From positions 868,001 through 932,000 of the forward strand of contig NZ_CP009832.1 of NCBI RefSeq assembly GCF_000959525.1: DNA of 64,000 bases, in the 5' to 3' direction. Each line of letters opens with the position of its first letter. Position 1 is the first letter of the stretch. This DNA comes from Burkholderia multivorans ATCC BAA-247. GTDB taxonomy: Bacteria > Pseudomonadota > Gammaproteobacteria > Burkholderiales > Burkholderiaceae. The notes under the pieces are model-generated. The model was given only the letters and a program-made list of their open reading frames with translations. It was not told the DNA's origin and searched no databases. Positions 1 through 64,000 of this stretch are shown one piece after another. The position numbers and the translations under genes were made by a program.

Positions 1-830
1 CGCAGGCCGCCGCCGTTCGAATTGACCGAGTAGATCTGCGTGTTGCCCGTCAGCGACAACGCGACCGCGAGCGTATTGCCGTCCGGCGACCACGCCGGCG
101 CGCTGTTGTTGCCCTTCTGGTCGGAGACCATGTAGCGGCGGCCGGTCGGCAGATCGTGGATGTAGACGATCGGCTTCTTGCGCTCGAACGACACGTACGC
201 GACCTTCGTGCCGCTCGGCGACCACGCCGGCGAGATGATCGGCTCGGTGCTCGACAGCGCGATGCGCGCGTTCTGGCCGTCCGAGTCCGAAATCTGCAGC
301 TGGTAGCGATTGCCGGTCTTGATCACGTACGACAGACGCGTCGCGAACACGCCGCGCACGCCGAGCAGCTTCTGGTAGATGTAGTCGGCGATTTTGTGCC
401 CGGCCGTGCGCAGCGTCGTGTCGTTGGCGCTGAGCGACAGGCCGCCGAGGCTTTGCTGCTTCACGGTGTCGTACAGGATGAAGTTGATCTTGTACTGACC
501 GTTGCCCTCGCGGTTCACGCTGCCCGCGACGAATGCGTTCGCACCTTTGGCCTTCCACGCGCCGAGATCGACCGAGGCCGTCTCGGGCACGGGCGTGCTG
601 CCCGCGTCGATGTTGGTGAATTTGCCGCTGCGGGCAAGATCGGCACGGACGATCGACGTGACCTGCTGCGGCAGGCCTGCCTCATTCGCGAAGTTCGCGG
701 TGGCGATGGGGAACTGGGTCGAACCGACGCCGGTGATCAGCACGTTGACCTGCGCGTTAGCGGCACTGCCGGCCGCAATCAGGCACGAGGCCACGAGTGC
801 CCTGAAACCTAGCTTCGTCATCAAACTCAT
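1..830 (-). CDS. tolB: TolB, periplasmic beta-propeller of the Tol-Pal system (partial)
   Basis: The gene runs off the left edge, so only about the first 276 residues are present of a protein that is usually about 430. Translation gives a hydrophobic signal peptide ending near SAANAQ, then the mixed alpha/beta N-terminal domain ([20 protein letters not shown]) and the first propeller blades, recognisable by repeated SPAWSPSG and SAPAWSPDG motifs. TolB works in the periplasm, linking TolA to Pal and the outer membrane. It is the last gene of ybgC-tolQRA-tolB and lies 109 bases after tolA. The start at 830 gives MSLMTKL; an ATG at 821 is possible and would remove three residues. Confidence 0.95.
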
Positions 831-939
831 GCTTCTTGCTTCCCGTATGACATGGATCGCTGCGCAACCGCAGAGACTGTAAAAATACCCGATTCGTTCC
901 CGTCGGACAGCGACGGCCGGAGTGTAAGCGCATTTCCCG

Positions 940-1992
940 TCACTCCGCCGCCTTGAAGGTAATCGTAATGTCCGGCGGGGTGCGACCGTTAGAATCGGGC
1001 GGCAACGGGACCGACGCCTGGATCGCATTGACCACGGCTTGATCCCACCCCGAATTTCCGCTCGAACGGCGGATCGATACGCTCAACACGTTACCCGACG
1101 GCGTGCAGCGGATCGCAACGACCGTCGTCAGGCCGGCACGCTCGCCGCCCCAGACGATATTCGGCTTCACGCGGCGGCGCACCTTGTCCGGATAGCCGGG
1201 CGATGCCGCATTGCCGCCGGCGCCCGAACCGGTGCCGCTCTTCGCGAGCCCTTCGCCGCCGCCTTCACCTGCACCGGCCAGGCCCTGCATCTGCGCGAGA
1301 CGCGCGCGCCGTTCCTGGTCGAGCTTCGCCTTCGCGGCCGAATCGGCCTTCGCGCGCGCCGCTGCTTCGGCCTTCGCCTTTGCCGCGGCCTCCGCCTTGG
1401 CCTTCGCGGCCGCTTCCGCTTTCGCCTTGGCCGCCTGCTGCGCCTCGAGCTGCGCCTGCTTCTGCTGCTGGAGTTTCTGCTGTTCGAGCTTCTGCTGCTC
1501 GGCGAGCTGTTGTTGCTTGAGCTTCTCGGCCTGCTTCTGCTTTTCGCGTTCGGCCGCCTTCTGCGCGGCGAGCGCCGCCGCCTGCTGGGCCGCAAGCTGC
1601 TGGCGTCGCGCTTCCTCTTCCTCGCGTGCCTTTTGCTGCTGGGCGCGGCGCTGCTGCTCGAGCAGCGCTTCGCGTGCGGCCGCTTCCTGCTGACGCTTCT
1701 TCTGCTGAAGCGCGATGTCGGCCTGCTCGTCGCGAACCGGGGCAGGGGGCGGCGCGACCTTCGCAGGCGCCGGCGGTGTCACGACCGGACGCGGCGCCGC
1801 GACGTCGGGCACCTCCGTCCACAGTTCGGCTTCGGCGCCGGCCGGCGTGCTGTTTTGCCACTGCACGCCATGATAGAGAAACAGCGCGAGCAGCACATGC
1901 ATCAGCGCGGCGAGCGCGAACGCGCGCCACGTGCCGCGCTCGCGCGGCGGCTGAGGCGGATAGGCGGTGCTGCGCGGGGATAACCGGTTCAT
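940..1992 (-). CDS. tolA: TolA, inner-membrane/periplasm-spanning energy coupler
   Basis: This 350-residue protein has the three TolA domains. A short cytoplasmic tail leads into one membrane helix at about residues 24-43 ([17 protein letters not shown]). A long Gln/Lys/Ala-rich helical region follows at about 85-240, including near-perfect 8-residue repeats of the type AAKAKAEA. The C-terminal globular domain at about 265-350 contains [10 protein letters not shown] and ends ITITFKAAE. TolA carries proton-motive-force energy from TolQR to TolB-Pal, supporting outer-membrane constriction at division. Its start overlaps the tolR stop by four bases. The repeat-coding stretch is strongly biased, so open frames on the other strand here are artefacts. 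Confidence 0.95.
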
Positions 1993-2438
1993 TGCGATTT
2001 GACGAGGAGGCCGACGCGCTTGACGCCGCGCGCCTTCAGATCCGACATCACGGTCATGACTGCATCGTACTGCACGGTCTTGTCGGCTGCGATCACGACC
2101 GGCTGATCCGGGTGATCGGCCTGCCGGGCCGAAATGAAGCTGTCGAGCTCGGCCTTCGTCATCGTGTCTTCCTGCGTCGCGCCGGAGTCGCCCTTGTACT
2201 TGACGCTCATCGTGCGGTCGGCCTTGATGTTGACGACGACAGGCGGCGTCTGCTCCTGCGGCGCCGCGTTGCCGACGGTCGGCAGATTGATGATCGACGG
2301 GGCGACGAGCGGCGCCGTGACCATGAAGATCACGAGCAGCACGAGCATCACGTCGATGTACGGAACGACGTTGATGTCGGCCATCGCGCGGCGCGAGCGG
2401 CCGCCGCGCATGCTCGATCGAATGGGGGTGCCTGCCAT
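1989..2438 (-). CDS. tolR: TolR, ExbD-family proton-channel subunit
   Basis: The protein has 149 residues, normal for TolR/ExbD. After a basic cytoplasmic N-terminus there is a single membrane helix with the family signature PYIDVMLVLLVIFMVTAP; Asp29 in it is the conserved protonatable residue. The remainder is the periplasmic domain, ending [12 protein letters not shown]. TolR forms the ion channel with TolQ and drives TolA. The gene sits 10 bases downstream of tolQ and overlaps tolA by four bases, so translation of the three is probably coupled. Confidence 0.95.
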   Translation of the reverse strand: MAGTPIRSSMRGGRSRRAMADINVVPYIDVMLVLLVIFMVTAPLVAPSIINLPTVGNAAPQEQTPPVVVNIKADRTMSVKYKGDSGATQEDTMTKAELDSFISARQADHPDQPVVIAADKTVQYDAVMTVMSDLKARGVKRVGLLVKSQ

Positions 2439-2448
2439 CGCGTGCTCC

Positions 2449-3126
2449 TTACTGGGCCTGACGCTGGAGGATGTTCGAGAACTCTTCGATGAAGGTCTCG
2501 AAGCGGATCGCGAGGCGGTCGATGTCGTGCGCGTAGCGGTTGTATGCGACGACCGCCGGAATCGCGGCGAACAGGCCGATCGCGGTAGCGACGAGCGCCT
2601 CGGCGATGCCCGGCGCGACGTTCGCCAGCGTGGCCTGCTGTACGTTCGCGAGCCCGCGGAACGAGTTCATGATCCCCCAGACGGTGCCGAACAGACCGAT
2701 ATACGGGCTCACCGAGCCGACCGACGCGAGGAACGCGAGGTTCGATTCGAGCACGTCCATCTCGCGCTGGAACGATGCGCGCATTGCGCGCCGGGCGCCG
2801 TCGAGCACGAGGCCCGGATCGCTGAGACGCTTTTCCTTCGCCTTCAGGAACTCACGCATCCCCGACTCGAAGATCCGCTCGAGCGCACCGATCGTGTGGC
2901 GGTTGTTCGCGGCGCTCTGATAGAGCGCCTGCAGATCGCCGCCCGACCAGAAGTCCCGTTCGAAGCGCTCGGTCTGCGCGCGCGCGCGGCGGATTGCGAA
3001 CCACTTGCGGAAGATGAAGGTCCACGACATCAGCGACAGCAGCAGCAGCAGCCCCATCACGGCCTGGGCCAGCACGCTCGCGTTGAGAACGAGGGAAATG
3101 ATCGACAGGTCTTGAGAAGTGTTCAT
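2449..3126 (-). CDS. tolQ: TolQ, MotA/ExbB-family channel subunit
   Basis: At 225 residues it has the TolQ/ExbB layout: one N-terminal membrane helix at about 15-38 (AQAVMGLLLLLSLMSW), a long cytoplasmic loop, and two further helices at about 130-155 (GSVSPYIGLFGTVWGIM) and 168-190 (IAEALVATAIGLFAAIPAVV). These last two line the proton path with TolR. Charged residues such as RKWF just after helix 1 fit the inside-positive rule. It is the first of the contiguous tolQRA genes. A 163-base gap separates it from ybgC upstream, so a promoter could lie there, although none is obvious. Confidence 0.95.
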   Translation of the reverse strand: MNTSQDLSIISLVLNASVLAQAVMGLLLLLSLMSWTFIFRKWFAIRRARAQTERFERDFWSGGDLQALYQSAANNRHTIGALERIFESGMREFLKAKEKRLSDPGLVLDGARRAMRASFQREMDVLESNLAFLASVGSVSPYIGLFGTVWGIMNSFRGLANVQQATLANVAPGIAEALVATAIGLFAAIPAVVAYNRYAHDIDRLAIRFETFIEEFSNILQRQAQ

Positions 3127-3289
3127 AGAGGTTTGAAGTAACGTCCCTTCGGGGTGCCCGGGGCGCCCGGTGTGCGTGCAGTGCGACGCGCCGGCGGGCG
3201 GGGCCGGAATGCGCCTGCCGCGCCTGAGGTCGAACCTTGCTTAGTATCGATTCAGAAAGGCGAGTTCATAGGCTTTGTCTAAACGGCGC

Positions 3290-3766
3290 TCATGCGAGCT
3301 TCGTTGACAGTTCGCCGGGCCCGGCATTCGCGACGGGCCCGCGTTGCAGCGCATCGAGCGCGGCCGGCGGGATCGCCGCGGGCCGGATGCCGGTGCGGTC
3401 GACGCAGCCGATGCGGATTTGCCCGGCGACGAGCAGCGTGTCGCCACGCCATGCTTCCTGTACGAATTCCACCGATGCGCGACCGATGCGTGCGGGACGG
3501 CTCGTGATCGTTAGCATGTCGTCGAGTCGCGCCGGCGCGCGGTAGTCGAGCGACGTGCTGCGGACGATGAAGAGCGCGCCCGTCTCGTCGGCGAGCCGAC
3601 GCTGGTCGATACCGCACGCGCGCAGCCACTCGGTGCGGGCGCGCTCGAAGAATTTCAGGTAGTTGGCGTAGAAAACGATGCCGCCGGCATCGGTGTCCTC
3701 GTAGTACACGCGCACCGGCCAGGTAAAGCCGGAAGGCACGTCCGACGAGCGGGTAGGCTGAGTCAT
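3290..3766 (-). CDS. ybgC: YbgC, Tol-Pal associated acyl-CoA thioesterase
   Basis: This hot-dog-fold thioesterase of 158 residues carries the family active-site stretch YYEDTDAGGIVFYANYL, with the catalytic Asp in DTDAGG, followed by FFERARTEW. YbgC hydrolyses acyl-CoA thioesters and is classically the first gene of the tol-pal cluster, as here. The start is uncertain. ATG at 3766 (MTQPTRS) is chosen because homology begins soon after, but ATG at 3775 is equally plausible and neither has a clear ribosome binding site. A TTG further upstream looks unlikely. Confidence 0.9.
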   Translation of the reverse strand: MTQPTRSSDVPSGFTWPVRVYYEDTDAGGIVFYANYLKFFERARTEWLRACGIDQRRLADETGALFIVRSTSLDYRAPARLDDMLTITSRPARIGRASVEFVQEAWRGDTLLVAGQIRIGCVDRTGIRPAAIPPAALDALQRGPVANAGPGELSTKLA

Positions 3767-3875
3767 GGCGCGCATTCTACCGGAAGGGAAGGGTCCGATT
3801 CGCAACCGATTCGTAACGGAATGTAGTAGTCGCAGTACACCGCGGGCCGGCCGTCGGCCGGGCCCGCACGGCCAT

Positions 3876-4622
3876 TCAGCCGCGATGCACGGTCGGGCCG
3901 CCCGGCGCCTGCGCGATCGGCATCAGCTCGATCGCGTTGACGTTCACATGGGCGGGACGCGTCGCAATCCAGTACACGGTGTCGGCGATGTCCTCGGGCA
4001 TCAGCGGCCGCACGTTCGCGTACACATTGGCGGCTTTTTCGTTGTCGCCGCGGTAGCGGACGTTCGAGAACTCGGTGCCGCCGCACAGGCCCGGCTCGAT
4101 GTCGGTCACGCGCAGCGGCGTGCCGAGCAAATCGGCGCGCAGGTTCAGGCTGAATTGTCTGACGAAAGCCTTGGTCGCGCCGTACACATTGCCGCCGGCA
4201 TACGGGTAGGAGCCGGCGACGGAGCCGATGTTGAAGATGTGGCCGCGGCCGCGTTCGATCATGCCGGGCAGCAGCGCGTGCGTGACGGTGACGAGGCCCG
4301 TGCAGTTCGTGTCGATCATCGTGTGCCACTCGTCGAGGCTCGCCTTGTGGGCCGGTTCGACGCCGAGCGCGAGGCCCGCGTTGTTGACGAGCACGTCGAG
4401 CGCCGCGAACTCGGCGGGCAGGGCGGCCGGCACGGCTTCCACGGCCGCGCGGTCGCGCACGTCGAGCTCGAGCGGCAGCAGCGCATCGCCGAGCTCGGCG
4501 GCGAGCGCGTCGAGCCGCTCCTTGCGGCGCGCCGTGGCGACCACGCGGTGGCCGCCCTTGACGAAGGCACGGGCGATGGCGGCGCCGAAGCCGGCGGACG
4601 CGCCTGTGACGAACACGATCAT
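3876..4622 (-). CDS. Short-chain dehydrogenase/reductase, YdfG-like
   Basis: This 248-residue classical SDR has the Rossmann nucleotide motif TGASAGFG at residues 6-13, LDVRD for cofactor selection, NNAG in the middle, and the catalytic Ser and YGATK (Tyr and Lys) motif. ATARRK after beta-2 favours NADP(H). Overall sequence resembles YdfG, the NADP-dependent 3-hydroxy acid dehydrogenase acting on serine, malonic semialdehyde and similar substrates, but substrate cannot be read from sequence. The ATG at 4622 is preceded by AGGAG at good spacing. It diverges from glyA across the riboswitch-bearing gap. Confidence 0.85.
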   Translation of the reverse strand: MIVFVTGASAGFGAAIARAFVKGGHRVVATARRKERLDALAAELGDALLPLELDVRDRAAVEAVPAALPAEFAALDVLVNNAGLALGVEPAHKASLDEWHTMIDTNCTGLVTVTHALLPGMIERGRGHIFNIGSVAGSYPYAGGNVYGATKAFVRQFSLNLRADLLGTPLRVTDIEPGLCGGTEFSNVRYRGDNEKAANVYANVRPLMPEDIADTVYWIATRPAHVNVNAIELMPIAQAPGGPTVHRG

Positions 4623-4805
4623 TGCTGCTCCTGGTCGGTAAAAAAGTAGCGCGTAGTATCGCGCAAACGCGCCGGGATTGCCGCACCGCGACAACGGCGT
4701 CGCGTGCGCCGGACAAGGCGACTCGGTTCCGGCCCCGATTCTTCGTGCGGCCGGGGGCGCGGTTGCCTATTCATGGCGCATCCAATACACTAACGCGCTC
4801 ATCAC

Positions 4806-4898
4806 CCCTGCGTGACTGGCGATAGAACCCTCGGGTTCAAGGTGGAGCATCCCACCGTGAAGCGCAGGGCGCCGTTTTTGCCGTTCGCCTGGGCAGCC
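4806..4898 (+). ncRNA. ZTP (pfl) riboswitch in the glyA leader
   Basis: About 140-230 bases upstream of glyA lie the hallmark conserved blocks of the pfl/ZTP riboswitch: GCGTGACTGGCGA at about 4809-4821, then GGTGGAGCATCCCACCGTGA at 4841-4860 forming a short stem, then the pseudoknot-forming GCCGTTCGCCTGGGCA at 4880-4895. ZTP riboswitches sense the purine precursor ZMP/ZTP, which accumulates when 10-formyl-tetrahydrofolate is short, and typically switch on folate one-carbon genes such as glyA. I see no clear intrinsic terminator between it and the start codon, so the expression platform is unresolved. The intergenic space holding it is 4623-5037. Confidence 0.88.
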
Positions 4899-5037
4899 GT
4901 TGTGCGCCGTCGCGTGCATCGCCGGTGGCTGTCCTGCCTCGCGTCACTCGGATTCTTCCGCCACGTCGAGCTGGTCCTGCCAGCAGCGCAGTGTACTCGG
5001 CCACCCGGTCAACCTGTACACACTTAACGGAAACCGT

Positions 5038-6285
5038 ATGTTTGACAGAGCCCAAAGCACCATCGCGAACGTCGATCCCGAAGTCTTTGCAGCGATCGAG
5101 CAGGAAAACCGTCGCCAGGAAGAGCACATCGAGCTGATCGCGTCGGAAAACTACACGAGCCCGGCCGTGATGGCCGCGCAGGGCTCGCAGCTCACGAACA
5201 AGTACGCGGAAGGCTATCCGGGCAAGCGCTACTACGGCGGGTGCGAGTACGTCGACGTCGTCGAGCAGCTCGCGATCGACCGCGTCAAGCAACTGTTCGG
5301 CGCCGAAGCGGCCAACGTGCAGCCGAACTCCGGCTCGCAGGCAAACCAGGGCGTGTTCTTCGCGATGCTCAAGCCGGGCGACACGATCATGGGCATGAGC
5401 CTCGCGCACGGCGGCCACCTCACGCACGGCTCGCCGGTCAACATGTCGGGCAAGTGGTTCAACGTGGTCAGCTACGGGCTGAACGAGAACGAAGACATCG
5501 ACTACGAAGCGGCCGAGAAGCTCGCGCAGGAGCACAAGCCGAAGCTGATCGTCGCGGGCGCGTCGGCGTTCGCGCTCAAGATCGACTTCGAGCGTCTGGC
5601 GAAGATCGCGAAGTCGGTCGGCGCATACCTGATGGTCGACATGGCGCACTACGCGGGGCTGATCGCCGCCGGCGTGTATCCGAACCCGGTGCCGCACGCC
5701 GACTTCGTCACGACGACCACGCACAAGAGCCTGCGCGGCCCGCGCGGCGGCGTGATCCTGATGAAGGCCGAGTACGAGAAGCAGATCAACTCGGCGATCT
5801 TCCCGGGCATCCAGGGCGGTCCGCTGATGCACGTGATCGCGGCGAAGGCCGTGGCGTTCAAGGAAGCGCTGTCGCCGGAGTTCAAGGCCTATCAGCAGAA
5901 GGTGGTCGAGAACGCACGCGTGCTGGCCGAGACGCTCGTCAAGCGCGGCCTGCGGATCGTGTCGGGCCGTACCGAAAGCCACGTGATGCTGGTCGACCTG
6001 CGTGCGAAGAACATCACCGGCAAGGCGGCGGAAGCCGCGCTGGGCGCCGCGCACATCACCGTGAACAAGAACGCCATTCCGAACGATCCGGAAAAGCCGT
6101 TCGTGACGAGCGGCATTCGTCTGGGCTCGCCGGCGATGACCACGCGCGGCTTCGGCCCGGCCGAAGCGGAGCAGGTCGGCAACCTGATCGCCGACGTGCT
6201 CGAGAACCCGGAAGACGCAGCGACGATCGAGCGCGTGCGTGCTCAGGTCGCCGAGCTGACCAAGCGCTTCCCGGTCTACCGCTGA
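5038..6285 (+). CDS. glyA: Serine hydroxymethyltransferase
   Basis: The 415-residue protein is a full-length PLP enzyme interconverting serine plus tetrahydrofolate with glycine plus methylene-tetrahydrofolate. Visible landmarks are [11 protein letters not shown] and [15 protein letters not shown] near the N-terminus, then VDMAHYAGL, then the PLP-binding lysine in [14 protein letters not shown] at about residue 230. The ATG at 5038 starts MFDRAQST; upstream in-frame sequence is leader RNA. A ZTP riboswitch in that leader suggests control by folate one-carbon status. nrdR follows after six bases, probably in the same transcript. Confidence 0.97.
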
Positions 6286-6291
6286 TCGACG

Positions 6292-6771
6292 ATGCGCTGC
6301 CCGTTCTGCCGGCACGACGACACGCAGGTAGTTGACTCGCGTGTGTCCGAAGATGGCGCCGCGATTCGCCGGCGCCGTCGCTGCTCGGCTTGCGACAAGC
6401 GTTTCACGACGTACGAACGGGTCGAGCTGGCTCTGCCGTCCGTCGTGAAAAAGGACGGCAGCCGCACCGAATTCGACCGTCGCAAGATCGTCGCCAGCAT
6501 GCAACTCGCGCTGCGCAAGCGGCCCGTTGCTGCGGATGCGATCGACGCGGCGGTCGCTCGCATCGAATATCAACTGCTCGCAACCGGCGAGCGTGAAGTC
6601 CGTAGCGAGAAGCTCGGCGAACTCGTGATGAACGAGTTGCGCGGCCTCGATACGATTGCCTATGTCCGCTTCGCATCGGTGTATCGCCGGTTCGAGGACG
6701 TGTCCGAATTTGCCGACGTGATCGAAGAGTTCCGTCGCGCCTCTCCCGCCAAGCCTCCGCGTAAGCGCTGA
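6292..6771 (+). CDS. nrdR: NrdR, ribonucleotide reductase transcriptional repressor
   Basis: The protein has 159 residues and begins directly with the zinc ribbon: CPFC at 3-6 and CSAC at 31-34. An ATP-cone domain follows at about 49-139 ([18 protein letters not shown]). NrdR senses ATP/dATP and represses ribonucleotide reductase operons through NrdR boxes. The start ATG lies six bases after the glyA stop, an arrangement commonly seen in beta-proteobacteria. It links nucleotide and folate metabolism in one transcript. Confidence 0.96.
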
Positions 6772-6921
6772 CGCGCTGCGTCCGTTCATCGCCTGCTCCT
6801 GTCGTTCAGTTCGCGCCGATTGTGTCGGTTGCACGCGCTCGCCGTCAGTCGGCCGTTCGGCATATGGTGCGCGTCGCCGCACGTCGCTAGAGTCGTTGCA
6901 TCACGTTGGCGGAGCGCGGCG

Positions 6922-7485
6922 ATGGAACGGTGCGGGCAGGCAGGAATGAAAGGCGGGCGACACGTCGGCGGCTTCACGCTCGTCGAACTGATGGTCGCGA
7001 TTGCGATTGCGGCCGGTCTCGGCCTCTACGCCGTGCCCGTCTTCGATCAGTGGCGGATGCGCGAGCGTGTCGATGCGCGCGCTCGCACATTGCTCGGTGC
7101 GCTGTCGTTCGCGCGCGCCGAGGCAACGCGTCTCGGCGTACGCGTCACGCTCTGTCGTGCCGACCGCAACGGCGGTTGTCTGCACGCCGCGCAGCGCTGC
7201 GGGTCGGCCGAGTGGTCATGCGACTGGGTCGTCGCGGGCGAGCTCGAAGGCGCGTTGCGCGTGTTGCGGCGCTATCCGCAGGATCGGGAAATTGCCGTGG
7301 CGGGCGCCGCGCAGGAACTGGCTTTCGTGCCGCCCGCGGGGCAGGTGATCGGCGGAATCCGGCGCTTCGAATTGCGTCCGCGGCGCGATGTGCCGGCGCT
7401 CGATGGCGCGCGCCTGTCCCGCTGCGTACGACTTGCGGCGGGCGGCCGCGCGCGCCTGTCGACCGGCCGGTGCGACGCGGCATGA
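6922..7485 (+). CDS. fimT: Type IV pilus minor pseudopilin, FimT/GspH type
   Basis: A short basic leader precedes the prepilin peptidase site GG|FTLVELMVAIAIAAG, with Glu at +5 and a hydrophobic N-terminal helix, followed by a GspH/FimT-type soluble domain (YAVPVFDQWRMRERVDARA, ALSFARAEA). Several cysteines could form disulfides. The ATG at 6922 has GGAG seven bases upstream; an alternative ATG at 6946 gives a 9-residue leader. FimT-type pilins prime or decorate type IV pili in the inner membrane and periplasm. This is the first gene of a five-gene minor pilin operon, and its stop overlaps the next start (ATGA). Confidence 0.85.
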   Translation: MERCGQAGMKGGRHVGGFTLVELMVAIAIAAGLGLYAVPVFDQWRMRERVDARARTLLGALSFARAEATRLGVRVTLCRADRNGGCLHAAQRCGSAEWSCDWVVAGELEGALRVLRRYPQDREIAVAGAAQELAFVPPAGQVIGGIRRFELRPRRDVPALDGARLSRCVRLAAGGRARLSTGRCDAA

Positions 7486-7898
7486 TCGCGGCGCGCAACC
7501 GGTCGCGCGGCACGTCGCTGCTCGAAGCGATGCTGGCGATCGCGCTGCTCGCGATCGTGATGCTGGCGGTGGCGGGCAGCCAGCTCGCGATGGCGCGTGC
7601 GCAGCGGGCGACGGTATGGCGCGAGCGTGCGCTGTGGCTTGCCGACGCGCGCCTCGAATATCGGCGTGCCGCTCGCGGCGCGGACGGTGGCGTCGCGACG
7701 TTGTCGGCTGCATCGTTGCCCGGCGGTTCGACTGCGATTGCGAGCGGGCCCGGCGGCGTGCAATTCGCGATCGTGGCCTGGCGCGGCGAGCGTACCGTAG
7801 CGCCTTCGCAGGCGCAGTGCGGGAACGCGATTCCCTCGGCGCAGCCGCCATCATGCGTGCGCATTCCGTTTCGGGAGGTCGATGCGGATGAACGCTGA
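7482..7898 (+). CDS. pilV: Type IV pilus minor pilin, PilV type
   Basis: This is a 138-residue prepilin-like protein. The leader MIAARNRSRG precedes TSLLEAMLAIALLAIVMLAV, giving Gly at -1 and Glu at +5, and a hydrophobic helix. SLLEA-type signatures at this position and the location between FimT and PilW types support PilV. It overlaps fimT by four bases and pilW by up to 17, indicating translational coupling. It would be assembled in the inner membrane as part of the pilus-tip or priming complex. Confidence 0.82.
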   Translation: MIAARNRSRGTSLLEAMLAIALLAIVMLAVAGSQLAMARAQRATVWRERALWLADARLEYRRAARGADGGVATLSAASLPGGSTAIASGPGGVQFAIVAWRGERTVAPSQAQCGNAIPSAQPPSCVRIPFREVDADER

Positions 7899-8730
7899 AC
7901 GCCGGATGCGTGCGCATACGCTGCTCGAAGTGCTGATCGCGATGCTCGTCGGACTGCTCGTGCTGGCCGCAGCCGGCGCGCTGTATCACGCTCAGCGCAT
8001 CGCACAGCGGCGCGCAGACGATGCATTCACGCTGCGCGATGCGGCGGGAACCGCGCTGATGCTGATCGGCCAGCAAGTCCAGATGGCCGGGTTTCGTCCG
8101 CTGGATGTCGGTGCATCGTCGTCTTCGTCGTCGTGGTCGCCGGTGTTCGGCTGTGCGTCCGCGCGCATGCGAGGCGACGCTGCGCAACTGCAGTGCGATT
8201 CCGTCCGGCAATCGTCCGACGCGCTGCTCGTGCGCTATATCGGCGATGCCGTGTCGACATGGCCGACTGCGAGCGGGCACGTGTCCGATTGTCTGGGGCA
8301 GGGTGTCGGGACGCCGGGCGAACGGCCGCTCGTCGCCAATCGTTTCGACGCGCACGTCAGCCCTTCGACCGGCGAACCGGAACTGTACTGCGAGGGTAGC
8401 GGCCGGGCCGGCGTCCCTCAACCGGTGGTGTCCGGTATCGAGCAGTTGCGCGTGCGTTATCTGCGGCGCGGCGATACGCAGTTCGTCCGTGCGGATGTCA
8501 TGCGGGCGGACGATTGGCGCAACGTCGTCGCCGTACATTTATGCGTGCAGGCGCGCGGCGAAGCGATGCATGCGCGCGTTCGGTACACCGATTGTGACGA
8601 ACGCGTATCCGTGGCGCGAGACGGGCGCGCGCGTGTCGCGTTGCACCGCATCGTCGCGCTGCGCAATGCGTCCGTGCGGTCCGACGATAGAGCGTCGCCC
8701 GCTGGACCTGCACGCGAGGACTCGCAATGA
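7882..8730 (+). CDS. pilW: Type IV pilus minor pilin, PilW type
   Basis: The protein has 282 residues, much longer than its neighbours, as is usual for PilW. The leader ends RMRA before HTLLEVLIAMLVGLLVLAA; Glu is at +5, but the -1 residue is Ala, not the usual Gly, which prepilin peptidase can tolerate. A low-complexity Ser6-Trp run sits at about residues 79-85. Soluble-domain features include IGQQVQMAGFRPL. Start could also be ATG at 7888, two codons on. The stop overlaps pilX by four bases. Confidence 0.82.
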   Translation: MRMNAERRMRAHTLLEVLIAMLVGLLVLAAAGALYHAQRIAQRRADDAFTLRDAAGTALMLIGQQVQMAGFRPLDVGASSSSSSWSPVFGCASARMRGDAAQLQCDSVRQSSDALLVRYIGDAVSTWPTASGHVSDCLGQGVGTPGERPLVANRFDAHVSPSTGEPELYCEGSGRAGVPQPVVSGIEQLRVRYLRRGDTQFVRADVMRADDWRNVVAVHLCVQARGEAMHARVRYTDCDERVSVARDGRARVALHRIVALRNASVRSDDRASPAGPAREDSQ

Positions 8731-9314
8731 CGCCCGGGGCAACGAGTACACGGTCTGGTGCGGGGCGCGGTCGCAGTTCCCGGCATCGCGACGCCGGGCT
8801 CGCGCTGCCTGCCGTGATGGCGGTGAGTGCAGCGGTCGCAGCGTTGACCGCCATCTGGTTCGAATCCGCGTTGACGGAGTCGCGTCGCACGCGCGCGCTG
8901 TCCGACCGCTTGATCGCGTTCCATGCGGCCGATGCTGCGCTCGGCGCGTGTACCGCCGCGTTGTTGCGCGGTACTGCACGCTACTCGAGCGCACACGCGT
9001 CGCGGGGTGAACTGCAAGGTGAGCCGCACGGCCAGCCTCAACGCGAGCCGACCATGTGGCAACGCATGCCGGCGCTCGCGCATCCCGATGCGTTCTCGCC
9101 ATTCGCCGATTGGCCGATGGCCGCGCAGCCGCCGCGTTGCCTGATCGAGGCGTGGCCCGATGCCGATCCGCCGGACGGTCGCGCTTATCTAATCACCGCA
9201 CGCGGCGTCGGCGCGCAGGCGTCGAGCGCGGTCTGGCTGCAAACGCAGCTCGCCGTGCGCGGAGGCCGTGTCGTCGCGCAACGCTGGCGTCGCGTTGCGG
9301 CGCTGCATCGATGA
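8727..9314 (+). CDS. pilX: Type IV pilus minor pilin, PilX type
   Basis: Residues 1-23 form a long basic leader ending DAG, followed by LALPAVMAVSAAVAALTAIWF, a pilin-like hydrophobic helix with no Glu at +5. Missing Glu5 is characteristic of PilX/GspK-type tip pilins, which cap the initiating complex. The soluble part contains two Cys. Order and overlaps (four bases with pilW, six bases before the next pilin) support the call. Sequence conservation is weak, so assignment rests mainly on context. Confidence 0.72.
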   Translation: MTPGATSTRSGAGRGRSSRHRDAGLALPAVMAVSAAVAALTAIWFESALTESRRTRALSDRLIAFHAADAALGACTAALLRGTARYSSAHASRGELQGEPHGQPQREPTMWQRMPALAHPDAFSPFADWPMAAQPPRCLIEAWPDADPPDGRAYLITARGVGAQASSAVWLQTQLAVRGGRVVAQRWRRVAALHR

Positions 9315-9320
9315 GCGAGC

Positions 9321-9764
9321 ATGCATATGGCACGACGAACGGGATTTACGTTGCTGGAGCTGATGATCGTGCTCGCGATCGTCGGCTTGTTTGCCGGATG
9401 GGGCATTCCGTCGTATCGCGACCATATGGCGCGCGTTCATCGCGCGTCCGCGGTATCGGCGCTCTATCGGGCGGCGCATTATCTCGAGACCGAGACGCTG
9501 GACGTCGGGCTGCCGCGTACGGTGCCGGAAGCACTCGCGCACGCACCTCCGGACGGCCGTCCCGTCTATCGGATCGCGTTACGCCCGCCGCAACAGGGCG
9601 ACGCCGCTGCGGCCGCTGATGAACTGAACGCAATGCCGCTCGACACTGGGCCGATGCGCGACGATGCATGCGGCACATTCATCTTGCGTTCGGACGGGAC
9701 GAAGGGAAACCGGAAGCGCGACGGCACCGACGAATGGGAACCCGCCTGCTGGGGCGTACGTTGA
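9321..9764 (+). CDS. pilE: Type IV pilin-like protein, PilE type
   Basis: A 147-residue pilin starts MHMARRTG|FTLLELMIVLAIVG, a textbook prepilin site with Glu at +5. PSYRDHMARVHRASA after the helix resembles the PilE/PilA helix continuation. Two C-terminal Cys (DDACG, EPACWG) would form the D-region loop typical of PilE-type minor pilins. It is the last gene of the fimT-pilVWXE operon. ATG at 9321 is used; the ATG at 9327 would shorten the leader by two residues. No pilY1 follows. Confidence 0.82.
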   Translation: MHMARRTGFTLLELMIVLAIVGLFAGWGIPSYRDHMARVHRASAVSALYRAAHYLETETLDVGLPRTVPEALAHAPPDGRPVYRIALRPPQQGDAAAAADELNAMPLDTGPMRDDACGTFILRSDGTKGNRKRDGTDEWEPACWGVR

Positions 9765-9828
9765 ACGCGATCGACATGCGCAGTGCGACGGATGCATCCG
9801 ACGCGCATGCCCGATCGCCGCGCCGGGC

Positions 9829-10269
9829 TCAGTCGCGCAACGTATCGACCTGGCGTTCGCCGCGCGACTGCTTCCAGATCCGATACGCTTCCCACGCGGC
9901 GAAGCCGAGCGTGCCCCACTTCAACGCCGGGCCGGCGCTTGCACGCAATAGCGAGCGCATCGGTTTCGCGAGCACGAGCGATGCGACCGAGCTCAGCATC
10001 GGATACTGGTTCAGGAGATTGCCGAGGCTCGCGTTCAGCGTTTTCGCGGAATGGCTGAACTTGCCGCTCGACAGGCCAGGGATGAAGACCTTGAGCCAGC
10101 TGAAGCGCGTGACCGCGTGCCGCATTTCGGATGCGGCCTGCGCGAGCTCGAGCCGTTCGACTTCGGATTGCAGGATCAGCAGCTCCTTGCGGAGCGCACG
10201 ACGTTGCGCGGCGTTCCATTTCGACCGCGACGAAGGAGGGCGGCGTGTGCCCGTGTCATTCTGGTTCAT
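9829..10269 (-). CDS. DUF3318-type conserved protein
   Basis: This 146-residue protein of unknown function has a polar N-terminus (MNQNDTG), a predicted coiled-coil stretch at about 25-50 (LRKELLILQSEVERLELAQ), and a weakly hydrophobic middle and C-terminus including LASLVLAKPMRSLL and TLGFAAWEAYRIWKQ. It is the third gene in a minus-strand set after DUF883 (YqjD-like) and YqjE-like genes, in the position of yqjK-type genes of enterics. It is probably peripheral to the inner membrane. The function is unknown. Confidence 0.75.
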   Translation of the reverse strand: MNQNDTGTRRPPSSRSKWNAAQRRALRKELLILQSEVERLELAQAASEMRHAVTRFSWLKVFIPGLSSGKFSHSAKTLNASLGNLLNQYPMLSSVASLVLAKPMRSLLRASAGPALKWGTLGFAAWEAYRIWKQSRGERQVDTLRD

Positions 10270-10312
10270 GGCGCGTCGGCGAAGTGGGTGACGAGGATGA
10301 ACGCGCGAGCGT

Positions 10313-10702
10313 TCACGACTTGCCGCGGAACAGCTCGCGGTCTTTCTCGAGTTCGGCCAGCGTCGCGTCGAACACGGTCGGCGCATCGCGCAGGCCCGAG
10401 CGCGCCTTCAGCGCACAGACGATGCCGCCGATCGCGTACAGCGCGGTGATCCCGGCGAGCGATTGCCAGCGGTACGTGTCCCAGAACGCGATCGCGATCA
10501 GCACGGTCAGGCTGATGAGCGCCATTGTCGCGAGCATCATCGCCGCGAGCCCGAGGAACAGCACGCCCATCAGGCGTTCCTTCTCCTCGGCCAGCTCGAT
10601 GCCGACGAGCTCGAGACGCGTTTGCAGGAGGGCGATCGCCGAGCCGACGAGGCGGCGCAGCGGTCCGTGGCCGGACGCCTGCGAGGTGGTGTCTGTCGTC
10701 AT
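10313..10702 (-). CDS. YqjE-like inner-membrane protein (phage-holin superfamily III)
   Basis: The 129-residue protein has an amphipathic N-terminal segment (LRRLVGSAIALLQTRLELVGIE), then two strong membrane helices at about 45-72 (LMGVLFLGLAAMMLATMALISL) and 80-102 (LAGITALYAIGGIVCAL), and a charged tail ending ELFRGKS. This matches the YqjE family, often found beside YqjD/DUF883 ribosome-associated membrane proteins, as here. The holin label reflects fold similarity only; nothing suggests a phage origin. The ATG at 10702 begins MTTDTTSQ. Confidence 0.8.
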   Translation of the reverse strand: MTTDTTSQASGHGPLRRLVGSAIALLQTRLELVGIELAEEKERLMGVLFLGLAAMMLATMALISLTVLIAIAFWDTYRWQSLAGITALYAIGGIVCALKARSGLRDAPTVFDATLAELEKDRELFRGKS

Positions 10703-10821
10703 GGATGATTGGCTTGCGCGTGCAATAGGCGGCTGGGACCGAGCCGGCCGGCGGCGAACCGCCGGCCGGGCTTCGGCATCCTGCGGGCCGCCGGGCGGCC
10801 CGCGAGACGGAACGGCGCGCG

Positions 10822-11124
10822 TTACTTGCGGTTGATCAGCAGACCGATCAGCACGCCGACGCCGGCCGCGATACCGATCGAGGTCCACGGATGCTCATGC
10901 ACGTAGTCGTCGGTCGCGCGCGCGGCCTTCTTGCCTTTCTCGACCACGACGACCTGGACGTCGGCTGCCTTTTCCTTGGCCTGCTTCAGGCGAGACATGG
11001 CCTTCTCGCGCAGCTCGGCCGCACGGTCGCCCGTGCTGCTCGCGGCTTGCTTGAGCAGGTCTTCGGCGTCCGCGAGAACGGTTTTGATATCCGACATCAG
11101 TTTCTCCTTGTTGATTTCCGACAT
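10822..11124 (-). CDS. DUF883 / YqjD-ElaB family membrane-anchored protein
   Basis: A 100-residue protein opens with a helical, Lys/Glu/Ala-rich segment (INKEKLMSDIKTVLADAED), continues with AAELREKAMSRLKQAKEKAAD, and ends in the family C-terminus YVHEHPWTSIGIAAGVGVLIG, a membrane anchor. YqjD and ElaB of E. coli bind stationary-phase ribosomes through the N-terminus while anchored to the inner membrane. The start at 11124 follows GGGAG at correct spacing; an upstream ATG at 11160 is less likely. It is the first of three minus-strand genes. Confidence 0.87.
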   Translation of the reverse strand: MSEINKEKLMSDIKTVLADAEDLLKQAASSTGDRAAELREKAMSRLKQAKEKAADVQVVVVEKGKKAARATDDYVHEHPWTSIGIAAGVGVLIGLLINRK

Positions 11125-11440
11125 TGCAACTCCCTTCGTGCTGTCATGCTGCAGGTTCACATCGTAGCGAAACGCCTGCTTGCTGGCGAGCCGGGAAGAC
11201 GCACGGCGGCAGTGCCAGACCGAATGGTAAACGACTCGTAATCCCTAACAGAGCGGCAAGCAACCGAAAAAGTTTCGCCAGCACCCGCGATCGTCGTCCG
11301 ACCGATCGAAAAAATGACAAAAAGATATGAATATCAAACGTAATAATCGTTCGCATGGCCCATTGCTTCCCGTAAGCTGATGGACTGTCCCGCGCCGACC
11401 GCGCGCGGTTTCAACTTGCATCGTTCGAGGAGGGAACACC
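11125..11440. other. 316-base divergent intergenic region
   Basis: This gap separates the DUF883 gene (minus) from the peroxiredoxin gene (plus). It includes an A/T-rich patch at about 11305-11350, unlike the GC-rich surroundings, where a promoter is likely. The peroxiredoxin start has a strong GAGGAGGGA ribosome binding site at 11428-11436. I recognise no specific operator or RNA element. Confidence 0.5.
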
Positions 11441-12079
11441 ATGAGTCTGCGTCTTGGCGACATCGCACCGGATTTCGAGCAGGAATCGAGCCTGGGCCCG
11501 ATCAAGTTTCACGAGTGGCTCGGCGATAGCTGGGGTGTCCTGTTCTCCCATCCGGCCGACTACACGCCGGTGTGCACGACGGAACTCGGGCTGACCGCGA
11601 AGCTGAAGGACGAATTCGCGAAACGCAACGTGAAGGTGATCGCGCTGTCGGTCGACGGCGTCGAATCGCACAAAGGCTGGATCAACGACATCAACGAAAC
11701 GCAGTCGACGGTCGTCGGTTTCCCGATCATCGCCGATGCGGATCGCAAGGTCTCGCAGCTGTACGACATGATTCATCCGAACGCGAACGAGACGCTGACG
11801 GTGCGCTCGCTGTTCGTGATCGATCCGAACAAGAAGGTGCGGCTGATCATCACGTATCCGGCCAGCACCGGCCGCAATTTCGACGAAGTGCTGCGCGTGA
11901 TCGACTCGCTGCAACTGACCGACAACTACAAGGTCGCGACGCCCGGCAACTGGAAGGACGGCGACGACGTCGTGATCGTGCCGTCGCTGCAGGATCCGGA
12001 AGAACTGAAGAAGCGCTTCCCGAAGGGCTTCAACGCGGTGCGTCCGTATCTGCGTCTGACGCCGCAGCCGAACAAGTAA
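11441..12079 (+). CDS. 1-Cys peroxiredoxin (Prx6 family)
   Basis: The 212-residue enzyme carries the peroxidatic motif HPADYTPVCTTELG, with the active Cys at about residue 45, and lacks a C-terminal resolving Cys, as expected for Prx6/LsfA-type enzymes. The C-terminal dimerisation region contains VIVPSLQDPEELKKRFPKG, a Prx6 signature. It reduces hydrogen peroxide, alkyl hydroperoxides or peroxynitrite in the cytoplasm. A terminator follows at 12117-12150. It stands alone on its strand, so it is probably monocistronic. Confidence 0.93.
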   Translation: MSLRLGDIAPDFEQESSLGPIKFHEWLGDSWGVLFSHPADYTPVCTTELGLTAKLKDEFAKRNVKVIALSVDGVESHKGWINDINETQSTVVGFPIIADADRKVSQLYDMIHPNANETLTVRSLFVIDPNKKVRLIITYPASTGRNFDEVLRVIDSLQLTDNYKVATPGNWKDGDDVVIVPSLQDPEELKKRFPKGFNAVRPYLRLTPQPNK

Positions 12080-12116
12080 AGCCATCGTCGCGCGCCGTAT
12101 CGGCGGCATGCACAAA

Positions 12117-12150
12117 ACGGCCCGCCCGGCAGTCATGCCGGGCGGGCCGT
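12117..12150. terminator. Bidirectional intrinsic terminator between peroxiredoxin and gcdH
   Basis: There is a perfect 14-bp stem (12117-12130 with 12137-12150, ACGGCCCGCCCGGC) and a 6-base loop. The A-run just before it (CAAAAC) supplies a U-tract for minus-strand transcripts from gcdH; the plus-strand tail (GTCGTTT) is weaker. Confidence 0.85.
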
Positions 12151-12197
12151 GTCGTTTCCGCCCATCGCGTGTAATACGGACACGCTGCGCCGATTGC

Positions 12198-13385
12198 TCA
12201 GAAGAATGCCTGGATGCCGGTTTGTGCGCGGCCGAGAATCAGTGCGTGGATGTCGTGCGTGCCTTCATACGTATTGACCACTTCGAGGTTCACGAGGTGG
12301 CGTGCAACGCCGAATTCGTCCGAGATGCCGTTGCCGCCGAGCATGTCGCGCGCGAGCCGCGCGATGTCGAGCGCCTTGCCGCACGAATTGCGTTTCATGA
12401 TCGACGTGATTTCGACCGCCGCCGTGCCTTCGTCCTTCATCCGGCCCAGCCGCAGCACGCCTTGCAGGCCGAGCGTGATTTCGGTCTGCATGTCGGCAAG
12501 CTTTTTCTGGATCAGCTGATTCGCGGCGAGCGGGCGACCGAACTGCTTGCGATCGAGCACGTACTGGCGCGCGGTATGCCAGCACGATTCCGCGGCGCCG
12601 AGCGCGCCCCATGCGATCCCGTAGCGCGCCGAGTTCAGGCAGGTGAACGGCCCGCGCAGGCCGCTGACGTTCGGCATCAGGTTTTCCTCGGGCACGAACA
12701 CCTCGTCGAGCACGATCTCGCCCGTGATCGACGCGCGCAGCCCGACCTTGCCGTGGATCGCCGGCGCCGACAGCCCTTTCCAGCCCTTCTCGAGGATGAA
12801 GCCGCGGATCGTATCCTTGCCGTCCTCGTCGAGCTTCGCCCAGACGACGAACACGTCGGCGATCGGCGAGTTCGTGATCCACATCTTCGCGCCCGACAGC
12901 GAGTACCCGCCCGGCACCTTCTTCGCGCGCGTGACCATGCTGCCCGGGTCCGAGCCGTGGTTCGGCTCGGTCAGCCCGAAGCAGCCGATCCACTCGCCGG
13001 TCGCGAGCTTCGGCAGATATTTCTCCTTCTGCGCGTCGGAGCCGAACTCGTAGATCGGCACCATCACGAGCGACGATTGCACGGACATCATCGACCGATA
13101 GCCCGAATCGATACGCTCGACCTCGCGCGCGATCAGCCCGTAGCTCACGTAGTTCAGCCCGGGGCCGCCGTATTGCTCGGGAATCGTCGGGCCGAGCAGG
13201 CCGACTTCGCCCATCTCGCGAAAGATCGCGGCATCGGTGCGCTCGTGGCGAAACGCCTCGGTGACGCGCGGCGCGAGCTTGTCCTGCGCATACGCGTGCG
13301 CGGCGTCGCGCACCATGCGCTCGTCCTCGGTCAGTTGCTGATCGAGCAGCAGCGGATCGTCCCAATGAAAAGTTGCAGCGCTCAT
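12198..13385 (-). CDS. gcdH: Glutaryl-CoA dehydrogenase
   Basis: This 395-residue acyl-CoA dehydrogenase has the family features [14 protein letters not shown] (FAD and substrate region), [16 protein letters not shown], and the catalytic base in [17 protein letters not shown] near the C-terminus. YEGTHD plus overall sequence point to glutaryl-CoA dehydrogenase, which oxidatively decarboxylates glutaryl-CoA to crotonyl-CoA in lysine, tryptophan and benzoate breakdown. It diverges from an IclR-type regulator over 76 bases that contain a perfect 7-3-7 palindrome, suggesting direct control by that regulator. Confidence 0.93.
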
Positions 13386-13410
13386 CGTGTCATCTCCTCA
13401 CTTGACTGGA

Positions 13411-13427
13411 GTTCCGCTATGCGGAAC
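13411..13427. promoter_or_regulatory. Perfect palindrome, likely IclR-type operator
   Basis: GTTCCGC-TAT-GCGGAAC is a perfect 7-3-7 inverted repeat centred between the divergent gcdH and IclR-family starts, 25 bases from gcdH. Size, symmetry and placement fit an operator for the adjacent regulator. The regulator-site pairing is an inference. Confidence 0.65.
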
Positions 13428-13461
13428 AATGTTTTGCAAATTGATCCCAGTGTAGCATCGG

Positions 13462-14253
13462 ATGACACTTTCAACCATCGACGACACCGCGATCGACGAG
13501 CGCAAGTTCGTCGTCGCGCTTGCGCGCGGGCTCGACTTGCTGCGGGCGTTCCGGCCCGGCGAGACGATGCTCGGCAATCGCGACTTCGCGGAGCGCACCG
13601 GCTTGCCGAAGGCGACCGTGAACCGGCTCGCGTACACGCTGACGGTGCTCGGCTATCTGCGCTACGACGAGACGCTGGGCAAGTATGCGCTCGACGCCGG
13701 TGTGCTGTCGCTCGGCTATGCGCTGCTGTCGGGCGCCGGCACGATCGACCTCGCGCGGCCGCACATGCAGGCGCTCGCACGCGAGATCGGGGCGGCCGTG
13801 TCGCTCGGCTGCCGGGACGGGCTCGACATGATCTACCTGGAGACGATCCGCAGCGAAACGGCGCTGACGCTCGGGCTGGCGCCCGGGTCGCGGCTGTCGA
13901 TGCTGACGAGTTCGATGGGCCGCGCCTATCTGGCCGTCCAGCCCGACGACGTGCGGCGCGCGCTGTACGCGGAACTGCACAAGGCGGCCGGCGGCGCGGA
14001 CGATGCGGATGCGCTGGTCGCCGCGGCGCAGGCGGCGGTCGCCGAATTTCCGGAAAGCGGCTGCTGCTATTCGTTTCGCGCATGGCACGCGGACGTCAAT
14101 GCGGCGGCCGTGCCGTTTCGCGAACCGCGCGAAGGGCGCTGGTTGATTCTCAGTTGCAGCGGGCCGGCGTCGTCGATGGGCGAGGAGGTGTTCCGCACGC
14201 AGGTCGGGCCGAAGCTGAGGGCGCTCGCGCAGCGGCTCGGGCAGACGCTCTGA
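13462..14253 (+). CDS. IclR-family transcriptional regulator, probable gcdH regulator
   Basis: The protein has 263 residues. An N-terminal winged helix at about 13-75 (ALARGLDLLRAFRPGE, RTGLPKATVNRLAYTL) is followed by an IclR effector domain at about 90-255 (GLDMIYLETIRSETALT, SRLSMLTSSMGRAYLA). IclR proteins bind small aromatic or acyl ligands and either repress or activate adjacent catabolic genes. Divergence from gcdH with an intervening palindrome suggests it controls glutarate or glutaryl-CoA use. The effector is unknown. Confidence 0.88.
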   Translation: MTLSTIDDTAIDERKFVVALARGLDLLRAFRPGETMLGNRDFAERTGLPKATVNRLAYTLTVLGYLRYDETLGKYALDAGVLSLGYALLSGAGTIDLARPHMQALAREIGAAVSLGCRDGLDMIYLETIRSETALTLGLAPGSRLSMLTSSMGRAYLAVQPDDVRRALYAELHKAAGGADDADALVAAAQAAVAEFPESGCCYSFRAWHADVNAAAVPFREPREGRWLILSCSGPASSMGEEVFRTQVGPKLRALAQRLGQTL

Positions 14254-14396
14254 CGAACGGCCGCGTGAGACCGCGGCGGCGCCGTTCGGCGGCGGATCGG
14301 CGAAATCGGCAGACGCGGCGGGCCCGCGGTTGCGGACCGAGCGGACCGCGCTCATCATCGTTCGTCCGTCTACCGACTTCGACGACGAGGAACACG

Positions 14397-14807
14397 ATGA
14401 CTGCATCCGACACGCTCGACGGCGGCTGCGCATGCGGCGCGATCCGCTACCGGATCGCCGGTGTGCCGACCGACGCCGGCTTCTGCCATTGCCGGCTCTG
14501 TCAACGAACGACAGGCGCGGCGGTCGTCGCGTCCGCATCGGTGCCGATCGGCGCGTTCGCATATCTGCAGGGCGAGCCGGTCGTCTATGCGTCGAGTGCG
14601 TGGGGCGAGCGGCGTTTCTGCGGCCGTTGCGGCGCGCAGCTCGAGTACCGGCGCCGCGACGCGCCGCAGACGGTCGAAATCAACACGGCGACGCTCGACG
14701 ATCCGTCGCGGCTGCAGCCGCGCTGGCACGTCTGGTATGCGGACCGGTTTCCCGGCATCGAGATCGGCGACGATCTGCCGAAGTACGCGGACGGCGGCCG
14801 CGACTGA
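14397..14807 (+). CDS. GFA-family zinc protein
   Basis: This 136-residue protein has the GFA (glutathione-dependent formaldehyde-activating-like) zinc pattern: GGCACGAI, then CHCRLCQ, then CGRCGAQL, spaced as in the Mss4-like fold. Most family members have no proven reaction; a role in binding or processing small thiol adducts is only a possibility. The start ATG at 14397 lies 143 bases downstream of the IclR gene on the same strand, so co-transcription is possible but not evident. Confidence 0.85.
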   Translation: MTASDTLDGGCACGAIRYRIAGVPTDAGFCHCRLCQRTTGAAVVASASVPIGAFAYLQGEPVVYASSAWGERRFCGRCGAQLEYRRRDAPQTVEINTATLDDPSRLQPRWHVWYADRFPGIEIGDDLPKYADGGRD

Positions 14808-14914
14808 CACGGCCGCGCGACGCGCCCGATTCGCGTGCGGCGATCCGCAAAACGCACCGGCAAAACCCATCCTGGAAACCCGTCGGCAACGCGCGAGCGG
14901 CCGGCAGGCCGCGA

Positions 14915-14946
<32 letters not shown>

Positions 14947-14956
14947 GTAACGGGCG

Positions 14957-15760
14957 CTAGACCGTCATCACCTTCGCGAACACCGGCCCCTGCATGAAGC
15001 GCACGTCGTGCTGACGCAGCAGTTCGCACTGCGTCTCGTCGACGACGCCATCGAAGATCAGCGGAATCCGCACGCGCTGCGCATACGCGACGAGCGCCTT
15101 CACCATTCCGTCGCGCAGCGCGATGCCGGCGTCCATCTTGATGTAGTCGGGACGCGCCATCTCCGATTCGACCGCGAGGATGCGCCCGGGATCGGGCAGC
15201 TTGTCCGCGACCTTGAAGCCGTGATGCTGGTAGCTGCGCGTCAGATAGCCGAGGAAGGTCTTGTGCGCGACCGCGACGGCCGGCAGCTCGATCACGATCC
15301 GCTCCGGCGGCAGCCCGAAGCGCTGCAGCACCGACGAGAAATGCTTGCCGTGATCGTACTTCACGCTCTTGAGCAGCCGCTCGTGCACGCGCAGGAACAG
15401 CAGGCCGTGGCGCTGCGCGCCGAAGAAGTTGATCGCGTGCAGCGCGCGCGACAGGCGGTCGAGCGCGACGAGCGTCTGGTCGTCGACGGCCGAGTCGACC
15501 GGATCGTGCGGCGCGCCCGTCACCTGCGTGACAGCCTGGAACCCGAGCTCGTCGCCGTAGCGCTCGATCGCATCGGCGAACGACGTCGACTGCGGCGCGC
15601 CCGGCATCGTCACGTCGTAGATCGGCTCGTACGTGCTGCCGAGCGTGCGCTCCGGCAGGCGCGCGCATGCGGTGCCGTCGTCGGCGAGCGCGATGTGCTC
15701 CCGCAGATAGGGCAGTTGTCCGGCACGGGCGACCAGCTCGGGGATGGTGGGCGGAATCAT
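14957..15760 (-). CDS. Degenerate EAL-domain protein
   Basis: The 267-residue protein has the overall EAL phosphodiesterase fold: IVIELPA in place of the central Glu strand, then PDYIKMDAGI matching the IKID strand, and RFMQGPVFAKV matching the C-terminal QG..F motif. Key catalytic elements are gone: no EAL triplet near the N-terminus (TYEPIYDV instead), no DDFG motif (VADKLPD instead), and AEGVE is replaced by FDGVVD. It is therefore probably unable to hydrolyse cyclic-di-GMP and may bind it or a protein partner. There is no GGDEF or membrane segment. ATG at 15760 is preferred; 15802 is possible. Confidence 0.8.
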   Translation of the reverse strand: MIPPTIPELVARAGQLPYLREHIALADDGTACARLPERTLGSTYEPIYDVTMPGAPQSTSFADAIERYGDELGFQAVTQVTGAPHDPVDSAVDDQTLVALDRLSRALHAINFFGAQRHGLLFLRVHERLLKSVKYDHGKHFSSVLQRFGLPPERIVIELPAVAVAHKTFLGYLTRSYQHHGFKVADKLPDPGRILAVESEMARPDYIKMDAGIALRDGMVKALVAYAQRVRIPLIFDGVVDETQCELLRQHDVRFMQGPVFAKVMTV

Positions 15761-15884
15761 CGGCGTCGACAAGGAAAAACGGCGGCCAACGGGCCGCCTC
15801 ATGTCTGGATAGTAGCAGCGCCCGCGCCGCTCGGCTCGGCGTTTCGTTCATATCGTTATCCCGTCCCCGAACCGATGCCTAGGG

Positions 15885-15930
15885 TTTACGTTGATTTCAC
15901 TATTCGTAATTGGTTTTACTATTCGTAAAT
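15885..15930. promoter_or_regulatory. Direct repeat ACTATTCGTAA in the upstream region of the aromatic operon
   Basis: The 372-base gap between the EAL gene and the FAD hydroxylase contains two exact copies of ACTATTCGTAA (15899-15909 and 15918-15928), offset by 19 bases, and a TTTACG at 15885-15890 inverted relative to the CGTAAA at the end of the second copy. The patch is A/T-rich against a GC-rich background, so it is probably a promoter with a regulator site. The remaining 200 bases up to the hydroxylase are GC-rich with nothing recognised. Confidence 0.5.
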
Positions 15931-16132
15931 CCAAAGACGTGCGGCGGATCACGGCAGGCGGCTGCGGGCGCCGCGGCGGTGCCGGCCCGAGATCAACAGG
16001 AAGCAAGGAGCGAGACGTGGCGGTTGACAGCAAATGGACGGAGGACGTGGGCGGGCCGGCAGGCCGGTACGCGACGGGCGCAACGACGGCGTGCGCAGGT
16101 GCGCGCGTCGCGGCAGTGGGGGCGCGCGGGTC

Positions 16133-17800
16133 ATGAACGTCGATTACCAGAGCCTGAAGTTTGCGTACCGCCCGCGCGCGGAGCGCGCGATCGCCGACGA
16201 TGCGGCCGTCCGGCCCGTGATCGTCGTCGGCGCGGGGCCGGTCGGCCTCGCCGCGGCAATCGATCTCGCGCAGCAGGGCGTGCCCGTCGTGCTGCTCGAC
16301 GACGACGACACGCTGTCCACCGGCTCGCGTGCGATCTGCTTCGCGAAGCGCACGCTCGAGATCTTCGACCGGCTCGGCTGCGGCGAACGCTTCGTCGACA
16401 AGGGCGTGAGCTGGCACGTCGGCAAGGTGTTTCTGCAGGACGAGCAGCTGTACGCGTTCGACCTGCTGCCGGAACAAGGGCATGCGCGTCCGGCCTTCAT
16501 CAATCTGCAGCAGTACTACGTCGAAGGGTATCTGGCCGAGCGCGCGTTCGAGTTGCCGAACCTCGAGATCCGCTGGAAGCACAAGGTGACCGGCATCGAG
16601 CAGGCGGCCGAGCATGCGGTGCTGACGGTCGAGACGCCCGAAGGCGTCGACACGCTGCGCGCGCAGTACGTGATCGCGGCCGACGGCTCGCGCAGCCCGA
16701 TGCGCACGATGATGGGCCTCGAAAGCCGCGGCCGCACGTTCAAGGATCGCTTCCTGATCGCGGACGTGAAGATGAAGGCCGACTTCCCGACCGAACGCTG
16801 GTTCTGGTTCGATCCGCCGTTTCATCGCAACCAGTCGGTGCTGCTGCACCGCCAGCCGGACAACGTCTGGCGGATCGACTTCCAGCTCGGCTGGGACGCC
16901 GATCCGGTCGCCGAGAAGCAGCCGGAGCGCGTGATTCCGCGCGTGCGCGCGCTGCTCGGGCCGGATGTCGAGTTCGAGCTCGAATGGGTCAGCATCTATA
17001 CGTTCCGCTGCCAGCGGATGGACACGTTCCGTCACGGCCGCGTGCTGTTCGCGGGCGATTCGGCGCATGGCGTGTCGCCGTTCGGCGCGCGCGGCGCGAA
17101 CAGCGGCGTGCAGGACGCGGACAACCTCGCGTGGAAGCTGAAGCTCGTGCTGGACGGCCGCGCGCCCGACCGGCTGCTCGACACCTATGCGAGCGAGCGC
17201 GAATACGCGGCCGACGAAAACATCCGCCACTCGACGCGCTCGACCGACTTCATCACGCCGAAAAGCGCGGTGTCGCGCGTATTCCGTGACGCGACGCTGA
17301 AGCTCGCGCGCGACTGCGAGTTCGCGCGCAAGATCGTGAACAGCGGGCGGCTGTCGACGCCCGCGGTCCTCGACGGTTCGCCGCTGAACACGCCCGATCG
17401 CGCGGGCGAGACGTTCGCGTGCGCGATGCGTCCGGGCGCGGCCGCGGCCGACGCGCCGGTGCGCGCCGAGCACGGCGCGAGCTGGCTGCTGCCGCATCTG
17501 CACGGCGGCTTCGCCGGCGTGCTGTTCGGCCTGCCGGGCGACGGCGCGGCGCTCGCGCAGGCGGTCGCGGATCTCGCGCTGCCGGTGCGGCCGGTGCTCG
17601 TCGTGCCGGCCGGCCATGCGCAGCCGGTGGCCGGCGTCGACGTCGTCGAGGACGTCGACGGGCTCGCCGCCCAGCGCTACGACGCGCGGCCGGGCACCTT
17701 CTATCTGCTGCGTCCGGACCAGCACGTGTGCGCGCGGATGCGCGCGCTCGACCGCCAGGCGATCGCCGATGCGCTGGCCCGCGCGATCTGCGCCGGCTGA
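16133..17800 (+). CDS. FAD-dependent aromatic hydroxylase, possibly 3-hydroxyphenylacetate 6-hydroxylase (MhaA-like)
   Basis: At 555 residues it fits the MhpA/PheA-type group A flavin monooxygenases: the dinucleotide motif VIVVGAGPVGLAAAIDLAQQG at about residue 23, the DG motif YVIAADGSRSPMR, and the second FAD motif GRVLFAGDSAHGVSPFGARG, plus a C-terminal thioredoxin-like region (DQHVCARMRALDRQ). It heads an operon with a DUF2783 protein, an aromatic acid transporter, hmgA and fahA, so its product is probably homogentisate. In Pseudomonas putida a flavoprotein plus small coupling protein (MhaAB) converts 3-hydroxyphenylacetate to homogentisate; the same arrangement here is suggestive. The ATG at 16133 is preferred over an upstream ATG at 16034. 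Confidence 0.78.
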   Translation: MNVDYQSLKFAYRPRAERAIADDAAVRPVIVVGAGPVGLAAAIDLAQQGVPVVLLDDDDTLSTGSRAICFAKRTLEIFDRLGCGERFVDKGVSWHVGKVFLQDEQLYAFDLLPEQGHARPAFINLQQYYVEGYLAERAFELPNLEIRWKHKVTGIEQAAEHAVLTVETPEGVDTLRAQYVIAADGSRSPMRTMMGLESRGRTFKDRFLIADVKMKADFPTERWFWFDPPFHRNQSVLLHRQPDNVWRIDFQLGWDADPVAEKQPERVIPRVRALLGPDVEFELEWVSIYTFRCQRMDTFRHGRVLFAGDSAHGVSPFGARGANSGVQDADNLAWKLKLVLDGRAPDRLLDTYASEREYAADENIRHSTRSTDFITPKSAVSRVFRDATLKLARDCEFARKIVNSGRLSTPAVLDGSPLNTPDRAGETFACAMRPGAAAADAPVRAEHGASWLLPHLHGGFAGVLFGLPGDGAALAQAVADLALPVRPVLVVPAGHAQPVAGVDVVEDVDGLAAQRYDARPGTFYLLRPDQHVCARMRALDRQAIADALARAICAG

Positions 17801-17826
17801 ATACGACAACGATACGGAGACACCTC

Positions 17827-18057
17827 ATGCCCCCACTCGATACCCGCGCGCGTCTCGCCGATCCGGACGCGTTTTACGAAGCGCTGATCGACATGCATCG
17901 CGACCTGTCGGACGCGGACAGTCAGCTCGTCAACGCGAAGCTGATCCTGCTGCTCGCGAACCACATCGGCGATCTCGACGTGCTGCGCGAAGCGATGGCG
18001 CTCGCGCGCCGCGGCGTGACTCCGCCCGTGCATCCGGCCGCCGAGGTGACGCCGTGA
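17827..18057 (+). CDS. DUF2783 small protein, probable hydroxylase coupling partner
   Basis: This 76-residue, mostly helical protein contains DPDAFYEALIDMHRDLSD and QLVNAKLILLLANHIGD, the DUF2783 pattern. It lies 26 bases after the FAD hydroxylase, and its stop overlaps the transporter start (GTGA). Its size and position match the small coupling protein (MhaB) reported beside 3-hydroxyphenylacetate 6-hydroxylase, so a helper role in hydroxylation is inferred. It has no cysteines or membrane segment. Confidence 0.8.
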   Translation: MPPLDTRARLADPDAFYEALIDMHRDLSDADSQLVNAKLILLLANHIGDLDVLREAMALARRGVTPPVHPAAEVTP

Positions 18058-19406
18058 GCGCCGCGGCCGACGCGCGTACGCTCGAAGTCGAGCGCGTGAT
18101 CGACGACACGCATCGTCCGGGCTTTCACTGGATGCTGCTCGCGCTGTGCGGGCTGTGCCTCGTGATCGACGGCTTCGATGCACAGGCGATGGGCTACGTC
18201 GCGCCGAGCGTGATCGCCGAGTGGCACGTGCCGAAGCAGGCGCTTGGGCCGGTGTTCAGCGCGAGCCTGTTCGGGATGCTGCTCGGCGCGCTCGCGCTGT
18301 CGGTGCTGGCCGACCGGATCGGCCGCCGTCCGGTGCTGATCGGCGCGACGCTGTTCTTCGCGTTGACGATGCTCGCGACGCCGTTCGCGGGTTCGATCCC
18401 GGTGCTGATGGCGCTGCGCTTCGTCACCGGTCTCGGCCTCGGCTGCATCATGCCGAACGCGATGGCGCTCGTCGGCGAATTCAGTCCGAGCGCGCATCGC
18501 GTGAAGCGGATGATGATCGTGTCGTGCGGCTTCACGCTCGGCGCGGCGATCGGCGGCTTCATCAGCGCGGCGCTGATTCCGGCGCTCGGCTGGCGCGCCG
18601 TGTTTTTCGTCGGCGGTGCGGTGCCGCTCGTCCTCGCGATCGCGATGGCCGCGCGGCTGCCCGAATCGCTGCAGTTTCTCGTGCTGAAAGGGCGCGACGC
18701 GCAGGCGCGCGACTGGCTCGCCGGCTTCGCGCCGCACGCGGGCATCGACGCGAGCACGCGGCTCGTCGTGCGCGAGCGTGCGACGACGGGCGCGCCGGTC
18801 GCCGAACTGTTCCGCGGCGGCCGCCTGCCGGTCACGCTGCTGCTGTGGGCGATCAGCTTCATGAACCTGATCGATCTGTACTTCCTCTCGAACTGGCTGC
18901 CGACCGTGATGCGCGACGCCGGCTATTCGCCGGGCACCGCGGTGATCGTCGGCACCGTGCTGCAGACGGGCGGCGTGATCGGCACGCTGTCGCTCGGCTG
19001 GTTCATCGAACGCTACGGTTTCGTGCGCGTGCTGTTCGCGTGCTTCGCGTGTGCGGCGGTGTCGGTCGCACTGATCGGCTCGGTCGCGCATGCGCTGCCG
19101 TGGCTGCTGATCGTCGTGTTCGCGGGCGGCTTCTGCGTAGTCGGCGGACAGCCGGCCGTGAACGCGCTCGCGGGCCAGTATTACCCGCCGTCGCTGCGTT
19201 CGACCGGCATCGGCTGGAGCCTCGGCATCGGTCGGATCGGTTCGGTGCTCGGGCCGCTCGTCGGCGGACAACTGATTGCGCTGAACTGGACCAACGGGGC
19301 GCTGTTTCATGCGGCCGCGGTACCCGTGCTGTGCTCGGCGCTGTTCGTGCTCGGGCTGGCCGGGGTGACGCGGCGAAGCGGTGCGCAGGCGCCGCATGCC
19401 GCCTGA
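18054..19406 (+). CDS. MFS aromatic acid:H+ symporter (AAHS family)
   Basis: A 450-residue, 12-helix transporter begins at GTG 18054. The AAHS signatures are present: LVIDGFDAQAMGYVAPSV in helix 1 with the conserved Asp of DGFD, and LADRIGRRPVLI in loop 2-3. LYFLSNWLPT in helix 7 is also typical of PcaK/BenK/MhpT relatives. It presumably imports the hydroxylated aromatic acid degraded by the surrounding operon. It overlaps the DUF2783 gene by four bases and is followed 20 bases later by hmgA. Confidence 0.87.
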   Translation: MSAAADARTLEVERVIDDTHRPGFHWMLLALCGLCLVIDGFDAQAMGYVAPSVIAEWHVPKQALGPVFSASLFGMLLGALALSVLADRIGRRPVLIGATLFFALTMLATPFAGSIPVLMALRFVTGLGLGCIMPNAMALVGEFSPSAHRVKRMMIVSCGFTLGAAIGGFISAALIPALGWRAVFFVGGAVPLVLAIAMAARLPESLQFLVLKGRDAQARDWLAGFAPHAGIDASTRLVVRERATTGAPVAELFRGGRLPVTLLLWAISFMNLIDLYFLSNWLPTVMRDAGYSPGTAVIVGTVLQTGGVIGTLSLGWFIERYGFVRVLFACFACAAVSVALIGSVAHALPWLLIVVFAGGFCVVGGQPAVNALAGQYYPPSLRSTGIGWSLGIGRIGSVLGPLVGGQLIALNWTNGALFHAAAVPVLCSALFVLGLAGVTRRSGAQAPHAA

Positions 19407-19426
19407 ATTGATGGAGAAATGAAACG

Positions 19427-20761
19427 ATGACGCTTGACTTGTCGAAACCGGCGACCGCCGGCTACCTGAGCGGTTTCGCGAACGAGTTCGCGACCGAGGC
19501 GCTGCCCGGCGCGCTGCCGCACGGCCGCAATTCGCCGCAGCGCGCACCGTACGGGCTCTATGCGGAGCAACTGTCGGGCACCGCGTTTACCGCGCCGCGC
19601 GGCCATAACCGCCGCTCGTGGCTGTACCGGATCCGGCCGGCCGCCGTGCACCGGCCGTTCGAACCGTTCGCGGGCGCGCAGCGCCTGGTGTCGGACTTCG
19701 CCGACTCGGCCGACGTGCCGCCGACGCCGCCGAACCAGCTGCGCTGGAATCCGCTGCCGATGCCGAGCGAGCCGACCGATTTCGTCGAAGGGCTCGTGAC
19801 GATGGCCGGCAACGGCTCGGCCGCCGCGATGAGCGGGTGCGCGATCCACCTCTATGCAGCGAACCGTTCGATGCGGGACCGCTTCTTCTACAGCGCGGAC
19901 GGCGAACTGCTGATCGTCCCGCAGCAAGGGCGGCTCTTCATCGCGACCGAATTCGGCCGCCTCGACGTCGAGCCGTTCGAGATCGCGGTGATTCCGCGCG
20001 GCGTGCGCTTCACGATCGCGCTGCCGGACGGCGATGCGCGCGGCTATATCTGCGAGAACTTCGGCGCGCTGCTGCGGCTGCCCGATCTCGGCCCGATCGG
20101 CTCGAACGGGCTCGCGAATCCGCGCGACTTCCTGACGCCGCAGGCCGCATACGAAGACCGCGAAGGCGCGTTCGAGCTCGTCGCGAAGCTGAACGGCCGG
20201 CTCTGGCGCGCGGACATCGGCCATTCGCCGCTCGACGTCGTCGCGTGGCACGGCAACTATGCGCCATACAAATACGACCTGCGCCTGTTCAACACGATCG
20301 GCTCGATCAGCTTCGATCATCCCGATCCGTCGATCTTCCTCGTGCTGCATTCGCAGACCGATACGCCGGGCGTTGACGCGATCGACTTCGTGATCTTCCC
20401 GCCGCGCTGGCTCGCGGCCGAGGATACGTTCCGTCCGCCCTGGTTCCACCGCAACGTCGCGAGCGAGTTCATGGGGCTCGTGCACGGCGCGTACGACGCG
20501 AAGGCCGAAGGCTTCGTGCCGGGCGGCGCGAGCCTGCACAACTGCATGTCGGGCCACGGCCCGGATGCGGACACGTTCGAGAAGGCGTCGGCGAGCGATA
20601 CGACGAAGCCGCACAAGGTGGACAACACGATGGCGTTCATGTTCGAAACGCGCACGCTGATCCGGCCGACGCGCTACGCGCTCGACACTGCGCAGCTGCA
20701 GGCCAACTACTTCGAATGCTGGCAAGGCATCAGGAAACACTTCAATCCGGAGCAACGATGA
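19427..20761 (+). CDS. hmgA: Homogentisate 1,2-dioxygenase
   Basis: The 444-residue enzyme matches HmgA along its length: [19 protein letters not shown] at the start, and iron-site motifs [16 protein letters not shown] (His and Glu ligands) and [11 protein letters not shown] (third His) near residues 340-375. It opens the ring of homogentisate to maleylacetoacetate using Fe(II) and oxygen, the central step of tyrosine, phenylalanine and 3-hydroxyphenylacetate catabolism. A good GGAG ribosome site lies upstream. Its stop overlaps the fahA start by four bases. Confidence 0.97.
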
Positions 20762-22062
20762 GCGATACCCAAGACTGGCGCGCGACGCTCGACCCGGCCC
20801 GCAAGAGCTGGGTCGAGTCGGCGAACGATCCCGCCTGCGATTTTCCGATCCAGAACCTGCCGTTCGGGATCTTCAGCGATGCGAAGCAGCCGGCGCGTCG
20901 CGCGGGCGTCGCGCTCGGCGACGCGATCGTCGATCTCGCGGCGCTCGGGCGCGCAGGCCTGCTGACGCTGCCGGGCGGCGCGGACGTGTTCGCCGCGCCG
21001 ACGCTGAACGCCTTCATCGCGCTCGGCCGCGATGCGTGGCGCAGCGTGCGCGTGCAGTTGTCCGAGCTGTTCTCGCGCGACAACGCGCGGCTGCGCGACG
21101 ATGCGGCGCTGCGCGCGCGGGTGCTGGTGGCGCAGCGCGATGCGACGCTGCATCTGCCCGTCGACATTCCCGGCTACACCGATTTCTATTCGTCGAAGGA
21201 GCATGCGACGAACGTCGGCTCGATGTTCCGCGATCCGAAGAATGCGCTGCTGCCGAACTGGTCGGAGATGCCGATCGGCTACAACGGCCGCGCGTCGTCA
21301 GTGGTCGTCAGCGGGACGCCGGTGCGTCGCCCGAACGGGCAACTGAAGCTGCCGGATCTCGAGCGCCCGGTGTTCGGCGCGTGCCGCAAGCTCGACATCG
21401 AGCTCGAGACGGGCTTCATCGTCGGCAAGGGCAATGCGCTCGGCGAGCCGATCGCATGCGAGGACGCGGAAGCGCACATCTTCGGCATGGTGCTGCTGAA
21501 CGACTGGAGCGCGCGCGACATCCAGCAATGGGAATACGTGCCGCTCGGCCCGTTCAACTCGAAGGGCTTCGCGACGACGATCTCGCCGTGGATCGTCACG
21601 CTCGACGCGCTCGAGCCGTTCCGCACCGCGCAGCCCGAGCAGTCGCCGCAGCCGCTCCCGTATCTGCAGCATGCGGGCCGGCACGCGTTCGACATCGCGC
21701 TCGAAGTGACGCTGCGCGCGCAGGACGCGGCCGAAGCGACGACGATCTGCCGGACCAACTTCAAGTACATGTACTGGTCGATGGCGCAGCAGCTCGCGCA
21801 TCACACGGTGTCGGGCTGCAATACGCGGGTCGGCGACCTGATGGGCTCGGGCACGATCAGCGGGCCGACGAAGGATTCGTTCGGCAGCCTGCTCGAGCTC
21901 ACGTGGAACGGCAAGGAGCCCGTTGCACTGAACGGCGGCGGCACGCGTACGTTCATCGAGGACGGCGACGAGCTGACGCTCGCCGGCTGGTGCCAGGGCG
22001 ACGGCTATCGTGTCGGCTTCGGCACCTGCGTCGGCAAGATCCTGCCTGCATTGCAAGCGTGA
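20758..22062 (+). CDS. fahA: Fumarylacetoacetase
   Basis: This 434-residue FAH has the N-terminal SH3-like domain ([12 protein letters not shown]) and the catalytic domain with [13 protein letters not shown] (metal Asp and catalytic His), [16 protein letters not shown] (metal Glu residues), [19 protein letters not shown] and [11 protein letters not shown]. It hydrolyses fumarylacetoacetate to fumarate and acetoacetate. It starts at ATG 20758 inside the hmgA stop, so the two are translationally coupled. No maleylacetoacetate isomerase gene (hmgC/maiA) is present nearby and it must be supplied elsewhere. Confidence 0.96.
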
Positions 22063-22089
22063 CGCATCGCGCGTGACGCGCTGGTCCCG

Positions 22090-22120
22090 GACGGCCCGCT
22101 TCGCGCGGGCCGTCGTCGTT
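22090..22120 (+). terminator. Intrinsic terminator after fahA
   Basis: A 10-bp GC-rich stem (GACGGCCCGC, 22090-22099 with 22105-22114), a TTCGC loop and a short T-containing tail (GTCGTTT) end the hydroxylase-hmgA-fahA operon. Confidence 0.75.
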
Positions 22121-22158
22121 TCAGCGGTGTCACGATGCGTGCGCGGGGCGCACGGGCC

Positions 22159-23319
22159 TCATACGGCGCGCGACAACGCGGCACGCCGCTCCCACAGCGC
22201 GGCCGCGACGAATGCGGCGACGCAGACGACCAGCACGCCGACCAGCGCGTTGCTGCCCAGCTGCTCCATCAATGCACCGGCGACGAGCGGGCCGCCGAAG
22301 CTGGCCGCGCTCCACGATGCGGAGACGAGCGAGCTCGCGGTAACGAGCGCCGCGCCGCGGAAGCGTTCGCCGCAGGCGACGAGCGACAACGTATAGATGC
22401 TGCCGGCCGCCGCGCCGAGCACGAACAGCAGCGGCCAGCACAGCAGCGGATTCGCGACGACGAACGGCAGCAGCGGCAGTCCCGCGAGCACGATGGCGCC
22501 CGCGCCCAAATGCACGCGTTCGCGGCCGAGCTTGTCGGCGAGCCAGCCGATCGGGAACTGCATCGCGGTGTCGCCGAACAGCATGATCGACGCGAGCAGC
22601 ACCGCCGTTTCGCTGGCGACGCCGTGATCCATCGCGTACAGCGGCAGCAGCGACAGCGCGAGCGTATCGAACAGCGCGAAGAAACCCGTGCCGATGATCA
22701 GCGCCGGCATGCGCGGCAGCACCGCGAGCCAGCGATCGTGTTGCGCGTGCTGTGCGTCGTCGCCGGCGAGCGGTGCGCGGCGGATCGTCGCGAGCGTCGG
22801 CAGTGCGAGCAGGAACAGCGCGCCGCAGAGCGCGAAGCGGATGCCGGTCGCGCCCGCGATCTGGCTGACGAGCACGGGGCCCGCCATCTGGAACAGCGTG
22901 AAATTGGTCGCGTAGATCGCGACGACGCGGCCGCGCGTCGCATCGTCGGCGAGCTGGTTGACCCATGCCTCGCCGATCGTAAACAGCAGCATCAGCGCGG
23001 CGCCGCACAGCACGCGCAGCACGCCCCAGACGACGAGATTCGACGTGAACTGCATCCATGCGGTCGCCGCGGCGAGCACGACGACCGACACGACGATCGC
23101 GCGGCGCGCACCGATGCGCCGCGCCAGCGCGGTGACGAACGGGACGATCGCGAGGCCGCCGCCGGCCTGCGCGGCGGTCAACATGCCGACGACGTTCGTG
23201 CCGTGGCCGGCTTCGGTCAGGGCGAGCGCGGTGAGGGGAAGGGTGGCGCCGGTGCCGAGACCGACGACGGCGACGCTCAGGATCAGCGCGACGAAATCGC
23301 GATTGAGTATGGCTTTCAT
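22159..23319 (-). CDS. MFS transporter, function unknown
   Basis: The 386-residue protein has 12 predicted helices. Landmarks are RDFVALILSVAVVGLGTG in helix 1, a weak loop 2-3 (RIGARRAIVV), and GWLADKLGRERVH between helices 8 and 9. Sequence resembles small drug or sugar efflux MFS members of the YfkF/YcaD type. Substrate cannot be told. It faces fahA tail-to-tail and is followed on the same strand by nothing obvious; another minus-strand MFS gene lies 116 bases upstream. Start at ATG 23319 (MKAILNRD). Confidence 0.8.
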   Translation of the reverse strand: MKAILNRDFVALILSVAVVGLGTGATLPLTALALTEAGHGTNVVGMLTAAQAGGGLAIVPFVTALARRIGARRAIVVSVVVLAAATAWMQFTSNLVVWGVLRVLCGAALMLLFTIGEAWVNQLADDATRGRVVAIYATNFTLFQMAGPVLVSQIAGATGIRFALCGALFLLALPTLATIRRAPLAGDDAQHAQHDRWLAVLPRMPALIIGTGFFALFDTLALSLLPLYAMDHGVASETAVLLASIMLFGDTAMQFPIGWLADKLGRERVHLGAGAIVLAGLPLLPFVVANPLLCWPLLFVLGAAAGSIYTLSLVACGERFRGAALVTASSLVSASWSAASFGGPLVAGALMEQLGSNALVGVLVVCVAAFVAAALWERRAALSRAV

Positions 23320-23435
23320 CGGCCGAGATGCTACACCGCAGCCCTTGAACGGTCCATGACGCGGCCGGCGTACGGTGTCGCTGCAGCTGCGCTGCGTCGC
23401 GTTACGATGCGCGAGCAACGATCGCGCGGCGCGCG

Positions 23436-24605
23436 TCAGACGTATTCGGTCGGTACCGCAGCCGGGCGGCGTTCGAGCGCTGCGGACCACAGCGTCAGCG
23501 CGAGCGCGGCGACGGCCATCGCGACGCCGACCCACGGCAGGTTCACGAGCGACACGCCGGCGCCGATCGCGCTGCCGCCGAGCCACGCGCCGGTGGCATT
23601 GCCGAGGTTGAACGCGCCCTGGTTCAGCGTCGACGCGAGGTTCGGCGCGTCGCTCGCGCGATCGACGATCAGGATCTGCAGCGGCGGCACGATCGCGAAC
23701 GCGAGCACGCCCCACACGAAGATCGTCGCGAGCGCGGCGAACGGCAGATGCATCGTCGCCGCGAACAGCGCGAGCACGACGCCGATCAGCGCGAGCGTCG
23801 CGATCAGCGACGGCATCCGGCGCCAGTCGGCGAGCCGCCCGCCGAGCGTGCCGCCGACCGTCAGCCCGAGCCCGAACAGCAGCAGCACCCAGGTGACCTG
23901 GTGCGGCGAGAAGCCGGTCACGTCCTCGAGGATCGGCGTGATGTACGTGAACACGCTGAACAGGCTCGCGGACGCGAGCACGCTGATGCCGAGCACCATC
24001 AGCACCTGCGGGTGCTTGAGCACGCCGAATTCGCGCGTGATGCTGGTTTCGGGCATCGCGAGGTGTTTCGGCAGACAGACGGCGAGCGCGGCGGCCGCGG
24101 CGATGCCGATGCCGGTCACGGCCCAGAACGTCGCGCGCCAGCCGTATGCCTGGCCGAGCGCGGTGCCGAGCGGCACGCCGAGCACGTTGGCGAGCGTGAG
24201 GCCGGTAAACATCAGCGCGATCGCCTGCGCGCGGCGGTTCGGTGCGACGAGGCTGCTCGCGACCACCGAACCGATGCCGAAAAACGCGCCGTGGCAGAAC
24301 GCGGTCACGACGCGCGCCGCCATCAGCACCGCGTAGCCGGGCGCGATCGCGCAGAACAGGTTGCCCGCGATGAACAGGCCGATGAGCCCCATCAGCGCGC
24401 GCTTGCGCGGCATCTTCGCGGTGACGACGGCGAGAATCGGCGCGCCGATCGTCACACCGAGCGCATAGCCGGAGACGAGCATGCCGGCGGCCGGGATCGA
24501 CACGCCGAGGTCGCGCGCGACGTTCGGCAGCAGTCCCATGATGACGAATTCGGTGGTACCGATTCCAAACGCGGCAACGGCGAGGGCGAACAGAGGTAAG
24601 GGCAT
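23436..24605 (-). CDS. MFS transporter, YdhP/AraJ-like DHA1 family
   Basis: At 389 residues it opens MPLPLFALAVAAFGIGTTEFVIMGLLP, the helix-1 signature of the YdhP/AraJ/NepI branch of 12-helix drug:H+ antiporters. SGYALGVTIGAPILAVVTA (helix 2) and PRKRALMGL (loop 2-3) follow. It is a likely efflux pump for a small organic compound such as a sugar, nucleoside or drug. It sits between bluB and another MFS gene, all on the minus strand, without clear co-regulation. Confidence 0.83.
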   Translation of the reverse strand: MPLPLFALAVAAFGIGTTEFVIMGLLPNVARDLGVSIPAAGMLVSGYALGVTIGAPILAVVTAKMPRKRALMGLIGLFIAGNLFCAIAPGYAVLMAARVVTAFCHGAFFGIGSVVASSLVAPNRRAQAIALMFTGLTLANVLGVPLGTALGQAYGWRATFWAVTGIGIAAAAALAVCLPKHLAMPETSITREFGVLKHPQVLMVLGISVLASASLFSVFTYITPILEDVTGFSPHQVTWVLLLFGLGLTVGGTLGGRLADWRRMPSLIATLALIGVVLALFAATMHLPFAALATIFVWGVLAFAIVPPLQILIVDRASDAPNLASTLNQGAFNLGNATGAWLGGSAIGAGVSLVNLPWVGVAMAVAALALTLWSAALERRPAAVPTEYV

Positions 24606-24819
24606 CGCGGGGGATTCCGGGAAAGGCCGTCGGCCAGGAGCGGCGCAGGACGCGCGGAGCGGGTGGACGGCAGGGCGATAGCGGCGATTCTACTTCAGTA
24701 AAAACCCTTATGCTGGGGGCCGGAACGGATGTTGCCGGCGTGCGACGGACCGCGCCCCCAGTGTGGGACGGGACGGCGATGCGGGCCGCGATCGCGCGCG
24801 GCTCGGGACGGGCGCGCGC

Positions 24820-25647
24820 CTAGGTCGGTCGTTCGGCCGATCGAGCGGAAAGCGCGACCGCGGGTTCCGGGTCGCAGGCGTGCGGTGCAGGCGTCGGAGC
24901 GGACGTGTCGGGTTGCGCGGCGGTCCGCACTTCGCTGACGGCCGAGGCGGCCGTGCCGCCGGATCCGCTATCGGGATCGACCGTCGCGGTAACCGCCGGC
25001 CCGTGCCCCGCCGGCTCACCCCAGCCGTTTTCGAACAGGCACGCTTCGATCGGCATCCGCGCGGCCCAGCGCTCCTGTTCGAGCATCGGCTTCGCGTAGA
25101 AGGCGTCGACGTGGCCGAGGCACAGCACGGCGATCGGTTTTGCGCCGGCCGGCATGCCGAGCAGCGTGCGCAGCGAGTCGACGTCGAACAGCGAGACCCA
25201 GCCCATCCCGAGCCCTTCGGCGCGCGCCGCGAGCCACATGTTCTGGATCGCGCACGCGGCGGACGCGAGGTCCATCTCCGGCAGCGTGCGCCGCCCGAAC
25301 ACATGGCGCTCGCGATCGTCGGTCAGCGCGACGACGAGCAGCTCGCCGCACTCGCGCACGCCTTCGACCTTCAGTCGCATGAATTCGTCGTGACGTTCGC
25401 CGAGCGCGTCGGCGGTCGCGCGCCGCTCGGCGTCGACGAGCGCGTGGATCGCGTCGCGCCGTGCAGGATCGGTGATGCGGATGAAGCGCCACGGCTGCAT
25501 GAAGCCGACGCTCGGCGCATGGTGTGCCGCGCGCAGCAGCCGTGCGAGCACGGCCGGATCGACCGGAGCCGACGTGAAATGGCGCATGTCGCGCCGCTCG
25601 AAGATGGCGCGGTAAACGGCGTCGAGGGCGGAATCGTCGAAACGCAT
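24820..25647 (-). CDS. bluB: 5,6-dimethylbenzimidazole synthase
   Basis: A nitroreductase-fold FMN enzyme in which YRAIFERRDMRHF at the N-terminus, APSVGFMQPWRFI, and GWVSLFDVDSLRTLLGMP match BluB, which splits FMNH2 with oxygen to make the lower ligand of vitamin B12. The BluB core ends at about residue 215 (LFENGWGEP). Residues 216-275 form an extra tail rich in Ala, Pro, Ser and Thr that looks disordered. There are no other cobalamin genes nearby, so it probably acts with a distant cob cluster. Confidence 0.9.
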   Translation of the reverse strand: MRFDDSALDAVYRAIFERRDMRHFTSAPVDPAVLARLLRAAHHAPSVGFMQPWRFIRITDPARRDAIHALVDAERRATADALGERHDEFMRLKVEGVRECGELLVVALTDDRERHVFGRRTLPEMDLASAACAIQNMWLAARAEGLGMGWVSLFDVDSLRTLLGMPAGAKPIAVLCLGHVDAFYAKPMLEQERWAARMPIEACLFENGWGEPAGHGPAVTATVDPDSGSGGTAASAVSEVRTAAQPDTSAPTPAPHACDPEPAVALSARSAERPT

Positions 25648-25783
25648 GACGGGCAGCGGCAGCAGAGGAACGTCGGCGAACGATAGCAGAGTGCGGGCGC
25701 GCCGCGGCGCGTGGACAAAAAACGCCGGCGCGGCAAAGGTGTGCGGTAGTGTGCGGTGTGTGGCTGGAGGCCGAAGACGGAGT

Positions 25784-25825
25784 GCGGAAGGCGGAAGGCG
25801 GAAGGCGGAAGGCGGAAGGCGGAAG
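25784..25825. repeat. Six perfect tandem copies of GCGGAAG
   Basis: A 42-base stretch consists of exactly six copies of the heptamer GCGGAAG, in the gap between bluB and the 3' end of the D-lactate dehydrogenase gene. It is not in a plausible gene. Perfect copies suggest recent slippage and possible length variation between strains. Confidence 0.92.
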
Positions 25826-25839
25826 GCGCGCCCGGCGCG

Positions 25840-26838
25840 TCAGCGGCTCGGCGCCACGACGTTCTGCGGCGTGCCCGCATGCCACGCTTCGATGTTCGCG
25901 AGCGTCGTATGCGCGATTTCCGCCAGCGCTTCGCGCGTGAAGAACGCCTGATGCGACGTGACGATCACGTTCGGGAACGTCAGCAGCCGCGCGAGCACGT
26001 CGTCCTGCAGCGGCAGGTCGGAATGATCCTCGAAGAACAGCCCGCTTTCCTCTTCGTAGACGTCGAGGCCCAGGTGGCCGAGCTGGCCGCTCTTGAGCGC
26101 ATCGATCAGCGCCTGCGTGTCGACGAGCCCGCCGCGGCCCGTATTGATCAGCATCGCGCCCGGCTTCATCTGCGCGAGCGTGCGCGCATTGATCAGATGA
26201 TGCGTGGACGGCAGCAGCGGGCAGTGCAGGCTGACGATGTCGGCGCCGCGCAGCAGCGTGTCGAGGTCGACGTAGCGCGCGCCGAACGCGATCAGCTCGT
26301 CGTCGTACGGCGGCATCGAATGCGCGAGCACATGCATCCCGAAGCCCATCATGATCTTCGCGAACACGCTGCCGATGAGCCCCGTGCCGATCACGCCGAC
26401 CGTCTTGCCGTGCAGATCGAAGCCGAGCAGCCCGTTCAGCGAGAAGTCGCCTTCGCGCGTGCGCGCGACCGCGCGCGGCAGCCGACGGTTCAGCGCGAGA
26501 ATCAGTGCGACCGCGTGTTCGGCAACCGCGTGCGGCGAATAGGCCGGCACGCGTACGACCGTGATGCCGAGCCGCTCGGCCGCCGCGAGGTCGACATGGT
26601 TGAAACCCGCCGAGCGCAGCGCGATCAAGCGCGTGCCGCCTTCCGCGAGCCGTTCGAGCACCGCCGCATTCAGCGTGTCGTTGACGAACGGGCACACGAC
26701 GTCGTAGCCGTGCGCGAGGATCGCCGTTTCCGCATCGAGATGCGACGGCTGGAAGTGCAGCCGGTAGCCGAACCGGCGGTTGGCGGCGGTGAACGAATCG
26801 TCGTCGTACTGTCGGCTGCTGAACAGGATCACGCGCAC
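25840..26838 (-). CDS. ldhA: D-lactate dehydrogenase (2-hydroxyacid dehydrogenase family)
   Basis: The 332-residue protein is a D-isomer specific 2-hydroxyacid dehydrogenase: the NAD motif GVIGTGLIGSVFAKIMMGFG, catalytic Arg in INTGRGGLVDTQAL, and the His in VTSHQAFFT. LRSAGFNHVDLAAAERL and YSPHAVAEHAVALILALNR are characteristic of LdhA-type fermentative D-lactate dehydrogenases. It reduces pyruvate to D-lactate with NADH. The start is GTG at 26838, with GGAG eight bases upstream; no ATG is available at the family N-terminus. A LysR gene lies just upstream on the same strand. Confidence 0.87.
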   Translation of the reverse strand: MRVILFSSRQYDDDSFTAANRRFGYRLHFQPSHLDAETAILAHGYDVVCPFVNDTLNAAVLERLAEGGTRLIALRSAGFNHVDLAAAERLGITVVRVPAYSPHAVAEHAVALILALNRRLPRAVARTREGDFSLNGLLGFDLHGKTVGVIGTGLIGSVFAKIMMGFGMHVLAHSMPPYDDELIAFGARYVDLDTLLRGADIVSLHCPLLPSTHHLINARTLAQMKPGAMLINTGRGGLVDTQALIDALKSGQLGHLGLDVYEEESGLFFEDHSDLPLQDDVLARLLTFPNVIVTSHQAFFTREALAEIAHTTLANIEAWHAGTPQNVVAPSR

Positions 26839-26872
26839 GCTGTTTCTCCGGGGGAGCGTCGTCGCCCGCAGT

Positions 26873-27856
26873 TTACTGCAGCCCCGGCACGCCGTCGGCA
26901 TGCGCGGACGCGTGCGCCGCCCGCAGGAAACCGTAGCCCGCGCGCTCGGGCTGCGCGAGCGTGCTGAAGTGCTCGACCGCATGTTCGACGAAGCTGCGCG
27001 TGCGCGCCGGCACGAACTGCCGGTTCGGATAGACGAGCGAGAGCTGCGTATGCGGATCGTCGATCCGGTAGCCGGGCAGCAGCCGCACGAGCGTGCCGCT
27101 GTCGATGGCGTCGGCGACGCAGTGCTCGGGCAGCATCGCGATGCCCGAGCCCGCGACCGCCGCCGCATGGACGAGCGCGAGCTGATTGACCGTGCATGCG
27201 GGCCGCACGGTGACCGTATGCACGCGCGCGTCGGGGCCGACCAGCCGCCATGCGCCCGGATGCTGATGCGGCGCGAGCGCGACCCAGTCGTGGCGCGGCA
27301 GATCGTCGGGTGTGCGCGGCTCGCCGTGCCGTTCGAGATACGCGGGCGATGCGCATGCGACGAACGGATTCGGCGCGAGCGCCTGCGCGATCAGCGCCGG
27401 GTTGCCGTCGAAGCGGTCGCCGGTGACGATGCCGACGTCGTAGCCGGCATCGAGCACGTCGAGCGGCGCTTCGGCGATCGTCATCTGCACGCGCAACTCC
27501 GGATAGCGATGCCGGAACCGGCCGAGCAGCGGCGTCAGCGCGCCCGGCGACAGCAGCCCCGACGCGACCACGCGCAGCGTGCCGCCCGGCTCGTGCGTGG
27601 CCTGCGCGACCGACGCCTCGAGATGATCGAATTCCTCGAGCAGCGCGCGGCAGCCGTCGAGATAGCGCACGCCGGCTTCCGTCAGCGACAGGTTGCGCGT
27701 GGTGCGGTGGATCAGCCGTGTATTGAGATGGCCCTCGAGCATCGCGATCGAGCGCGTGACGAGTGCGTTGGACACGCCGAGATGATGCGCCGCACGCCGG
27801 AAGCTCTGATGCTCGGCGACGCAGACGAAGACACGCATGGTCTGAATCTGGTTCAT
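26873..27856 (-). CDS. LysR-family transcriptional regulator
   Basis: A 327-residue LTTR with an N-terminal winged helix (MRVFVCVAEHQSFRRAAHHL, VSNALVTRSIAMLE) and a periplasmic-binding-like effector domain from about residue 90 (GTLRVVASGLLSPGAL, IAEAPLDVLDAGYDVGI). The C-terminus carries an unusual His/Ala-rich tail (AAHASAHADG). It is 34 bases upstream of the D-lactate dehydrogenase gene on the same strand, so they may be co-transcribed. The target is unknown; LysR proteins often act on divergent genes, and here that is the aminotransferase across a long gap. Confidence 0.88.
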   Translation of the reverse strand: MNQIQTMRVFVCVAEHQSFRRAAHHLGVSNALVTRSIAMLEGHLNTRLIHRTTRNLSLTEAGVRYLDGCRALLEEFDHLEASVAQATHEPGGTLRVVASGLLSPGALTPLLGRFRHRYPELRVQMTIAEAPLDVLDAGYDVGIVTGDRFDGNPALIAQALAPNPFVACASPAYLERHGEPRTPDDLPRHDWVALAPHQHPGAWRLVGPDARVHTVTVRPACTVNQLALVHAAAVAGSGIAMLPEHCVADAIDSGTLVRLLPGYRIDDPHTQLSLVYPNRQFVPARTRSFVEHAVEHFSTLAQPERAGYGFLRAAHASAHADGVPGLQ

Positions 27857-28593
27857 GGCTTGCGTATTTTTGGCCCGGTTGACTGATTATGGTTGTGATT
27901 TTTCATCGTGCAGCGCGGAAAAAACATTGCGCGGCGCGTGATTCCCGCTCGTATCGGTTAAAGCGTTTTCGGAATCTGCAGACGATTGTTCAATAAGAAA
28001 AGCGTGTCCGTCAACCTGAGAAAAGGGGCGGGTTGCGGAAAATCGAAATCGCGCGTATCGGAAAACCGATCGATGCCGGTCATACGCTTGTCGCGATTGC
28101 GTGTCTTTTCGCCTGGATATCGTCGCAGCCGCGTTAATTCATTGGTAAATCAATGAATTGGGCGGCAGGCCCGGAATGCGGGCGGTAATTTCGGCAGGCG
28201 ACGGCATTAGCGATCGGGATAACGCAGGTTTTTCTGCGTGTGCCGAATATGCGTGCCGAATCGCGTATGCCGATTTTGCGGCGTGCGGTGCTTTTTGCCG
28301 TTTGACGGGCAGACGGCGCCGAAAGCGACGGTATCGAGCGCGTCGCGATATGGCCGCGCAAAATCGCGCGCGATCGGTCTCCTTTCTCCGGGCGGCGAAT
28401 CGCGCCCGCAATTCGCGCGCAAGCGATGCGCGGCGCGCGCGGTGCGCTGGCCCGGTCGGCGCGCCGGGCCACCTTCGTGCTGTCCGCCCGCGCGTGCCTC
28501 TTGCGCAACGCCGCGGAACGCGGAATGATCGGTCGCTTGCCGTGTCGTGCGGCACGCGTTCCGTGCGTTTTCTTCCTTCACTTCGTTCCAGCC
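27857..28593. other. 737-base A/T-richer intergenic region with an inverted repeat
   Basis: No convincing gene occupies this long gap between the LysR gene (minus) and the aminotransferase (plus). Its first half is clearly richer in A/T and poly-A/T runs than surrounding DNA. At 28136-28159 there is a perfect 9-bp inverted repeat, AATTCATTG with CAATGAATT, around a 6-base loop, which could be an operator or hairpin. The open frame at 28134-28508 on the minus strand has atypical Arg-rich composition and is not believed. Confidence 0.55.
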
Positions 28594-29805
28594 ATGTCCA
28601 TCGACCATTCGCCGATTCCCTGTCCCGTCGTCGTGCCGCTCGACGCGATCCTGCCCGAAGAACCGCTGCTGATGATGGGGGCCGGCCCGGTCCCGATCCC
28701 GGCTGCCGTCGCGAAGGCGAACACGATCGTGATCAACCACCTCGGCGCGACGATGGCGAAGATCATCGAGCAGGTGAAGGAAATGGCGCGCTACGTGTTC
28801 CAGACGCGCACGAAGTGGGTGCTCGGCGTCGCCGGTCCCGGCTCGGCCGCGATGGAGATGGCGATCTCGAACCTCGCATGGCGCGGCACGCGCGTGCTGT
28901 CGATCCGCAACGGTTTCTTCAGCGCACGGATGGCCGAGATGGCCACGCGCGTCGGCGCGGAAGTCGCGACGCTCGAAGTCGCCGATCGCGCGGTCGCGAG
29001 CCTCGACGAAGTCGCGGAGGCCATCGCGCGCGAGCGGCCCGAGATCGTCACGATCGTGCAGGGCGAGACGTCGAATACGGTGTGGAATCGCGATCTGCGC
29101 GACATCGCGGCGCTCGCGAAGGCGGCCGGCGCGCTGGTCGTCGTCGACGCGGTCTGCACGCTGTCGACGATGCCGCTCGAGATGGACGCGTGGGGCATCG
29201 ACGCGGTGATCACCGGCGGTCAGAAGGGGCTGTCGTCGATTCCCGGCGTGTCGCTGATCGCGTTCTCCGACGCCGCCTGGGAACGGATGAAACATCGCCC
29301 GGAGCCGAACGCGCACTGGTGCCTCGACATGGCGCTCGCCGAGAACTTCTGGCACAACGCGGGCTATCACTACACCGCGCCCGTGTCGGGCGTGCTCGCG
29401 CTGCACGAGGCGCTGCGGCTCGTGTGCGCGGAGACGCTCGAAAGCCGCTTCGCGCGCCATCTGCGCTGTTCGCTCGCGCTGCAGGCGGCCGTCGAGGCGA
29501 TGGGACTGAAGCTGTATGCGCCGAAGGCGTGCCGGCTCAATTCGGTCGTCGGGATCGAGACGCCGGAAGGCCTCACGCCGGGCCTGATCTGCGGCCATAT
29601 CTCGAAACAGTATCAGGTCGAGATCTCGGGCTCGTTCGGCTTGCCGATCGTGCGGATCGGCCAGATGGGCGAGCAGTGCCGCGAACACAACCTGTTCCGC
29701 ACCGTGCATGCGTTCGGCCGCACGATGGTCGACCTGAAGGTGCCCGTGGATCTGCCGGCCGGCGTCGCGGCGCTCGAGCAGGAACTGTCGCGGCGCGGCG
29801 CGTAA
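28594..29805 (+). CDS. Class V aminotransferase (alanine/ureidoglycine-glyoxylate aminotransferase type)
   Basis: The 403-residue PLP enzyme has LLMMGAGPVPIPAAV at the N-terminus, VVVDAVCTLSTMP, and the PLP lysine in ITGGQKGLSSIPGVSLIAF at about residue 215. These fit the AGXT/PucG/serine-pyruvate group that transfers amino groups to glyoxylate. PucG in purine breakdown is a possibility because xdhABC lies 4 kb downstream, but serine- or alanine-glyoxylate activity cannot be excluded. It converges on an AraC-type regulator. Confidence 0.85.
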   Translation: MSIDHSPIPCPVVVPLDAILPEEPLLMMGAGPVPIPAAVAKANTIVINHLGATMAKIIEQVKEMARYVFQTRTKWVLGVAGPGSAAMEMAISNLAWRGTRVLSIRNGFFSARMAEMATRVGAEVATLEVADRAVASLDEVAEAIARERPEIVTIVQGETSNTVWNRDLRDIAALAKAAGALVVVDAVCTLSTMPLEMDAWGIDAVITGGQKGLSSIPGVSLIAFSDAAWERMKHRPEPNAHWCLDMALAENFWHNAGYHYTAPVSGVLALHEALRLVCAETLESRFARHLRCSLALQAAVEAMGLKLYAPKACRLNSVVGIETPEGLTPGLICGHISKQYQVEISGSFGLPIVRIGQMGEQCREHNLFRTVHAFGRTMVDLKVPVDLPAGVAALEQELSRRGA

Positions 29806-29823
29806 CGCGCGCGGCGCGGCCGC

Positions 29824-30759
29824 TCAGCGGCCCTGGATCGCGCGCCGGTACGCGTTCGGCGCCGCGCCGTGCGCGTCGCGAAAGCGGTGGCTGAAATGCG
29901 CGGCGTTCGCATAGCCGCAGTCGGCCGCGATCTGCGCGAGCGGCAGCGACGTCGTGCGCAGCAGCAGGCGCGCGCGGGCGAGCCGCTGCTCGGCGACCCA
30001 TGCATGCGGCGCGCGGCCGAACGACAGCCGGAACATCCGCGAGAAGTGGTATTCGGACAGCGCGGCGACCTCCGCGAGCTCGCCGAGCGTCAGCGGCTGC
30101 GACAGATGCGCGTCGATGTAGTCGCGCACGCGGCGCCGCACGGCCGGCGCGAGGCCGCCGCGAAACGGCGTGTCGGTGCGCGTCGCGCTCTGTTCGCGCA
30201 GCAGCAGGCTCAGCACGTCGTGCGCCATTTCGTTCACGCGCAGGCGGCCGTCCGCATCGTCCCAGCGCTCGAGCGCGACCGAGCGCAGCAGCGACGCGAC
30301 GCGCGCTTCCTCGAAATAGGTCCGATCGGCGAGCTTCAGTTCGCGCGGTTCGCGATCGAGCTCGCGGATCGCGCGTTGCGTGAAGTGCTCGGGCAGGAAG
30401 TACAGGTGGACGAAGTGCATCTCTCCGCGCACCCACCAGCGCGATTCGTGGTCGCCCGGCAGCGCGCACAGCAGGCTCGGCGCGCCGTAGCGCGGCACGC
30501 GTTCGCGCTCGGTCCGGTAGCCGCCGTCGAGGTAGCACGAGAGCGTGTGGTGACCGGGCTGCGCGTAGACGGTCTCGCTCTCGTCGGTGATCCGCGTCCA
30601 CTCGGCGATCGCGAGGTGGTCGCCGAGCCAGGCGAAGCGCTCGAGCGTCGCGTTCGCGTCGGCGAGCGTGCGGCACACCGACTGCAGGCCGAACGGCAGA
30701 TCGCCGCCGGACAGGGCGGCGGCGCGATCGACGGGCGGGGCGGACAGGGACGCGTTCAT
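29824..30759 (-). CDS. AraC-family transcriptional regulator
   Basis: A 311-residue regulator has an N-terminal sensing domain with little recognisable sequence and a C-terminal double HTH at about 215-311 (LGELAEVAALSEYHFSRMF, LAQIAADCGYANAAHFSHRF). The tail PNAYRRAIQGR matches the AraC consensus end. It diverges from an EamA exporter over 129 bases, the likeliest target, and converges with the aminotransferase. The start ATG at 30759 begins MNASLSAPP. Confidence 0.87.
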   Translation of the reverse strand: MNASLSAPPVDRAAALSGGDLPFGLQSVCRTLADANATLERFAWLGDHLAIAEWTRITDESETVYAQPGHHTLSCYLDGGYRTERERVPRYGAPSLLCALPGDHESRWWVRGEMHFVHLYFLPEHFTQRAIRELDREPRELKLADRTYFEEARVASLLRSVALERWDDADGRLRVNEMAHDVLSLLLREQSATRTDTPFRGGLAPAVRRRVRDYIDAHLSQPLTLGELAEVAALSEYHFSRMFRLSFGRAPHAWVAEQRLARARLLLRTTSLPLAQIAADCGYANAAHFSHRFRDAHGAAPNAYRRAIQGR

Positions 30760-30888
30760 GAGGTCCGAGTATAAGCGCGCGCATGCCGGCGCGCGGGCGC
30801 CGGCGAAAAAGACCGCAATTCCGGACAATCGGCACGCGTCGTGCGACGGCATAGTCGGATTCCCGTTTCGTTCGAAGCCGCCGTCGCC

Positions 30889-31779
30889 ATGAACCTGTCG
30901 CTCTATATCGTTACCGTGCTGATCTGGGGAACCACCTGGATCGCGATCAAATGGCAGCTCGGCAGCGTGCCGCCGCCCGTGTCGATCGCGTGGCGCTTCT
31001 GGCTCGCGGCCGCCGTGATGTTTGCGCTGCTGCGCGCGATGCGTCGCCCCGCGCGGCCGCCGCGCGCCGCGTGGCGCTATCTCGCCGCGCAGGGCGTTGC
31101 GCTGTTCTGCCTGAATTTCCTGTGCTTCTACTACGCGGAGCGCGTCGTGCCGAGCGGGCTCGTCGCGGTGATTTTCTCGACCGCGCCGCTGCTCAATTCG
31201 ATCAACGGGCGGCTGTTCATGGGGCGGCCGCTGCGCGCGTCGGCGATTGCGGGCGCGCTGCTCGGACTGACCGGCATCGCCTGCCTGTTCTGGCAGCAGA
31301 TGGCCGGCCATCTCGACGATCGCGCGACGTGGATCGGGCTCGCGATCGCGTTCGCGGGGACGATGTGCTTCTCGGCCGGCAACCTGCTGTCGAGCCGCAT
31401 GCAGTCGATGGGCCTGCATCCGCTCGCGACGAACGGCTGGGCGATGCTGATCGGCGCGGCGATTCTGACCGTCGGCAGCGTGGCGGCCGGGCTGCCGTTT
31501 TCGCTCGAAATGGAGCCGCGCTATCTCGGCGCGCTGCTCTATCTGGCCGTGCCGGGCTCGGTGATCGGCTTTACCGCTTATCTGACGCTCGTCGGCCGGA
31601 TCGGGCCGGAGCGCGCCGCGTACTGCACGGTGCTGTTTCCGATCGTCGCGCTGGCCGTGTCGACGGTGTTCGAAGGGTATCGATGGTCGCCGCTCGCGGT
31701 GATCGGGCTGCTGCTGGTGCTGGCCGGGAATCTGGTTGCGTTCGAACTTGTGCGGCGGTTGGCGCCGCGGACAGCGTGA
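30889..31779 (+). CDS. EamA/DMT-family transporter
   Basis: The 296-residue protein has ten predicted membrane helices in two EamA repeats: the first begins LYIVTVLIWGTTWIAIKWQ and includes ALFCLNFLCFYYAERVVPSG, the second includes GSVIGFTAYLTLVGRIGPERAAY. Members export amino acids, metabolites or toxic compounds. It diverges from an AraC-family gene that may control it. A strong terminator lies 33 bases after the stop. Confidence 0.87.
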   Translation: MNLSLYIVTVLIWGTTWIAIKWQLGSVPPPVSIAWRFWLAAAVMFALLRAMRRPARPPRAAWRYLAAQGVALFCLNFLCFYYAERVVPSGLVAVIFSTAPLLNSINGRLFMGRPLRASAIAGALLGLTGIACLFWQQMAGHLDDRATWIGLAIAFAGTMCFSAGNLLSSRMQSMGLHPLATNGWAMLIGAAILTVGSVAAGLPFSLEMEPRYLGALLYLAVPGSVIGFTAYLTLVGRIGPERAAYCTVLFPIVALAVSTVFEGYRWSPLAVIGLLLVLAGNLVAFELVRRLAPRTA

Positions 31780-31812
31780 CCGAAGCGGCCGTCGCTATGG
31801 CATACCGACAAC

Positions 31813-31842
31813 AAAATGCCCGCGCGAAGCGGGCATTTTCCT
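31813..31842. terminator. Bidirectional intrinsic terminator
   Basis: An 11-bp perfect stem (AAAATGCCCGC, 31813-31823 with 31829-31839), loop GCGAA, is flanked by A-run on one side and T-run on the other. It serves both the EamA gene and the convergent MFS gene. Confidence 0.9.
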
Positions 31843-31894
31843 TCCGGCGGCGCGCGGACATCCGCGTTCGGCTTGCCGTCTTGCGGCAAGCGGG

Positions 31895-33109
31895 CTAGGC
31901 CGCCGCGCCGCTTCCCGCGACGCGCGCCTGCCGCTGATACAGCACGACCGACAGCGCGACGCCTGCCGCCGCGGCGAGCGCCGCGAACAGGAACACCTGC
32001 GGATAGCCAAACGCGCCCGCGACGTAGCCGGCGAGCGGCCCGGTGATGCCGAGCGACAGGTCGAGGAACACCGAGTACGCGGACAGCGCCGCGCCGCGGC
32101 TGGCGGCCGGCACCAGCGCGACCGCCTCGACGCCGAGCGCCGGGAAGATCAGCGCGAAGCCGAAGCCCGTCAGCGCGGCGCCGACGAGCGCGACGTGCGG
32201 CACCGGCGCGAGCCACAGCAGCACGAGGCCCGCGCATTCGAACGCGAACGACACGATCGCGACGCGGAAGCCGCCGTGCGTCTTGATCGTGTTCGCGAAC
32301 AGCAGACGCGCGCCGATGAACAGCGTGCCGAATACGGTCAGCGACAGCGCGGCGTTCGGCCAGTGGCGCGCCGCGTAGTAGAGCGTGACGAACGTCGCGA
32401 TCGAGCCGAAGCCGGCCGAGCCGAGCGCGAGGCCGATGCCGTGCGGCAGCACGCGCGTGAACACGCTCGCATACGACATCCGTTCGCCGTGCACGAGCGG
32501 CACCGCATCGATCAGCCGCGCCAGCGCATAGCCGAGCGCCGCGAGCGCGATCACGAGCACGCCGATCAGCGCCGGGTTCAGCGAATGCGCGATCGCGACG
32601 CCGACCGGCGCGCCGAGCGCGAGCGCGCCGTACGTCGCGATGCCGTTCCACGAGATCACCTTCGCGTTGTGCGCGACGCCGACGCGGCCGATGCCCCAGA
32701 GAATCGCACCGGTGCCGCACAGGCTCTCGCCGACGCCGAGCACGAGCCGGCTCGCGACGAGCAGCACGAGGCTCGCGGCCGGCCAGCGCGCGAGCAGCAG
32801 CGCGACGAGCAGCAGCACGCCCGACGCGCCGCAGCCGAGCAGCCCGCGCAGCACGGTCTGCTTCGGGCCGAGCGTATCGGCGAGGCGCCCGGCGAGCGGG
32901 CGCGACGCGAGCGTCGCGAAATACTGGACGCTGATCGCGGCGCCCGCGACGATCGCGGAAAAGCCGAGCTCGTCGTGGACGAAGCCCGGCAGCACCGCGA
33001 GCGGCAGGCCGATGGTCAGGTAGCAGATGAACGTGAAGCAGACGACGGACACGATTTGCAGCGTGACGGCGAGCCCGCTGCGCGGCGTGGAGGCAGAATC
33101 GGTTGACAT
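31895..33109 (-). CDS. MFS transporter, YfcJ/YhhS-like
   Basis: At 404 residues and 12 helices, it shows [23 protein letters not shown] in helix 1, [16 protein letters not shown] in loop 2-3, and [23 protein letters not shown] in the middle; these are typical of the YfcJ/YhhS subfamily. The physiological substrate is unknown in this family. The gene diverges from xdhA over 351 bases, so a link to purine use is possible but unproven. Confidence 0.83.
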
Positions 33110-33460
33110 GGGGTCGGAACAGATGAGCGAACGGAACGGATCGTGGCGAAAAACGGAATCGGGATTTTCCCATGGAACCGGTTTTCACGCAGGTACCGTT
33201 TAGTTAACGTCGCCCCCTTTTTCGGACGACGCCGAACCGGCGCCTTCGCGCACCGCGGCTGGCCATGCGGCGGCCATGCACCGGCCGCGGCGGCCCGCCG
33301 GCACGGGCGGCCGCGCATATCGCCGCAGTTATATGGGCCGCATGCGTATTGGGCTATGGGTTGCGGAATTTGACGGTGATAGCGTGCAAACTGTCAGAGA
33401 AACGTCGGCCGAGCGCCCCGCGCAGGCCGCCTTTGCCCCCACTTGAAGAACGACAGAGAC
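33110..33460. other. 351-base divergent intergenic region upstream of xdhA
   Basis: The gap lies between the YfcJ-like transporter and xdhA. It includes a moderately A/T-rich start and a GC-rich centre. A TTGACG at 33370 could be a -35 element, but no matching -10 is visible at proper spacing. No riboswitch or clear operator was recognised. Confidence 0.4.
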
Positions 33461-35056
33461 ATGAGTGAGCCGATCCGCTTCTACCATCGTCACGCCGTCC
33501 GCGAAGTCAGCGGCGCGGACGTCACCCGCACCGTGTTGCAGTACCTGCGCGAGGACGCGCACTGCACCGGCACCAAGGAAGGCTGCGCGGAAGGCGACTG
33601 CGGCGCGTGCACGGTCGTCGTCGGCGAGCTGACCGACGCGGGCACGGTCGCGTTCAAGGCCGTCAACGCGTGCATCCAGTTCCTGCCGACGCTCGACGGC
33701 AAGGCGCTGCTGACCGTCGAGGACCTGCGCCGCCCGGACGGCTCGCTGCATCCGGTTCAGCAGGCGATGGTCGACTGTCATGGATCGCAGTGCGGTTTCT
33801 GCACGCCGGGCTTCGTGATGTCGATGTGGGCGCTCTACGAGAAGCACGGCCATGAACGCTGCGGCGGTGCCTGCGAGAAGGCGAAGCACGTGCCGACGCG
33901 CACCGAGATCGCCGATGCGCTGACCGGCAACCTGTGCCGCTGCACCGGCTATCGTCCGATCGTCGACGCGGCGGTGAGGATGTTTGACGGGGCCGGCGAA
34001 GGTGCGGCCGGCGTGGGTGTGACGGGCGAAGGCGCAACCGGCGAAGGCTCCACCCCCGAACAGAACACCGCGCCGGTCGACCCGGCCGCGCTCGCGCGCA
34101 CGCTCGCATCGCTGCGGCGCGACACGACCTTCGACTACACGATCGGCGGCGCGCGCTTCGCTGCCCCGCGCACGCTCGACGCGCTCGCCGCGCTCAAGGC
34201 CGAGCGTCCGGACGCGCGGATTCTCGCGGGCAGCACCGACATCGGGCTGTGGGTCACGAAACAGATGCGCCGGCTCGACGACCTGATCTACGTCGGCCAG
34301 ATCGCCGAACTGCAGCGCATCGTGCACGGCGAGGACTGGATCGAGATCGGCGCGGGCGTCACGGTCGAGAACGCCTACGCGGCGCTCGCGGAGACGTATC
34401 CCGAACTGACCGAGATGTGGAAGCGCTTCGCGTCGCTGCCGATCCGCAACGCGGGCACGCTCGGCGGCAACGTCGCGAACGGCTCGCCGATCGGCGACTC
34501 GATGCCGGGCCTGATCGCACTGGGCGCGCGCGTCGTGCTGCGCGGCGGCGACACGGTGCGGGAGCTGCCGCTCGAAGCGCTCTATACGGGCTACCAGCAG
34601 AAGGACATGGCGCCGCACGAATTCGTCGTCGGCGTGAAGGTGCCGACGCGCAGCGGCGCGCGCGCGAACCTGCGATTCCGCACCTACAAGCTGTCGAAGC
34701 GGTTCGATTCCGACATTTCGGCCGTCTGCGCGGCGTTCGCGTTCATCGCGGACGGCGACACGATCCGCGAGCCGCGCGTCGCGTTCGGCGGCATGGCCGC
34801 GACGCCGAAGCGTGCGGCGCACACCGAAGCGGTGCTCGACGGCGCGCAGTGGCACGAGGCCACCGCGCAGGCCGCGATGCAGGCGCTCGAACGCGATTAC
34901 CAGCCGCTCACCGACATGCGCGCGACGAGCACATACCGGCTCGATACCGCGAAGAACCTGATGTACCGATTCTGGCTGGAGACGCGTCCGCAGGATCCGC
35001 TGCCGCCGCAAGCCCTGAACGTGCGCGAAGTGCCCGCGGAAGCGGCGCGTGTCTGA
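33461..35056 (+). CDS. xdhA: Xanthine dehydrogenase small subunit (2Fe-2S and FAD)
   Basis: The 531-residue subunit has two iron-sulfur motifs: the plant-ferredoxin type KEGCAEGDCGACTVVV at about 42-57 and the helical type CGFCTPGFVMSMWAL with NLCRCTGYRPIVDAA at about 110-170. A Gly/Thr-rich linker (about 180-205) leads to the FAD-binding domain (ILAGSTDIGLWVTK, RNAGTLGGNVANGSPIGDS) and the CO-dehydrogenase-flavoprotein C-terminal domain. It passes electrons from the molybdenum centre to NAD. The ATG at 33461 is preferred over an upstream TTG. Confidence 0.95.
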   Translation: MSEPIRFYHRHAVREVSGADVTRTVLQYLREDAHCTGTKEGCAEGDCGACTVVVGELTDAGTVAFKAVNACIQFLPTLDGKALLTVEDLRRPDGSLHPVQQAMVDCHGSQCGFCTPGFVMSMWALYEKHGHERCGGACEKAKHVPTRTEIADALTGNLCRCTGYRPIVDAAVRMFDGAGEGAAGVGVTGEGATGEGSTPEQNTAPVDPAALARTLASLRRDTTFDYTIGGARFAAPRTLDALAALKAERPDARILAGSTDIGLWVTKQMRRLDDLIYVGQIAELQRIVHGEDWIEIGAGVTVENAYAALAETYPELTEMWKRFASLPIRNAGTLGGNVANGSPIGDSMPGLIALGARVVLRGGDTVRELPLEALYTGYQQKDMAPHEFVVGVKVPTRSGARANLRFRTYKLSKRFDSDISAVCAAFAFIADGDTIREPRVAFGGMAATPKRAAHTEAVLDGAQWHEATAQAAMQALERDYQPLTDMRATSTYRLDTAKNLMYRFWLETRPQDPLPPQALNVREVPAEAARV

Positions 35057-35074
35057 CGACGGAGAACCCCGAAC

Positions 35075-37429
35075 ATGAACCAGCAAGCAGAACCGTTCCT
35101 CAGCACCCTCGATCCGCAAGCCGATGCCGCGCAGGTGCACGTGTCGCGTGCGCACGAGTCCGCGCATCTGCACGTGAGCGGGCGCGCGACCTACACCGAC
35201 GACATCCCGCTCGTCGCGGGCACGCTGCACGCGGCGCTCGGGTTGTCCGCGAAGCCGCACGCGCGGATCGTGTCGATGAACTTCGACGCGGTGCGCGCGA
35301 CGCCGGGCGTGGTCGCGGTGTTCACCGCCGACGACATTCCGGGCGTCAACGACTGCGGCCCGATCGTGCACGACGATCCCGTGCTTGCGCAGGGCGTCGT
35401 GCAGTACGTCGGCCAGCCGATGTTCATCGTCGTCGCGACGTCGCACGATGTCGCGCGGCTCGCCGCTCGGCGCGCGCAGGTCGAATACGAGGAGCTGCCG
35501 GCGATCCTGACCGCGCAGGAAGCGCGCAAGGCCGAGTCGTACGTGATTCCGCCGCTGAAGCTCGCGCGCGGCGACGCGGCGGCACGCATCGCCGCCGCGC
35601 CGCATCGCGAGTCGGGCGAGATGCTGCTCGGCGGGCAGGAGCAGTTTTATCTGGAAGGGCAGATCGCGTACGCGGTGCCGAAGGACGACGACGGCATGCA
35701 CGTGTACTGCTCGACGCAGCACCCGAGCGAGATGCAGCATCTGGTCGCGCACGTGCTTGGCGTCGCATCGCACAACGTGCTCGTCGAGTGCCGCCGGATG
35801 GGCGGCGGGTTCGGCGGCAAGGAATCGCAGTCGGGGCTGTTCGCCTGCTGCGCGGCGCTCGCCGCCTGGAAGCTGCTGTGCCCGGTGAAGCTGCGTCCGG
35901 ACCGCGACGACGACATGATGATCACCGGCAAGCGGCACGACTTCCATTACCGCTTCGACGTCGGCTATGACGACGACGGCCGCATCGACGGCGTGTCGCT
36001 CGACATGACCTCGCGCTGCGGGTTCTCGGCCGATTTGTCGGGCCCCGTGATGACGCGCGCGGTCTGCCACTTCGACAACGCATACTGGCTGTCCGACGTC
36101 GCGATCGCCGGCTACTGCGGCAAGACCAACACGCAGTCGAACACCGCGTTTCGCGGGTTCGGCGGCCCGCAGGGCGCGTTCGCGATCGAGTACATCCTCG
36201 ACGACATCGCGCGCACGCTCGGCCGCGATCCGCTCGACGTCCGCTACGCGAACCTGTACGGCAAGACCGAGCGCAACGTCACGCCGTACGGTCAGACCGT
36301 CGAGGACAACGTGCTGCACGAACTGCTCGCCGAACTCGAGGCGACGAGCGACTATCGCGTGCGGCGCGACGGCGTGCGCGCGTTCAACGCCCGCAACGCG
36401 GTGCTGAAGAAGGGCATCGCGCTGACGCCGGTGAAGTTCGGGATCGCGTTCAACGTCACGCACTTCAACCAGGCCGGCGCGCTCGTGCATATCTATACGG
36501 ACGGCTCGGTGCTCGTGAACCACGGCGGCACGGAGATGGGGCAGGGGCTGAACACGAAGGTCGCGCAGGTCGTCGCGCACGAGCTCGGGATCCGTTTCGG
36601 CCGCATCCGCGTGACCGCGACCGATACGAGCAAGGTCGCGAACACGTCGGCGACGGCCGCGTCGACCGGTTCGGATCTGAACGGCAAGGCCGCGCAGGAC
36701 GCCGCGCGCCAGCTGCGCGAGCGGCTCGCCGTGTTCGCGGCGAAGCAGTACGGCGACGGCCGGGTCGAGGCGGCCGACGTGAAATTCGCGAACGACTGCG
36801 TGTGGATCGGCACGACGGCCGTGCCGTTCGGCGACGTGATCGCGAAGGCGTATCTCGCGCGCGTGCAGCTTTGGTCCGACGGCTTTTATGCGACGCCGAA
36901 GCTGCACTGGGACCAGTCGAAGCTGCAGGGGCGGCCGTTCTACTACTACTCGTACGGCGCGGCCGTGTCGGAAGTCGTGATCGACACGCTGACGGGCGAG
37001 ATGCGCACGCTGCGCGTCGACGCGCTGCACGACGTCGGCGCATCGCTGAACCCGGCGCTCGACATCGGCCAGGTCGAAGGCGCGTTCATCCAGGGGATGG
37101 GCTGGCTGACGACCGAGGAGCTGTGGTGGAACGCGGGCGGCAAGCTGATGACGCATGCGCCCTCGACGTACAAGATTCCGACCGTCAACGACACACCGCC
37201 CGAATTCAACGTGCGGCTGTTCAAGAACCGCAACGTCGAGGACAGCATTCACCGTTCGAAGGCCGTCGGCGAGCCGCCGCTGCTGCTGCCGTTCTCGGTG
37301 TTCTTCGCCGTGCGCGACGCGATTGCGGCGGTCGGCGACTATCGCGTGAATCCGCCGCTCGACGCACCGGCGACCGGCGAGTCGATCCTGCGTGCGGTGC
37401 AGGCCGTACGCGCGGCGCGGGCAGCCTGA
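35075..37429 (+). CDS. xdhB: Xanthine dehydrogenase molybdenum-binding subunit
   Basis: The 784-residue catalytic subunit shows HVSGRATYTDDIP at the start, GGGFGGKESQS and TAFRGFGGPQGAF (molybdopterin contacts), MGQGLNTKVAQVVAHELGI, and the catalytic Glu in KAVGEPPLLLPFSVFFAVRDA near the C-terminus. It hydroxylates hypoxanthine and xanthine to urate. It follows xdhA by 18 bases and precedes xdhC by one base, forming an operon. All visible cofactor motifs are intact. Confidence 0.96.
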   Translation: MNQQAEPFLSTLDPQADAAQVHVSRAHESAHLHVSGRATYTDDIPLVAGTLHAALGLSAKPHARIVSMNFDAVRATPGVVAVFTADDIPGVNDCGPIVHDDPVLAQGVVQYVGQPMFIVVATSHDVARLAARRAQVEYEELPAILTAQEARKAESYVIPPLKLARGDAAARIAAAPHRESGEMLLGGQEQFYLEGQIAYAVPKDDDGMHVYCSTQHPSEMQHLVAHVLGVASHNVLVECRRMGGGFGGKESQSGLFACCAALAAWKLLCPVKLRPDRDDDMMITGKRHDFHYRFDVGYDDDGRIDGVSLDMTSRCGFSADLSGPVMTRAVCHFDNAYWLSDVAIAGYCGKTNTQSNTAFRGFGGPQGAFAIEYILDDIARTLGRDPLDVRYANLYGKTERNVTPYGQTVEDNVLHELLAELEATSDYRVRRDGVRAFNARNAVLKKGIALTPVKFGIAFNVTHFNQAGALVHIYTDGSVLVNHGGTEMGQGLNTKVAQVVAHELGIRFGRIRVTATDTSKVANTSATAASTGSDLNGKAAQDAARQLRERLAVFAAKQYGDGRVEAADVKFANDCVWIGTTAVPFGDVIAKAYLARVQLWSDGFYATPKLHWDQSKLQGRPFYYYSYGAAVSEVVIDTLTGEMRTLRVDALHDVGASLNPALDIGQVEGAFIQGMGWLTTEELWWNAGGKLMTHAPSTYKIPTVNDTPPEFNVRLFKNRNVEDSIHRSKAVGEPPLLLPFSVFFAVRDAIAAVGDYRVNPPLDAPATGESILRAVQAVRAARAA

Positions 37430-37430
37430 C

Positions 37431-38066
37431 ATGCGTGCGCCGGCCCGTTCGCCGCATTCGCCTGCACGCGCGGTCGCACCCGACGCGGCCGCGTTCGCGC
37501 GCGGCACCGGCACCCGCAACCGCGCGACAGACGCGCCGCCGCCGATGCACGTCGTGCTGTTCGGCGCGGGGCACGTCGGTCATGCGCTCGTCACGCTGCT
37601 CGGCGCGTTGCCGTGCACGGTGCAGTGGGTCGACACGCGCGACGAACTGTTCCCCGACGAGTGTCCGCCCAACGTGCAGCCCGAGCCGACCGACACGCCG
37701 GAGGCGATCGTCGATGCCGCGCCGCCCGGCACCTACTTCCTCGTGATGACGCACAACCACGCGCTCGATTTCGCGCTCGCCGAGCAGATCATGCGGCGGC
37801 GCGATTTCGCGTACTTCGGGATGATCGGCTCGCGCACGAAGCGCGTGAAGTTCGAACGACGGCTTGCCGCGCGCGGCGTCGATCCGGCAAGGCTCGTCGA
37901 GATGGTGTGTCCGATCGGCGTGGCCGGCATCGTCGACAAGGCGCCCGGCTCGATCGCGGTCGCCGTGTGCGCGGAACTGCTGCAGGTGCGCGCCGGGATG
38001 CCGGTCGCCGGCGCGAAGGCAGCCGCCGCTGCCGCCGCGCGCGACGACGCGTGCTGCCTGCGCTGA
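37431..38066 (+). CDS. xdhC: XdhC-like molybdenum cofactor insertion protein lacking its N-terminal domain
   Basis: Only 211 residues are encoded, against about 300 or more for complete XdhC. The C-terminal Rossmann domain is intact (MHVVLFGAGHVGHALVTLLG, TYFLVMTHNHALDFALAEQI, FGMIGSRTKRVKFERRL, CPIGVAGI). The usual N-terminal XdhC/CoxI domain, with its GSAPREPG-type motif and Cys, is absent: just 115 bases separate the start from the Rossmann domain, coding a low-complexity Ala/Arg/Pro stretch. XdhC binds and sulfurates the molybdenum cofactor for XdhB, so function may be impaired unless another copy exists. Confidence 0.85.
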   Translation: MRAPARSPHSPARAVAPDAAAFARGTGTRNRATDAPPPMHVVLFGAGHVGHALVTLLGALPCTVQWVDTRDELFPDECPPNVQPEPTDTPEAIVDAAPPGTYFLVMTHNHALDFALAEQIMRRRDFAYFGMIGSRTKRVKFERRLAARGVDPARLVEMVCPIGVAGIVDKAPGSIAVAVCAELLQVRAGMPVAGAKAAAAAAARDDACCLR

Positions 38067-38250
38067 GTCGCACGTCCTGCGTCGCACGCGGCACACTGCA
38101 CGCACGCATGCACGCAACGACGATAGGCGCCGGCGCGCACCGGACGCGCTCGGGGGCGCCGCACGACATCGCGTCGACGCACGGCCGCGCGTTTTTCCCT
38201 ACACTGCACGGCATGCGCGGCGTCCGGCCGCGCCTTTTCGTGTACGCACC

Positions 38251-38652
38251 ATGTCCGATTCCCGCCTCTATCTCGACGTGCTCGACGCGAGCATCGTCGC
38301 CATCGAGCGCTGGCTGTCCGGCGTCGATACGGCGCCGGCCGCGCTCGACGCGCTGCTCGCGCATTTCTCCGCCGACTTCACGATGATCATGACCGACGGC
38401 CGCGCAGTCGATCGCGACGGTCTGCGCGCACTGTTCGCGACGCTCGGCGGCGCGAAGCCGGGGCTGCGCATTACGCTGTCGGATGTACGCGTGCTTGCGG
38501 CCGACGCGTCGCATGCCGTGGTTGCGTACGTCGAAGCGCAGCACGCGGCGTCCGGCGAGTTGCCGGCGCGCCGTTCGACCGCCGTGTTCGCACGCGACGC
38601 CGCGGGCGCGGTGCGCTGGACGCATCTGCAGGAAACGTTCTGCGCGGCGTGA
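38251..38652 (+). CDS. SnoaL/DUF4440-like small protein
   Basis: The 133-residue protein looks like an NTF2-fold SnoaL/DUF4440 member: an N-terminal helix (LYLDVLDASIVAIERWL), LLAHFSADFTMIMTDGRAVDRDGLRAL, and a beta-rich C-terminus ending RWTHLQETFCAA. No catalytic residues can be named. It lies 184 bases after xdhC, with no obvious regulatory link, and converges on a LysR-family gene. Confidence 0.75.
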   Translation: MSDSRLYLDVLDASIVAIERWLSGVDTAPAALDALLAHFSADFTMIMTDGRAVDRDGLRALFATLGGAKPGLRITLSDVRVLAADASHAVVAYVEAQHAASGELPARRSTAVFARDAAGAVRWTHLQETFCAA

Positions 38653-38674
38653 CGCGCGTGCCACGCGCGCGGGC

Positions 38675-39622
38675 TCAGCGCTTGCGTGCGCGTGCGGCGG
38701 TCAGTTCGTCGGACACGCTCTGCATCAGCGCGCACAGCCACGCGATGTCGGTCGGCCGGTCCGGCTGCGGATGCGTGAGCAGATAGCTCTTGATGCGCGG
38801 AAACGGCACCGGCGGCGCGACGACGACGAGCGGCAGCAGCTGCGCATAGTGCGTGGCGAAGCGACGCGTCGTCGTGAAGATCAGGTCGGTCTGCAGCAGC
38901 ACCTGCGGGACGATCCCGAAGTACGGCAGCGTCGTCACGACACGCCGCGCGAGGCCCGCGCGCGCGAGGCCGATCTCGATCGCGTTGCGCTTGTCGCCGG
39001 TATACGGCGTCGGCGCGACGTGCGCGGCGGCCGCGTACGCTTCGCGCGTGAGCGGCTCGCGTGCGAGCGGATGCGCATCGCGCATCAGGCACACGATCGT
39101 GTCGGAGAACAGGTCCTGCCGGGCGAACTGCGGATCGGGCTTCGGCCAGTTGCCGATCACGAGATCGAGCGCGCCCGATTCGAGCGCGCCTGCGTGGTCG
39201 AGCGCGGGATTCAGCGAATCGATTTCCAGATGCGCGTGCGGCGCGGCATCGCGAAAGCGCTCGATCAGCGTCGGCATGAAGAAATCGTTCAGATAGTCGG
39301 GCGCGGCGATGCGGAACGTACGCCGCGCGGACGACGGATCGAAATCGCCGTGCGGCGTCGAGATGAAGTCGACCTCGCGTAGCGCGCGCGTCGCGGCGCC
39401 GAGCAGCGACGCGCCGTATTCGGTCGGCACCATGCCCGACTTGCCGCGCACGAGGATCGGGTCGTTCAGCGTTTCGCGCAGCTTGCGCAGCGCGGTGCTG
39501 ATCGCGGGCTGCGTCTGGTTGAGCCGCAGCGCGGTCTGCGTGACGCTGCGCTCGAGCAGCAGCGTGCGCAGCACGCGCACGAGCCAGATGTCGAGCGAGG
39601 CGGTACGGTCGTCGTCTTCCAT
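38675..39622 (-). CDS. LysR-family transcriptional regulator
   Basis: This 315-residue LTTR has the HTH at about 10-65 (LVRVLRTLLLERSVTQTALRL, TQPAISTALRKLRETL) with PILVRGKSGMVPTEYG, typical of the NodD/PcaQ-like branch with strong sequence after the HTH. The effector domain spans about 93-300. It is transcribed away from a DsbA-like isomerase gene on the same strand, 69 bases downstream of it. The target is not evident. Confidence 0.88.
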   Translation of the reverse strand: MEDDDRTASLDIWLVRVLRTLLLERSVTQTALRLNQTQPAISTALRKLRETLNDPILVRGKSGMVPTEYGASLLGAATRALREVDFISTPHGDFDPSSARRTFRIAAPDYLNDFFMPTLIERFRDAAPHAHLEIDSLNPALDHAGALESGALDLVIGNWPKPDPQFARQDLFSDTIVCLMRDAHPLAREPLTREAYAAAAHVAPTPYTGDKRNAIEIGLARAGLARRVVTTLPYFGIVPQVLLQTDLIFTTTRRFATHYAQLLPLVVVAPPVPFPRIKSYLLTHPQPDRPTDIAWLCALMQSVSDELTAARARKR

Positions 39623-39691
39623 CGATGCGGGGCAATTCGGGCGAAGCGTAACCTTACCGCAGCCGTGCGCGCGCGTGCGTGATACCCGCCA

Positions 39692-40330
39692 TCACGCGCG
39701 GCCCTTCGGCAGCGTGCTGATCCGCTTCACTTCCTGCGATTCGAGCCAGTTCGGCGTGCGCGCGCAGTACAGCACCATCGGCAGCGCATCCTCGCCCCAG
39801 AACAGCTGGCGGTTCATCCAGAAGGTCGGCACGCCGAACACGCCGAGCGCGATCGCATCGTCGGTATTGCGGCGCAGCTGCGCGCTCGTCTCTTCGAATT
39901 CGATCAGCGCGTCGCCATGGCTCACGCCGACGCGCTCGCAGAGCGCCGCGAAGCCGGCCGGCGTCGACGGGTCGTTGCCTTCGCGCCAGATGAAGCGGAA
40001 CATTTCGAGCACGGTCGCGATGTCGGCGCGCGTCGCGATCGCGAGGCGCAGCGCCTTGTCGGAATCGAACGGATGCACGGGCGGCATCTTGAAGCGGATG
40101 CCGAGCTGCTCCGCGCGAAACAGCGCATGCCGGTACGTGAAGATGCGCTTGGCCGGCACGTCGGCGCTCGGGCGCTGCCCCCAGTGCCGCTGCAACTCGT
40201 TCAGCGACACCGCGACGGGTTCGAACGGCATCGCCGGCCATTTGTCGTGCTGTTCGAGCAGCAGATAGGAGAACGGCGACACGAAGTCGAAGAACCACGC
40301 GGGTTGGGCGGTGTCGAGGCCGGTTGTCAT
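39692..40330 (-). CDS. DsbA-like 2-hydroxychromene-2-carboxylate isomerase family protein
   Basis: The 212-residue thioredoxin-fold protein starts with WFFDFVSPFSYLLLEQHDK; Ser in SPFS replaces the CxxC of DsbA, as in glutathione-dependent 2-hydroxychromene-2-carboxylate isomerases (kappa-GST type). GVFGVPTFWMNRQLFWGEDALP is the conserved cis-Pro region. These enzymes isomerise intermediates of naphthalene or other aromatic breakdown, but no pathway genes are adjacent. ATG 40330 has GGAG upstream. Confidence 0.85.
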   Translation of the reverse strand: MTTGLDTAQPAWFFDFVSPFSYLLLEQHDKWPAMPFEPVAVSLNELQRHWGQRPSADVPAKRIFTYRHALFRAEQLGIRFKMPPVHPFDSDKALRLAIATRADIATVLEMFRFIWREGNDPSTPAGFAALCERVGVSHGDALIEFEETSAQLRRNTDDAIALGVFGVPTFWMNRQLFWGEDALPMVLYCARTPNWLESQEVKRISTLPKGRA

Positions 40331-40414
40331 GACGATCTCCAGAGGGTGGGGCGTGCGGCGGGCCTCCATGTTACGGGCCGTACGCGCATGCAGCAATGAT
40401 CGCGGATCGTCCGT

Positions 40415-41842
40415 TCATGCGGAACCGGGAGTCGCCCGAGGGGCGTCGGCCACTCGCGGCGCGGCATCGGCCGCGCGAGGCGCGGCGCCGGCGGGCGCAT
40501 CGGCATCGTGCGCGGCGAGCCGTTCGCGCACGAAGCCGATGTGCTCGCGCAGCACGTAGAACTGCCCGGCGTACGCGAGCGGCATCTTCATGCGGTTCAC
40601 GGCTTCCTCGATGTCGTCGAGCTCGTCGAGCAGCGCGACACGCTCCTCGGCCGTATGCTCGCCGAGCGCGCGGCGTTCGATCGCGATTAGCGCGCCGTAC
40701 CAGCGGTAGATCCGCGAGCGCACGCGCCAGCCGTACAGCGACGGCACGAGCCGCAGGCCCGGAATCAGCACGACGATCAGCGGCACGACGACGACCAGCA
40801 GCCGATCGACGAGGCTCGCGACCCAGAACGGCAGCCGTCGATACAGGAACGTCTTGCCGGACTTGTAGTAGCGCGCCGCGTCGTCGGACAGCGGGAAGCC
40901 GCGCGTGACCGGCGACGGGAATTCGCCCGCGTGCTGCAGGATCGTCGCGTGGCCGTGCACTTCGCGAGCGGCCTCGATCAGCAGGTCCGACAGCGCCGGG
41001 TGCAGCGTGTCGCGCGCGACGAGTTCGATCGTCGGCGCAACCGTATGCAGATCCTCGGGCGGCAGGTTGCGGCCGAGATCGTAGACGCCCATCGGCAGCG
41101 TGATCGCGGTCAGGTACGGAAAGCGCCGCGCGTAGGCTTCCGCCTGCGTAAACGAATACATGTGCACGCCCGGCGTGCGGAACAGCTTCGCCATCACGGG
41201 GATCTGCGTCGAGTCGCCGGACAGGAACGCCGCGTCGATCTTGCCGTCGAGCAGCGCGGCCGCCGCGTCTTCGCCGCTCGTCGGCAGCAGCCGCGTCGTG
41301 CCGCCCGGCTCGATCCCGTTCATCTTCAGCAGCGCGAGGCTCAGCTCGCGCGCGCCGCTGCCTTCGGCACCGATCGCGAGCCGCTTGCCGTTGAAATCGG
41401 ACAGGCGCGCGACCACCGGCCCGCGGTACATGATCGCGAGCGGCACGTAGCCGATGCTGCCGAGCGAGGCGAGGTGATCGTCGCGTTCCTTCGGGCCGAT
41501 TCCGCTCTGCACGAAACCGACGTCGACCGTGGCGTTCGGGTTCTGCAGCCGCGCGAGGTTCTGCGCGGATCCTTCCGACGATTCGACGTCGAGCGTGACG
41601 CCGTTCTTCGCGAGGATCGCCTTGTATTTCTGGGCGGCGTTCCAGTACGTGCTGCCGGGCGGGCCGGCCGAGATCACGAGCGTCGAGGGCGGCGCGGGCT
41701 GGATCATCCGGATCGCGAGCCACACGGCGGCGGCCGCGAGCAGCACGGTCGGGCCGATCGACAGCGCGAGGTCGCGCCACGACACCGCGACGAAACGGGC
41801 GAGGATGCGCGGCGGCGGCCGCTGCGGGCGGGTTGGCTTCAT
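40415..41842 (-). CDS. TAXI-family TRAP solute-binding protein with two membrane anchors
   Basis: At 475 residues it is longer than a normal TAXI binding protein. An N-terminal membrane helix at about 25-46 (LSIGPTVLLAAAAVWLAIRM) leads into the TAXI domain (LVISAGPPGSTYWNAAQKY, VDVGFVQSGI, IGAEGSGARELSLALLKMNGI). A second hydrophobic segment at about 340-365 (LVDRLLVVVVPLIVVLIPG) and a charged helical tail (EERVALLDELDDIEEAVNRM) follow. No TRAP permease (DctQM type) is adjacent, so it may sense rather than transport. Confidence 0.83.
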   Translation of the reverse strand: MKPTRPQRPPPRILARFVAVSWRDLALSIGPTVLLAAAAVWLAIRMIQPAPPSTLVISAGPPGSTYWNAAQKYKAILAKNGVTLDVESSEGSAQNLARLQNPNATVDVGFVQSGIGPKERDDHLASLGSIGYVPLAIMYRGPVVARLSDFNGKRLAIGAEGSGARELSLALLKMNGIEPGGTTRLLPTSGEDAAAALLDGKIDAAFLSGDSTQIPVMAKLFRTPGVHMYSFTQAEAYARRFPYLTAITLPMGVYDLGRNLPPEDLHTVAPTIELVARDTLHPALSDLLIEAAREVHGHATILQHAGEFPSPVTRGFPLSDDAARYYKSGKTFLYRRLPFWVASLVDRLLVVVVPLIVVLIPGLRLVPSLYGWRVRSRIYRWYGALIAIERRALGEHTAEERVALLDELDDIEEAVNRMKMPLAYAGQFYVLREHIGFVRERLAAHDADAPAGAAPRAADAAPRVADAPRATPGSA

Positions 41843-42258
41843 GAGATCGATCGATGACGCGGGCGCTGCGCAGTGCCGCGACGGGCGACGCTGCGCGCTC
41901 TGGCGGCGATGGTAACCGGTTTGGGCGCGCCCGCGCGAGTGCCGCGTGGCGGCCGTCGGCGCGCGGCGGCGCGATGCCGCGTCAAAAGCTTTGCGCTTCC
42001 GCGGGCGCTGGATTACATTGTGCGACGCAGCCGCGCCCGACTCGCGCGACCCGGCACCCGACGAGACCGGGCGCGTCCGGCCCGGCGGCTGCCCGGTCCG
42101 GCCGGCCGCTTCGCGTGCGCCGGCTGCCGGCCCGTCTCGCCTCTCTCGCATCGCCGTGGAAATCATCGGCCGACCCGCCCGTTCGCGCGCGGGCCGGCTG
42201 CCTTTGGGGGTATCCGGCCGTACTGTGCGCGGCCGTTCCGAAGTTACAAGGAGATAGC
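41843..42258. other. 416-base divergent intergenic region
   Basis: The gap between the TAXI-type gene and the BON-domain gene is GC-rich throughout. Apart from a strong AAGGAGATAGC ribosome binding site directly before the BON gene (42247-42257), I see no recognisable promoter, operator or RNA structure. Confidence 0.45.
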
Positions 42259-42621
42259 ATGAAGTCGATCGTGTTGAGAGCGTTGGGTATTGCCGCCGTG
42301 GCGGCCTGTCTGTCGGGCAGCGCGTATGCGCAGTCGAGCGAGCCGGCCGCGGCCGAAGCGCCGGCCGCCGCGACGCAGTCGAAGTCGGCCGCGAAGACGG
42401 CGAAGCACGCGAACCGCAAGCTCGGCTACGCGGTGCGCAAGGCGATCACGAAGGCAGGCGGGATCGACGTGTCGAACCTCGTCGTGCGCTCGAAGGGCGG
42501 CGCGATCACGCTGGAGGGCACGGTGCCCGACCAGGCTCAGATCGACAAGGCGGGAGAAGCGGCGAAGGGCGTGAAGGGCGTCACGTCGGTCACGAACAAG
42601 CTGACGGTCCAGCAGCAATGA
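42259..42621 (+). CDS. Periplasmic BON-domain protein
   Basis: The 120-residue protein has a signal peptide (MKSIVLRALGIAAVAACLSG, cleavage after AYA), an Ala/Lys-rich linker, then one BON domain at about 52-118 (GYAVRKAITKAGGIDVSNL, GAITLEGTVPDQAQIDKAGE, VKGVTSVTNKLTV). BON domains bind phospholipid or outer-membrane components and are often induced by osmotic or envelope stress (OsmY-like). The start has an excellent ribosome site. It is followed by its own terminator. Confidence 0.9.
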   Translation: MKSIVLRALGIAAVAACLSGSAYAQSSEPAAAEAPAAATQSKSAAKTAKHANRKLGYAVRKAITKAGGIDVSNLVVRSKGGAITLEGTVPDQAQIDKAGEAAKGVKGVTSVTNKLTVQQQ

Positions 42622-42674
42622 TGCCGGGCGACGACGCGCAAGCGTCGTCCGGGCCCGCGCACGCGCGGGTCGTG

Positions 42675-42701
42675 CGGGCCCCGGCATGCCGGGGCCCGTT
42701 T
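42675..42701 (+). terminator. Intrinsic terminator after the BON-domain gene
   Basis: A near-perfect GC-rich palindrome (CGGGCCCCGGC at 42675-42685 against its complement at 42688-42698) is followed by TTT. Confidence 0.75.
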
Positions 42702-42770
42702 GCGTTTCAGCGGCCGCACGCGCTGCACGACACGGCGGCGGCCCGATAAGCATATCGAGAGGGGGCGGCA

Positions 42771-44864
42771 ATGACGATGCACGGATGGGGCAGGTGGATG
42801 CTTGTCGGCACGGCACTGGCCAGCACCGCGGCGCTGCTCGGCGCCTGCAACGGCGACGAGACGGGCGAGCGCAACCGATTGCCCGGCTTCGTGTCGGGCA
42901 ACGTGCGCACGACCGCGTACGACGGCACGAGCGACGATCTGCTGACGGCCGGGCTCGGCAAGACGGGCCTCGCGAGCGCGACCGCGCCGAGCTTCGCGAA
43001 TCCGTCGCGGCCGACGAGCGCCGAGCTGCGCCGTCTTGCGATCTGGTCGAACTACCGCGCGCTCGTCGACATGAGCGCGAACGGCGGCTACGGCCGCTTC
43101 TGGGGGCCGAACGTCGATGTCGACGGCAACGCCACGCTCGGCGAGGGCAAGATCGCCGGCACCGAGTATCTCGCCTATTCCGACGACGGTAGCGGCCGCA
43201 AGAACGTGACGCTCCTCGTGCAGGTGCCGGCGAGCTTCGATCCCGCACAGCCGTGCATCGTGACCGCGACGTCGTCGGGCTCGCGCGGCGTCTACGGCGC
43301 GATCTCGGCCGCCGGCGAGTGGGGGCTCAAGCGCGGCTGCGCGGTCGCGTACAACGACAAGGGCGGCGGCAACGGCGCGCACGAGCTCGGCAGCGACACC
43401 GTCACGCTGATCGACGGCACGCTCGCGAACGCGGTGCTCGCCGGCAACGCGAGCCTGTTCACCGCGAACCTGACGAGCGGCGATCTCGCCGCGTTCAACA
43501 GCCGCTTTCCGAACCGCTATGCGTTCAAGCACGCGCATTCGCAGCAGAATCCCGAGCAGGACTGGGGGCGCTCGACGCTGCAGGCGGTCGAGTTCGCGTA
43601 CTGGGCGCTGAACGAGCAGTTCGCGCCGCTCGTCGACGGCTCGCATCGCGGCGTGCGCTATCGCGCGGGCGACATCACGACGATCGCCGCGTCGGTCAGC
43701 AACGGCGGCGGCGCGTCGCTCGCGGCCGCCGAGCAGGACGATCGCGGCTGGATTACCGCGGTCGTAGTCGGCGAGCCGCAGATCAACGTGCGGCTGGCGC
43801 CGAATGCGGTCGTGCGAACCGGCGGTCAGCCGGTGCCGTCGTTCGGCCGGCCGCTCGCCGACTATGCGACGCTCGCGAATCTGCTGCAGCCGTGCGCGGC
43901 CGCTTCGGCGTCGCTGGCGGGCGAGCCGTACATCAGCGCGCTGCCGCTCGCGACCACGCAGTCGATCCGCACGCAGCGCTGCGCGACGCTCGCCGCCGCG
44001 GGCCTCGTGTCGGGCGCCGACACGCAGAGCCAGGCCGCCGACGCGCTTGCGCAACTGCATGCGGCCGGTTATCTCGCCGATTCCGATCTGCTGCACGCGT
44101 CGATGTGGGATTCGCAAGCGATCCCCGCGATCGCCGTCACCTATGCGAACGCGTATACGCGCTCGCGCGTGACCGACAACCTCTGCAATTTCAGCTTCGC
44201 GACGACGCAAGCGGGGACCGGCACGGTCGCACCGCCCGCGGCGTCGCCGATGCCGGCCGTGTTCGGCACCGGCAACGGCATACCGCCGACGGCCGGCATC
44301 GATCTCGTGTTCAATACGGGCGCCGGCGTCGATCATCGGCTCGCGACGCCCGACGCGAGCTTTGCCGGCGCGCTGTGCCTGCGCCAGCTGTGGACGAACG
44401 CGATGCTCGGGATGCCGGCGAACGTCGAGGCGGTCCGCGTGAACGCGAACCTGCACGGCAAGCCCGCGATCATCGTGCAGGGGCGCAGCGACGCGCTCGT
44501 GCCGGTCAATCACGCGTCGCGCGCGTACGTCGCGCAGAACAGCCTCACCGAGGGCAGCCGTAGCGGGCTCGTGTTCTACGAGGTGACGAACGGTCAGCAC
44601 TTCGATGCGTTCCTGCCGGTGCCCGGCTACGACACGCGCTTCGTGCCGGTCCACTACTACGATCTGCAGGCGCTGAACCTGATGTGGCAGCACCTGAAGA
44701 AGGGTACGCCGCTGCCGCCGTCGCAGGTGATCCGCACCGTGCCGCGCGGCGGCACGCCCGGTGCGGCGCCCGCGCTGACGACGGCGAACCTGCCGCCGAT
44801 CGCCAGTGCGCCGGGCGCGAACGCGATTTCGGCGGCGGCCGGCACGATCGACGTACCGCTCTGA
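42771..44864 (+). CDS. D-(-)-3-hydroxybutyrate oligomer hydrolase, lipoprotein
   Basis: The 697-residue protein has a lipoprotein signal peptide ending LLGAC (lipobox Cys at about 25). Full-length resemblance to 3HB-oligomer hydrolases is clear (LPGFVSGNVRTTAYDG, YGRFWGPNVDVDGNATLGEG, CAVAYNDKGGGNGAHEL). The probable nucleophile is Ser310 in ASVSNGGGAS, a variant of the lipase box; RALVPVNHASRAY-type sequence near the C-terminus contributes further family residues. It degrades 3-hydroxybutyrate oligomers released from polyhydroxybutyrate, here outside the cytoplasm. Confidence 0.9.
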   Translation: MTMHGWGRWMLVGTALASTAALLGACNGDETGERNRLPGFVSGNVRTTAYDGTSDDLLTAGLGKTGLASATAPSFANPSRPTSAELRRLAIWSNYRALVDMSANGGYGRFWGPNVDVDGNATLGEGKIAGTEYLAYSDDGSGRKNVTLLVQVPASFDPAQPCIVTATSSGSRGVYGAISAAGEWGLKRGCAVAYNDKGGGNGAHELGSDTVTLIDGTLANAVLAGNASLFTANLTSGDLAAFNSRFPNRYAFKHAHSQQNPEQDWGRSTLQAVEFAYWALNEQFAPLVDGSHRGVRYRAGDITTIAASVSNGGGASLAAAEQDDRGWITAVVVGEPQINVRLAPNAVVRTGGQPVPSFGRPLADYATLANLLQPCAAASASLAGEPYISALPLATTQSIRTQRCATLAAAGLVSGADTQSQAADALAQLHAAGYLADSDLLHASMWDSQAIPAIAVTYANAYTRSRVTDNLCNFSFATTQAGTGTVAPPAASPMPAVFGTGNGIPPTAGIDLVFNTGAGVDHRLATPDASFAGALCLRQLWTNAMLGMPANVEAVRVNANLHGKPAIIVQGRSDALVPVNHASRAYVAQNSLTEGSRSGLVFYEVTNGQHFDAFLPVPGYDTRFVPVHYYDLQALNLMWQHLKKGTPLPPSQVIRTVPRGGTPGAAPALTTANLPPIASAPGANAISAAAGTIDVPL

Positions 44865-44885
44865 GCGCACGCGCGCTTGCTGCGA

Positions 44886-44912
44886 AGCCGGACGATGGTT
44901 GTCCGGCTTTTT
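44886..44912 (+). terminator. Intrinsic terminator after the oligomer hydrolase gene
   Basis: An 8-bp stem (AGCCGGAC at 44886-44893 with GTCCGGCT at 44901-44908), 7-base loop and TTTTT tail. The rest of the gap to 45108 is GC-rich with nothing recognised. Confidence 0.85.
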
Positions 44913-45108
44913 CGTTTTGAAGGGGGAATCGGGCGGGGCGGCTTCGGCCGCCGAGCGGCCGGAGAAGCGGTAAGCGCGATGCGGCCGTCGGGGCGCGACA
45001 CGCTCGACTGCAGCCGTGACCGCAACCGCGATTACGACCACGGCCGCGGCCGCGAACATGGCCCGCAACCAGGACGGCCGCGGCGCACCGCGCCGCATGG
45101 CGCAGGTT

Positions 45109-45897
45109 TCAGGCGAGCACGAGCCGCACGCCGACCGCGACCAGCGTCGCCGCGAGCAGATTGCGGAGCAGCCGCTCCGGCGCGCGCGCCGACAGCAGGC
45201 TGCCGATCACGATGCCCGGCAGCGAGCCGAGCAGCAGCGAGAGCAGCATCGACCAGTCGACCGAGCCGAGCAGCCAGTGCCCCATGCCGGCGACGAGCGT
45301 GAGCGGCACCGCGTGCGCGATGTCGGAGCCGACGATGCGTGTCGTCGCGAGCGCCGGATAGAGCAGCAGGAGCACGGTCACGCCGATCGCGCCCGCGCCG
45401 ACCGAGGTCATCGACACGAGCACGCCGAGCACCGCGCCCGTCAGCACGGTCGACCACAGCGTGCGCGCGGGGCTCGGCGCGAGCGGATTGCGCGCGGCGA
45501 ACGCGGCGAGCTGCGGGCGGAAGATCAGCGCGACCGACGTGAGCAGCAGCGCGATGCCGAGCACGAGCTGGATCAGCCGTGCGGTGCCCGGCGCGTTTAC
45601 CCCGTGCGAATGCAGCACCCACAGCGTGACCGCGGCCGCCGGCACGCTGCCGGTCGCGAGCCGGCCGGTGATGCGCCAGTCGATCGAGCCTTTCAGCCCG
45701 TGGACCAGCGTGCCGGTGGCCTTCGTCGCCGCTGCATACAGCAGATCGGTGCCGACCGCCGTCGCGGGATGCACGCCGAACAGCAGCACGAGGATCGGCG
45801 TCATCAGCGAGCCGCCGCCGACGCCCGTCAGGCCGACGAGGATGCCGACGAACAGGCCGGACAGGGAGTACAGCAGATCGATATGGGGAAGCGACAT
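45109..45897 (-). CDS. TauE/SafE-family sulfite/anion exporter
   Basis: The 262-residue membrane protein has about eight predicted helices. The family signature is present twice: GLFVGILVGLTGVGGGSLMTP near the N-terminus and VSMTSVGAGAIGVTVLLLLYP in the middle, where Gly-rich turns line the permeation path. Substrates in the family include sulfite, sulfoacetate and other organic anions; none is indicated here. ATG 45897 starts MSLPHIDLLYS. It has no obvious operon partners. Confidence 0.88.
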   Translation of the reverse strand: MSLPHIDLLYSLSGLFVGILVGLTGVGGGSLMTPILVLLFGVHPATAVGTDLLYAAATKATGTLVHGLKGSIDWRITGRLATGSVPAAAVTLWVLHSHGVNAPGTARLIQLVLGIALLLTSVALIFRPQLAAFAARNPLAPSPARTLWSTVLTGAVLGVLVSMTSVGAGAIGVTVLLLLYPALATTRIVGSDIAHAVPLTLVAGMGHWLLGSVDWSMLLSLLLGSLPGIVIGSLLSARAPERLLRNLLAATLVAVGVRLVLA

Positions 45898-46153
45898 CGG
45901 AAGCAGGCGGTTATGGGGCGTTCGGCGGCGGCGCGCGGCTGCGGCGGCGCGGATCAAAGTCCGACATTGTCGCAAAAGTGACGCGTCGGTGTACGACTGC
46001 GTTAAAAATCGGCCGGCGCGCGGCCGCCGGCCGATGGGGCGGGGCGGTGAAACGGGCGTTTGAAGAGCGCTTGCGCGCGGCGGCGTGCGGCGCGTGTGCG
46101 CAGGCGTACCGGCTGCGGGCGGCCCGCCGGCGCGCCGGCCCGCCGGTCGCGCG

Positions 46154-47596
46154 TCAGTGCAGGGAAGCGCCGACGCCGCTGTCGGCCGGCGCCGGCGGAC
46201 GCACGCGCAGCGCGACGCCGATCGCGGCGGCGAGCGCCGCGAACGCCGCGCCGAACGCGAAGGCCGCGTGGTAGCCGCCGTTCAGCGCGCCGAGCGGCGC
46301 GATCTGCGCGGCTGTCAGCGCGTCGGTGCGCGCCGCCGCGACGCTCGCAAGCACCGCGAGGCCGAGCGCGCCGCCCATCATGAACGCGGTGTTCACGATG
46401 CCCGACGCGAGCCCCGAATCGGCCGGATCCACGTCGCTCATCGCGGCAAGCAGCACCGGGTTGAACGCGATGCCGGCGCCGATACCGAGCAGCGTCATGC
46501 CGGGCAGCACGTGCCAGACGAACCCGCCGTCGACGGGCGCGCGCGCGAACAGCGCGAGCCCGCACGCGGCGATCAGCAGGCCGGCCGCGATCGGGCCGCG
46601 AATCCCGAAACGCATGACGATCCGCGCGGACAGCCCGAGCGAGAACGCGGCCATGATCAGGTTCGCGGGCAGGAACGCGAGGCCGACCTGCAGCGGCCCG
46701 TAGCCGAGCACGCGCTGCAGGTACAGCGCGGACAGGAAGAACCACGCGAACATCGCGGCTGCCCACAGCACGCTGATGACGTTCGCGAGCGCGACGTTGC
46801 GCGCGGCGAACAGCGTGAGCGGCATCAGCGGATGCGCGACGCGCATTTCGATCGCGACGAACAGCGCAAGCAGCACGACGGCCGCGCCGATCAGCGCAAC
46901 GGTCTGCGCCGACAGCCAGCCGGCCTCGTTGCCGCCGACGATGCCGTAGACCGCGAGCATCAGCGACGCGGTGACCGTGATCGCGCCCGCGACGTCGAGC
47001 CGCCCGGCGCCGGCCGGTACGCGCGTACGCGGCAGCAGTGCCGCGCACAGCGCGTAGACGGCGATGCCGATCGGCAGATTCACGAGGAAGATCCAGTGCC
47101 AGGACAGCGCGCTCGTCAGCAGCCCGCCGAGCAGCACGCCGATGCTGCCGCCGCCCGCGCACACGAAGCCGTACACGCCCATCGCGCGCGCCCGTTCGCC
47201 GGGCTCGGTAAACAGATTCATGATCAGCGACAGCGCCACGGCCGATACGACCGCGCCGCCGAGCCCCTGCACGGCGCGCGCGGCGATCAGCATCGTCTGC
47301 GACTGCGCGAGCCCGCATGCGAGCGAGGCGAGCGTGAACACGACGAGGCCGACGAGGAACATGCGCCGCTGTCCGTACAGGTCGCCGAGCCGGCCGCCGA
47401 GCAGCAGGCAGCCGCCGAACGTCAGCAGATAGGCGTTGACGACCCAGACGAGCGCCGTTTCGGTGAAGTGCAGATCGGTGCCGATCGACGGCAGCGCGAC
47501 GTTCACGATCGTGCTGTCGAGCACGATCATCAGCACGCCGAGGCAGAGGACGATCAGTGCGTACCAGCGCTTTTCGCCGTGGATGCCGTGTGTCAT
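46154..47596 (-). CDS. MFS multidrug exporter, DHA2 (EmrB/QacA) family
   Basis: At 480 residues with 14 predicted helices, it has the DHA2 signature LDSTIVNVALPSIGTDL in helix 1, GGRLGDLYGQRRMFLVG in loop 2-3, and motif C-like GVLLGGLLTSALSWHWIF in helix 5. It is likely a proton-driven efflux pump for hydrophobic drugs or dyes. No membrane-fusion partner (EmrA type) is adjacent, so it may act alone like QacA. No dedicated regulator is evident next to it. Confidence 0.87.
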   Translation of the reverse strand: MTHGIHGEKRWYALIVLCLGVLMIVLDSTIVNVALPSIGTDLHFTETALVWVVNAYLLTFGGCLLLGGRLGDLYGQRRMFLVGLVVFTLASLACGLAQSQTMLIAARAVQGLGGAVVSAVALSLIMNLFTEPGERARAMGVYGFVCAGGGSIGVLLGGLLTSALSWHWIFLVNLPIGIAVYALCAALLPRTRVPAGAGRLDVAGAITVTASLMLAVYGIVGGNEAGWLSAQTVALIGAAVVLLALFVAIEMRVAHPLMPLTLFAARNVALANVISVLWAAAMFAWFFLSALYLQRVLGYGPLQVGLAFLPANLIMAAFSLGLSARIVMRFGIRGPIAAGLLIAACGLALFARAPVDGGFVWHVLPGMTLLGIGAGIAFNPVLLAAMSDVDPADSGLASGIVNTAFMMGGALGLAVLASVAAARTDALTAAQIAPLGALNGGYHAAFAFGAAFAALAAAIGVALRVRPPAPADSGVGASLH

Positions 47597-47810
47597 GGGC
47601 TCGCAGCCTTCCGATAGGGATTTGAAAGGCTGGATTGTAGACGGCATTCGTACGCGTCTGCTGCCGGTTTGTGGCAGCAGCGTTGCGTAGTCGCCGAACG
47701 GCGTGAGCGCGCGCGCGTGTGGGCGTCGGCGCCGTGCCGGCACGCGCGCGGATGCAGCCGCGACGTGCCGTTATGCGATCGCGGGCCGCGGCGATCGAAG
47801 GTCCGGATGT

Positions 47811-48554
47811 TTATTCGCGCGGCGGCAGCGCACAGCCGTCCGGGCCGCATGCGGCTGCCGCATCGCCGCCCGGTTCGACGACGCCGTCGCGCCACGCTTG
47901 CTCGAGCGCCTGCGCGAACACGTCGGCCGGCTGCGCGCCCGACACCGCATAGCGGCCGCCGAACACGAACAGCGGCACGCCGCGTCCGCCGATCTGCGCG
48001 GCGCGCGCGCCGTCGGCTTCGACTTCGTCGCGGTACGCGTCGCCGCGCAGCGCCGCTTCGACCGCCGCGCGCTCGAGCCCGGCTTCGACCGCGAAATCGG
48101 CGAGCGCCGTGCGATCGAACAGCGAGCCGTGCTCGCAGAAGTACGCGCGGTACAGCCGCTCGGTCAGCGCGTGCGCGCGGCCGGTCGCTTCCGCGAGCTT
48201 CACGAGCCGGTGCGCGTCGAGCGTGTCGCCGACCAGCGTGCCGGGCAGGTCGTAGCGCAGGCCGACGCTCGCGGCGGCGTCCGTCACCTGGCGCAGCATC
48301 TGGTCGACCTGCGCCGCCGACATCCGGTATTTGCCGGCCAGCATCGCTTCGACCGGTTCGACGGGCTGGCCGGGCATCAGCCGGTACGCGCGCAGCGCGA
48401 CGTCGACGCGGTCCGCATGCGCGAAGGCGGCAAGCGCCTCGTCGAAACGGCGTTTGCCGATCCAGCACCACGGGCAGATCAGGTCGGACCAGATTTCGAC
48501 GGTCAGCGTCGGGCGGGCGGTCGGAGCGGGAGCGATCGGCATGGCAACAGGCAT
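47811..48554 (-). CDS. DsbA-family oxidoreductase, FrnE-like
   Basis: The protein has 247 residues (243 if the second ATG at 48542 is used). EIWSDLICPWCWIGKRRFDEAL near the N-terminus contains the CPWC redox motif, and GARAAQIGGRGVPLFVFGG has the cis-Pro region. This is the cytoplasmic FrnE/YwbO branch of DsbA-fold enzymes, some of which act as disulfide isomerases in oxidative stress. There is no signal peptide. Upstream DNA is A/T-rich with a TATAGT-like -10 only about 20 bases before the first ATG and no clear ribosome site, so the leader may be short. Confidence 0.87.
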   Translation of the reverse strand: MPVAMPIAPAPTARPTLTVEIWSDLICPWCWIGKRRFDEALAAFAHADRVDVALRAYRLMPGQPVEPVEAMLAGKYRMSAAQVDQMLRQVTDAAASVGLRYDLPGTLVGDTLDAHRLVKLAEATGRAHALTERLYRAYFCEHGSLFDRTALADFAVEAGLERAAVEAALRGDAYRDEVEADGARAAQIGGRGVPLFVFGGRYAVSGAQPADVFAQALEQAWRDGVVEPGGDAAAACGPDGCALPPRE

Positions 48555-48648
48555 TCGAAAAAATGTAACTGAAACTATAGCATTTGCGCGCAGGCGCGAG
48601 CGTCGTCGCGAGCGCGCGATGCACGCGGCGACGCCGCCGCGCGTGCGC

Positions 48649-49296
48649 TCATGCGTCGCCCTGCGTGTCCTTCAGATGTTTCAGATGCTTGTAGACGGTC
48701 GCGCGCCCCATGCCGAGCACGTTCGCGACGTAGTTCGCCGCGCTCTTGCCGCGAAACGCGCCTTGCGCATGCAGCGCCTCGACGAGTTCGCGCCGGTGTT
48801 CGCGCGTGAGGCCGTTCAGCCCGATCTGCCGCTCGCGCAGCCAGCCGTGCAGGAACGTGTTGATGCGCTCCTGCCAATCGTCGCGGAACAGTTCGTCCGG
48901 CTGCGCGACGACGCCCGCGCCCTTGATGAACAGATCGAGCGTCGTGCGCACCTCGTCGAACACCGCGATGTTGAAGTTGATGCACATCATCCCGGCGGGC
49001 CGGCCGCCGTCGTCGAAGAGGACGTTGCTGACGCAACGCATGCGCCGGCCGTCCCAGTTCAGCTTCTCGTACGGACCGATCACGCGCTCGCGCGCCGAGT
49101 GGTCGATTTCCTCGAGCGCGGAATCGTCGCCGACCTCCCGCTTCGACAGGTTGTTCGCCAGATACAGCACGGTCTGGTCGTGCAGATCGTGGATGACCAC
49201 TTCCGCGTACGGGAAGAACAGCGCTGCGATTCCGTCCGCGATCGGCGCGTAGCGGGTGAGCAGCAGGTCTTTGACGGGGGACGGCTTCTTGCGCAT
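48649..49296 (-). CDS. YheO/DauR-like transcriptional regulator (PAS-like plus HTH)
   Basis: A 215-residue regulator has an N-terminal YheO PAS-like domain at about 12-130 (YAPIADGIAALFFPYAEVVIHD, AGMMCINFNIAVFDEVRTTLD) and a C-terminal HTH_22 domain at about 160-210 (LVEALHAQGAFRGKSAANYVANVLGMGRATVYKH, shown in part). DauR of Pseudomonas aeruginosa, the D-arginine utilisation repressor, has this architecture. Position downstream of the cyclodeaminase-like gene and close to a FAD amino acid dehydrogenase supports the same role. Likely binding sites are the GTCTA-N3-TAGAC palindromes at 50483 and 50638. Confidence 0.85.
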   Translation of the reverse strand: MRKKPSPVKDLLLTRYAPIADGIAALFFPYAEVVIHDLHDQTVLYLANNLSKREVGDDSALEEIDHSARERVIGPYEKLNWDGRRMRCVSNVLFDDGGRPAGMMCINFNIAVFDEVRTTLDLFIKGAGVVAQPDELFRDDWQERINTFLHGWLRERQIGLNGLTREHRRELVEALHAQGAFRGKSAANYVANVLGMGRATVYKHLKHLKDTQGDA

Positions 49297-49436
49297 CGGA
49301 ATCGCGATATCGGGTGAGCGGGACGCAGGCCGCGGGTTCGGCCGATCGGCCGGCGCACCGGCAGTCGTCGTGCCCGTGCGCCCGCGTGCGGCTGTCGCGG
49401 TTGCGCCATTGTATCGGCGTCGCGTGGGCACGATGC

Positions 49437-50408
49437 TCATGCGCGCGTCAGATGCGTATACAACGCGTAGGCGATCGCGATGTCCTCGAGGCCGAGGCCG
49501 ATCGATCGGAAGAACGCGTGACGCGTGCGCGACGGCGCCGCGCACGTGCCCGCGACGAGCGCGGGCAGATCGCCGACGATGCGCTCCGGCGTCCAGCCGT
49601 GCTCGGCTGCCGCGAGCCGCATCTCGCCGGCACTGGCCGGCGTCGTATGCCGGTAGTCGCAGTAGACGTCCATGTCGGGCAGCCATGCAGGCGGAATCTC
49701 GTGCGCCTGCGCGACGTTGGTGCTGATCGACGTGACGAGCGCCGGCCGCGTCAGCATTCCGTCGCCGAGCACCGGCGTGCCCGACGACGTGCAGAGCATC
49801 ACGACATCGGCGTCGCGCACGCACGCGGCGATGTCGGATGCCGGCCGTGCGCGTGGATCGGTGCGCGCGACGGCGGCCTGCAGCGCGCGATCGTCGGCGA
49901 GCGTCGGCGAGTACACCGAGATCGTGTCCCACTCGCGCAGCGCGGCCGCATGCCGCAGATGCGCAAGGCCGACCGCGCCGGCGCCGACGATCGCGAGACG
50001 GCGCGCATCGCGCGGCGCCAGGCAGTCGACCGCGAGCGCCGTCGTGCCGGCCGTGCGTTCGACTGTCAGCTGTCCGGCGTCGCACCACATCAACGGCTGG
50101 CCCGTGCGCATCGACATCAGCGCGGTCCAGGCGGTGACGACCGGTTTGCCGTCCGGTCCGCCGCCGACGATGTACGGCGACAGCTTCGCGCCGAACACCT
50201 GTTCGTCGGCCAGTGCGCCGAGGTACGTGATGAAGTCGCCGGCCTGTTCGGGGAACAGCGTGAGCGTTTGCGGCGGCTGCACCGCGCGTGCGGACGCGAG
50301 CGACGCGAACATGCGGCGCAGCGTGCCGAGCACGTCGAGCGACGGCAGCGCCGCGCGGACCATCGCGTCGTCGACGGTCAGCGGCAGGGTCGGGGCGGTC
50401 GGGTTCAT
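49437..50408 (-). CDS. Ornithine cyclodeaminase/mu-crystallin family reductase, DauB-like
   Basis: The 323-residue protein has the mu-crystallin/OCD layout: LTLFPEQAGDFITYLGALAD, FGAKLSPYI, then the NAD(P) Rossmann motif LAIVGAGAVGLAHLRHAAAL, and SISTNVAQAHEIPP. Family members act as ornithine cyclodeaminase, pyrroline-2-carboxylate reductase or, as DauB, reduce 2-ketoarginine with ammonia to L-arginine. Next to a DauR-like regulator and a FAD D-amino acid dehydrogenase, the DauB role is the best fit; a pyrroline-2-carboxylate reductase in D-proline metabolism is the main alternative. ATG 50408 has GGAG upstream. Confidence 0.82.
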   Translation of the reverse strand: MNPTAPTLPLTVDDAMVRAALPSLDVLGTLRRMFASLASARAVQPPQTLTLFPEQAGDFITYLGALADEQVFGAKLSPYIVGGGPDGKPVVTAWTALMSMRTGQPLMWCDAGQLTVERTAGTTALAVDCLAPRDARRLAIVGAGAVGLAHLRHAAALREWDTISVYSPTLADDRALQAAVARTDPRARPASDIAACVRDADVVMLCTSSGTPVLGDGMLTRPALVTSISTNVAQAHEIPPAWLPDMDVYCDYRHTTPASAGEMRLAAAEHGWTPERIVGDLPALVAGTCAAPSRTRHAFFRSIGLGLEDIAIAYALYTHLTRA

Positions 50409-50482
50409 CGGACATCTCCGGTCGGGGCCGGACAGGACAGTCTCGCGATGCGATGTCCGGCGTGGTTCGTTGTGGACGAAAA

Positions 50483-50495
50483 GTCTAATATAGAC
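50483..50495. promoter_or_regulatory. Palindrome GTCTA-ATA-TAGAC, candidate operator 1
   Basis: A perfect 5-3-5 inverted repeat lies 75 bases upstream of the cyclodeaminase-family gene in the 372-base divergent gap. It shares both arms with a second site at 50637-50651, which argues for a common regulator, most likely the YheO/DauR-like protein. Confidence 0.6.
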
Positions 50496-50636
50496 AATGT
50501 GGATGTGGCGAGCGTTTCTTTTTCTACGCTTGCGGGATCGTTGTCTCTTGGAATAGCGGTGAAGAATCAAAGAGATAAGGGTCGTATGCAGCGTCCGATA
50601 CGCAGCGCAGTGGCCGCGCATTATCGTATCCCCTAT

Positions 50637-50660
50637 AGTCTATAGTAGACTTTGAGTCTA
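50637..50660. promoter_or_regulatory. Palindrome AGTCTA-TAG-TAGACT plus half-site, candidate operator 2
   Basis: A perfect 6-3-6 inverted repeat at 50637-50651 is followed by an extra GTCTA half-site at 50656-50660, about 130 bases before the binding-protein gene. Overlapping TATAGT sequences may form the promoter -10, so binding would block transcription. Confidence 0.62.
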
Positions 50661-50780
50661 TATTTCGAGTGCCCGGCAGCGTGCCCGCAGACGCGGTGCC
50701 GCCGCACCGGTCGCCGCTTCGTCGCCCTGCGCGGTCGCGTTGCGCGCCCGACTTTCATCGCTGAACCTGAAGGATCCGTC

Positions 50781-51560
50781 ATGAACTGGAAGCTTTCCCT
50801 TTGCGCCGCCGCGGCGCTCGCCTGCGCGGCCGTCACCGTCCACGCGGAACCGACCACGTTGCGCTTCGGGATCGAAGCCGCCTATCCGCCGTTCGAGAGC
50901 AAGACGCCGGCCGGCCAGTTGCAGGGCTTCGACGTCGACATCGGCAATGCCGTGTGCGCGAAGCTGAACATGAAGTGCGTGTGGGTCGAGAACGCGTTCG
51001 ACGGCCTGATTCCCGCGCTGCAGGCGCGCAAGTTCGACGTGATCAACTCGGCGATGAACATCACCGCGAAGCGCAAGCAGAGCATCGATTTCACGCCGCC
51101 GATCTACGTGGTTCCGATCGTGATGATCGCGAAGCGCGGCTCGCCGTTGCGGCCCGAGGTCGCGAGCGTGCGCGGCAAGCGCGTCGGCGTGCTGCAGGGC
51201 TCGTCGCAGGAGGATTTTCTGAAGGCGCACTGGGCCAATGCGGGCGTGTCGGTCGTGTCGTATCAGGATCAGGACCAGATCTATGCGGATCTCGTCGCCG
51301 GGCGCCTCGACGCCGCCGTGCAGGAAGCGCAGACCGCGCAGGAGGGCTTCCTCGACAAGCCGGCCGGCCGCGACTACCAGATCGTCGGCGAGCCGCTCAA
51401 GGATCCGGCGACGCTCGGCGAAGGCACGGGCTTCGGGCTGCGCAAGGGCGACAAGGCGCTGCAGGCGAAGGTCGTCGGCGCGCTCGATGCGCTGAAGAAG
51501 GACGGCACGTTGAGCGCGCTGTCGCAGAAGTACTTCAAGCGCGACATCATCGCGAAGTAA
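50781..51560 (+). CDS. Periplasmic basic-amino-acid binding protein (ArgT/HisJ type)
   Basis: The 259-residue protein has a signal peptide (LCAAAALACAAVTVHA) and an SBP_bac_3 domain: LRFGIEAAYPPFESKTPAG, GFDVDIGNAVCAKLNMKC, INSAMNITAKRKQSIDFTPP, all as in lysine/arginine/ornithine-binding proteins. It would deliver arginine, perhaps D-arginine, to an ABC permease; no permease genes are adjacent, so it probably shares one encoded elsewhere. It is transcribed with the FAD dehydrogenase 67 bases downstream, and a good ribosome site (AAGGA) precedes ATG 50781. Confidence 0.9.
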   Translation: MNWKLSLCAAAALACAAVTVHAEPTTLRFGIEAAYPPFESKTPAGQLQGFDVDIGNAVCAKLNMKCVWVENAFDGLIPALQARKFDVINSAMNITAKRKQSIDFTPPIYVVPIVMIAKRGSPLRPEVASVRGKRVGVLQGSSQEDFLKAHWANAGVSVVSYQDQDQIYADLVAGRLDAAVQEAQTAQEGFLDKPAGRDYQIVGEPLKDPATLGEGTGFGLRKGDKALQAKVVGALDALKKDGTLSALSQKYFKRDIIAK

Positions 51561-51627
51561 GCGCGGGCGGGCGCCGGCCGCGGTGCCGGCGCGTGCTGCA
51601 TCGACCTTCTACGCTGGACGGGCAAGC

Positions 51628-52872
51628 ATGGATTTCGACGTGATCGTTCTGGGGGCCGGCATCGTCGGCGTGTCGTCGGCGCTGCACCTGCAGGATCGCG
51701 GGCTGCGCGTCGCGCTCGTCGACCGGCGCGATCCCGGCGAGGAAACGAGCCACGGCAACGCGGGGCTCATCGAGCGTTCGTCGGTCGTGCCGTATGCGTT
51801 TCCGCGCCGGCTCGGCACGTTGCTGCGCTATGCGCGCAATCGTTCGGTCGATCTCTACTGGGACTACCGTGCGCTGCCCGCGTATGCGGGCTGGCTCGCG
51901 CGGTTCTGGCGCGAGTCGTCGCCGAAACGCCTCGCGGCGGCCGCGCGCGACATGTTGCCGCTCGTCGCGGCGAGCGTCGTCGAGCACGATGTACTGCTTG
52001 CGCGCACCGACGCGCAGCCGCTCGTACACGACGGCGGATGGATCGAGGCGTTTCGCTCGCCCGCACTGTTCGATGAAGAGGCGCGCGCGCAGCAGCGCAT
52101 CGCCCATGCGCACGGCTTGCGGATGACGGTGCTCGATGCGCACGCGTTGCGCGCACGCGAGCCCGGCATCGGCGATGCGTTCTGCGGCGCGTTCCACTGG
52201 CAGGATCCGAAGACGGTGTCGAGCCCCGGCGGGCTCACGAAGGCGTACGCGCGATTGTTCGAGCGCGACGGCGGCACGTTCGTGCACGGCGACGCGGCGA
52301 CGCTCGCGCAGATACGCGACGGCTGGCAGGTCGCCACGGCGCACGGGGCGATGTCGGCGCGCTCCGTCGTCGTCGCGCTCGGGCCGTGGTCCGAGCGCGT
52401 GTTCGGGCCGCTCGGCTACCGGATTCCGCTGCGCGCGAAGCGCGGCTATCACATGCATTACCGGCCGACGCGCGCGCCGCTGCGCGTGCCCGTGTGCGAC
52501 ACCGAACAAGGGTTCGTCGTCGCGCCGATGGACGGCGGCCGCCTGCGGCTGACGACCGGTGTCGAGATCGCGCTACCCGACGCGCCGCCGACCGGCGTGC
52601 AGCTCGAGCGCGCGGAGCCGCTTGCGCGCGAGGCATTCGGTCTCGGCGAACGGCTCGATGCCGAACCGTGGCTCGGGCTGCGGCCGTGCACGCCGGACAT
52701 GCGTCCGGTGATCGGGCCGGCGCCGCGGCATCGCGGGCTGTGGTTCGCGTTCGGCCACTGCCACCACGGGCTGACGCTCGGGCCCGCGACCGGGCGTCTG
52801 CTCGCGGAGATGATGACCGGCACGCCGACCTACATCGATCCGCGTCCGTATCGGCCCGAGCGATTCGATTGA
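51628..52872 (+). CDS. FAD-dependent D-amino acid dehydrogenase (DadA/DauA-like)
   Basis: At 414 residues it begins DFDVIVLGAGIVGVSSALHL, the FAD dinucleotide motif, with SHGNAGLIERSSVVPYAFP typical of DadA-type dehydrogenases. KRGYHMHYRP and PWLGLRPCTPDMRPVIGPAP near the C-terminus complete the DAO fold. It oxidatively deaminates a D-amino acid, passing electrons to the respiratory chain. Context with the DauR- and DauB-like genes suggests D-arginine or another basic D-amino acid. ATG 51628 is chosen by the FAD motif position. Confidence 0.87.
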   Translation: MDFDVIVLGAGIVGVSSALHLQDRGLRVALVDRRDPGEETSHGNAGLIERSSVVPYAFPRRLGTLLRYARNRSVDLYWDYRALPAYAGWLARFWRESSPKRLAAAARDMLPLVAASVVEHDVLLARTDAQPLVHDGGWIEAFRSPALFDEEARAQQRIAHAHGLRMTVLDAHALRAREPGIGDAFCGAFHWQDPKTVSSPGGLTKAYARLFERDGGTFVHGDAATLAQIRDGWQVATAHGAMSARSVVVALGPWSERVFGPLGYRIPLRAKRGYHMHYRPTRAPLRVPVCDTEQGFVVAPMDGGRLRLTTGVEIALPDAPPTGVQLERAEPLAREAFGLGERLDAEPWLGLRPCTPDMRPVIGPAPRHRGLWFAFGHCHHGLTLGPATGRLLAEMMTGTPTYIDPRPYRPERFD

Positions 52873-53385
52873 GTTTTCGGCGATGCGCACATGCGTGCGC
52901 ATTTGCCGTTAACAATTGACGCCGGTGAATCGACGCAAAATCGCGGCGTTAACAATTTTTCGTTTTGCTGTCCGAATTGAGTTGAAACGACGATTCGCTG
53001 ATGAACCGCGTAAGGCGTCGGAAAGATATCGCGAAATCATAAAACCAGTAAATTCGCGATTTATCCGTGCATTTTCATATTCGTGAAAAGGAATATCTAT
53101 AGCGATCCGATTCGGCGTCCGCGACGCTGTCGAAACGATCGTTCGCAGATGTACCGGAACACGTTACCTTGGGGCTCGCAAACGTTACGTTACGTTTCTG
53201 CGCGGCACCGTTTTCTCGTATGAGGATTGACCCGTCGTATTTCGTTATTTCTTAATGGAGTCGGGCTTTTCTCGGTTATTGCATCGCAATAAATCGTGAA
53301 ATTCCGCGTGAATTTCGCGATGGCACACTTCATGCAACCTGTCCCCGTGCTTTATCAATGAAGTGCCAACCGAGATGAGGTCACG
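52873..53385 (+). promoter_or_regulatory. 513-base A/T-rich control region upstream of the giant repeat protein
   Basis: The GC content falls sharply here. GTTAACAATT occurs twice in direct orientation, at 52908-52917 and 52948-52957, exactly 40 bases apart. A perfect 6-6-6 inverted repeat, AAACGT-N6-ACGTTT, lies at 53180-53197. Just before the gene, GAGG sits five bases from ATG 53386. No small gene is convincing in this stretch. Long A/T-rich leaders like this often carry silencing or multi-regulator sites; that is inference. Confidence 0.5.
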
Positions 53386-56300
53386 ATGGGAAATAACTTT
53401 AAATTGACGGGTGGGGCGCTGGCCGTAGCGGCCGCGTTCGGGGTGCTGGCTTCGGGGTCGGCGGTTGCCGCGGCCGGTCCGCTCGATGGACTCTCGATTC
53501 CGCAGGTGATCGTCAATCCGCCGTCGCAAGGCGTATCGGCGAGCCTCACGGCGACGGGCACGACGCCGCTGGGCTCGGTTAACGTGACCGCATCCGGGTC
53601 CGGCTCGATCAGCACGTCGATCGGCAATCCGGGCAGCGTGCTGAACGGTGTCGCGCATACGGTGACCGGTCTGCTCGGCGGCGCCGGCGGCGGCACGGTC
53701 GATCCGCTCGGCCAGGTGCAGGGCGCGGTCGGGCAGGTGGTTGGCGCGCTCGGCGGCGGGAACGCGGGCGGTGCGGTTGGCGGCGCGGTGAGCGGTGCAG
53801 TGGGCGGTGCCGTCGGCGCCGTCACGGGCGCGCTCGGTGGCGCGAACAACCCGGCTGGCGCGCTGACCGGTGCGCTCAATACGGCAAGCGGCGCGTTGAG
53901 CGGTGCGATCGGGACGGCGACGGGCGCGCTCGGCGGAAGCGATCCGACGGGCGCGTTGAATGGGGTGGTTGGTACGGTCACGGGCGCGCTGGGTGGCGCG
54001 AACAATCCGACCGGTGCGCTGAACGGTGTGGTGAGCACGGTGACGGGTGCGCTGGGCGGCAACGGTCCGACGGGCGCGTTGAATGGGGTGGTTGGTACGG
54101 TCACGGGCGCGCTCGGTGGCGCGAACAATCCGACCGGTGCGCTGAACGGTGTGGTGAGCACGGTGACGGGTGCGCTGGGCGGTAACGATCCGACGGGCGC
54201 GCTGAATGGCGTGGTCGGTACGGTCACGGGTGCGCTTGGCGGTGCGAACAATCCGACGGGCGCGTTGAACGGCGTGGTCGGTACGGTTACCGGCGCCCTT
54301 GGCGGCGCGAACAATCCGACCGGTGCACTGAATGGTGTGGTGAGCACGGTGACGGGTGCGCTGGGCGGTAACGATCCGACGGGCGCATTGAACGGTGTGG
54401 TGGGTACGGTCACGGGTGCGCTGGGTGGCGCGAACAATCCGACCGGTGCGCTGAACGGTGTGGTCAGCACGGTTACGGGCGCATTGGGCGGCAACAACCC
54501 CACGGGCGCACTGAACGGTGTCGTGAACACCGCAACCAATACAGTCAACACGATCGTCGCTGCGCACGGCGCGCTGGATCAAGCGGTGCTTGATCTGGCG
54601 AGCAATGGGCTGAATAGTGCGGTCGGCACGGTCACGGGCGCATTGGGCGGTAACAACCCGACGGGCGCGCTGAACGGCGTGATCGGTACGGTCACCGGCG
54701 CCCTGGGCGGCGCGAACGGGCCGACCGGTGCGCTGAACGGCGTGGTCAGCACGGTGACGGGCGCGTTGGGCGGTAACGATCCGGCGGGCGCATTGAATGG
54801 CGTGGTCGGTACGGTCACGGGCGCACTTGGCGGCGCCAACAACCCGACCGGTGCGCTGAACGGTGTGGTCAGCACGGTGACGGGCGCGCTGGGCGGTAAC
54901 GATCCGACGGGTGCATTGAATGGCGTGGTCGGTACGGTTACGGGTGCCCTTGGCGGCGCGAACAACCCGACCGGTGCACTGAACGGCGTGGTCAGCACGG
55001 TGACGGGCGCGCTCGGCGGTAACGATCCGACGGGTGCATTGAATGGCGTGGTCGGTACGGTTACGGGCGCACTTGGCGGCGCGAACAACCCGACCGGTGC
55101 ACTGAACGGCGTGGTCAGCACGGTGACGGGCGCCCTCGGTGGCAATGGTCCGACGGGCGCATTGAACGGCGTCGTGACGACGGCGCAAGGCGCGGTCAAC
55201 TCGGTGACCGGCGCGCTGGGCGGCACGAATCCCGGCGGAGCGCTGAACGGTGTGGTCAGTACGGTCACGGGCGCATTGGGCGGCAATAACCCGACCGGCG
55301 CACTGAACGGTGTCGTGAACACCGCAACCAATGCAGTCAACACGATCGTCGCAGCACATGGCGCGCTGGATCAAGCCGTGATCGATCTGGCGAGCAACGG
55401 GCTGAACGGTGCCGTCGGCACGGTGACGGGCGCGTTGGGCGGCAACAATCCGACGGGTGCGCTGAACGGCGTGGTCGGCACGGTGCAGGGCACGGTGAAC
55501 TCGGTCACCGGTGCGCTCGGCGGCAGCAATCCGACCGGTGCGTTGAGCGGTGTCGTCAACACGGTGACGGGCGCCCTTGGCGGCAACAATCCGACGGGTG
55601 CGTTGAACGGCGTGGTGAGCACGGTCACCGGCGCGCTCGGCGGCAATGGTCCGACTGGCGCATTGAACGGTGTCGTGACGACGGCACAAGGCGCAGTCAA
55701 TTCGGTCACGGGTGCATTGGGCGGCACGAATCCCGGCGGCGCGCTGGGCGGTGTGGTCGACAAGGTGACGGGCGCACTTGGCGGCAGCAATCCCACGGGT
55801 GCGCTGAACGATGTGGTGAGCACGGTCACCGGCGCGCTGGGCGGCAATGGCCCGACCGGCGCATTGAACGGCGTCGTGACCACGGCGCAAGGCGCGGTGA
55901 ATTCGGTGACCGGGGCCCTGGGTGGCACGAATCCCGGCGGCGCGCTGAGCGGTGTGGTCGATAAGGTGACCGGGGCACTGGGCGGCAGCAATCCGACGGG
56001 TGCGTTGAACGGCGTGGTGAGCACGGTCACCGGCGCGCTCGGCGGCAATGGTCCGACCGGCGCATTGAACGGCGTCGTGACCACGGCGCAAGGCGCGGTG
56101 AATTCGGTCACGGGCGCACTGGGCGGCACGAATCCGGGTGGTGCGCTGAGCGGTGTGGTCGATAAGGTGACCGGGGCACTGGGCGGCAGCAACCCGACCG
56201 GTGCACTGAACGGCGTCGTGACGACGGCGCAAGGCGCGGTGAATTCGGTCACCGGGGCGCTCGGCGGCACGAATCCTGGTGGTGCGCTGGGCGGTGTGGT

Positions 56301-59181
56301 CGACAAGGTGACGGGCGCACTGGGCGGCAGCAACCCGACCGGTGCGTTGAACGGCGTAGTCGGCACGGTGACCGGCGCGCTCGGGGGCAATGGCCCGACG
56401 GGCGCGTTGAACGGCGTCGTCACGACGGCACAAGGCGCAGTGAATTCCGTTACCGGAGCGCTTGGCGGCACGAATCCGGGCGGTGCGCTGAGCGGTGTGG
56501 TTGATAAGGTGACCGGCGCATTGGGCGGCAGCAATCCGACGGGTGCGTTGAACGGCGTCGTGACGACGGCACAGGGCGCAGTGAATTCGGTTACCGGAGC
56601 GCTTGGCGGCACGAATCCGGGCGGTGCGCTGAGCGGTGTGGTTGATAAGGTGACCGGCGCATTGGGCGGCACGAATCCGACGGGCGCGTTGAACGGCGTC
56701 GTGACGACGGCACAGGGCGCAGTGAATTCGGTTACCGGAGCGCTTGGCGGCACGAATCCCGGCGGCGCGCTGGGCGGCGTGGTGAGCACGGTGACCGGCG
56801 CGCTCGGTGGCAATGGCCCGACGGGCGCACTGAACGGCGTCGTCACGACGGCACAAGGCGCAGTGAATTCGGTCACCGGGGCACTGGGTGGCACGAATCC
56901 GGGCGGCGCGCTGAGTGGTGTGGTCGACAAGGTGACGGGCGCGCTGGGCGGAGCCAATCCGACTGGCGCACTGAACGGCGTCGTAACGACGGCACAGGGC
57001 GCAGTGAATTCGGTCACGGGTGCACTGGGCGGCACGAACCCCGGCGGCGCGCTGAGCGGTGTGGTCGACAAGGTGACCGGCGCACTGGGCGGCGCGAATC
57101 CGACGGGTGCACTGAACGGCGTCGTAACGACGGCACAAGGTGCAGTGAATTCGGTGACGGGGGCGCTCGGCGGCACGAATCCGGGCGGTGCTCTGGGCGG
57201 CGTGGTCGATAAGGTGACCGGCGCACTGGGCGGCACGAACCCGACCGGTGCACTGAACGGCGTGGTAAGCACGGTCACCGGCGCGCTGGGTGGCAACGGC
57301 CCGACGGGCGCGTTGAACGGCGTCGTCACGACGGCACAAGGCGCGGTGAATTCGGTCACGGGTGCACTGGGCGGCACGGATCCCGGCGGCGCGCTGAGTG
57401 GTGTGGTCGACAAGGTGACGGGCGCGCTGGGCGGCACCAACCCGACTGGCGCACTGAACGGCGTCGTAACGACGGCGCAAGGTGCGGTGAACTCGGTGAC
57501 GGGCGCACTGGGCGGCACGAACCCGACTGGCGCGCTGAACGGCGTCGTGACGACGGCACAAGGTGCGGTGAACTCCGTGACCGGCGCACTGGGCGGCAAC
57601 AACCCGACCGGCGCCCTGAACGGTGTCGTGACCACGGCGCAAGGTGCGGTGAACTCGGTGACGGGCGCACTGGGCGGCAACAACCCGACGGGCGCGCTGA
57701 ACGGCGTGATCGGCACGGTGACGGGCGCATTGGGCGGCACCAACCCGACCGGCGCACTGAACGGTGTCGTGACCACGGCGCAAGGTGCGGTGAACTCGGT
57801 GACGGGCGCACTGGGCGGCAGCAACCCGACGGGCGCGCTGAACGGCGTGATCGGCACGGTGACGGGCGCATTGGGCGGCACCAACCCGACCGGCGCACTG
57901 AACGGTGTCGTGACCACGGCACAGGGCGCGGTGAACTCGGTCACCGGCGCACTCGGCGGCACGAACCCGACCGGTGCACTGACCGGCGTCGTCAACACCG
58001 CGCAAGGCGCCGTCGGCGCTGTCACGAGCACGCTGGGCAGCGGCAACCCGACCGGCGCGCTGAGCAACGCCGTGAACACGATCACGGCCGGCCTCGGCAA
58101 CCTGAGTGGCGGTTCCGGCCCGCTCGCCCCCGTGCAGGGTGCGGTGACGCAGCTCGCCGGCACGCTCGGCGGCAGCGATCCGGCTGCGGTGCTCGGCAAT
58201 GCGGTGAACACGCTCACCGGCACGCTGGGTAATCTCGGCGGCGGTGCGGGTCCGCTCGCGCCGGTGCAGGGTGTCGTCAATCAGGTCGTCGGCACGCTGT
58301 CCGGTGCGGCGGGCGGCGGCAGCCCGATCACGCCGATCACGAATCTCGTGAGCGGTCTGACGGGCGGCGGCAACCCGGCCGGCGCAGTGACCGGCGCACT
58401 GGGCTCGGTGACGGGCGCACTCGGCAATCTGGGCGGCACGAACCCGCTCGCGCCGGTGCAGGGCGTCGTCACGCAGGTCGTCGGCGCGCTCGGCAACGCC
58501 AACCCGACCGGCGCACTCAGCGGCGCGCTGAACTCGGCCACGGGCGCGCTCGGCGGCGCAGTGAGCTCGGTGACGGGCGCACTGGGCAACCTCGGCGGCG
58601 GTGCAGGTCCGCTCGCGCCGGTGCAGGGTGTCGTCAACCAGGTCGTCGGGACGCTGTCCGGCGCAGCAGGCGGCGGCAGCAGCCCGATCGCGCCGATCAC
58701 GAACCTCGTGAGCGGTCTGACGGGCGGCGGCAACGCGGGCGGTGCAGTGACCGGCGCGCTCGGTTCGGTGACGGGCGTGCTCGGCAACGCCGGCGCATCG
58801 CTGTCGCAGACGGTGGGCACGCTGAGCGGTGCAGCCGCGAGCGGTTCGTCGGCGATCGGCCAGGCGGGCAGCGCACTGTCGGGCGTGGCCGGTTCGGGCG
58901 CGGCGGCGGGCGGCAGCCTGCTCGGCTCCGGTGCCGCTGCCGGCGGCAGCGTGCTCGGCTCGGGCGCCAGCGCGGCAGGCAGCACGACCGGTGCAGTCGG
59001 TGGACTGCTGACGGCCGGCGGTAACGCGGCCGCCACGGTCGTCAACGCGGTCGGCACGACGCTGGGCGCGGCGCCGGGCCTGTCGGTCTCGACGCACTCG
59101 AACGGCACGAGCGCGGCGAACAATCCGCTGGCACCGGTGTCGTCGCTGATCCAGTCGCTGACCGGCGGGTTGTCGAAGTAA
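53386..59181 (+). CDS. Giant secreted Gly/Ala/Val/Thr repeat protein
   Basis: The 1931-residue protein starts with a Sec-type signal peptide (MGNNFKLTGGALAVAAAFGV, likely cleavage after VAAA). A 100-residue unique region follows, then about 58 imperfect tandem units of 20, 21 or 27 residues with the core PTGALNGVVSTVTGALGGN, occupying roughly residues 150-1550. The final 370 residues are looser repeats with PLAPVQGVVNQVVGTLSGA and ITNLVSGLTGGG, ending LIQSLTGGLSK. I see no Cys, Trp or Tyr, no autotransporter barrel, LPXTG or RTX motif. Hydrophobic spacing suggests each unit is one short amphipathic helix plus a GGNxP turn. Possible roles are surface, matrix or adhesin protein; the function is unknown. 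Confidence 0.85.
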   Translation: MGNNFKLTGGALAVAAAFGVLASGSAVAAAGPLDGLSIPQVIVNPPSQGVSASLTATGTTPLGSVNVTASGSGSISTSIGNPGSVLNGVAHTVTGLLGGAGGGTVDPLGQVQGAVGQVVGALGGGNAGGAVGGAVSGAVGGAVGAVTGALGGANNPAGALTGALNTASGALSGAIGTATGALGGSDPTGALNGVVGTVTGALGGANNPTGALNGVVSTVTGALGGNGPTGALNGVVGTVTGALGGANNPTGALNGVVSTVTGALGGNDPTGALNGVVGTVTGALGGANNPTGALNGVVGTVTGALGGANNPTGALNGVVSTVTGALGGNDPTGALNGVVGTVTGALGGANNPTGALNGVVSTVTGALGGNNPTGALNGVVNTATNTVNTIVAAHGALDQAVLDLASNGLNSAVGTVTGALGGNNPTGALNGVIGTVTGALGGANGPTGALNGVVSTVTGALGGNDPAGALNGVVGTVTGALGGANNPTGALNGVVSTVTGALGGNDPTGALNGVVGTVTGALGGANNPTGALNGVVSTVTGALGGNDPTGALNGVVGTVTGALGGANNPTGALNGVVSTVTGALGGNGPTGALNGVVTTAQGAVNSVTGALGGTNPGGALNGVVSTVTGALGGNNPTGALNGVVNTATNAVNTIVAAHGALDQAVIDLASNGLNGAVGTVTGALGGNNPTGALNGVVGTVQGTVNSVTGALGGSNPTGALSGVVNTVTGALGGNNPTGALNGVVSTVTGALGGNGPTGALNGVVTTAQGAVNSVTGALGGTNPGGALGGVVDKVTGALGGSNPTGALNDVVSTVTGALGGNGPTGALNGVVTTAQGAVNSVTGALGGTNPGGALSGVVDKVTGALGGSNPTGALNGVVSTVTGALGGNGPTGALNGVVTTAQGAVNSVTGALGGTNPGGALSGVVDKVTGALGGSNPTGALNGVVTTAQGAVNSVTGALGGTNPGGALGGVVDKVTGALGGSNPTGALNGVVGTVTGALGGNGPTGALNGVVTTAQGAVNSVTGALGGTNPGGALSGVVDKVTGALGGSNPTGALNGVVTTAQGAVNSVTGALGGTNPGGALSGVVDKVTGALGGTNPTGALNGVVTTAQGAVNSVTGALGGTNPGGALGGVVSTVTGALGGNGPTGALNGVVTTAQGAVNSVTGALGGTNPGGALSGVVDKVTGALGGANPTGALNGVVTTAQGAVNSVTGALGGTNPGGALSGVVDKVTGALGGANPTGALNGVVTTAQGAVNSVTGALGGTNPGGALGGVVDKVTGALGGTNPTGALNGVVSTVTGALGGNGPTGALNGVVTTAQGAVNSVTGALGGTDPGGALSGVVDKVTGALGGTNPTGALNGVVTTAQGAVNSVTGALGGTNPTGALNGVVTTAQGAVNSVTGALGGNNPTGALNGVVTTAQGAVNSVTGALGGNNPTGALNGVIGTVTGALGGTNPTGALNGVVTTAQGAVNSVTGALGGSNPTGALNGVIGTVTGALGGTNPTGALNGVVTTAQGAVNSVTGALGGTNPTGALTGVVNTAQGAVGAVTSTLGSGNPTGALSNAVNTITAGLGNLSGGSGPLAPVQGAVTQLAGTLGGSDPAAVLGNAVNTLTGTLGNLGGGAGPLAPVQGVVNQVVGTLSGAAGGGSPITPITNLVSGLTGGGNPAGAVTGALGSVTGALGNLGGTNPLAPVQGVVTQVVGALGNANPTGALSGALNSATGALGGAVSSVTGALGNLGGGAGPLAPVQGVVNQVVGTLSGAAGGGSSPIAPITNLVSGLTGGGNAGGAVTGALGSVTGVLGNAGASLSQTVGTLSGAAASGSSAIGQAGSALSGVAGSGAAAGGSLLGSGAAAGGSVLGSGASAAGSTTGAVGGLLTAGGNAAATVVNAVGTTLGAAPGLSVSTHSNGTSAANNPLAPVSSLIQSLTGGLSK
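53860..58050 (+). repeat. Coding tandem repeat array of 60, 63 and 81-bp units
   Basis: In-frame tandem repeats encode the giant protein. The first part (to about 55.1 kb) alternates 20- and 21-residue units; the second (about 55.2-57.5 kb) mainly alternates a 27-residue unit containing VVTTAQGAVNSVTGALGG with a 20-residue unit containing GVVDKVTGALGG. Two longer 53-residue units carrying AHGALDQAV lie about 790 bases apart. Synonymous differences between units are frequent, so the array is not a very recent expansion. Confidence 0.9.
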
Positions 59182-59233
59182 CGCCGGACGCAGTACGCGC
59201 GGCGGCATTGTCCGCCGCGCATCCGGTCGTAGG

Positions 59234-59270
59234 ACGCGGCATGACGGTAACGTCATGCCGCGTTTTGTTT
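59234..59270 (+). terminator. Strong intrinsic terminator after the repeat protein gene
   Basis: A 13-bp perfect stem (ACGCGGCATGACG at 59234-59246 with 59251-59263), GTAA loop and TTTGTTT tail, 53 bases after the stop. It isolates the repeat gene from the downstream sigma factor operon. Confidence 0.93.
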
Positions 59271-59360
59271 GGTGTCGCGCGTTCGTGCGCCGACGCATCG
59301 CAGTCACATCGAGCATCTGCACGATGGCGAGATTGCGCGATGGAGATTGCACGACCGCAT

Positions 59361-59387
59361 GGAATAACCGGCCAGGCCCGTTCGTTT
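59361..59387 (+). promoter_or_regulatory. Candidate ECF sigma promoter
   Basis: GGAATAA (59361-59367), 15 bases, then CGTTT (59383-59387) resembles a bipartite ECF promoter, 104 bases before the first gene of an operon that itself encodes an ECF sigma factor. Autoregulation from such a site is usual for this class; the match is by eye only. Confidence 0.45.
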
Positions 59388-59491
59388 ACGTACCGGGACG
59401 CGACTCGCTCGCGCGGCGCATCATGATCGCGATGCAGTCGGCGTCCCGTGAACGCATGCGATGTCGCATCGCGACGCCAAGGAGAACGGGA

Positions 59492-59851
59492 ATGAAAACG
59501 ATGTTGTTCGCCGTCGCGCTGACGGCTGCGATCGCGCGGCCGGCGGCCGCGGAACCGCCGCAGGTCGGCGACGGGAAGCTGGTCGACGACGAGCACATGA
59601 CGCTCTACGTGTTCGACCGCGACGCACCGGGCAAGAGCGCGTGCACGGGCACGTGCGCGGCGAACTGGCCGCCGGCGCTCGCCGATGCGTACGACAAGCC
59701 GTCGGGCGCACTGAGCGTCGTCGCGCGCGACGACGGCAAGATGCAATGGGCGTACAACGGTCGTCCGCTGTATCGCTGGAAGATGGATCGCAAGGCCGGC
59801 GATGCGGGCGGCGACGGCGTCGGCGGCGTCTGGCACGTCGCACATCCGTGA
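59492..59851 (+). CDS. Secreted COG4315/PF03640-type repeat protein
   Basis: The 119-residue protein has a signal peptide (MKTMLFAVALTAAIARPAAA) and two copies of the lipoprotein-associated secreted repeat: MTLYVFDRDAPGKSACTGTC followed by AANWPP, and WAYNGRPLYRWKMDRKAGD followed by GVWHVA. Two Cys (SACTGTC) could form a disulfide or bind metal. The family has no known reaction and often lies beside ECF sigma factors and cupredoxins. AAGGAG precedes ATG 59492. It starts a six-gene operon. Confidence 0.87.
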   Translation: MKTMLFAVALTAAIARPAAAEPPQVGDGKLVDDEHMTLYVFDRDAPGKSACTGTCAANWPPALADAYDKPSGALSVVARDDGKMQWAYNGRPLYRWKMDRKAGDAGGDGVGGVWHVAHP

Positions 59852-59878
59852 CGGCCGCGCCGCGCGCGGGATCGTCGC

Positions 59879-60394
59879 ATGAGCTACGAATCGGACCTGC
59901 TGGTGTGGCTGCCGCATCTGACGCGGTATGCGCGCGCGCTGACGGGCGATCGGGCCTGGGCGGACGATCTCGTGCAGGACACGCTCGAGCGCGCGCTGAA
60001 CCGGCCGCCGCGCGATGCCGGCAATCTGCGCGCGTGGCTGCTGACGCTGCTGCGTCACCGCTTCATCGATCAGTTGCGCGCGCGGCATGAAGTAGCCGTC
60101 GACGACGCGACGGCGCCATGGCAGACGCTCGCCCCGCCTCCGGGCGACGTGGGCGGCCTGATGCTGCGCGACGTGCAGCGCGCGCTGTACCGGCTGCCGG
60201 TCGAGCAGCGCGAGGTGCTGCTGCTGGTCGCGCTCGAAGAGCTGAGCTACCGCGATGCCGCGCAGGTGCTCGGCGTGCCGGTCGGTACGGTGATGTCGCG
60301 GCTGTCGCGCGCGAGAGAGCAGATGCGGGCGCTGCTGTCCGGGGAACCGGCCACGCATGGCACGGCCGCGTTACGGGTGATCGGGAAGACATGA
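59879..60394 (+). CDS. ECF-family RNA polymerase sigma factor
   Basis: At 171 residues it has sigma region 2 (LTRYARALTGDRAWADDLVQ, LRAWLLTLLRHRFIDQLR) and region 4 (LPVEQREVLLLVALEELSYRD, LGVPVGTVMSRLSRAREQM), and no regions 1 or 3, the ECF layout. It directs transcription of its own operon and perhaps other genes under an envelope signal. Its stop overlaps the anti-sigma gene (ATGA), a common arrangement ensuring balanced production. Confidence 0.93.
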   Translation: MSYESDLLVWLPHLTRYARALTGDRAWADDLVQDTLERALNRPPRDAGNLRAWLLTLLRHRFIDQLRARHEVAVDDATAPWQTLAPPPGDVGGLMLRDVQRALYRLPVEQREVLLLVALEELSYRDAAQVLGVPVGTVMSRLSRAREQMRALLSGEPATHGTAALRVIGKT

Positions 60395-61173
60395 TGGACG
60401 AGTCGCGCACACCTTCGGACGATCGGGACGACGAAGCGTCGGCGCAGCTGCTGTCGGCGCTGCTCGACGGCGAGCTGTCCGCGCACGAACGCCGCGAGGT
60501 ACTCGAACGTCTGCAGTCGGATCCGCGCGAAGCGGACCGGTTCGTGCATTACCGTGCCCAGCGCGACGCACTGCACGCGTTGTTTCCGCTGTCGCCCGCC
60601 ACGTCGGCGCTGTTCGTGCAGCGCCGCGCATCGCGCCGGCCCAGATTCGCCTACGCGTTCGCGGGGCTCGCGGCCGGGCTGCTGATCGGCATCGCGCTGC
60701 ACGCGGGCTGGACTGCACTGGGTGCTGCCCCGGAATTCGCTACGCGCGCCGATGCGGCGTACGCTGTCTATGCGGCCGACCGCGACCATCCGGTGGAAGT
60801 CGATGCGCGCGACCCGGAGCGTTTGGCTGCGTGGCTGTCCGCGCGGCTCGGGCGGCCGGTGCGCGCGCCGTCGCTCGGCGAATACGGCTACGCGCTGCTC
60901 GGCGGCCGTCTGCTGCCCGGCGACGCAGGGCCGGCCGCACAACTGATGTACCAGCGCGCGGACGGCGACCGCGTGACGCTCTACATGACCGCCTACGACG
61001 CGCGGCGCGTGGCGCCGCAGCCGTTATCGGCCGACGGTCGCTACACGTACTTCTGGTCGGATCGCGGCATGGGTTATGCGCTGTCCGGCGGTGGCGACGA
61101 ACGGCGCGTTCGCGAACTCGCGATCGAGGCGTGCGGCGCACTCGGCGGACCGGTCGGCGCGTGGAGCGGGTGA
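60391..61173 (+). CDS. Membrane-bound anti-sigma factor
   Basis: The 260-residue protein has an RseA/FecR-like N-terminal cytoplasmic domain (AQLLSALLDGELSAHERREV, DRFVHYRAQRDALHAL), one membrane helix at about 82-104 (YAFAGLAAGLLIGIALHAGW), and a periplasmic domain of about 150 residues (GYALLGGRLLPGDAGPA, MYQRADGDRVTLYM). No HxxxCxxC zinc motif is visible. It should hold the adjacent ECF sigma factor inactive until a periplasmic signal triggers release. Confidence 0.88.
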   Translation: MMDESRTPSDDRDDEASAQLLSALLDGELSAHERREVLERLQSDPREADRFVHYRAQRDALHALFPLSPATSALFVQRRASRRPRFAYAFAGLAAGLLIGIALHAGWTALGAAPEFATRADAAYAVYAADRDHPVEVDARDPERLAAWLSARLGRPVRAPSLGEYGYALLGGRLLPGDAGPAAQLMYQRADGDRVTLYMTAYDARRVAPQPLSADGRYTYFWSDRGMGYALSGGGDERRVRELAIEACGALGGPVGAWSG

Positions 61174-61192
61174 CGCGCGCACGGAGCGAACG

Positions 61193-61612
61193 ATGAAAGC
61201 GATGGCGGCGGTATGGGCAGGACTGGTTGTGCTCGCAGCAGGCACCGGATTTGCGTACGCGGACGACGATGCACCGGTGCGCGTGCCGATCGATCCGGAC
61301 GGCGTGCAGCGCGTGACGATCGTCGGCGGCAGTTATTTCTTCCGGCCGAACCACGTGATCGTGACCGCGCAGGCGCCCGTCGAGCTGACGGTGTCGGCGG
61401 AGCCGGGGATCGTGCCGCACAGTTTCCGGATCGATGCGCCGCAGGCCGGCATCGACGTGCGCACGGAACTCGCCACGACGCCGCGCACCTTCCGTTTCAC
61501 GCCGACGCAACCGGGCCGCTTTGCCTACTATTGCACGCACCGGTTGCCGTTGTTCGGCAGCCATCGCGCGCGCGGCATGGAAGGCGTACTGGACGTCGAG
61601 GCCGCGCCGTGA
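61193..61612 (+). CDS. Periplasmic cupredoxin-like protein
   Basis: The 139-residue protein has a signal peptide (AAVWAGLVVLAAGTGFAYA) and a cupredoxin fold: SYFFRPNHVIVTAQAPVELTV, VPHSFRID with a likely copper His, and YYCTHRLPLFGSHRARGMEG with Cys, His and Met in the usual order, close to the C-terminus. It may bind copper or carry electrons in the periplasm. It follows the anti-sigma gene by 19 bases, and its stop overlaps the next GTG start. Confidence 0.85.
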   Translation: MKAMAAVWAGLVVLAAGTGFAYADDDAPVRVPIDPDGVQRVTIVGGSYFFRPNHVIVTAQAPVELTVSAEPGIVPHSFRIDAPQAGIDVRTELATTPRTFRFTPTQPGRFAYYCTHRLPLFGSHRARGMEGVLDVEAAP

Positions 61613-62241
61613 TTGCCGCGTTGCTGGCCGCGAGCCTGATAGGAGCGAGCATGACAGCCGATCCCGTGACCGTTGCGCAGTCGCAGTTCGACCACGTGCA
61701 CTCGTACCGCGCGACGATCCGTTCGACCGCGAGAAGCGGCGAGCACACCGAAATCCGCTATGCCTATCTGAAACCGGGCTTCGTCCGGATGGACTTCGTG
61801 TCGCCGCACCACGGCGCGGTGCTCGCGTACGATCCGGACGACGGCAAGGTGCGGCTGCGTCCGTTCGGCGTGCATATGCCGCCAGCGCTGACGCTGTCGC
61901 CCGACAACCCGATGGTGCGCGACCGCAGCGGCCATCGCGTCGACCGGTCGGACGTCGGCCAGCTGCTGCGCAACGTCCACGCGCTGCAGCAGGGCGGGGC
62001 GACGGTGAGCGAAGGCGAGGAGACGGTCGGCGGCCGCACGACGTTGCGCGTATCGGTGACGGGCGCGCCGGCACAGGCGGTCGACGGCGTGCATCGCTAC
62101 CGATTGTGGCTCGATACCGAGGACGGATTTCCGCGCAAGGTCGTCAGCTTTGCCGATGACGACGGCGAGCCGCTCGAAACCGTGACGCTCGACGACATCG
62201 AGCTCGACGTCGCGTTTCCCGAGCGTTTTTTCTCGCCCTGA
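61609..62241 (+). CDS. Secreted LolA/RseB-like (DUF1571-type) protein
   Basis: A GTG start at 61609 overlaps the cupredoxin stop and gives 210 residues with a short hydrophobic signal (IAALLAASLIGASM). The body resembles LolA/RseB half-barrel proteins of the DUF1571 type: FDHVHSYRATIRSTARSGE, RYAYLKPGFVRMDFVSPHHG, RYRLWLDTEDGFPRKVVSF. RseB-like proteins modulate anti-sigma factors, so a regulatory tie to the neighbouring anti-sigma protein is possible. A lipid- or lipoprotein-binding role is the alternative. Confidence 0.78.
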   Translation: MIAALLAASLIGASMTADPVTVAQSQFDHVHSYRATIRSTARSGEHTEIRYAYLKPGFVRMDFVSPHHGAVLAYDPDDGKVRLRPFGVHMPPALTLSPDNPMVRDRSGHRVDRSDVGQLLRNVHALQQGGATVSEGEETVGGRTTLRVSVTGAPAQAVDGVHRYRLWLDTEDGFPRKVVSFADDDGEPLETVTLDDIELDVAFPERFFSP

Positions 62242-62280
62242 TCCCGATTCGACGCTGCGCGACGGCGCGCCGGAGGCTCC

Positions 62281-62790
62281 ATGGCGGAATACCGGTTTTC
62301 GACGACGTGGCACGTGGACGCGCCGCTGATGGCCGTCTGGGATGCGATCTACCAGGTCGACCGCTGGCCCGACTGGTGGAAGGGCGCCGTGCGGACCGTG
62401 GAACTGGAGGCCGGCGACGCGCGCGGCGTCGGGGCGCTGCACCGCTATACCTGGAAAGGCGCGCTGCCGTACCGGCTGACGTTCGACATGCGCGTGCGGC
62501 GCGTCGAGCCGCCGCACGTGCTCGAAGGCCGCGCGAGCGGTGCGATCGAAGGCGACGGCCGCTGGTCGTTCGTCGCCGACGGCGCGCGCACGGTCGTCCG
62601 CTACGACTGGCACATCCGCACGCACGCGCGCTGGATGAAGTGGCTGGAACCGATCGCGCGGCCGCTGTTCACATGGAATCACGACGTCGTGATGCGCGAC
62701 GGCGCGAAAGGACTCGCGCGGCTCCTCGGTGCGACGGTAGAGACCGACGGCCGGACGTTCCGGCCGCTCGAGGGGTGCCCGGAAGCGTGA
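62281..62790 (+). CDS. SRPBCC (START-like) family protein
   Basis: The 169-residue protein has a START/polyketide-cyclase-like fold: STTWHVDAPLMAVWDAIYQV, DRWPDWWKGAVRTVELEAGD, and a C-terminal helix region (DVVMRDGAKGLARLLGATVE). Such proteins enclose a hydrophobic ligand such as a lipid or polyketide. It has no signal peptide and so would be cytoplasmic, unlike its operon neighbours. It is the last gene of the ECF operon, 39 bases after the DUF1571-type gene. Confidence 0.85.
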   Translation: MAEYRFSTTWHVDAPLMAVWDAIYQVDRWPDWWKGAVRTVELEAGDARGVGALHRYTWKGALPYRLTFDMRVRRVEPPHVLEGRASGAIEGDGRWSFVADGARTVVRYDWHIRTHARWMKWLEPIARPLFTWNHDVVMRDGAKGLARLLGATVETDGRTFRPLEGCPEA

Positions 62791-63035
62791 CGCTGACCGC
62801 AGCCGGTCGCCTCCGCCGGCAGGGCTGACGCACTTTTTTCGACGTACGCGAAATAGTGCGGAACTCGCCGCCGTCCTGCTGTCCAATCGGGGAACGATGA
62901 TCGGGGAATCCCCTAACACGGGCGGCCGCCGGTTTCGCGACGAATTTCCATCTCGTTGTTTCAAAAGGATTTTTCTGCGTTTTCCTCCCTTCCCGCGTGC
63001 CCGACGCGGCGCAAAAAAAGCCCCGGTATCTCTTC

Positions 63036-63090
63036 TTGAATTTGTCAAAACCCGTCCATATAATTAGCACTCGCTGCACGAGAGTGCTAA
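63036..63090 (+). promoter_or_regulatory. groES vegetative promoter with CIRCE operator
   Basis: A -35 TTGAAT (63036-63041), 17-base spacer and consensus -10 TATAAT (63059-63064) form a strong housekeeping promoter. Directly abutting it is a perfect CIRCE element, TTAGCACTC-N9-GAGTGCTAA (63064-63090), the binding site of the heat-shock repressor HrcA. The rest of the gap from 62791 is unremarkable. Confidence 0.96.
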
Positions 63091-63163
63091 CAATTCTCTG
63101 CCGGGCCTCTGGCCGGGCAGGTTCCCTAAGCGTTCTTCAATCTCAGTCAAGAGAGGAGTGAAT

Positions 63164-63457
63164 ATGAACCTTCGTCCTTTGCACGATCGCGTGATCGTCA
63201 AGCGCCTGGATCAGGAAACCAAGACTGCCTCGGGCATCGTGATCCCCGACGCAGCTGCTGAGAAGCCGGATCAAGGCGAAGTCCTGGCCGTTGGCCCGGG
63301 CAAGCGCGACGACAAGGGCGCCCCGATCGCACTCGACGTGAAGGTCGGCGATCGCGTGCTGTTCGGCAAGTACGCGGGCCAGACCGTCAAGGTCGACGGC
63401 CAGGAGCTGCTGGTCATGCGCGAAGAAGACATCATGGCCGTGGTCAACGCGAAGTAA
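63164..63457 (+). CDS. groES: GroES co-chaperonin
   Basis: The 97-residue protein ([19 protein letters not shown]) is a complete GroES with the mobile loop [20 protein letters not shown] and the roof region. It forms the lid of the GroEL chamber in ATP-driven protein folding. The ATG at 63164 is preferred because GAGAGGAG lies at the right spacing; the GTG two codons upstream overlaps that site. Expression is under HrcA/CIRCE control, with groEL 45 bases downstream. Confidence 0.97.
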
Positions 63458-63499
63458 GCGTCCACAACGGTACATATTCCCAAGAATTCAAGGAGTTAG

Positions 63500-64000
<501 letters not shown>

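Follow-up and report, generated by a model that had tools for sequence, protein, structure and literature searches.

The closest described relatives of the locus examined in this study are the 'collagen-like' Bcc lipoproteins of the BCAL1524/BCAL1523 type, which carry the Collagen_mid domain (PF15984). Deletion of BCAL1524 left 17.7% of the optical density after settling, up from 11.9%, reflecting less autoaggregation, and a BCAL1524 gel spot observed with wild-type outer-membrane vesicles was missing from mutant vesicles (PMC10303873). The same deletion left biofilm unchanged and caused milder symptoms in Galleria (PMC10303873). BCAL1520, BCAL1523, BCAL1524 and flp genes are upregulated upon contact with host membrane vesicles (PMC7970998), and BCAL1520 together with several of BCAL1528-1534 is downregulated in a cepR mutant (PMC2753556). 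Disorder has been proposed for these lipoproteins (PMC10224339).

The regulator GtrR (BCAL1536; PMC9684580, PMC12838280) comprises 463 amino acids in strain H111 (PMC8174753). Described as a global regulator, it works together with RpfR and affects further genes, cepI among them (PMC8174753, PMC12838280); the two proteins link BDSF and c-di-GMP to gene expression (PMC12838280). A comparable arrangement is found in the biofilm genes of B. cenocepacia controlled by RpoN and BerB (berA, bep), where, as at the locus described here, a sigma54 box is paired with an activator connected to c-di-GMP signalling (PMC5552954).

Herein we describe a repeat protein encoded in a 64,000-nucleotide stretch of Burkholderia multivorans ATCC BAA-247 DNA (the window). 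We refer to this secreted protein and its relatives as class A, and to the BCAL1524-type Collagen_mid lipoproteins as class B. Class A proteins resemble BCAL1524 and BCAL1523 in their LAPV...VSTVTGALGG-kind unit, LAPV tail, near-zero charge and composite promoter, but they lack a lipobox, the Collagen_mid domain and the GTS tract, and are up to three times longer. Through the promoter and repeat common to both classes, class A is tied to a candidate activator that has a name and to a relative whose phenotypes have been published. What is new is the placement of class A in a two-class, two-promoter system with such an activator. A repeat protein that lacked annotation thereby becomes half of a system that spans the genus and can be tested.

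A secreted repeat protein at a conserved Burkholderia locus

Features of the class A gene and its surroundings are listed in Table 1. A preliminary description of the region had noted a 1931-residue repeat protein with about 58 tandem units and no Cys, Trp or Tyr. These properties are confirmed, and a composition count reveals that Arg and Glu are missing as well; the protein has 493 Gly, 25 Asp and 12 Lys residues. The signal peptide, the GGNxP turn and the lack of a visible surface anchor are likewise supported by the sequence and alignments. No lipobox Cys follows the signal peptide; neither the window protein nor any of the 41 class A proteins (one cut by a contig end) contains Cys, and Trp is also absent from all 41. 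The conserved N-terminal domain is probably a small beta hairpin, as suggested by two strands in a low-confidence AlphaFold2 model.

The repeat core originally quoted holds for the local unit but not for the relatives, whose array alternates a 24-amino-acid unit (AGALTGALGTVTGALGNVGGGTNP) with a 20-amino-acid unit (LAPVQGVVNQVTGALGGGNP). Repeat arrays of the class A gene are also detected at the DNA level by TRF. The gene has an AT-rich leader, and the suggestion that it possesses its own control region and terminator agrees with its conserved promoter islands and a terminator-like hairpin with a T-run. On the opposite strand, an ORF of 2035 amino acids (window 53245-59352, minus strand) covers the whole class A gene. 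Because this frame is open over >97% of the gene in just 15 of 41 loci, the window among them, we take it as a by-product and reject an overlapping antisense gene.

Table 1. Features of the class A locus, with window coordinates unless a locus is named.
Feature	Position	Strand	Basis
Flanking FAD oxidoreductase (DAO) gene	51583..52872	+	Pfam; upstream in 38/40 orthologous loci
Enhancer-like element ATGTACCGGAACACGTTAC...AAACGTTACGTTAC	53149..53193	+	Island in 41-region alignment; strict pattern in 36/41
Composite GTTACNTTAC-N(114-144)-TGGCAY-N6-TGC	53184..53335	+	One of 2 own-genome sites
Sigma54-type -24/-12 box TGGCACACTTCATGCA, TGGCAC-N5-ATGCA	53321..53336	+	Strict pattern in 36/41 loci
Class A gene, 1931 aa, ATG start	53386..59181	+	ORF listing
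Signal peptide without lipobox, residues 1-30	53386..53475	+	Sequence, alignments; cleavage site by eye
Conserved N-terminal domain, residues 31-105	53476..53700	+	Profile of 41 rows, mean column identity 81%
Repeat array, residues 188-1555: 58 consecutive tandem units (20, 21, 27 or 53 aa each)	53947..58050	+	Splitting at turn
Older LAPVQG-type units, like those of relatives	58051..58686	+	
Conserved C-terminal region, last residues NNPLAPVSSLIQSLTGGLSK	58687..59178	+	Alignments; tail motif
Terminator-like hairpin and T-run	59235..59266	+	Longer stem by eye; tool gives 59245-59260
Flanking Lipoprotein_15 gene	59492..59851	+	Pfam; downstream in 36/40 loci
Flanking ECF sigma factor gene	59879..60394	+	Pfam; downstream in 36/40 loci
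ShlB/FhaC-type outer-membrane translocator (POTRA_2, ShlB), class B operon	L040:6242-7927	-	Pfam

The class A locus is conserved in the genus Burkholderia, and the window protein is the longest member found. When its first 126 residues were used as a query, 47 of 65 genomes of the genus gave a match; leaving out one (G052, E = 7e-4), class A is present by its N-terminus in 46 of the 65 (E = 7e-22 or better), and 11 further genomes were added by promoter (see below). Forty orthologous loci were fetched, giving alignments of 41 with the window. The 40 complete proteins, window included, range from 458 to 1931 amino acids, with the second longest at 1163; the protein cut by a contig end (L068) was excluded from length and tail counts. 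Of 41 genomes sampled from the genus, 33 match an N-terminal profile, and a scan of the collection with N-terminal peptides recovered one locus, in Burkholderia sp. Bp8963. Class A was not found in G057, a genome that is 82% complete, nor was a class A locus tag found in J2315 or H111. Seven genomes without class A have an empty site, in which the aligned ends of the flanking genes lie 143-734 bp apart with no such repeat ORF between them. Downstream of the gene, the window carries at 59492-62241 (plus strand) a Lipoprotein_15 gene, an ECF sigma factor, an RseA_N-like anti-sigma factor and a DUF1571 gene, a neighbourhood seen in most orthologous loci.

Searched against Pfam at E values up to 10, the window protein has no match, and 50 class A proteins yield five scattered Pfam families at E 0.001, each in at most two members. 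The protein is not an orphan; it belongs to a conserved genus locus, and its repeat is common to two Collagen_mid lipoproteins. No Rfam families were found in the region, and a search for relatives of class A with solved structures gave no significant match.

Two other likenesses were considered. Ebh/EbhA of Staphylococcus is a giant helical surface protein and, like class A, is very long and built of helical repeats. However, the matches to it are not significant (E = 0.24 and 1.6), and class A units are short (20-27 amino acids), Gly-rich and nearly uncharged. The RiPP precursor TigB (NF047709) has low-complexity repeats of a similar make-up, and its model matches 16 of 50 class A members at E 0.001 (best E = 8.9e-20). 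A TigB precursor was rejected for the window protein, which scores 23.6 bits versus a cut-off of 70. Nineteen other rescanned members also remain below 70 bits, the best score in a rescan of 10 class A members is 48.7 bits, and no RiPP modifying enzyme is present among seven neighbours scanned. Transfer of the name from the RiPP_TigB model to class A proteins could mislead.

Selection on the repeats

Substitution rates were computed between equal-length units of the window gene. Units of 21 amino acids exhibit 37.5% synonymous versus 2.4% nonsynonymous differences (dN/dS 0.047), and those of 27 amino acids exhibit 46% versus 3.9% (dN/dS 0.055). For the 20-amino-acid units, a class that mixes unit types, the values are 41.5% and 16.5% (dN/dS 0.31). 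The repeats of the class A protein are under purifying selection, and the low dN/dS between units indicates that selection acts on the protein sequence and not solely on a DNA repeat.

Class A length (458 to 1931 amino acids) and the seven genomes with an empty site could be taken to indicate a repeat artefact or a decaying gene that lacks function. Given the dN/dS of about 0.05 between 21- and 27-amino-acid units, the open frames of all 40 complete class A genes found by N-terminus, each running from signal peptide to conserved tail, and the promoter conserved upstream of 45 of 46 genes, we regard this explanation as very improbable.

Helix-type periodicity of the repeats

Hydrophobic residues of the repeats had been proposed to fall at helix-like spacing. 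Recurrence of L, V and I in class A bears this out, with peaks at lags of 3, 4 and 7 residues (1.75, 1.83 and 2.16 times chance) and near-absence at lags of 2 and 5 (0.03 and 0.09 of chance). This periodicity is common to three protein sets, as the corresponding values are 1.37, 1.60 and 1.93 (lags 2 and 5, 0.11 and 0.31) for diverged class A proteins and 1.59, 1.80 and 1.94 (0.04 and 0.20) for class B. A core length was obtained for 953 of 1007 segments cut at the turn, 720 of which are 11 residues long, 61 are 22 and 21 are 18, lengths that approximate whole helical turns; many of the remaining values represent fused units left unsplit by the parser. The hydrophobic moment at 100 degrees exceeds that of shuffled sequences for the 27-amino-acid unit (p = 0.019) and two trimmed cores (p = 0.025 and 0.004), and weakly so for the 24-amino-acid unit (p = 0.06), the LAPV unit (p = 0.10) and its trimmed core (p = 0.08). 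The whole 20-amino-acid unit is not above shuffles (p = 0.26).

Gly makes up about a quarter of the residues in class A proteins. In window-type members it recurs at lag 4 (1.56) and lag 7 (1.41), with only 1.21 at lag 3. This pattern and the lack of a Pfam Collagen match led us to reject a collagen fold (Gly-X-Y triple helix) for class A, in keeping with the preliminary description.

That description also advocated structure prediction of 5-10 units. AlphaFold2 models six window units as six helices, one per unit, with breaks at GGxNP (mean pLDDT 42). For a 458-amino-acid relative, a helix is predicted in almost every unit, along with the two strands of the N-terminal domain (mean pLDDT 35). 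Because of these low mean values, use of the models was limited to the secondary-structure trend. Of the stack of amphipathic helices envisaged originally, a helix per unit is supported at this low confidence, but stacking is not.

Low pLDDT values (42 and 35), the abundance of Gly and the disorder proposed in print for class B (PMC10224339) would also suit repeats that are disordered in solution, acting as a flexible low-complexity brush or condensate former in which helices are induced only by a membrane or a partner. We consider such disorder rather unlikely. The avoidance of L, V and I at lags 2 and 5, together with the peaks at 3, 4 and 7, is stricter than a brush requires, and the periodicity is retained in diverged class A proteins despite their other repeat sequences. 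Moreover, low pLDDT may stem from the shallow alignments used (18 and 6 rows).

A repeat and tail common to Collagen_mid lipoproteins

A profile of the 88-amino-acid double unit, derived from 19 segments in relatives, was used for the repeat search recommended in the preliminary description. At E 0.01 it recovers three proteins only from the same genome (6.32 Mb, 3 contigs), namely class A and a pair of Collagen_mid lipoproteins, with best E values of 1.4e-9 and 4.3e-6. Both lipoproteins adjoin Flp pilus genes, an arrangement that matches the published one of BCAL1524 and BCAL1523, and the class A and class B genes are far apart on the chromosome. These findings tie the lipoproteins next to the Flp cluster to a giant secreted partner encoded elsewhere. 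Among the matches listed for 200 genomes across the order (109 genera) at E 1e-6, only this same genome appears.

The two classes differ in domain content. PF15984 is present in all 47 class B proteins that are complete in the fetched stretches (of 63 class B sites) and in both paralogues of the own genome, versus 0 of 50 class A proteins. A LAPV-type tail motif is common to them, occurring in 40/40 class A, 8/10 diverged class A and 46/47 class B proteins, compared with 10/1940 shuffles.

A composite sigma54-type promoter upstream of both classes

Alignment of 41 class A upstream regions reveals islands amid variable sequence, including ATGTACCGGAACACGTTAC..AAACGTTACGTTAC and TGGCACGCTTCGTGCA. 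The consensus for sigma54 promoters is TGGCAC-N5-TTGCA, and the TGGCACGCTTCGTGCA island carries the GG and GC of such a promoter at the correct spacing. A conserved GTTACGTTAC enhancer sits 127 bp upstream of this sigma54-type -24/-12 box. The box alone is not significant in a scan of the window (1 match versus 1.5 expected with up to one mismatch), and no sigma70 promoter was found upstream of class A. The class B upstream region of the same genome has GTTACGTTAC plus TGGCACGACAGTTGC at nearly the same spacing as in class A.

The composite of enhancer and box occurs at two sites in the 6.32-Mb genome, before class A and before the BCAL1524-type lipoprotein, with no site for the reversed control. 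This count is partly by construction, as the pattern was written after those two sites; scans of the genus and family therefore serve as independent tests. The enhancer half-site matches exactly at one further place, on contig C2, which was judged to be due to chance; no prominent sigma54 box is present there (14 loose matches versus 20.8 expected in the 19-kb locus).

Across the genus, all 65 genomes carry the composite, with 120 sites in total and a single site for the reversed control. Forty-five sites lie 51-57 bp upstream of the start codon of class A, which accounts for all but one of the 46 genomes with this gene; the exception, G003, has class A without the strict composite. Among the other 75 sites, 74 were read, of which 63 precede a lipoprotein, 10 precede a diverged class A gene by our class rules and one (L138) does so by eye, having failed these rules, which are simple signal-peptide patterns. 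Thus, all 119 of the 119 sites examined, a set that leaves aside the second composite site of G063, stand before class A or class B.

The diverged class A proteins had been missed by sequence search (except for a possible weak match in G052) but carry a signal peptide of the same style as class A. Ten of the 11 are complete, and 8 of these 10 have <2% charged residues, and 8 of the 10 carry the LAPV-type tail. Two proteins, L141 and L142 (329 and 328 amino acids, from genomes of 5.5 and 5.8 Mb), lie behind a composite but have 10% charged residues and almost no repeats. Their placement in class A is by promoter and signal peptide, and the LAPV tail is absent. In G012, a third composite (L151, contig 3) precedes a second Collagen_mid lipoprotein on another replicon.

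Because this distinctive control switch is common to both, our data suggest that class A and the surface lipoprotein work together on the cell surface. A different reading is that class A works alone, as a secreted adhesin or a surfactant-like protein, having only the promoter in common with class B and making no contact with it. The distance between the two genes on the chromosome and the absence of Collagen_mid from all 50 class A proteins scanned are compatible with independent roles. So are the seven empty-site genomes, each with one composite, upstream of class B; these genomes lack class A but retain class B, so the lipoprotein does not require the secreted protein. We nevertheless judge the stand-alone reading to be improbable, as repeat, tail motif and promoter are all common to the two classes.

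GtrR as the likely activator

The Flp cluster terminates in a gene for a 463-amino-acid protein with Sigma54_activat and HTH_8 domains, which adjoins the lipoprotein operon and the Flp pilus genes. A published gtrR reverse primer is identical to the last 20 bases of this gene, and the forward primer matches at 16 of 20 positions (PMC8174753).

Among 298 Burkholderiaceae genomes, the composite is present in 78 (40/40 of the genus and 38/258 others), compared with two genomes for the reversed control. A GtrR homologue (E = 1e-90 or better) is encoded in 78 of 78 composite-bearing genomes versus 89 of 220 without the composite, and the composite occurs in 0 of 131 genomes that lack a GtrR homologue. 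Fisher tests of this association give p = 8e-25 for all genomes and 7e-14 outside the genus, values that are not corrected for phylogeny. Furthermore, at least 26 of the 38 genomes outside the genus have a composite no more than 15 kb away from the activator gene. By co-occurrence and linkage, the likely activator of both promoters is GtrR (BCAL1536).

Sigma54 could instead read both promoters with a different enhancer-binding protein as their activator, GtrR being linked by neighbourhood only. Several such activators per genome are possible, for example BerB (PMC5552954), and no GtrR site sequence was found in the published work consulted. BerB itself was rejected because the berA promoter of this genome, a BerB target, lacks the composite motif and its GTTAC enhancer; unlike class A, the berA product regulates polysaccharide genes. 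In view of the absence of the composite from every genome without a GtrR homologue and its frequent location close to the activator gene, control by a different activator seems to us quite unlikely. A literature search conducted largely without subscription papers found no published description of class A, nor of a GtrR sigma54 promoter. For GtrR, a quorum-sensing regulator of Burkholderia, the present data predict a binding sequence as well as two direct targets under sigma54.

A proposed two-part surface coat

We hypothesize that class A forms the secreted part of a helical surface coat with two components, linked to quorum and driven by GtrR and sigma54, a reading to which we assign a probability of about one half. 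At high cell density, we infer that the enhancer-binding protein GtrR would bind the GTTACGTTAC enhancer and activate sigma54 RNA polymerase at two promoters, those of class A and of the class B operon. Class B would be lipid-tethered to the outer membrane, whereas class A would be secreted across it with no anchor. Both would present nearly uncharged, Gly-striped amphipathic helix tracts and a LAPV-type tail. Co-produced at quorum, the two classes may make contact through these common helices, and we infer a function in which the tracts pack together within and between cells to promote autoaggregation and early adhesion alongside the Flp pilus. An uncharged, Gly-striped helix plus a turn would be a simple design for a self-assembling bacterial surface polymer. 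The matrix, surface-coat or adhesin role put forward in the preliminary description is better grounded through the candidate activator and a relative with phenotypes, but the role itself is still putative.

Several observations weigh against this coat. The effects of RpfR-GtrR on cepI and other genes are unexplained by a two-promoter sigma54 regulon, biofilm is unaltered after BCAL1524 deletion (PMC10303873), and 89 genomes carry the activator without the strict composite. Confidence in the AlphaFold2 models is low (42 and 35), disorder has been put forward for class B (PMC10224339), and L141 and L142, with 10% charged residues, have no LAPV tail. The seven empty-site genomes also retain class B in the absence of class A.

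The route of class A through the outer membrane is a matter for a guess, in which the ShlB/POTRA_2 protein of the class B operon (Table 1) may serve as the exporter. No exoprotein partner of this ShlB-type translocator was recognised in the class B operon, and its J2315 counterpart has been annotated as heme-utilization-related (PMC10224339). No TPS or haemagglutination Pfam match indicative of a two-partner secretion (TpsA) domain was found in 50 class A proteins. A fuller proposal, which we hold tentatively and consider unlikely, is that the two-promoter sigma54 regulon builds the coat while the translocator exports class A by using its N-terminal domain as a new signal. If this were true, cell-surface assembly would be a main direct role of GtrR, and the term 'collagen-like' would misname class B.

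Occurrence outside the genus

Judged from promoter sites alone, the composite in 38 of 258 family genomes outside Burkholderia suggests a wider system.

A search of the 258 genomes of other genera with the N-terminal profile gave one weak match, L089 (E = 2.9e-4). This locus encodes, at L089:7034-8734 (plus strand), a class A-like protein of 566 amino acids with LAPVTG units and a LAPVTGLLTAVTGALPR tail. Upstream of the gene, a relaxed composite with one mismatch was seen by eye.
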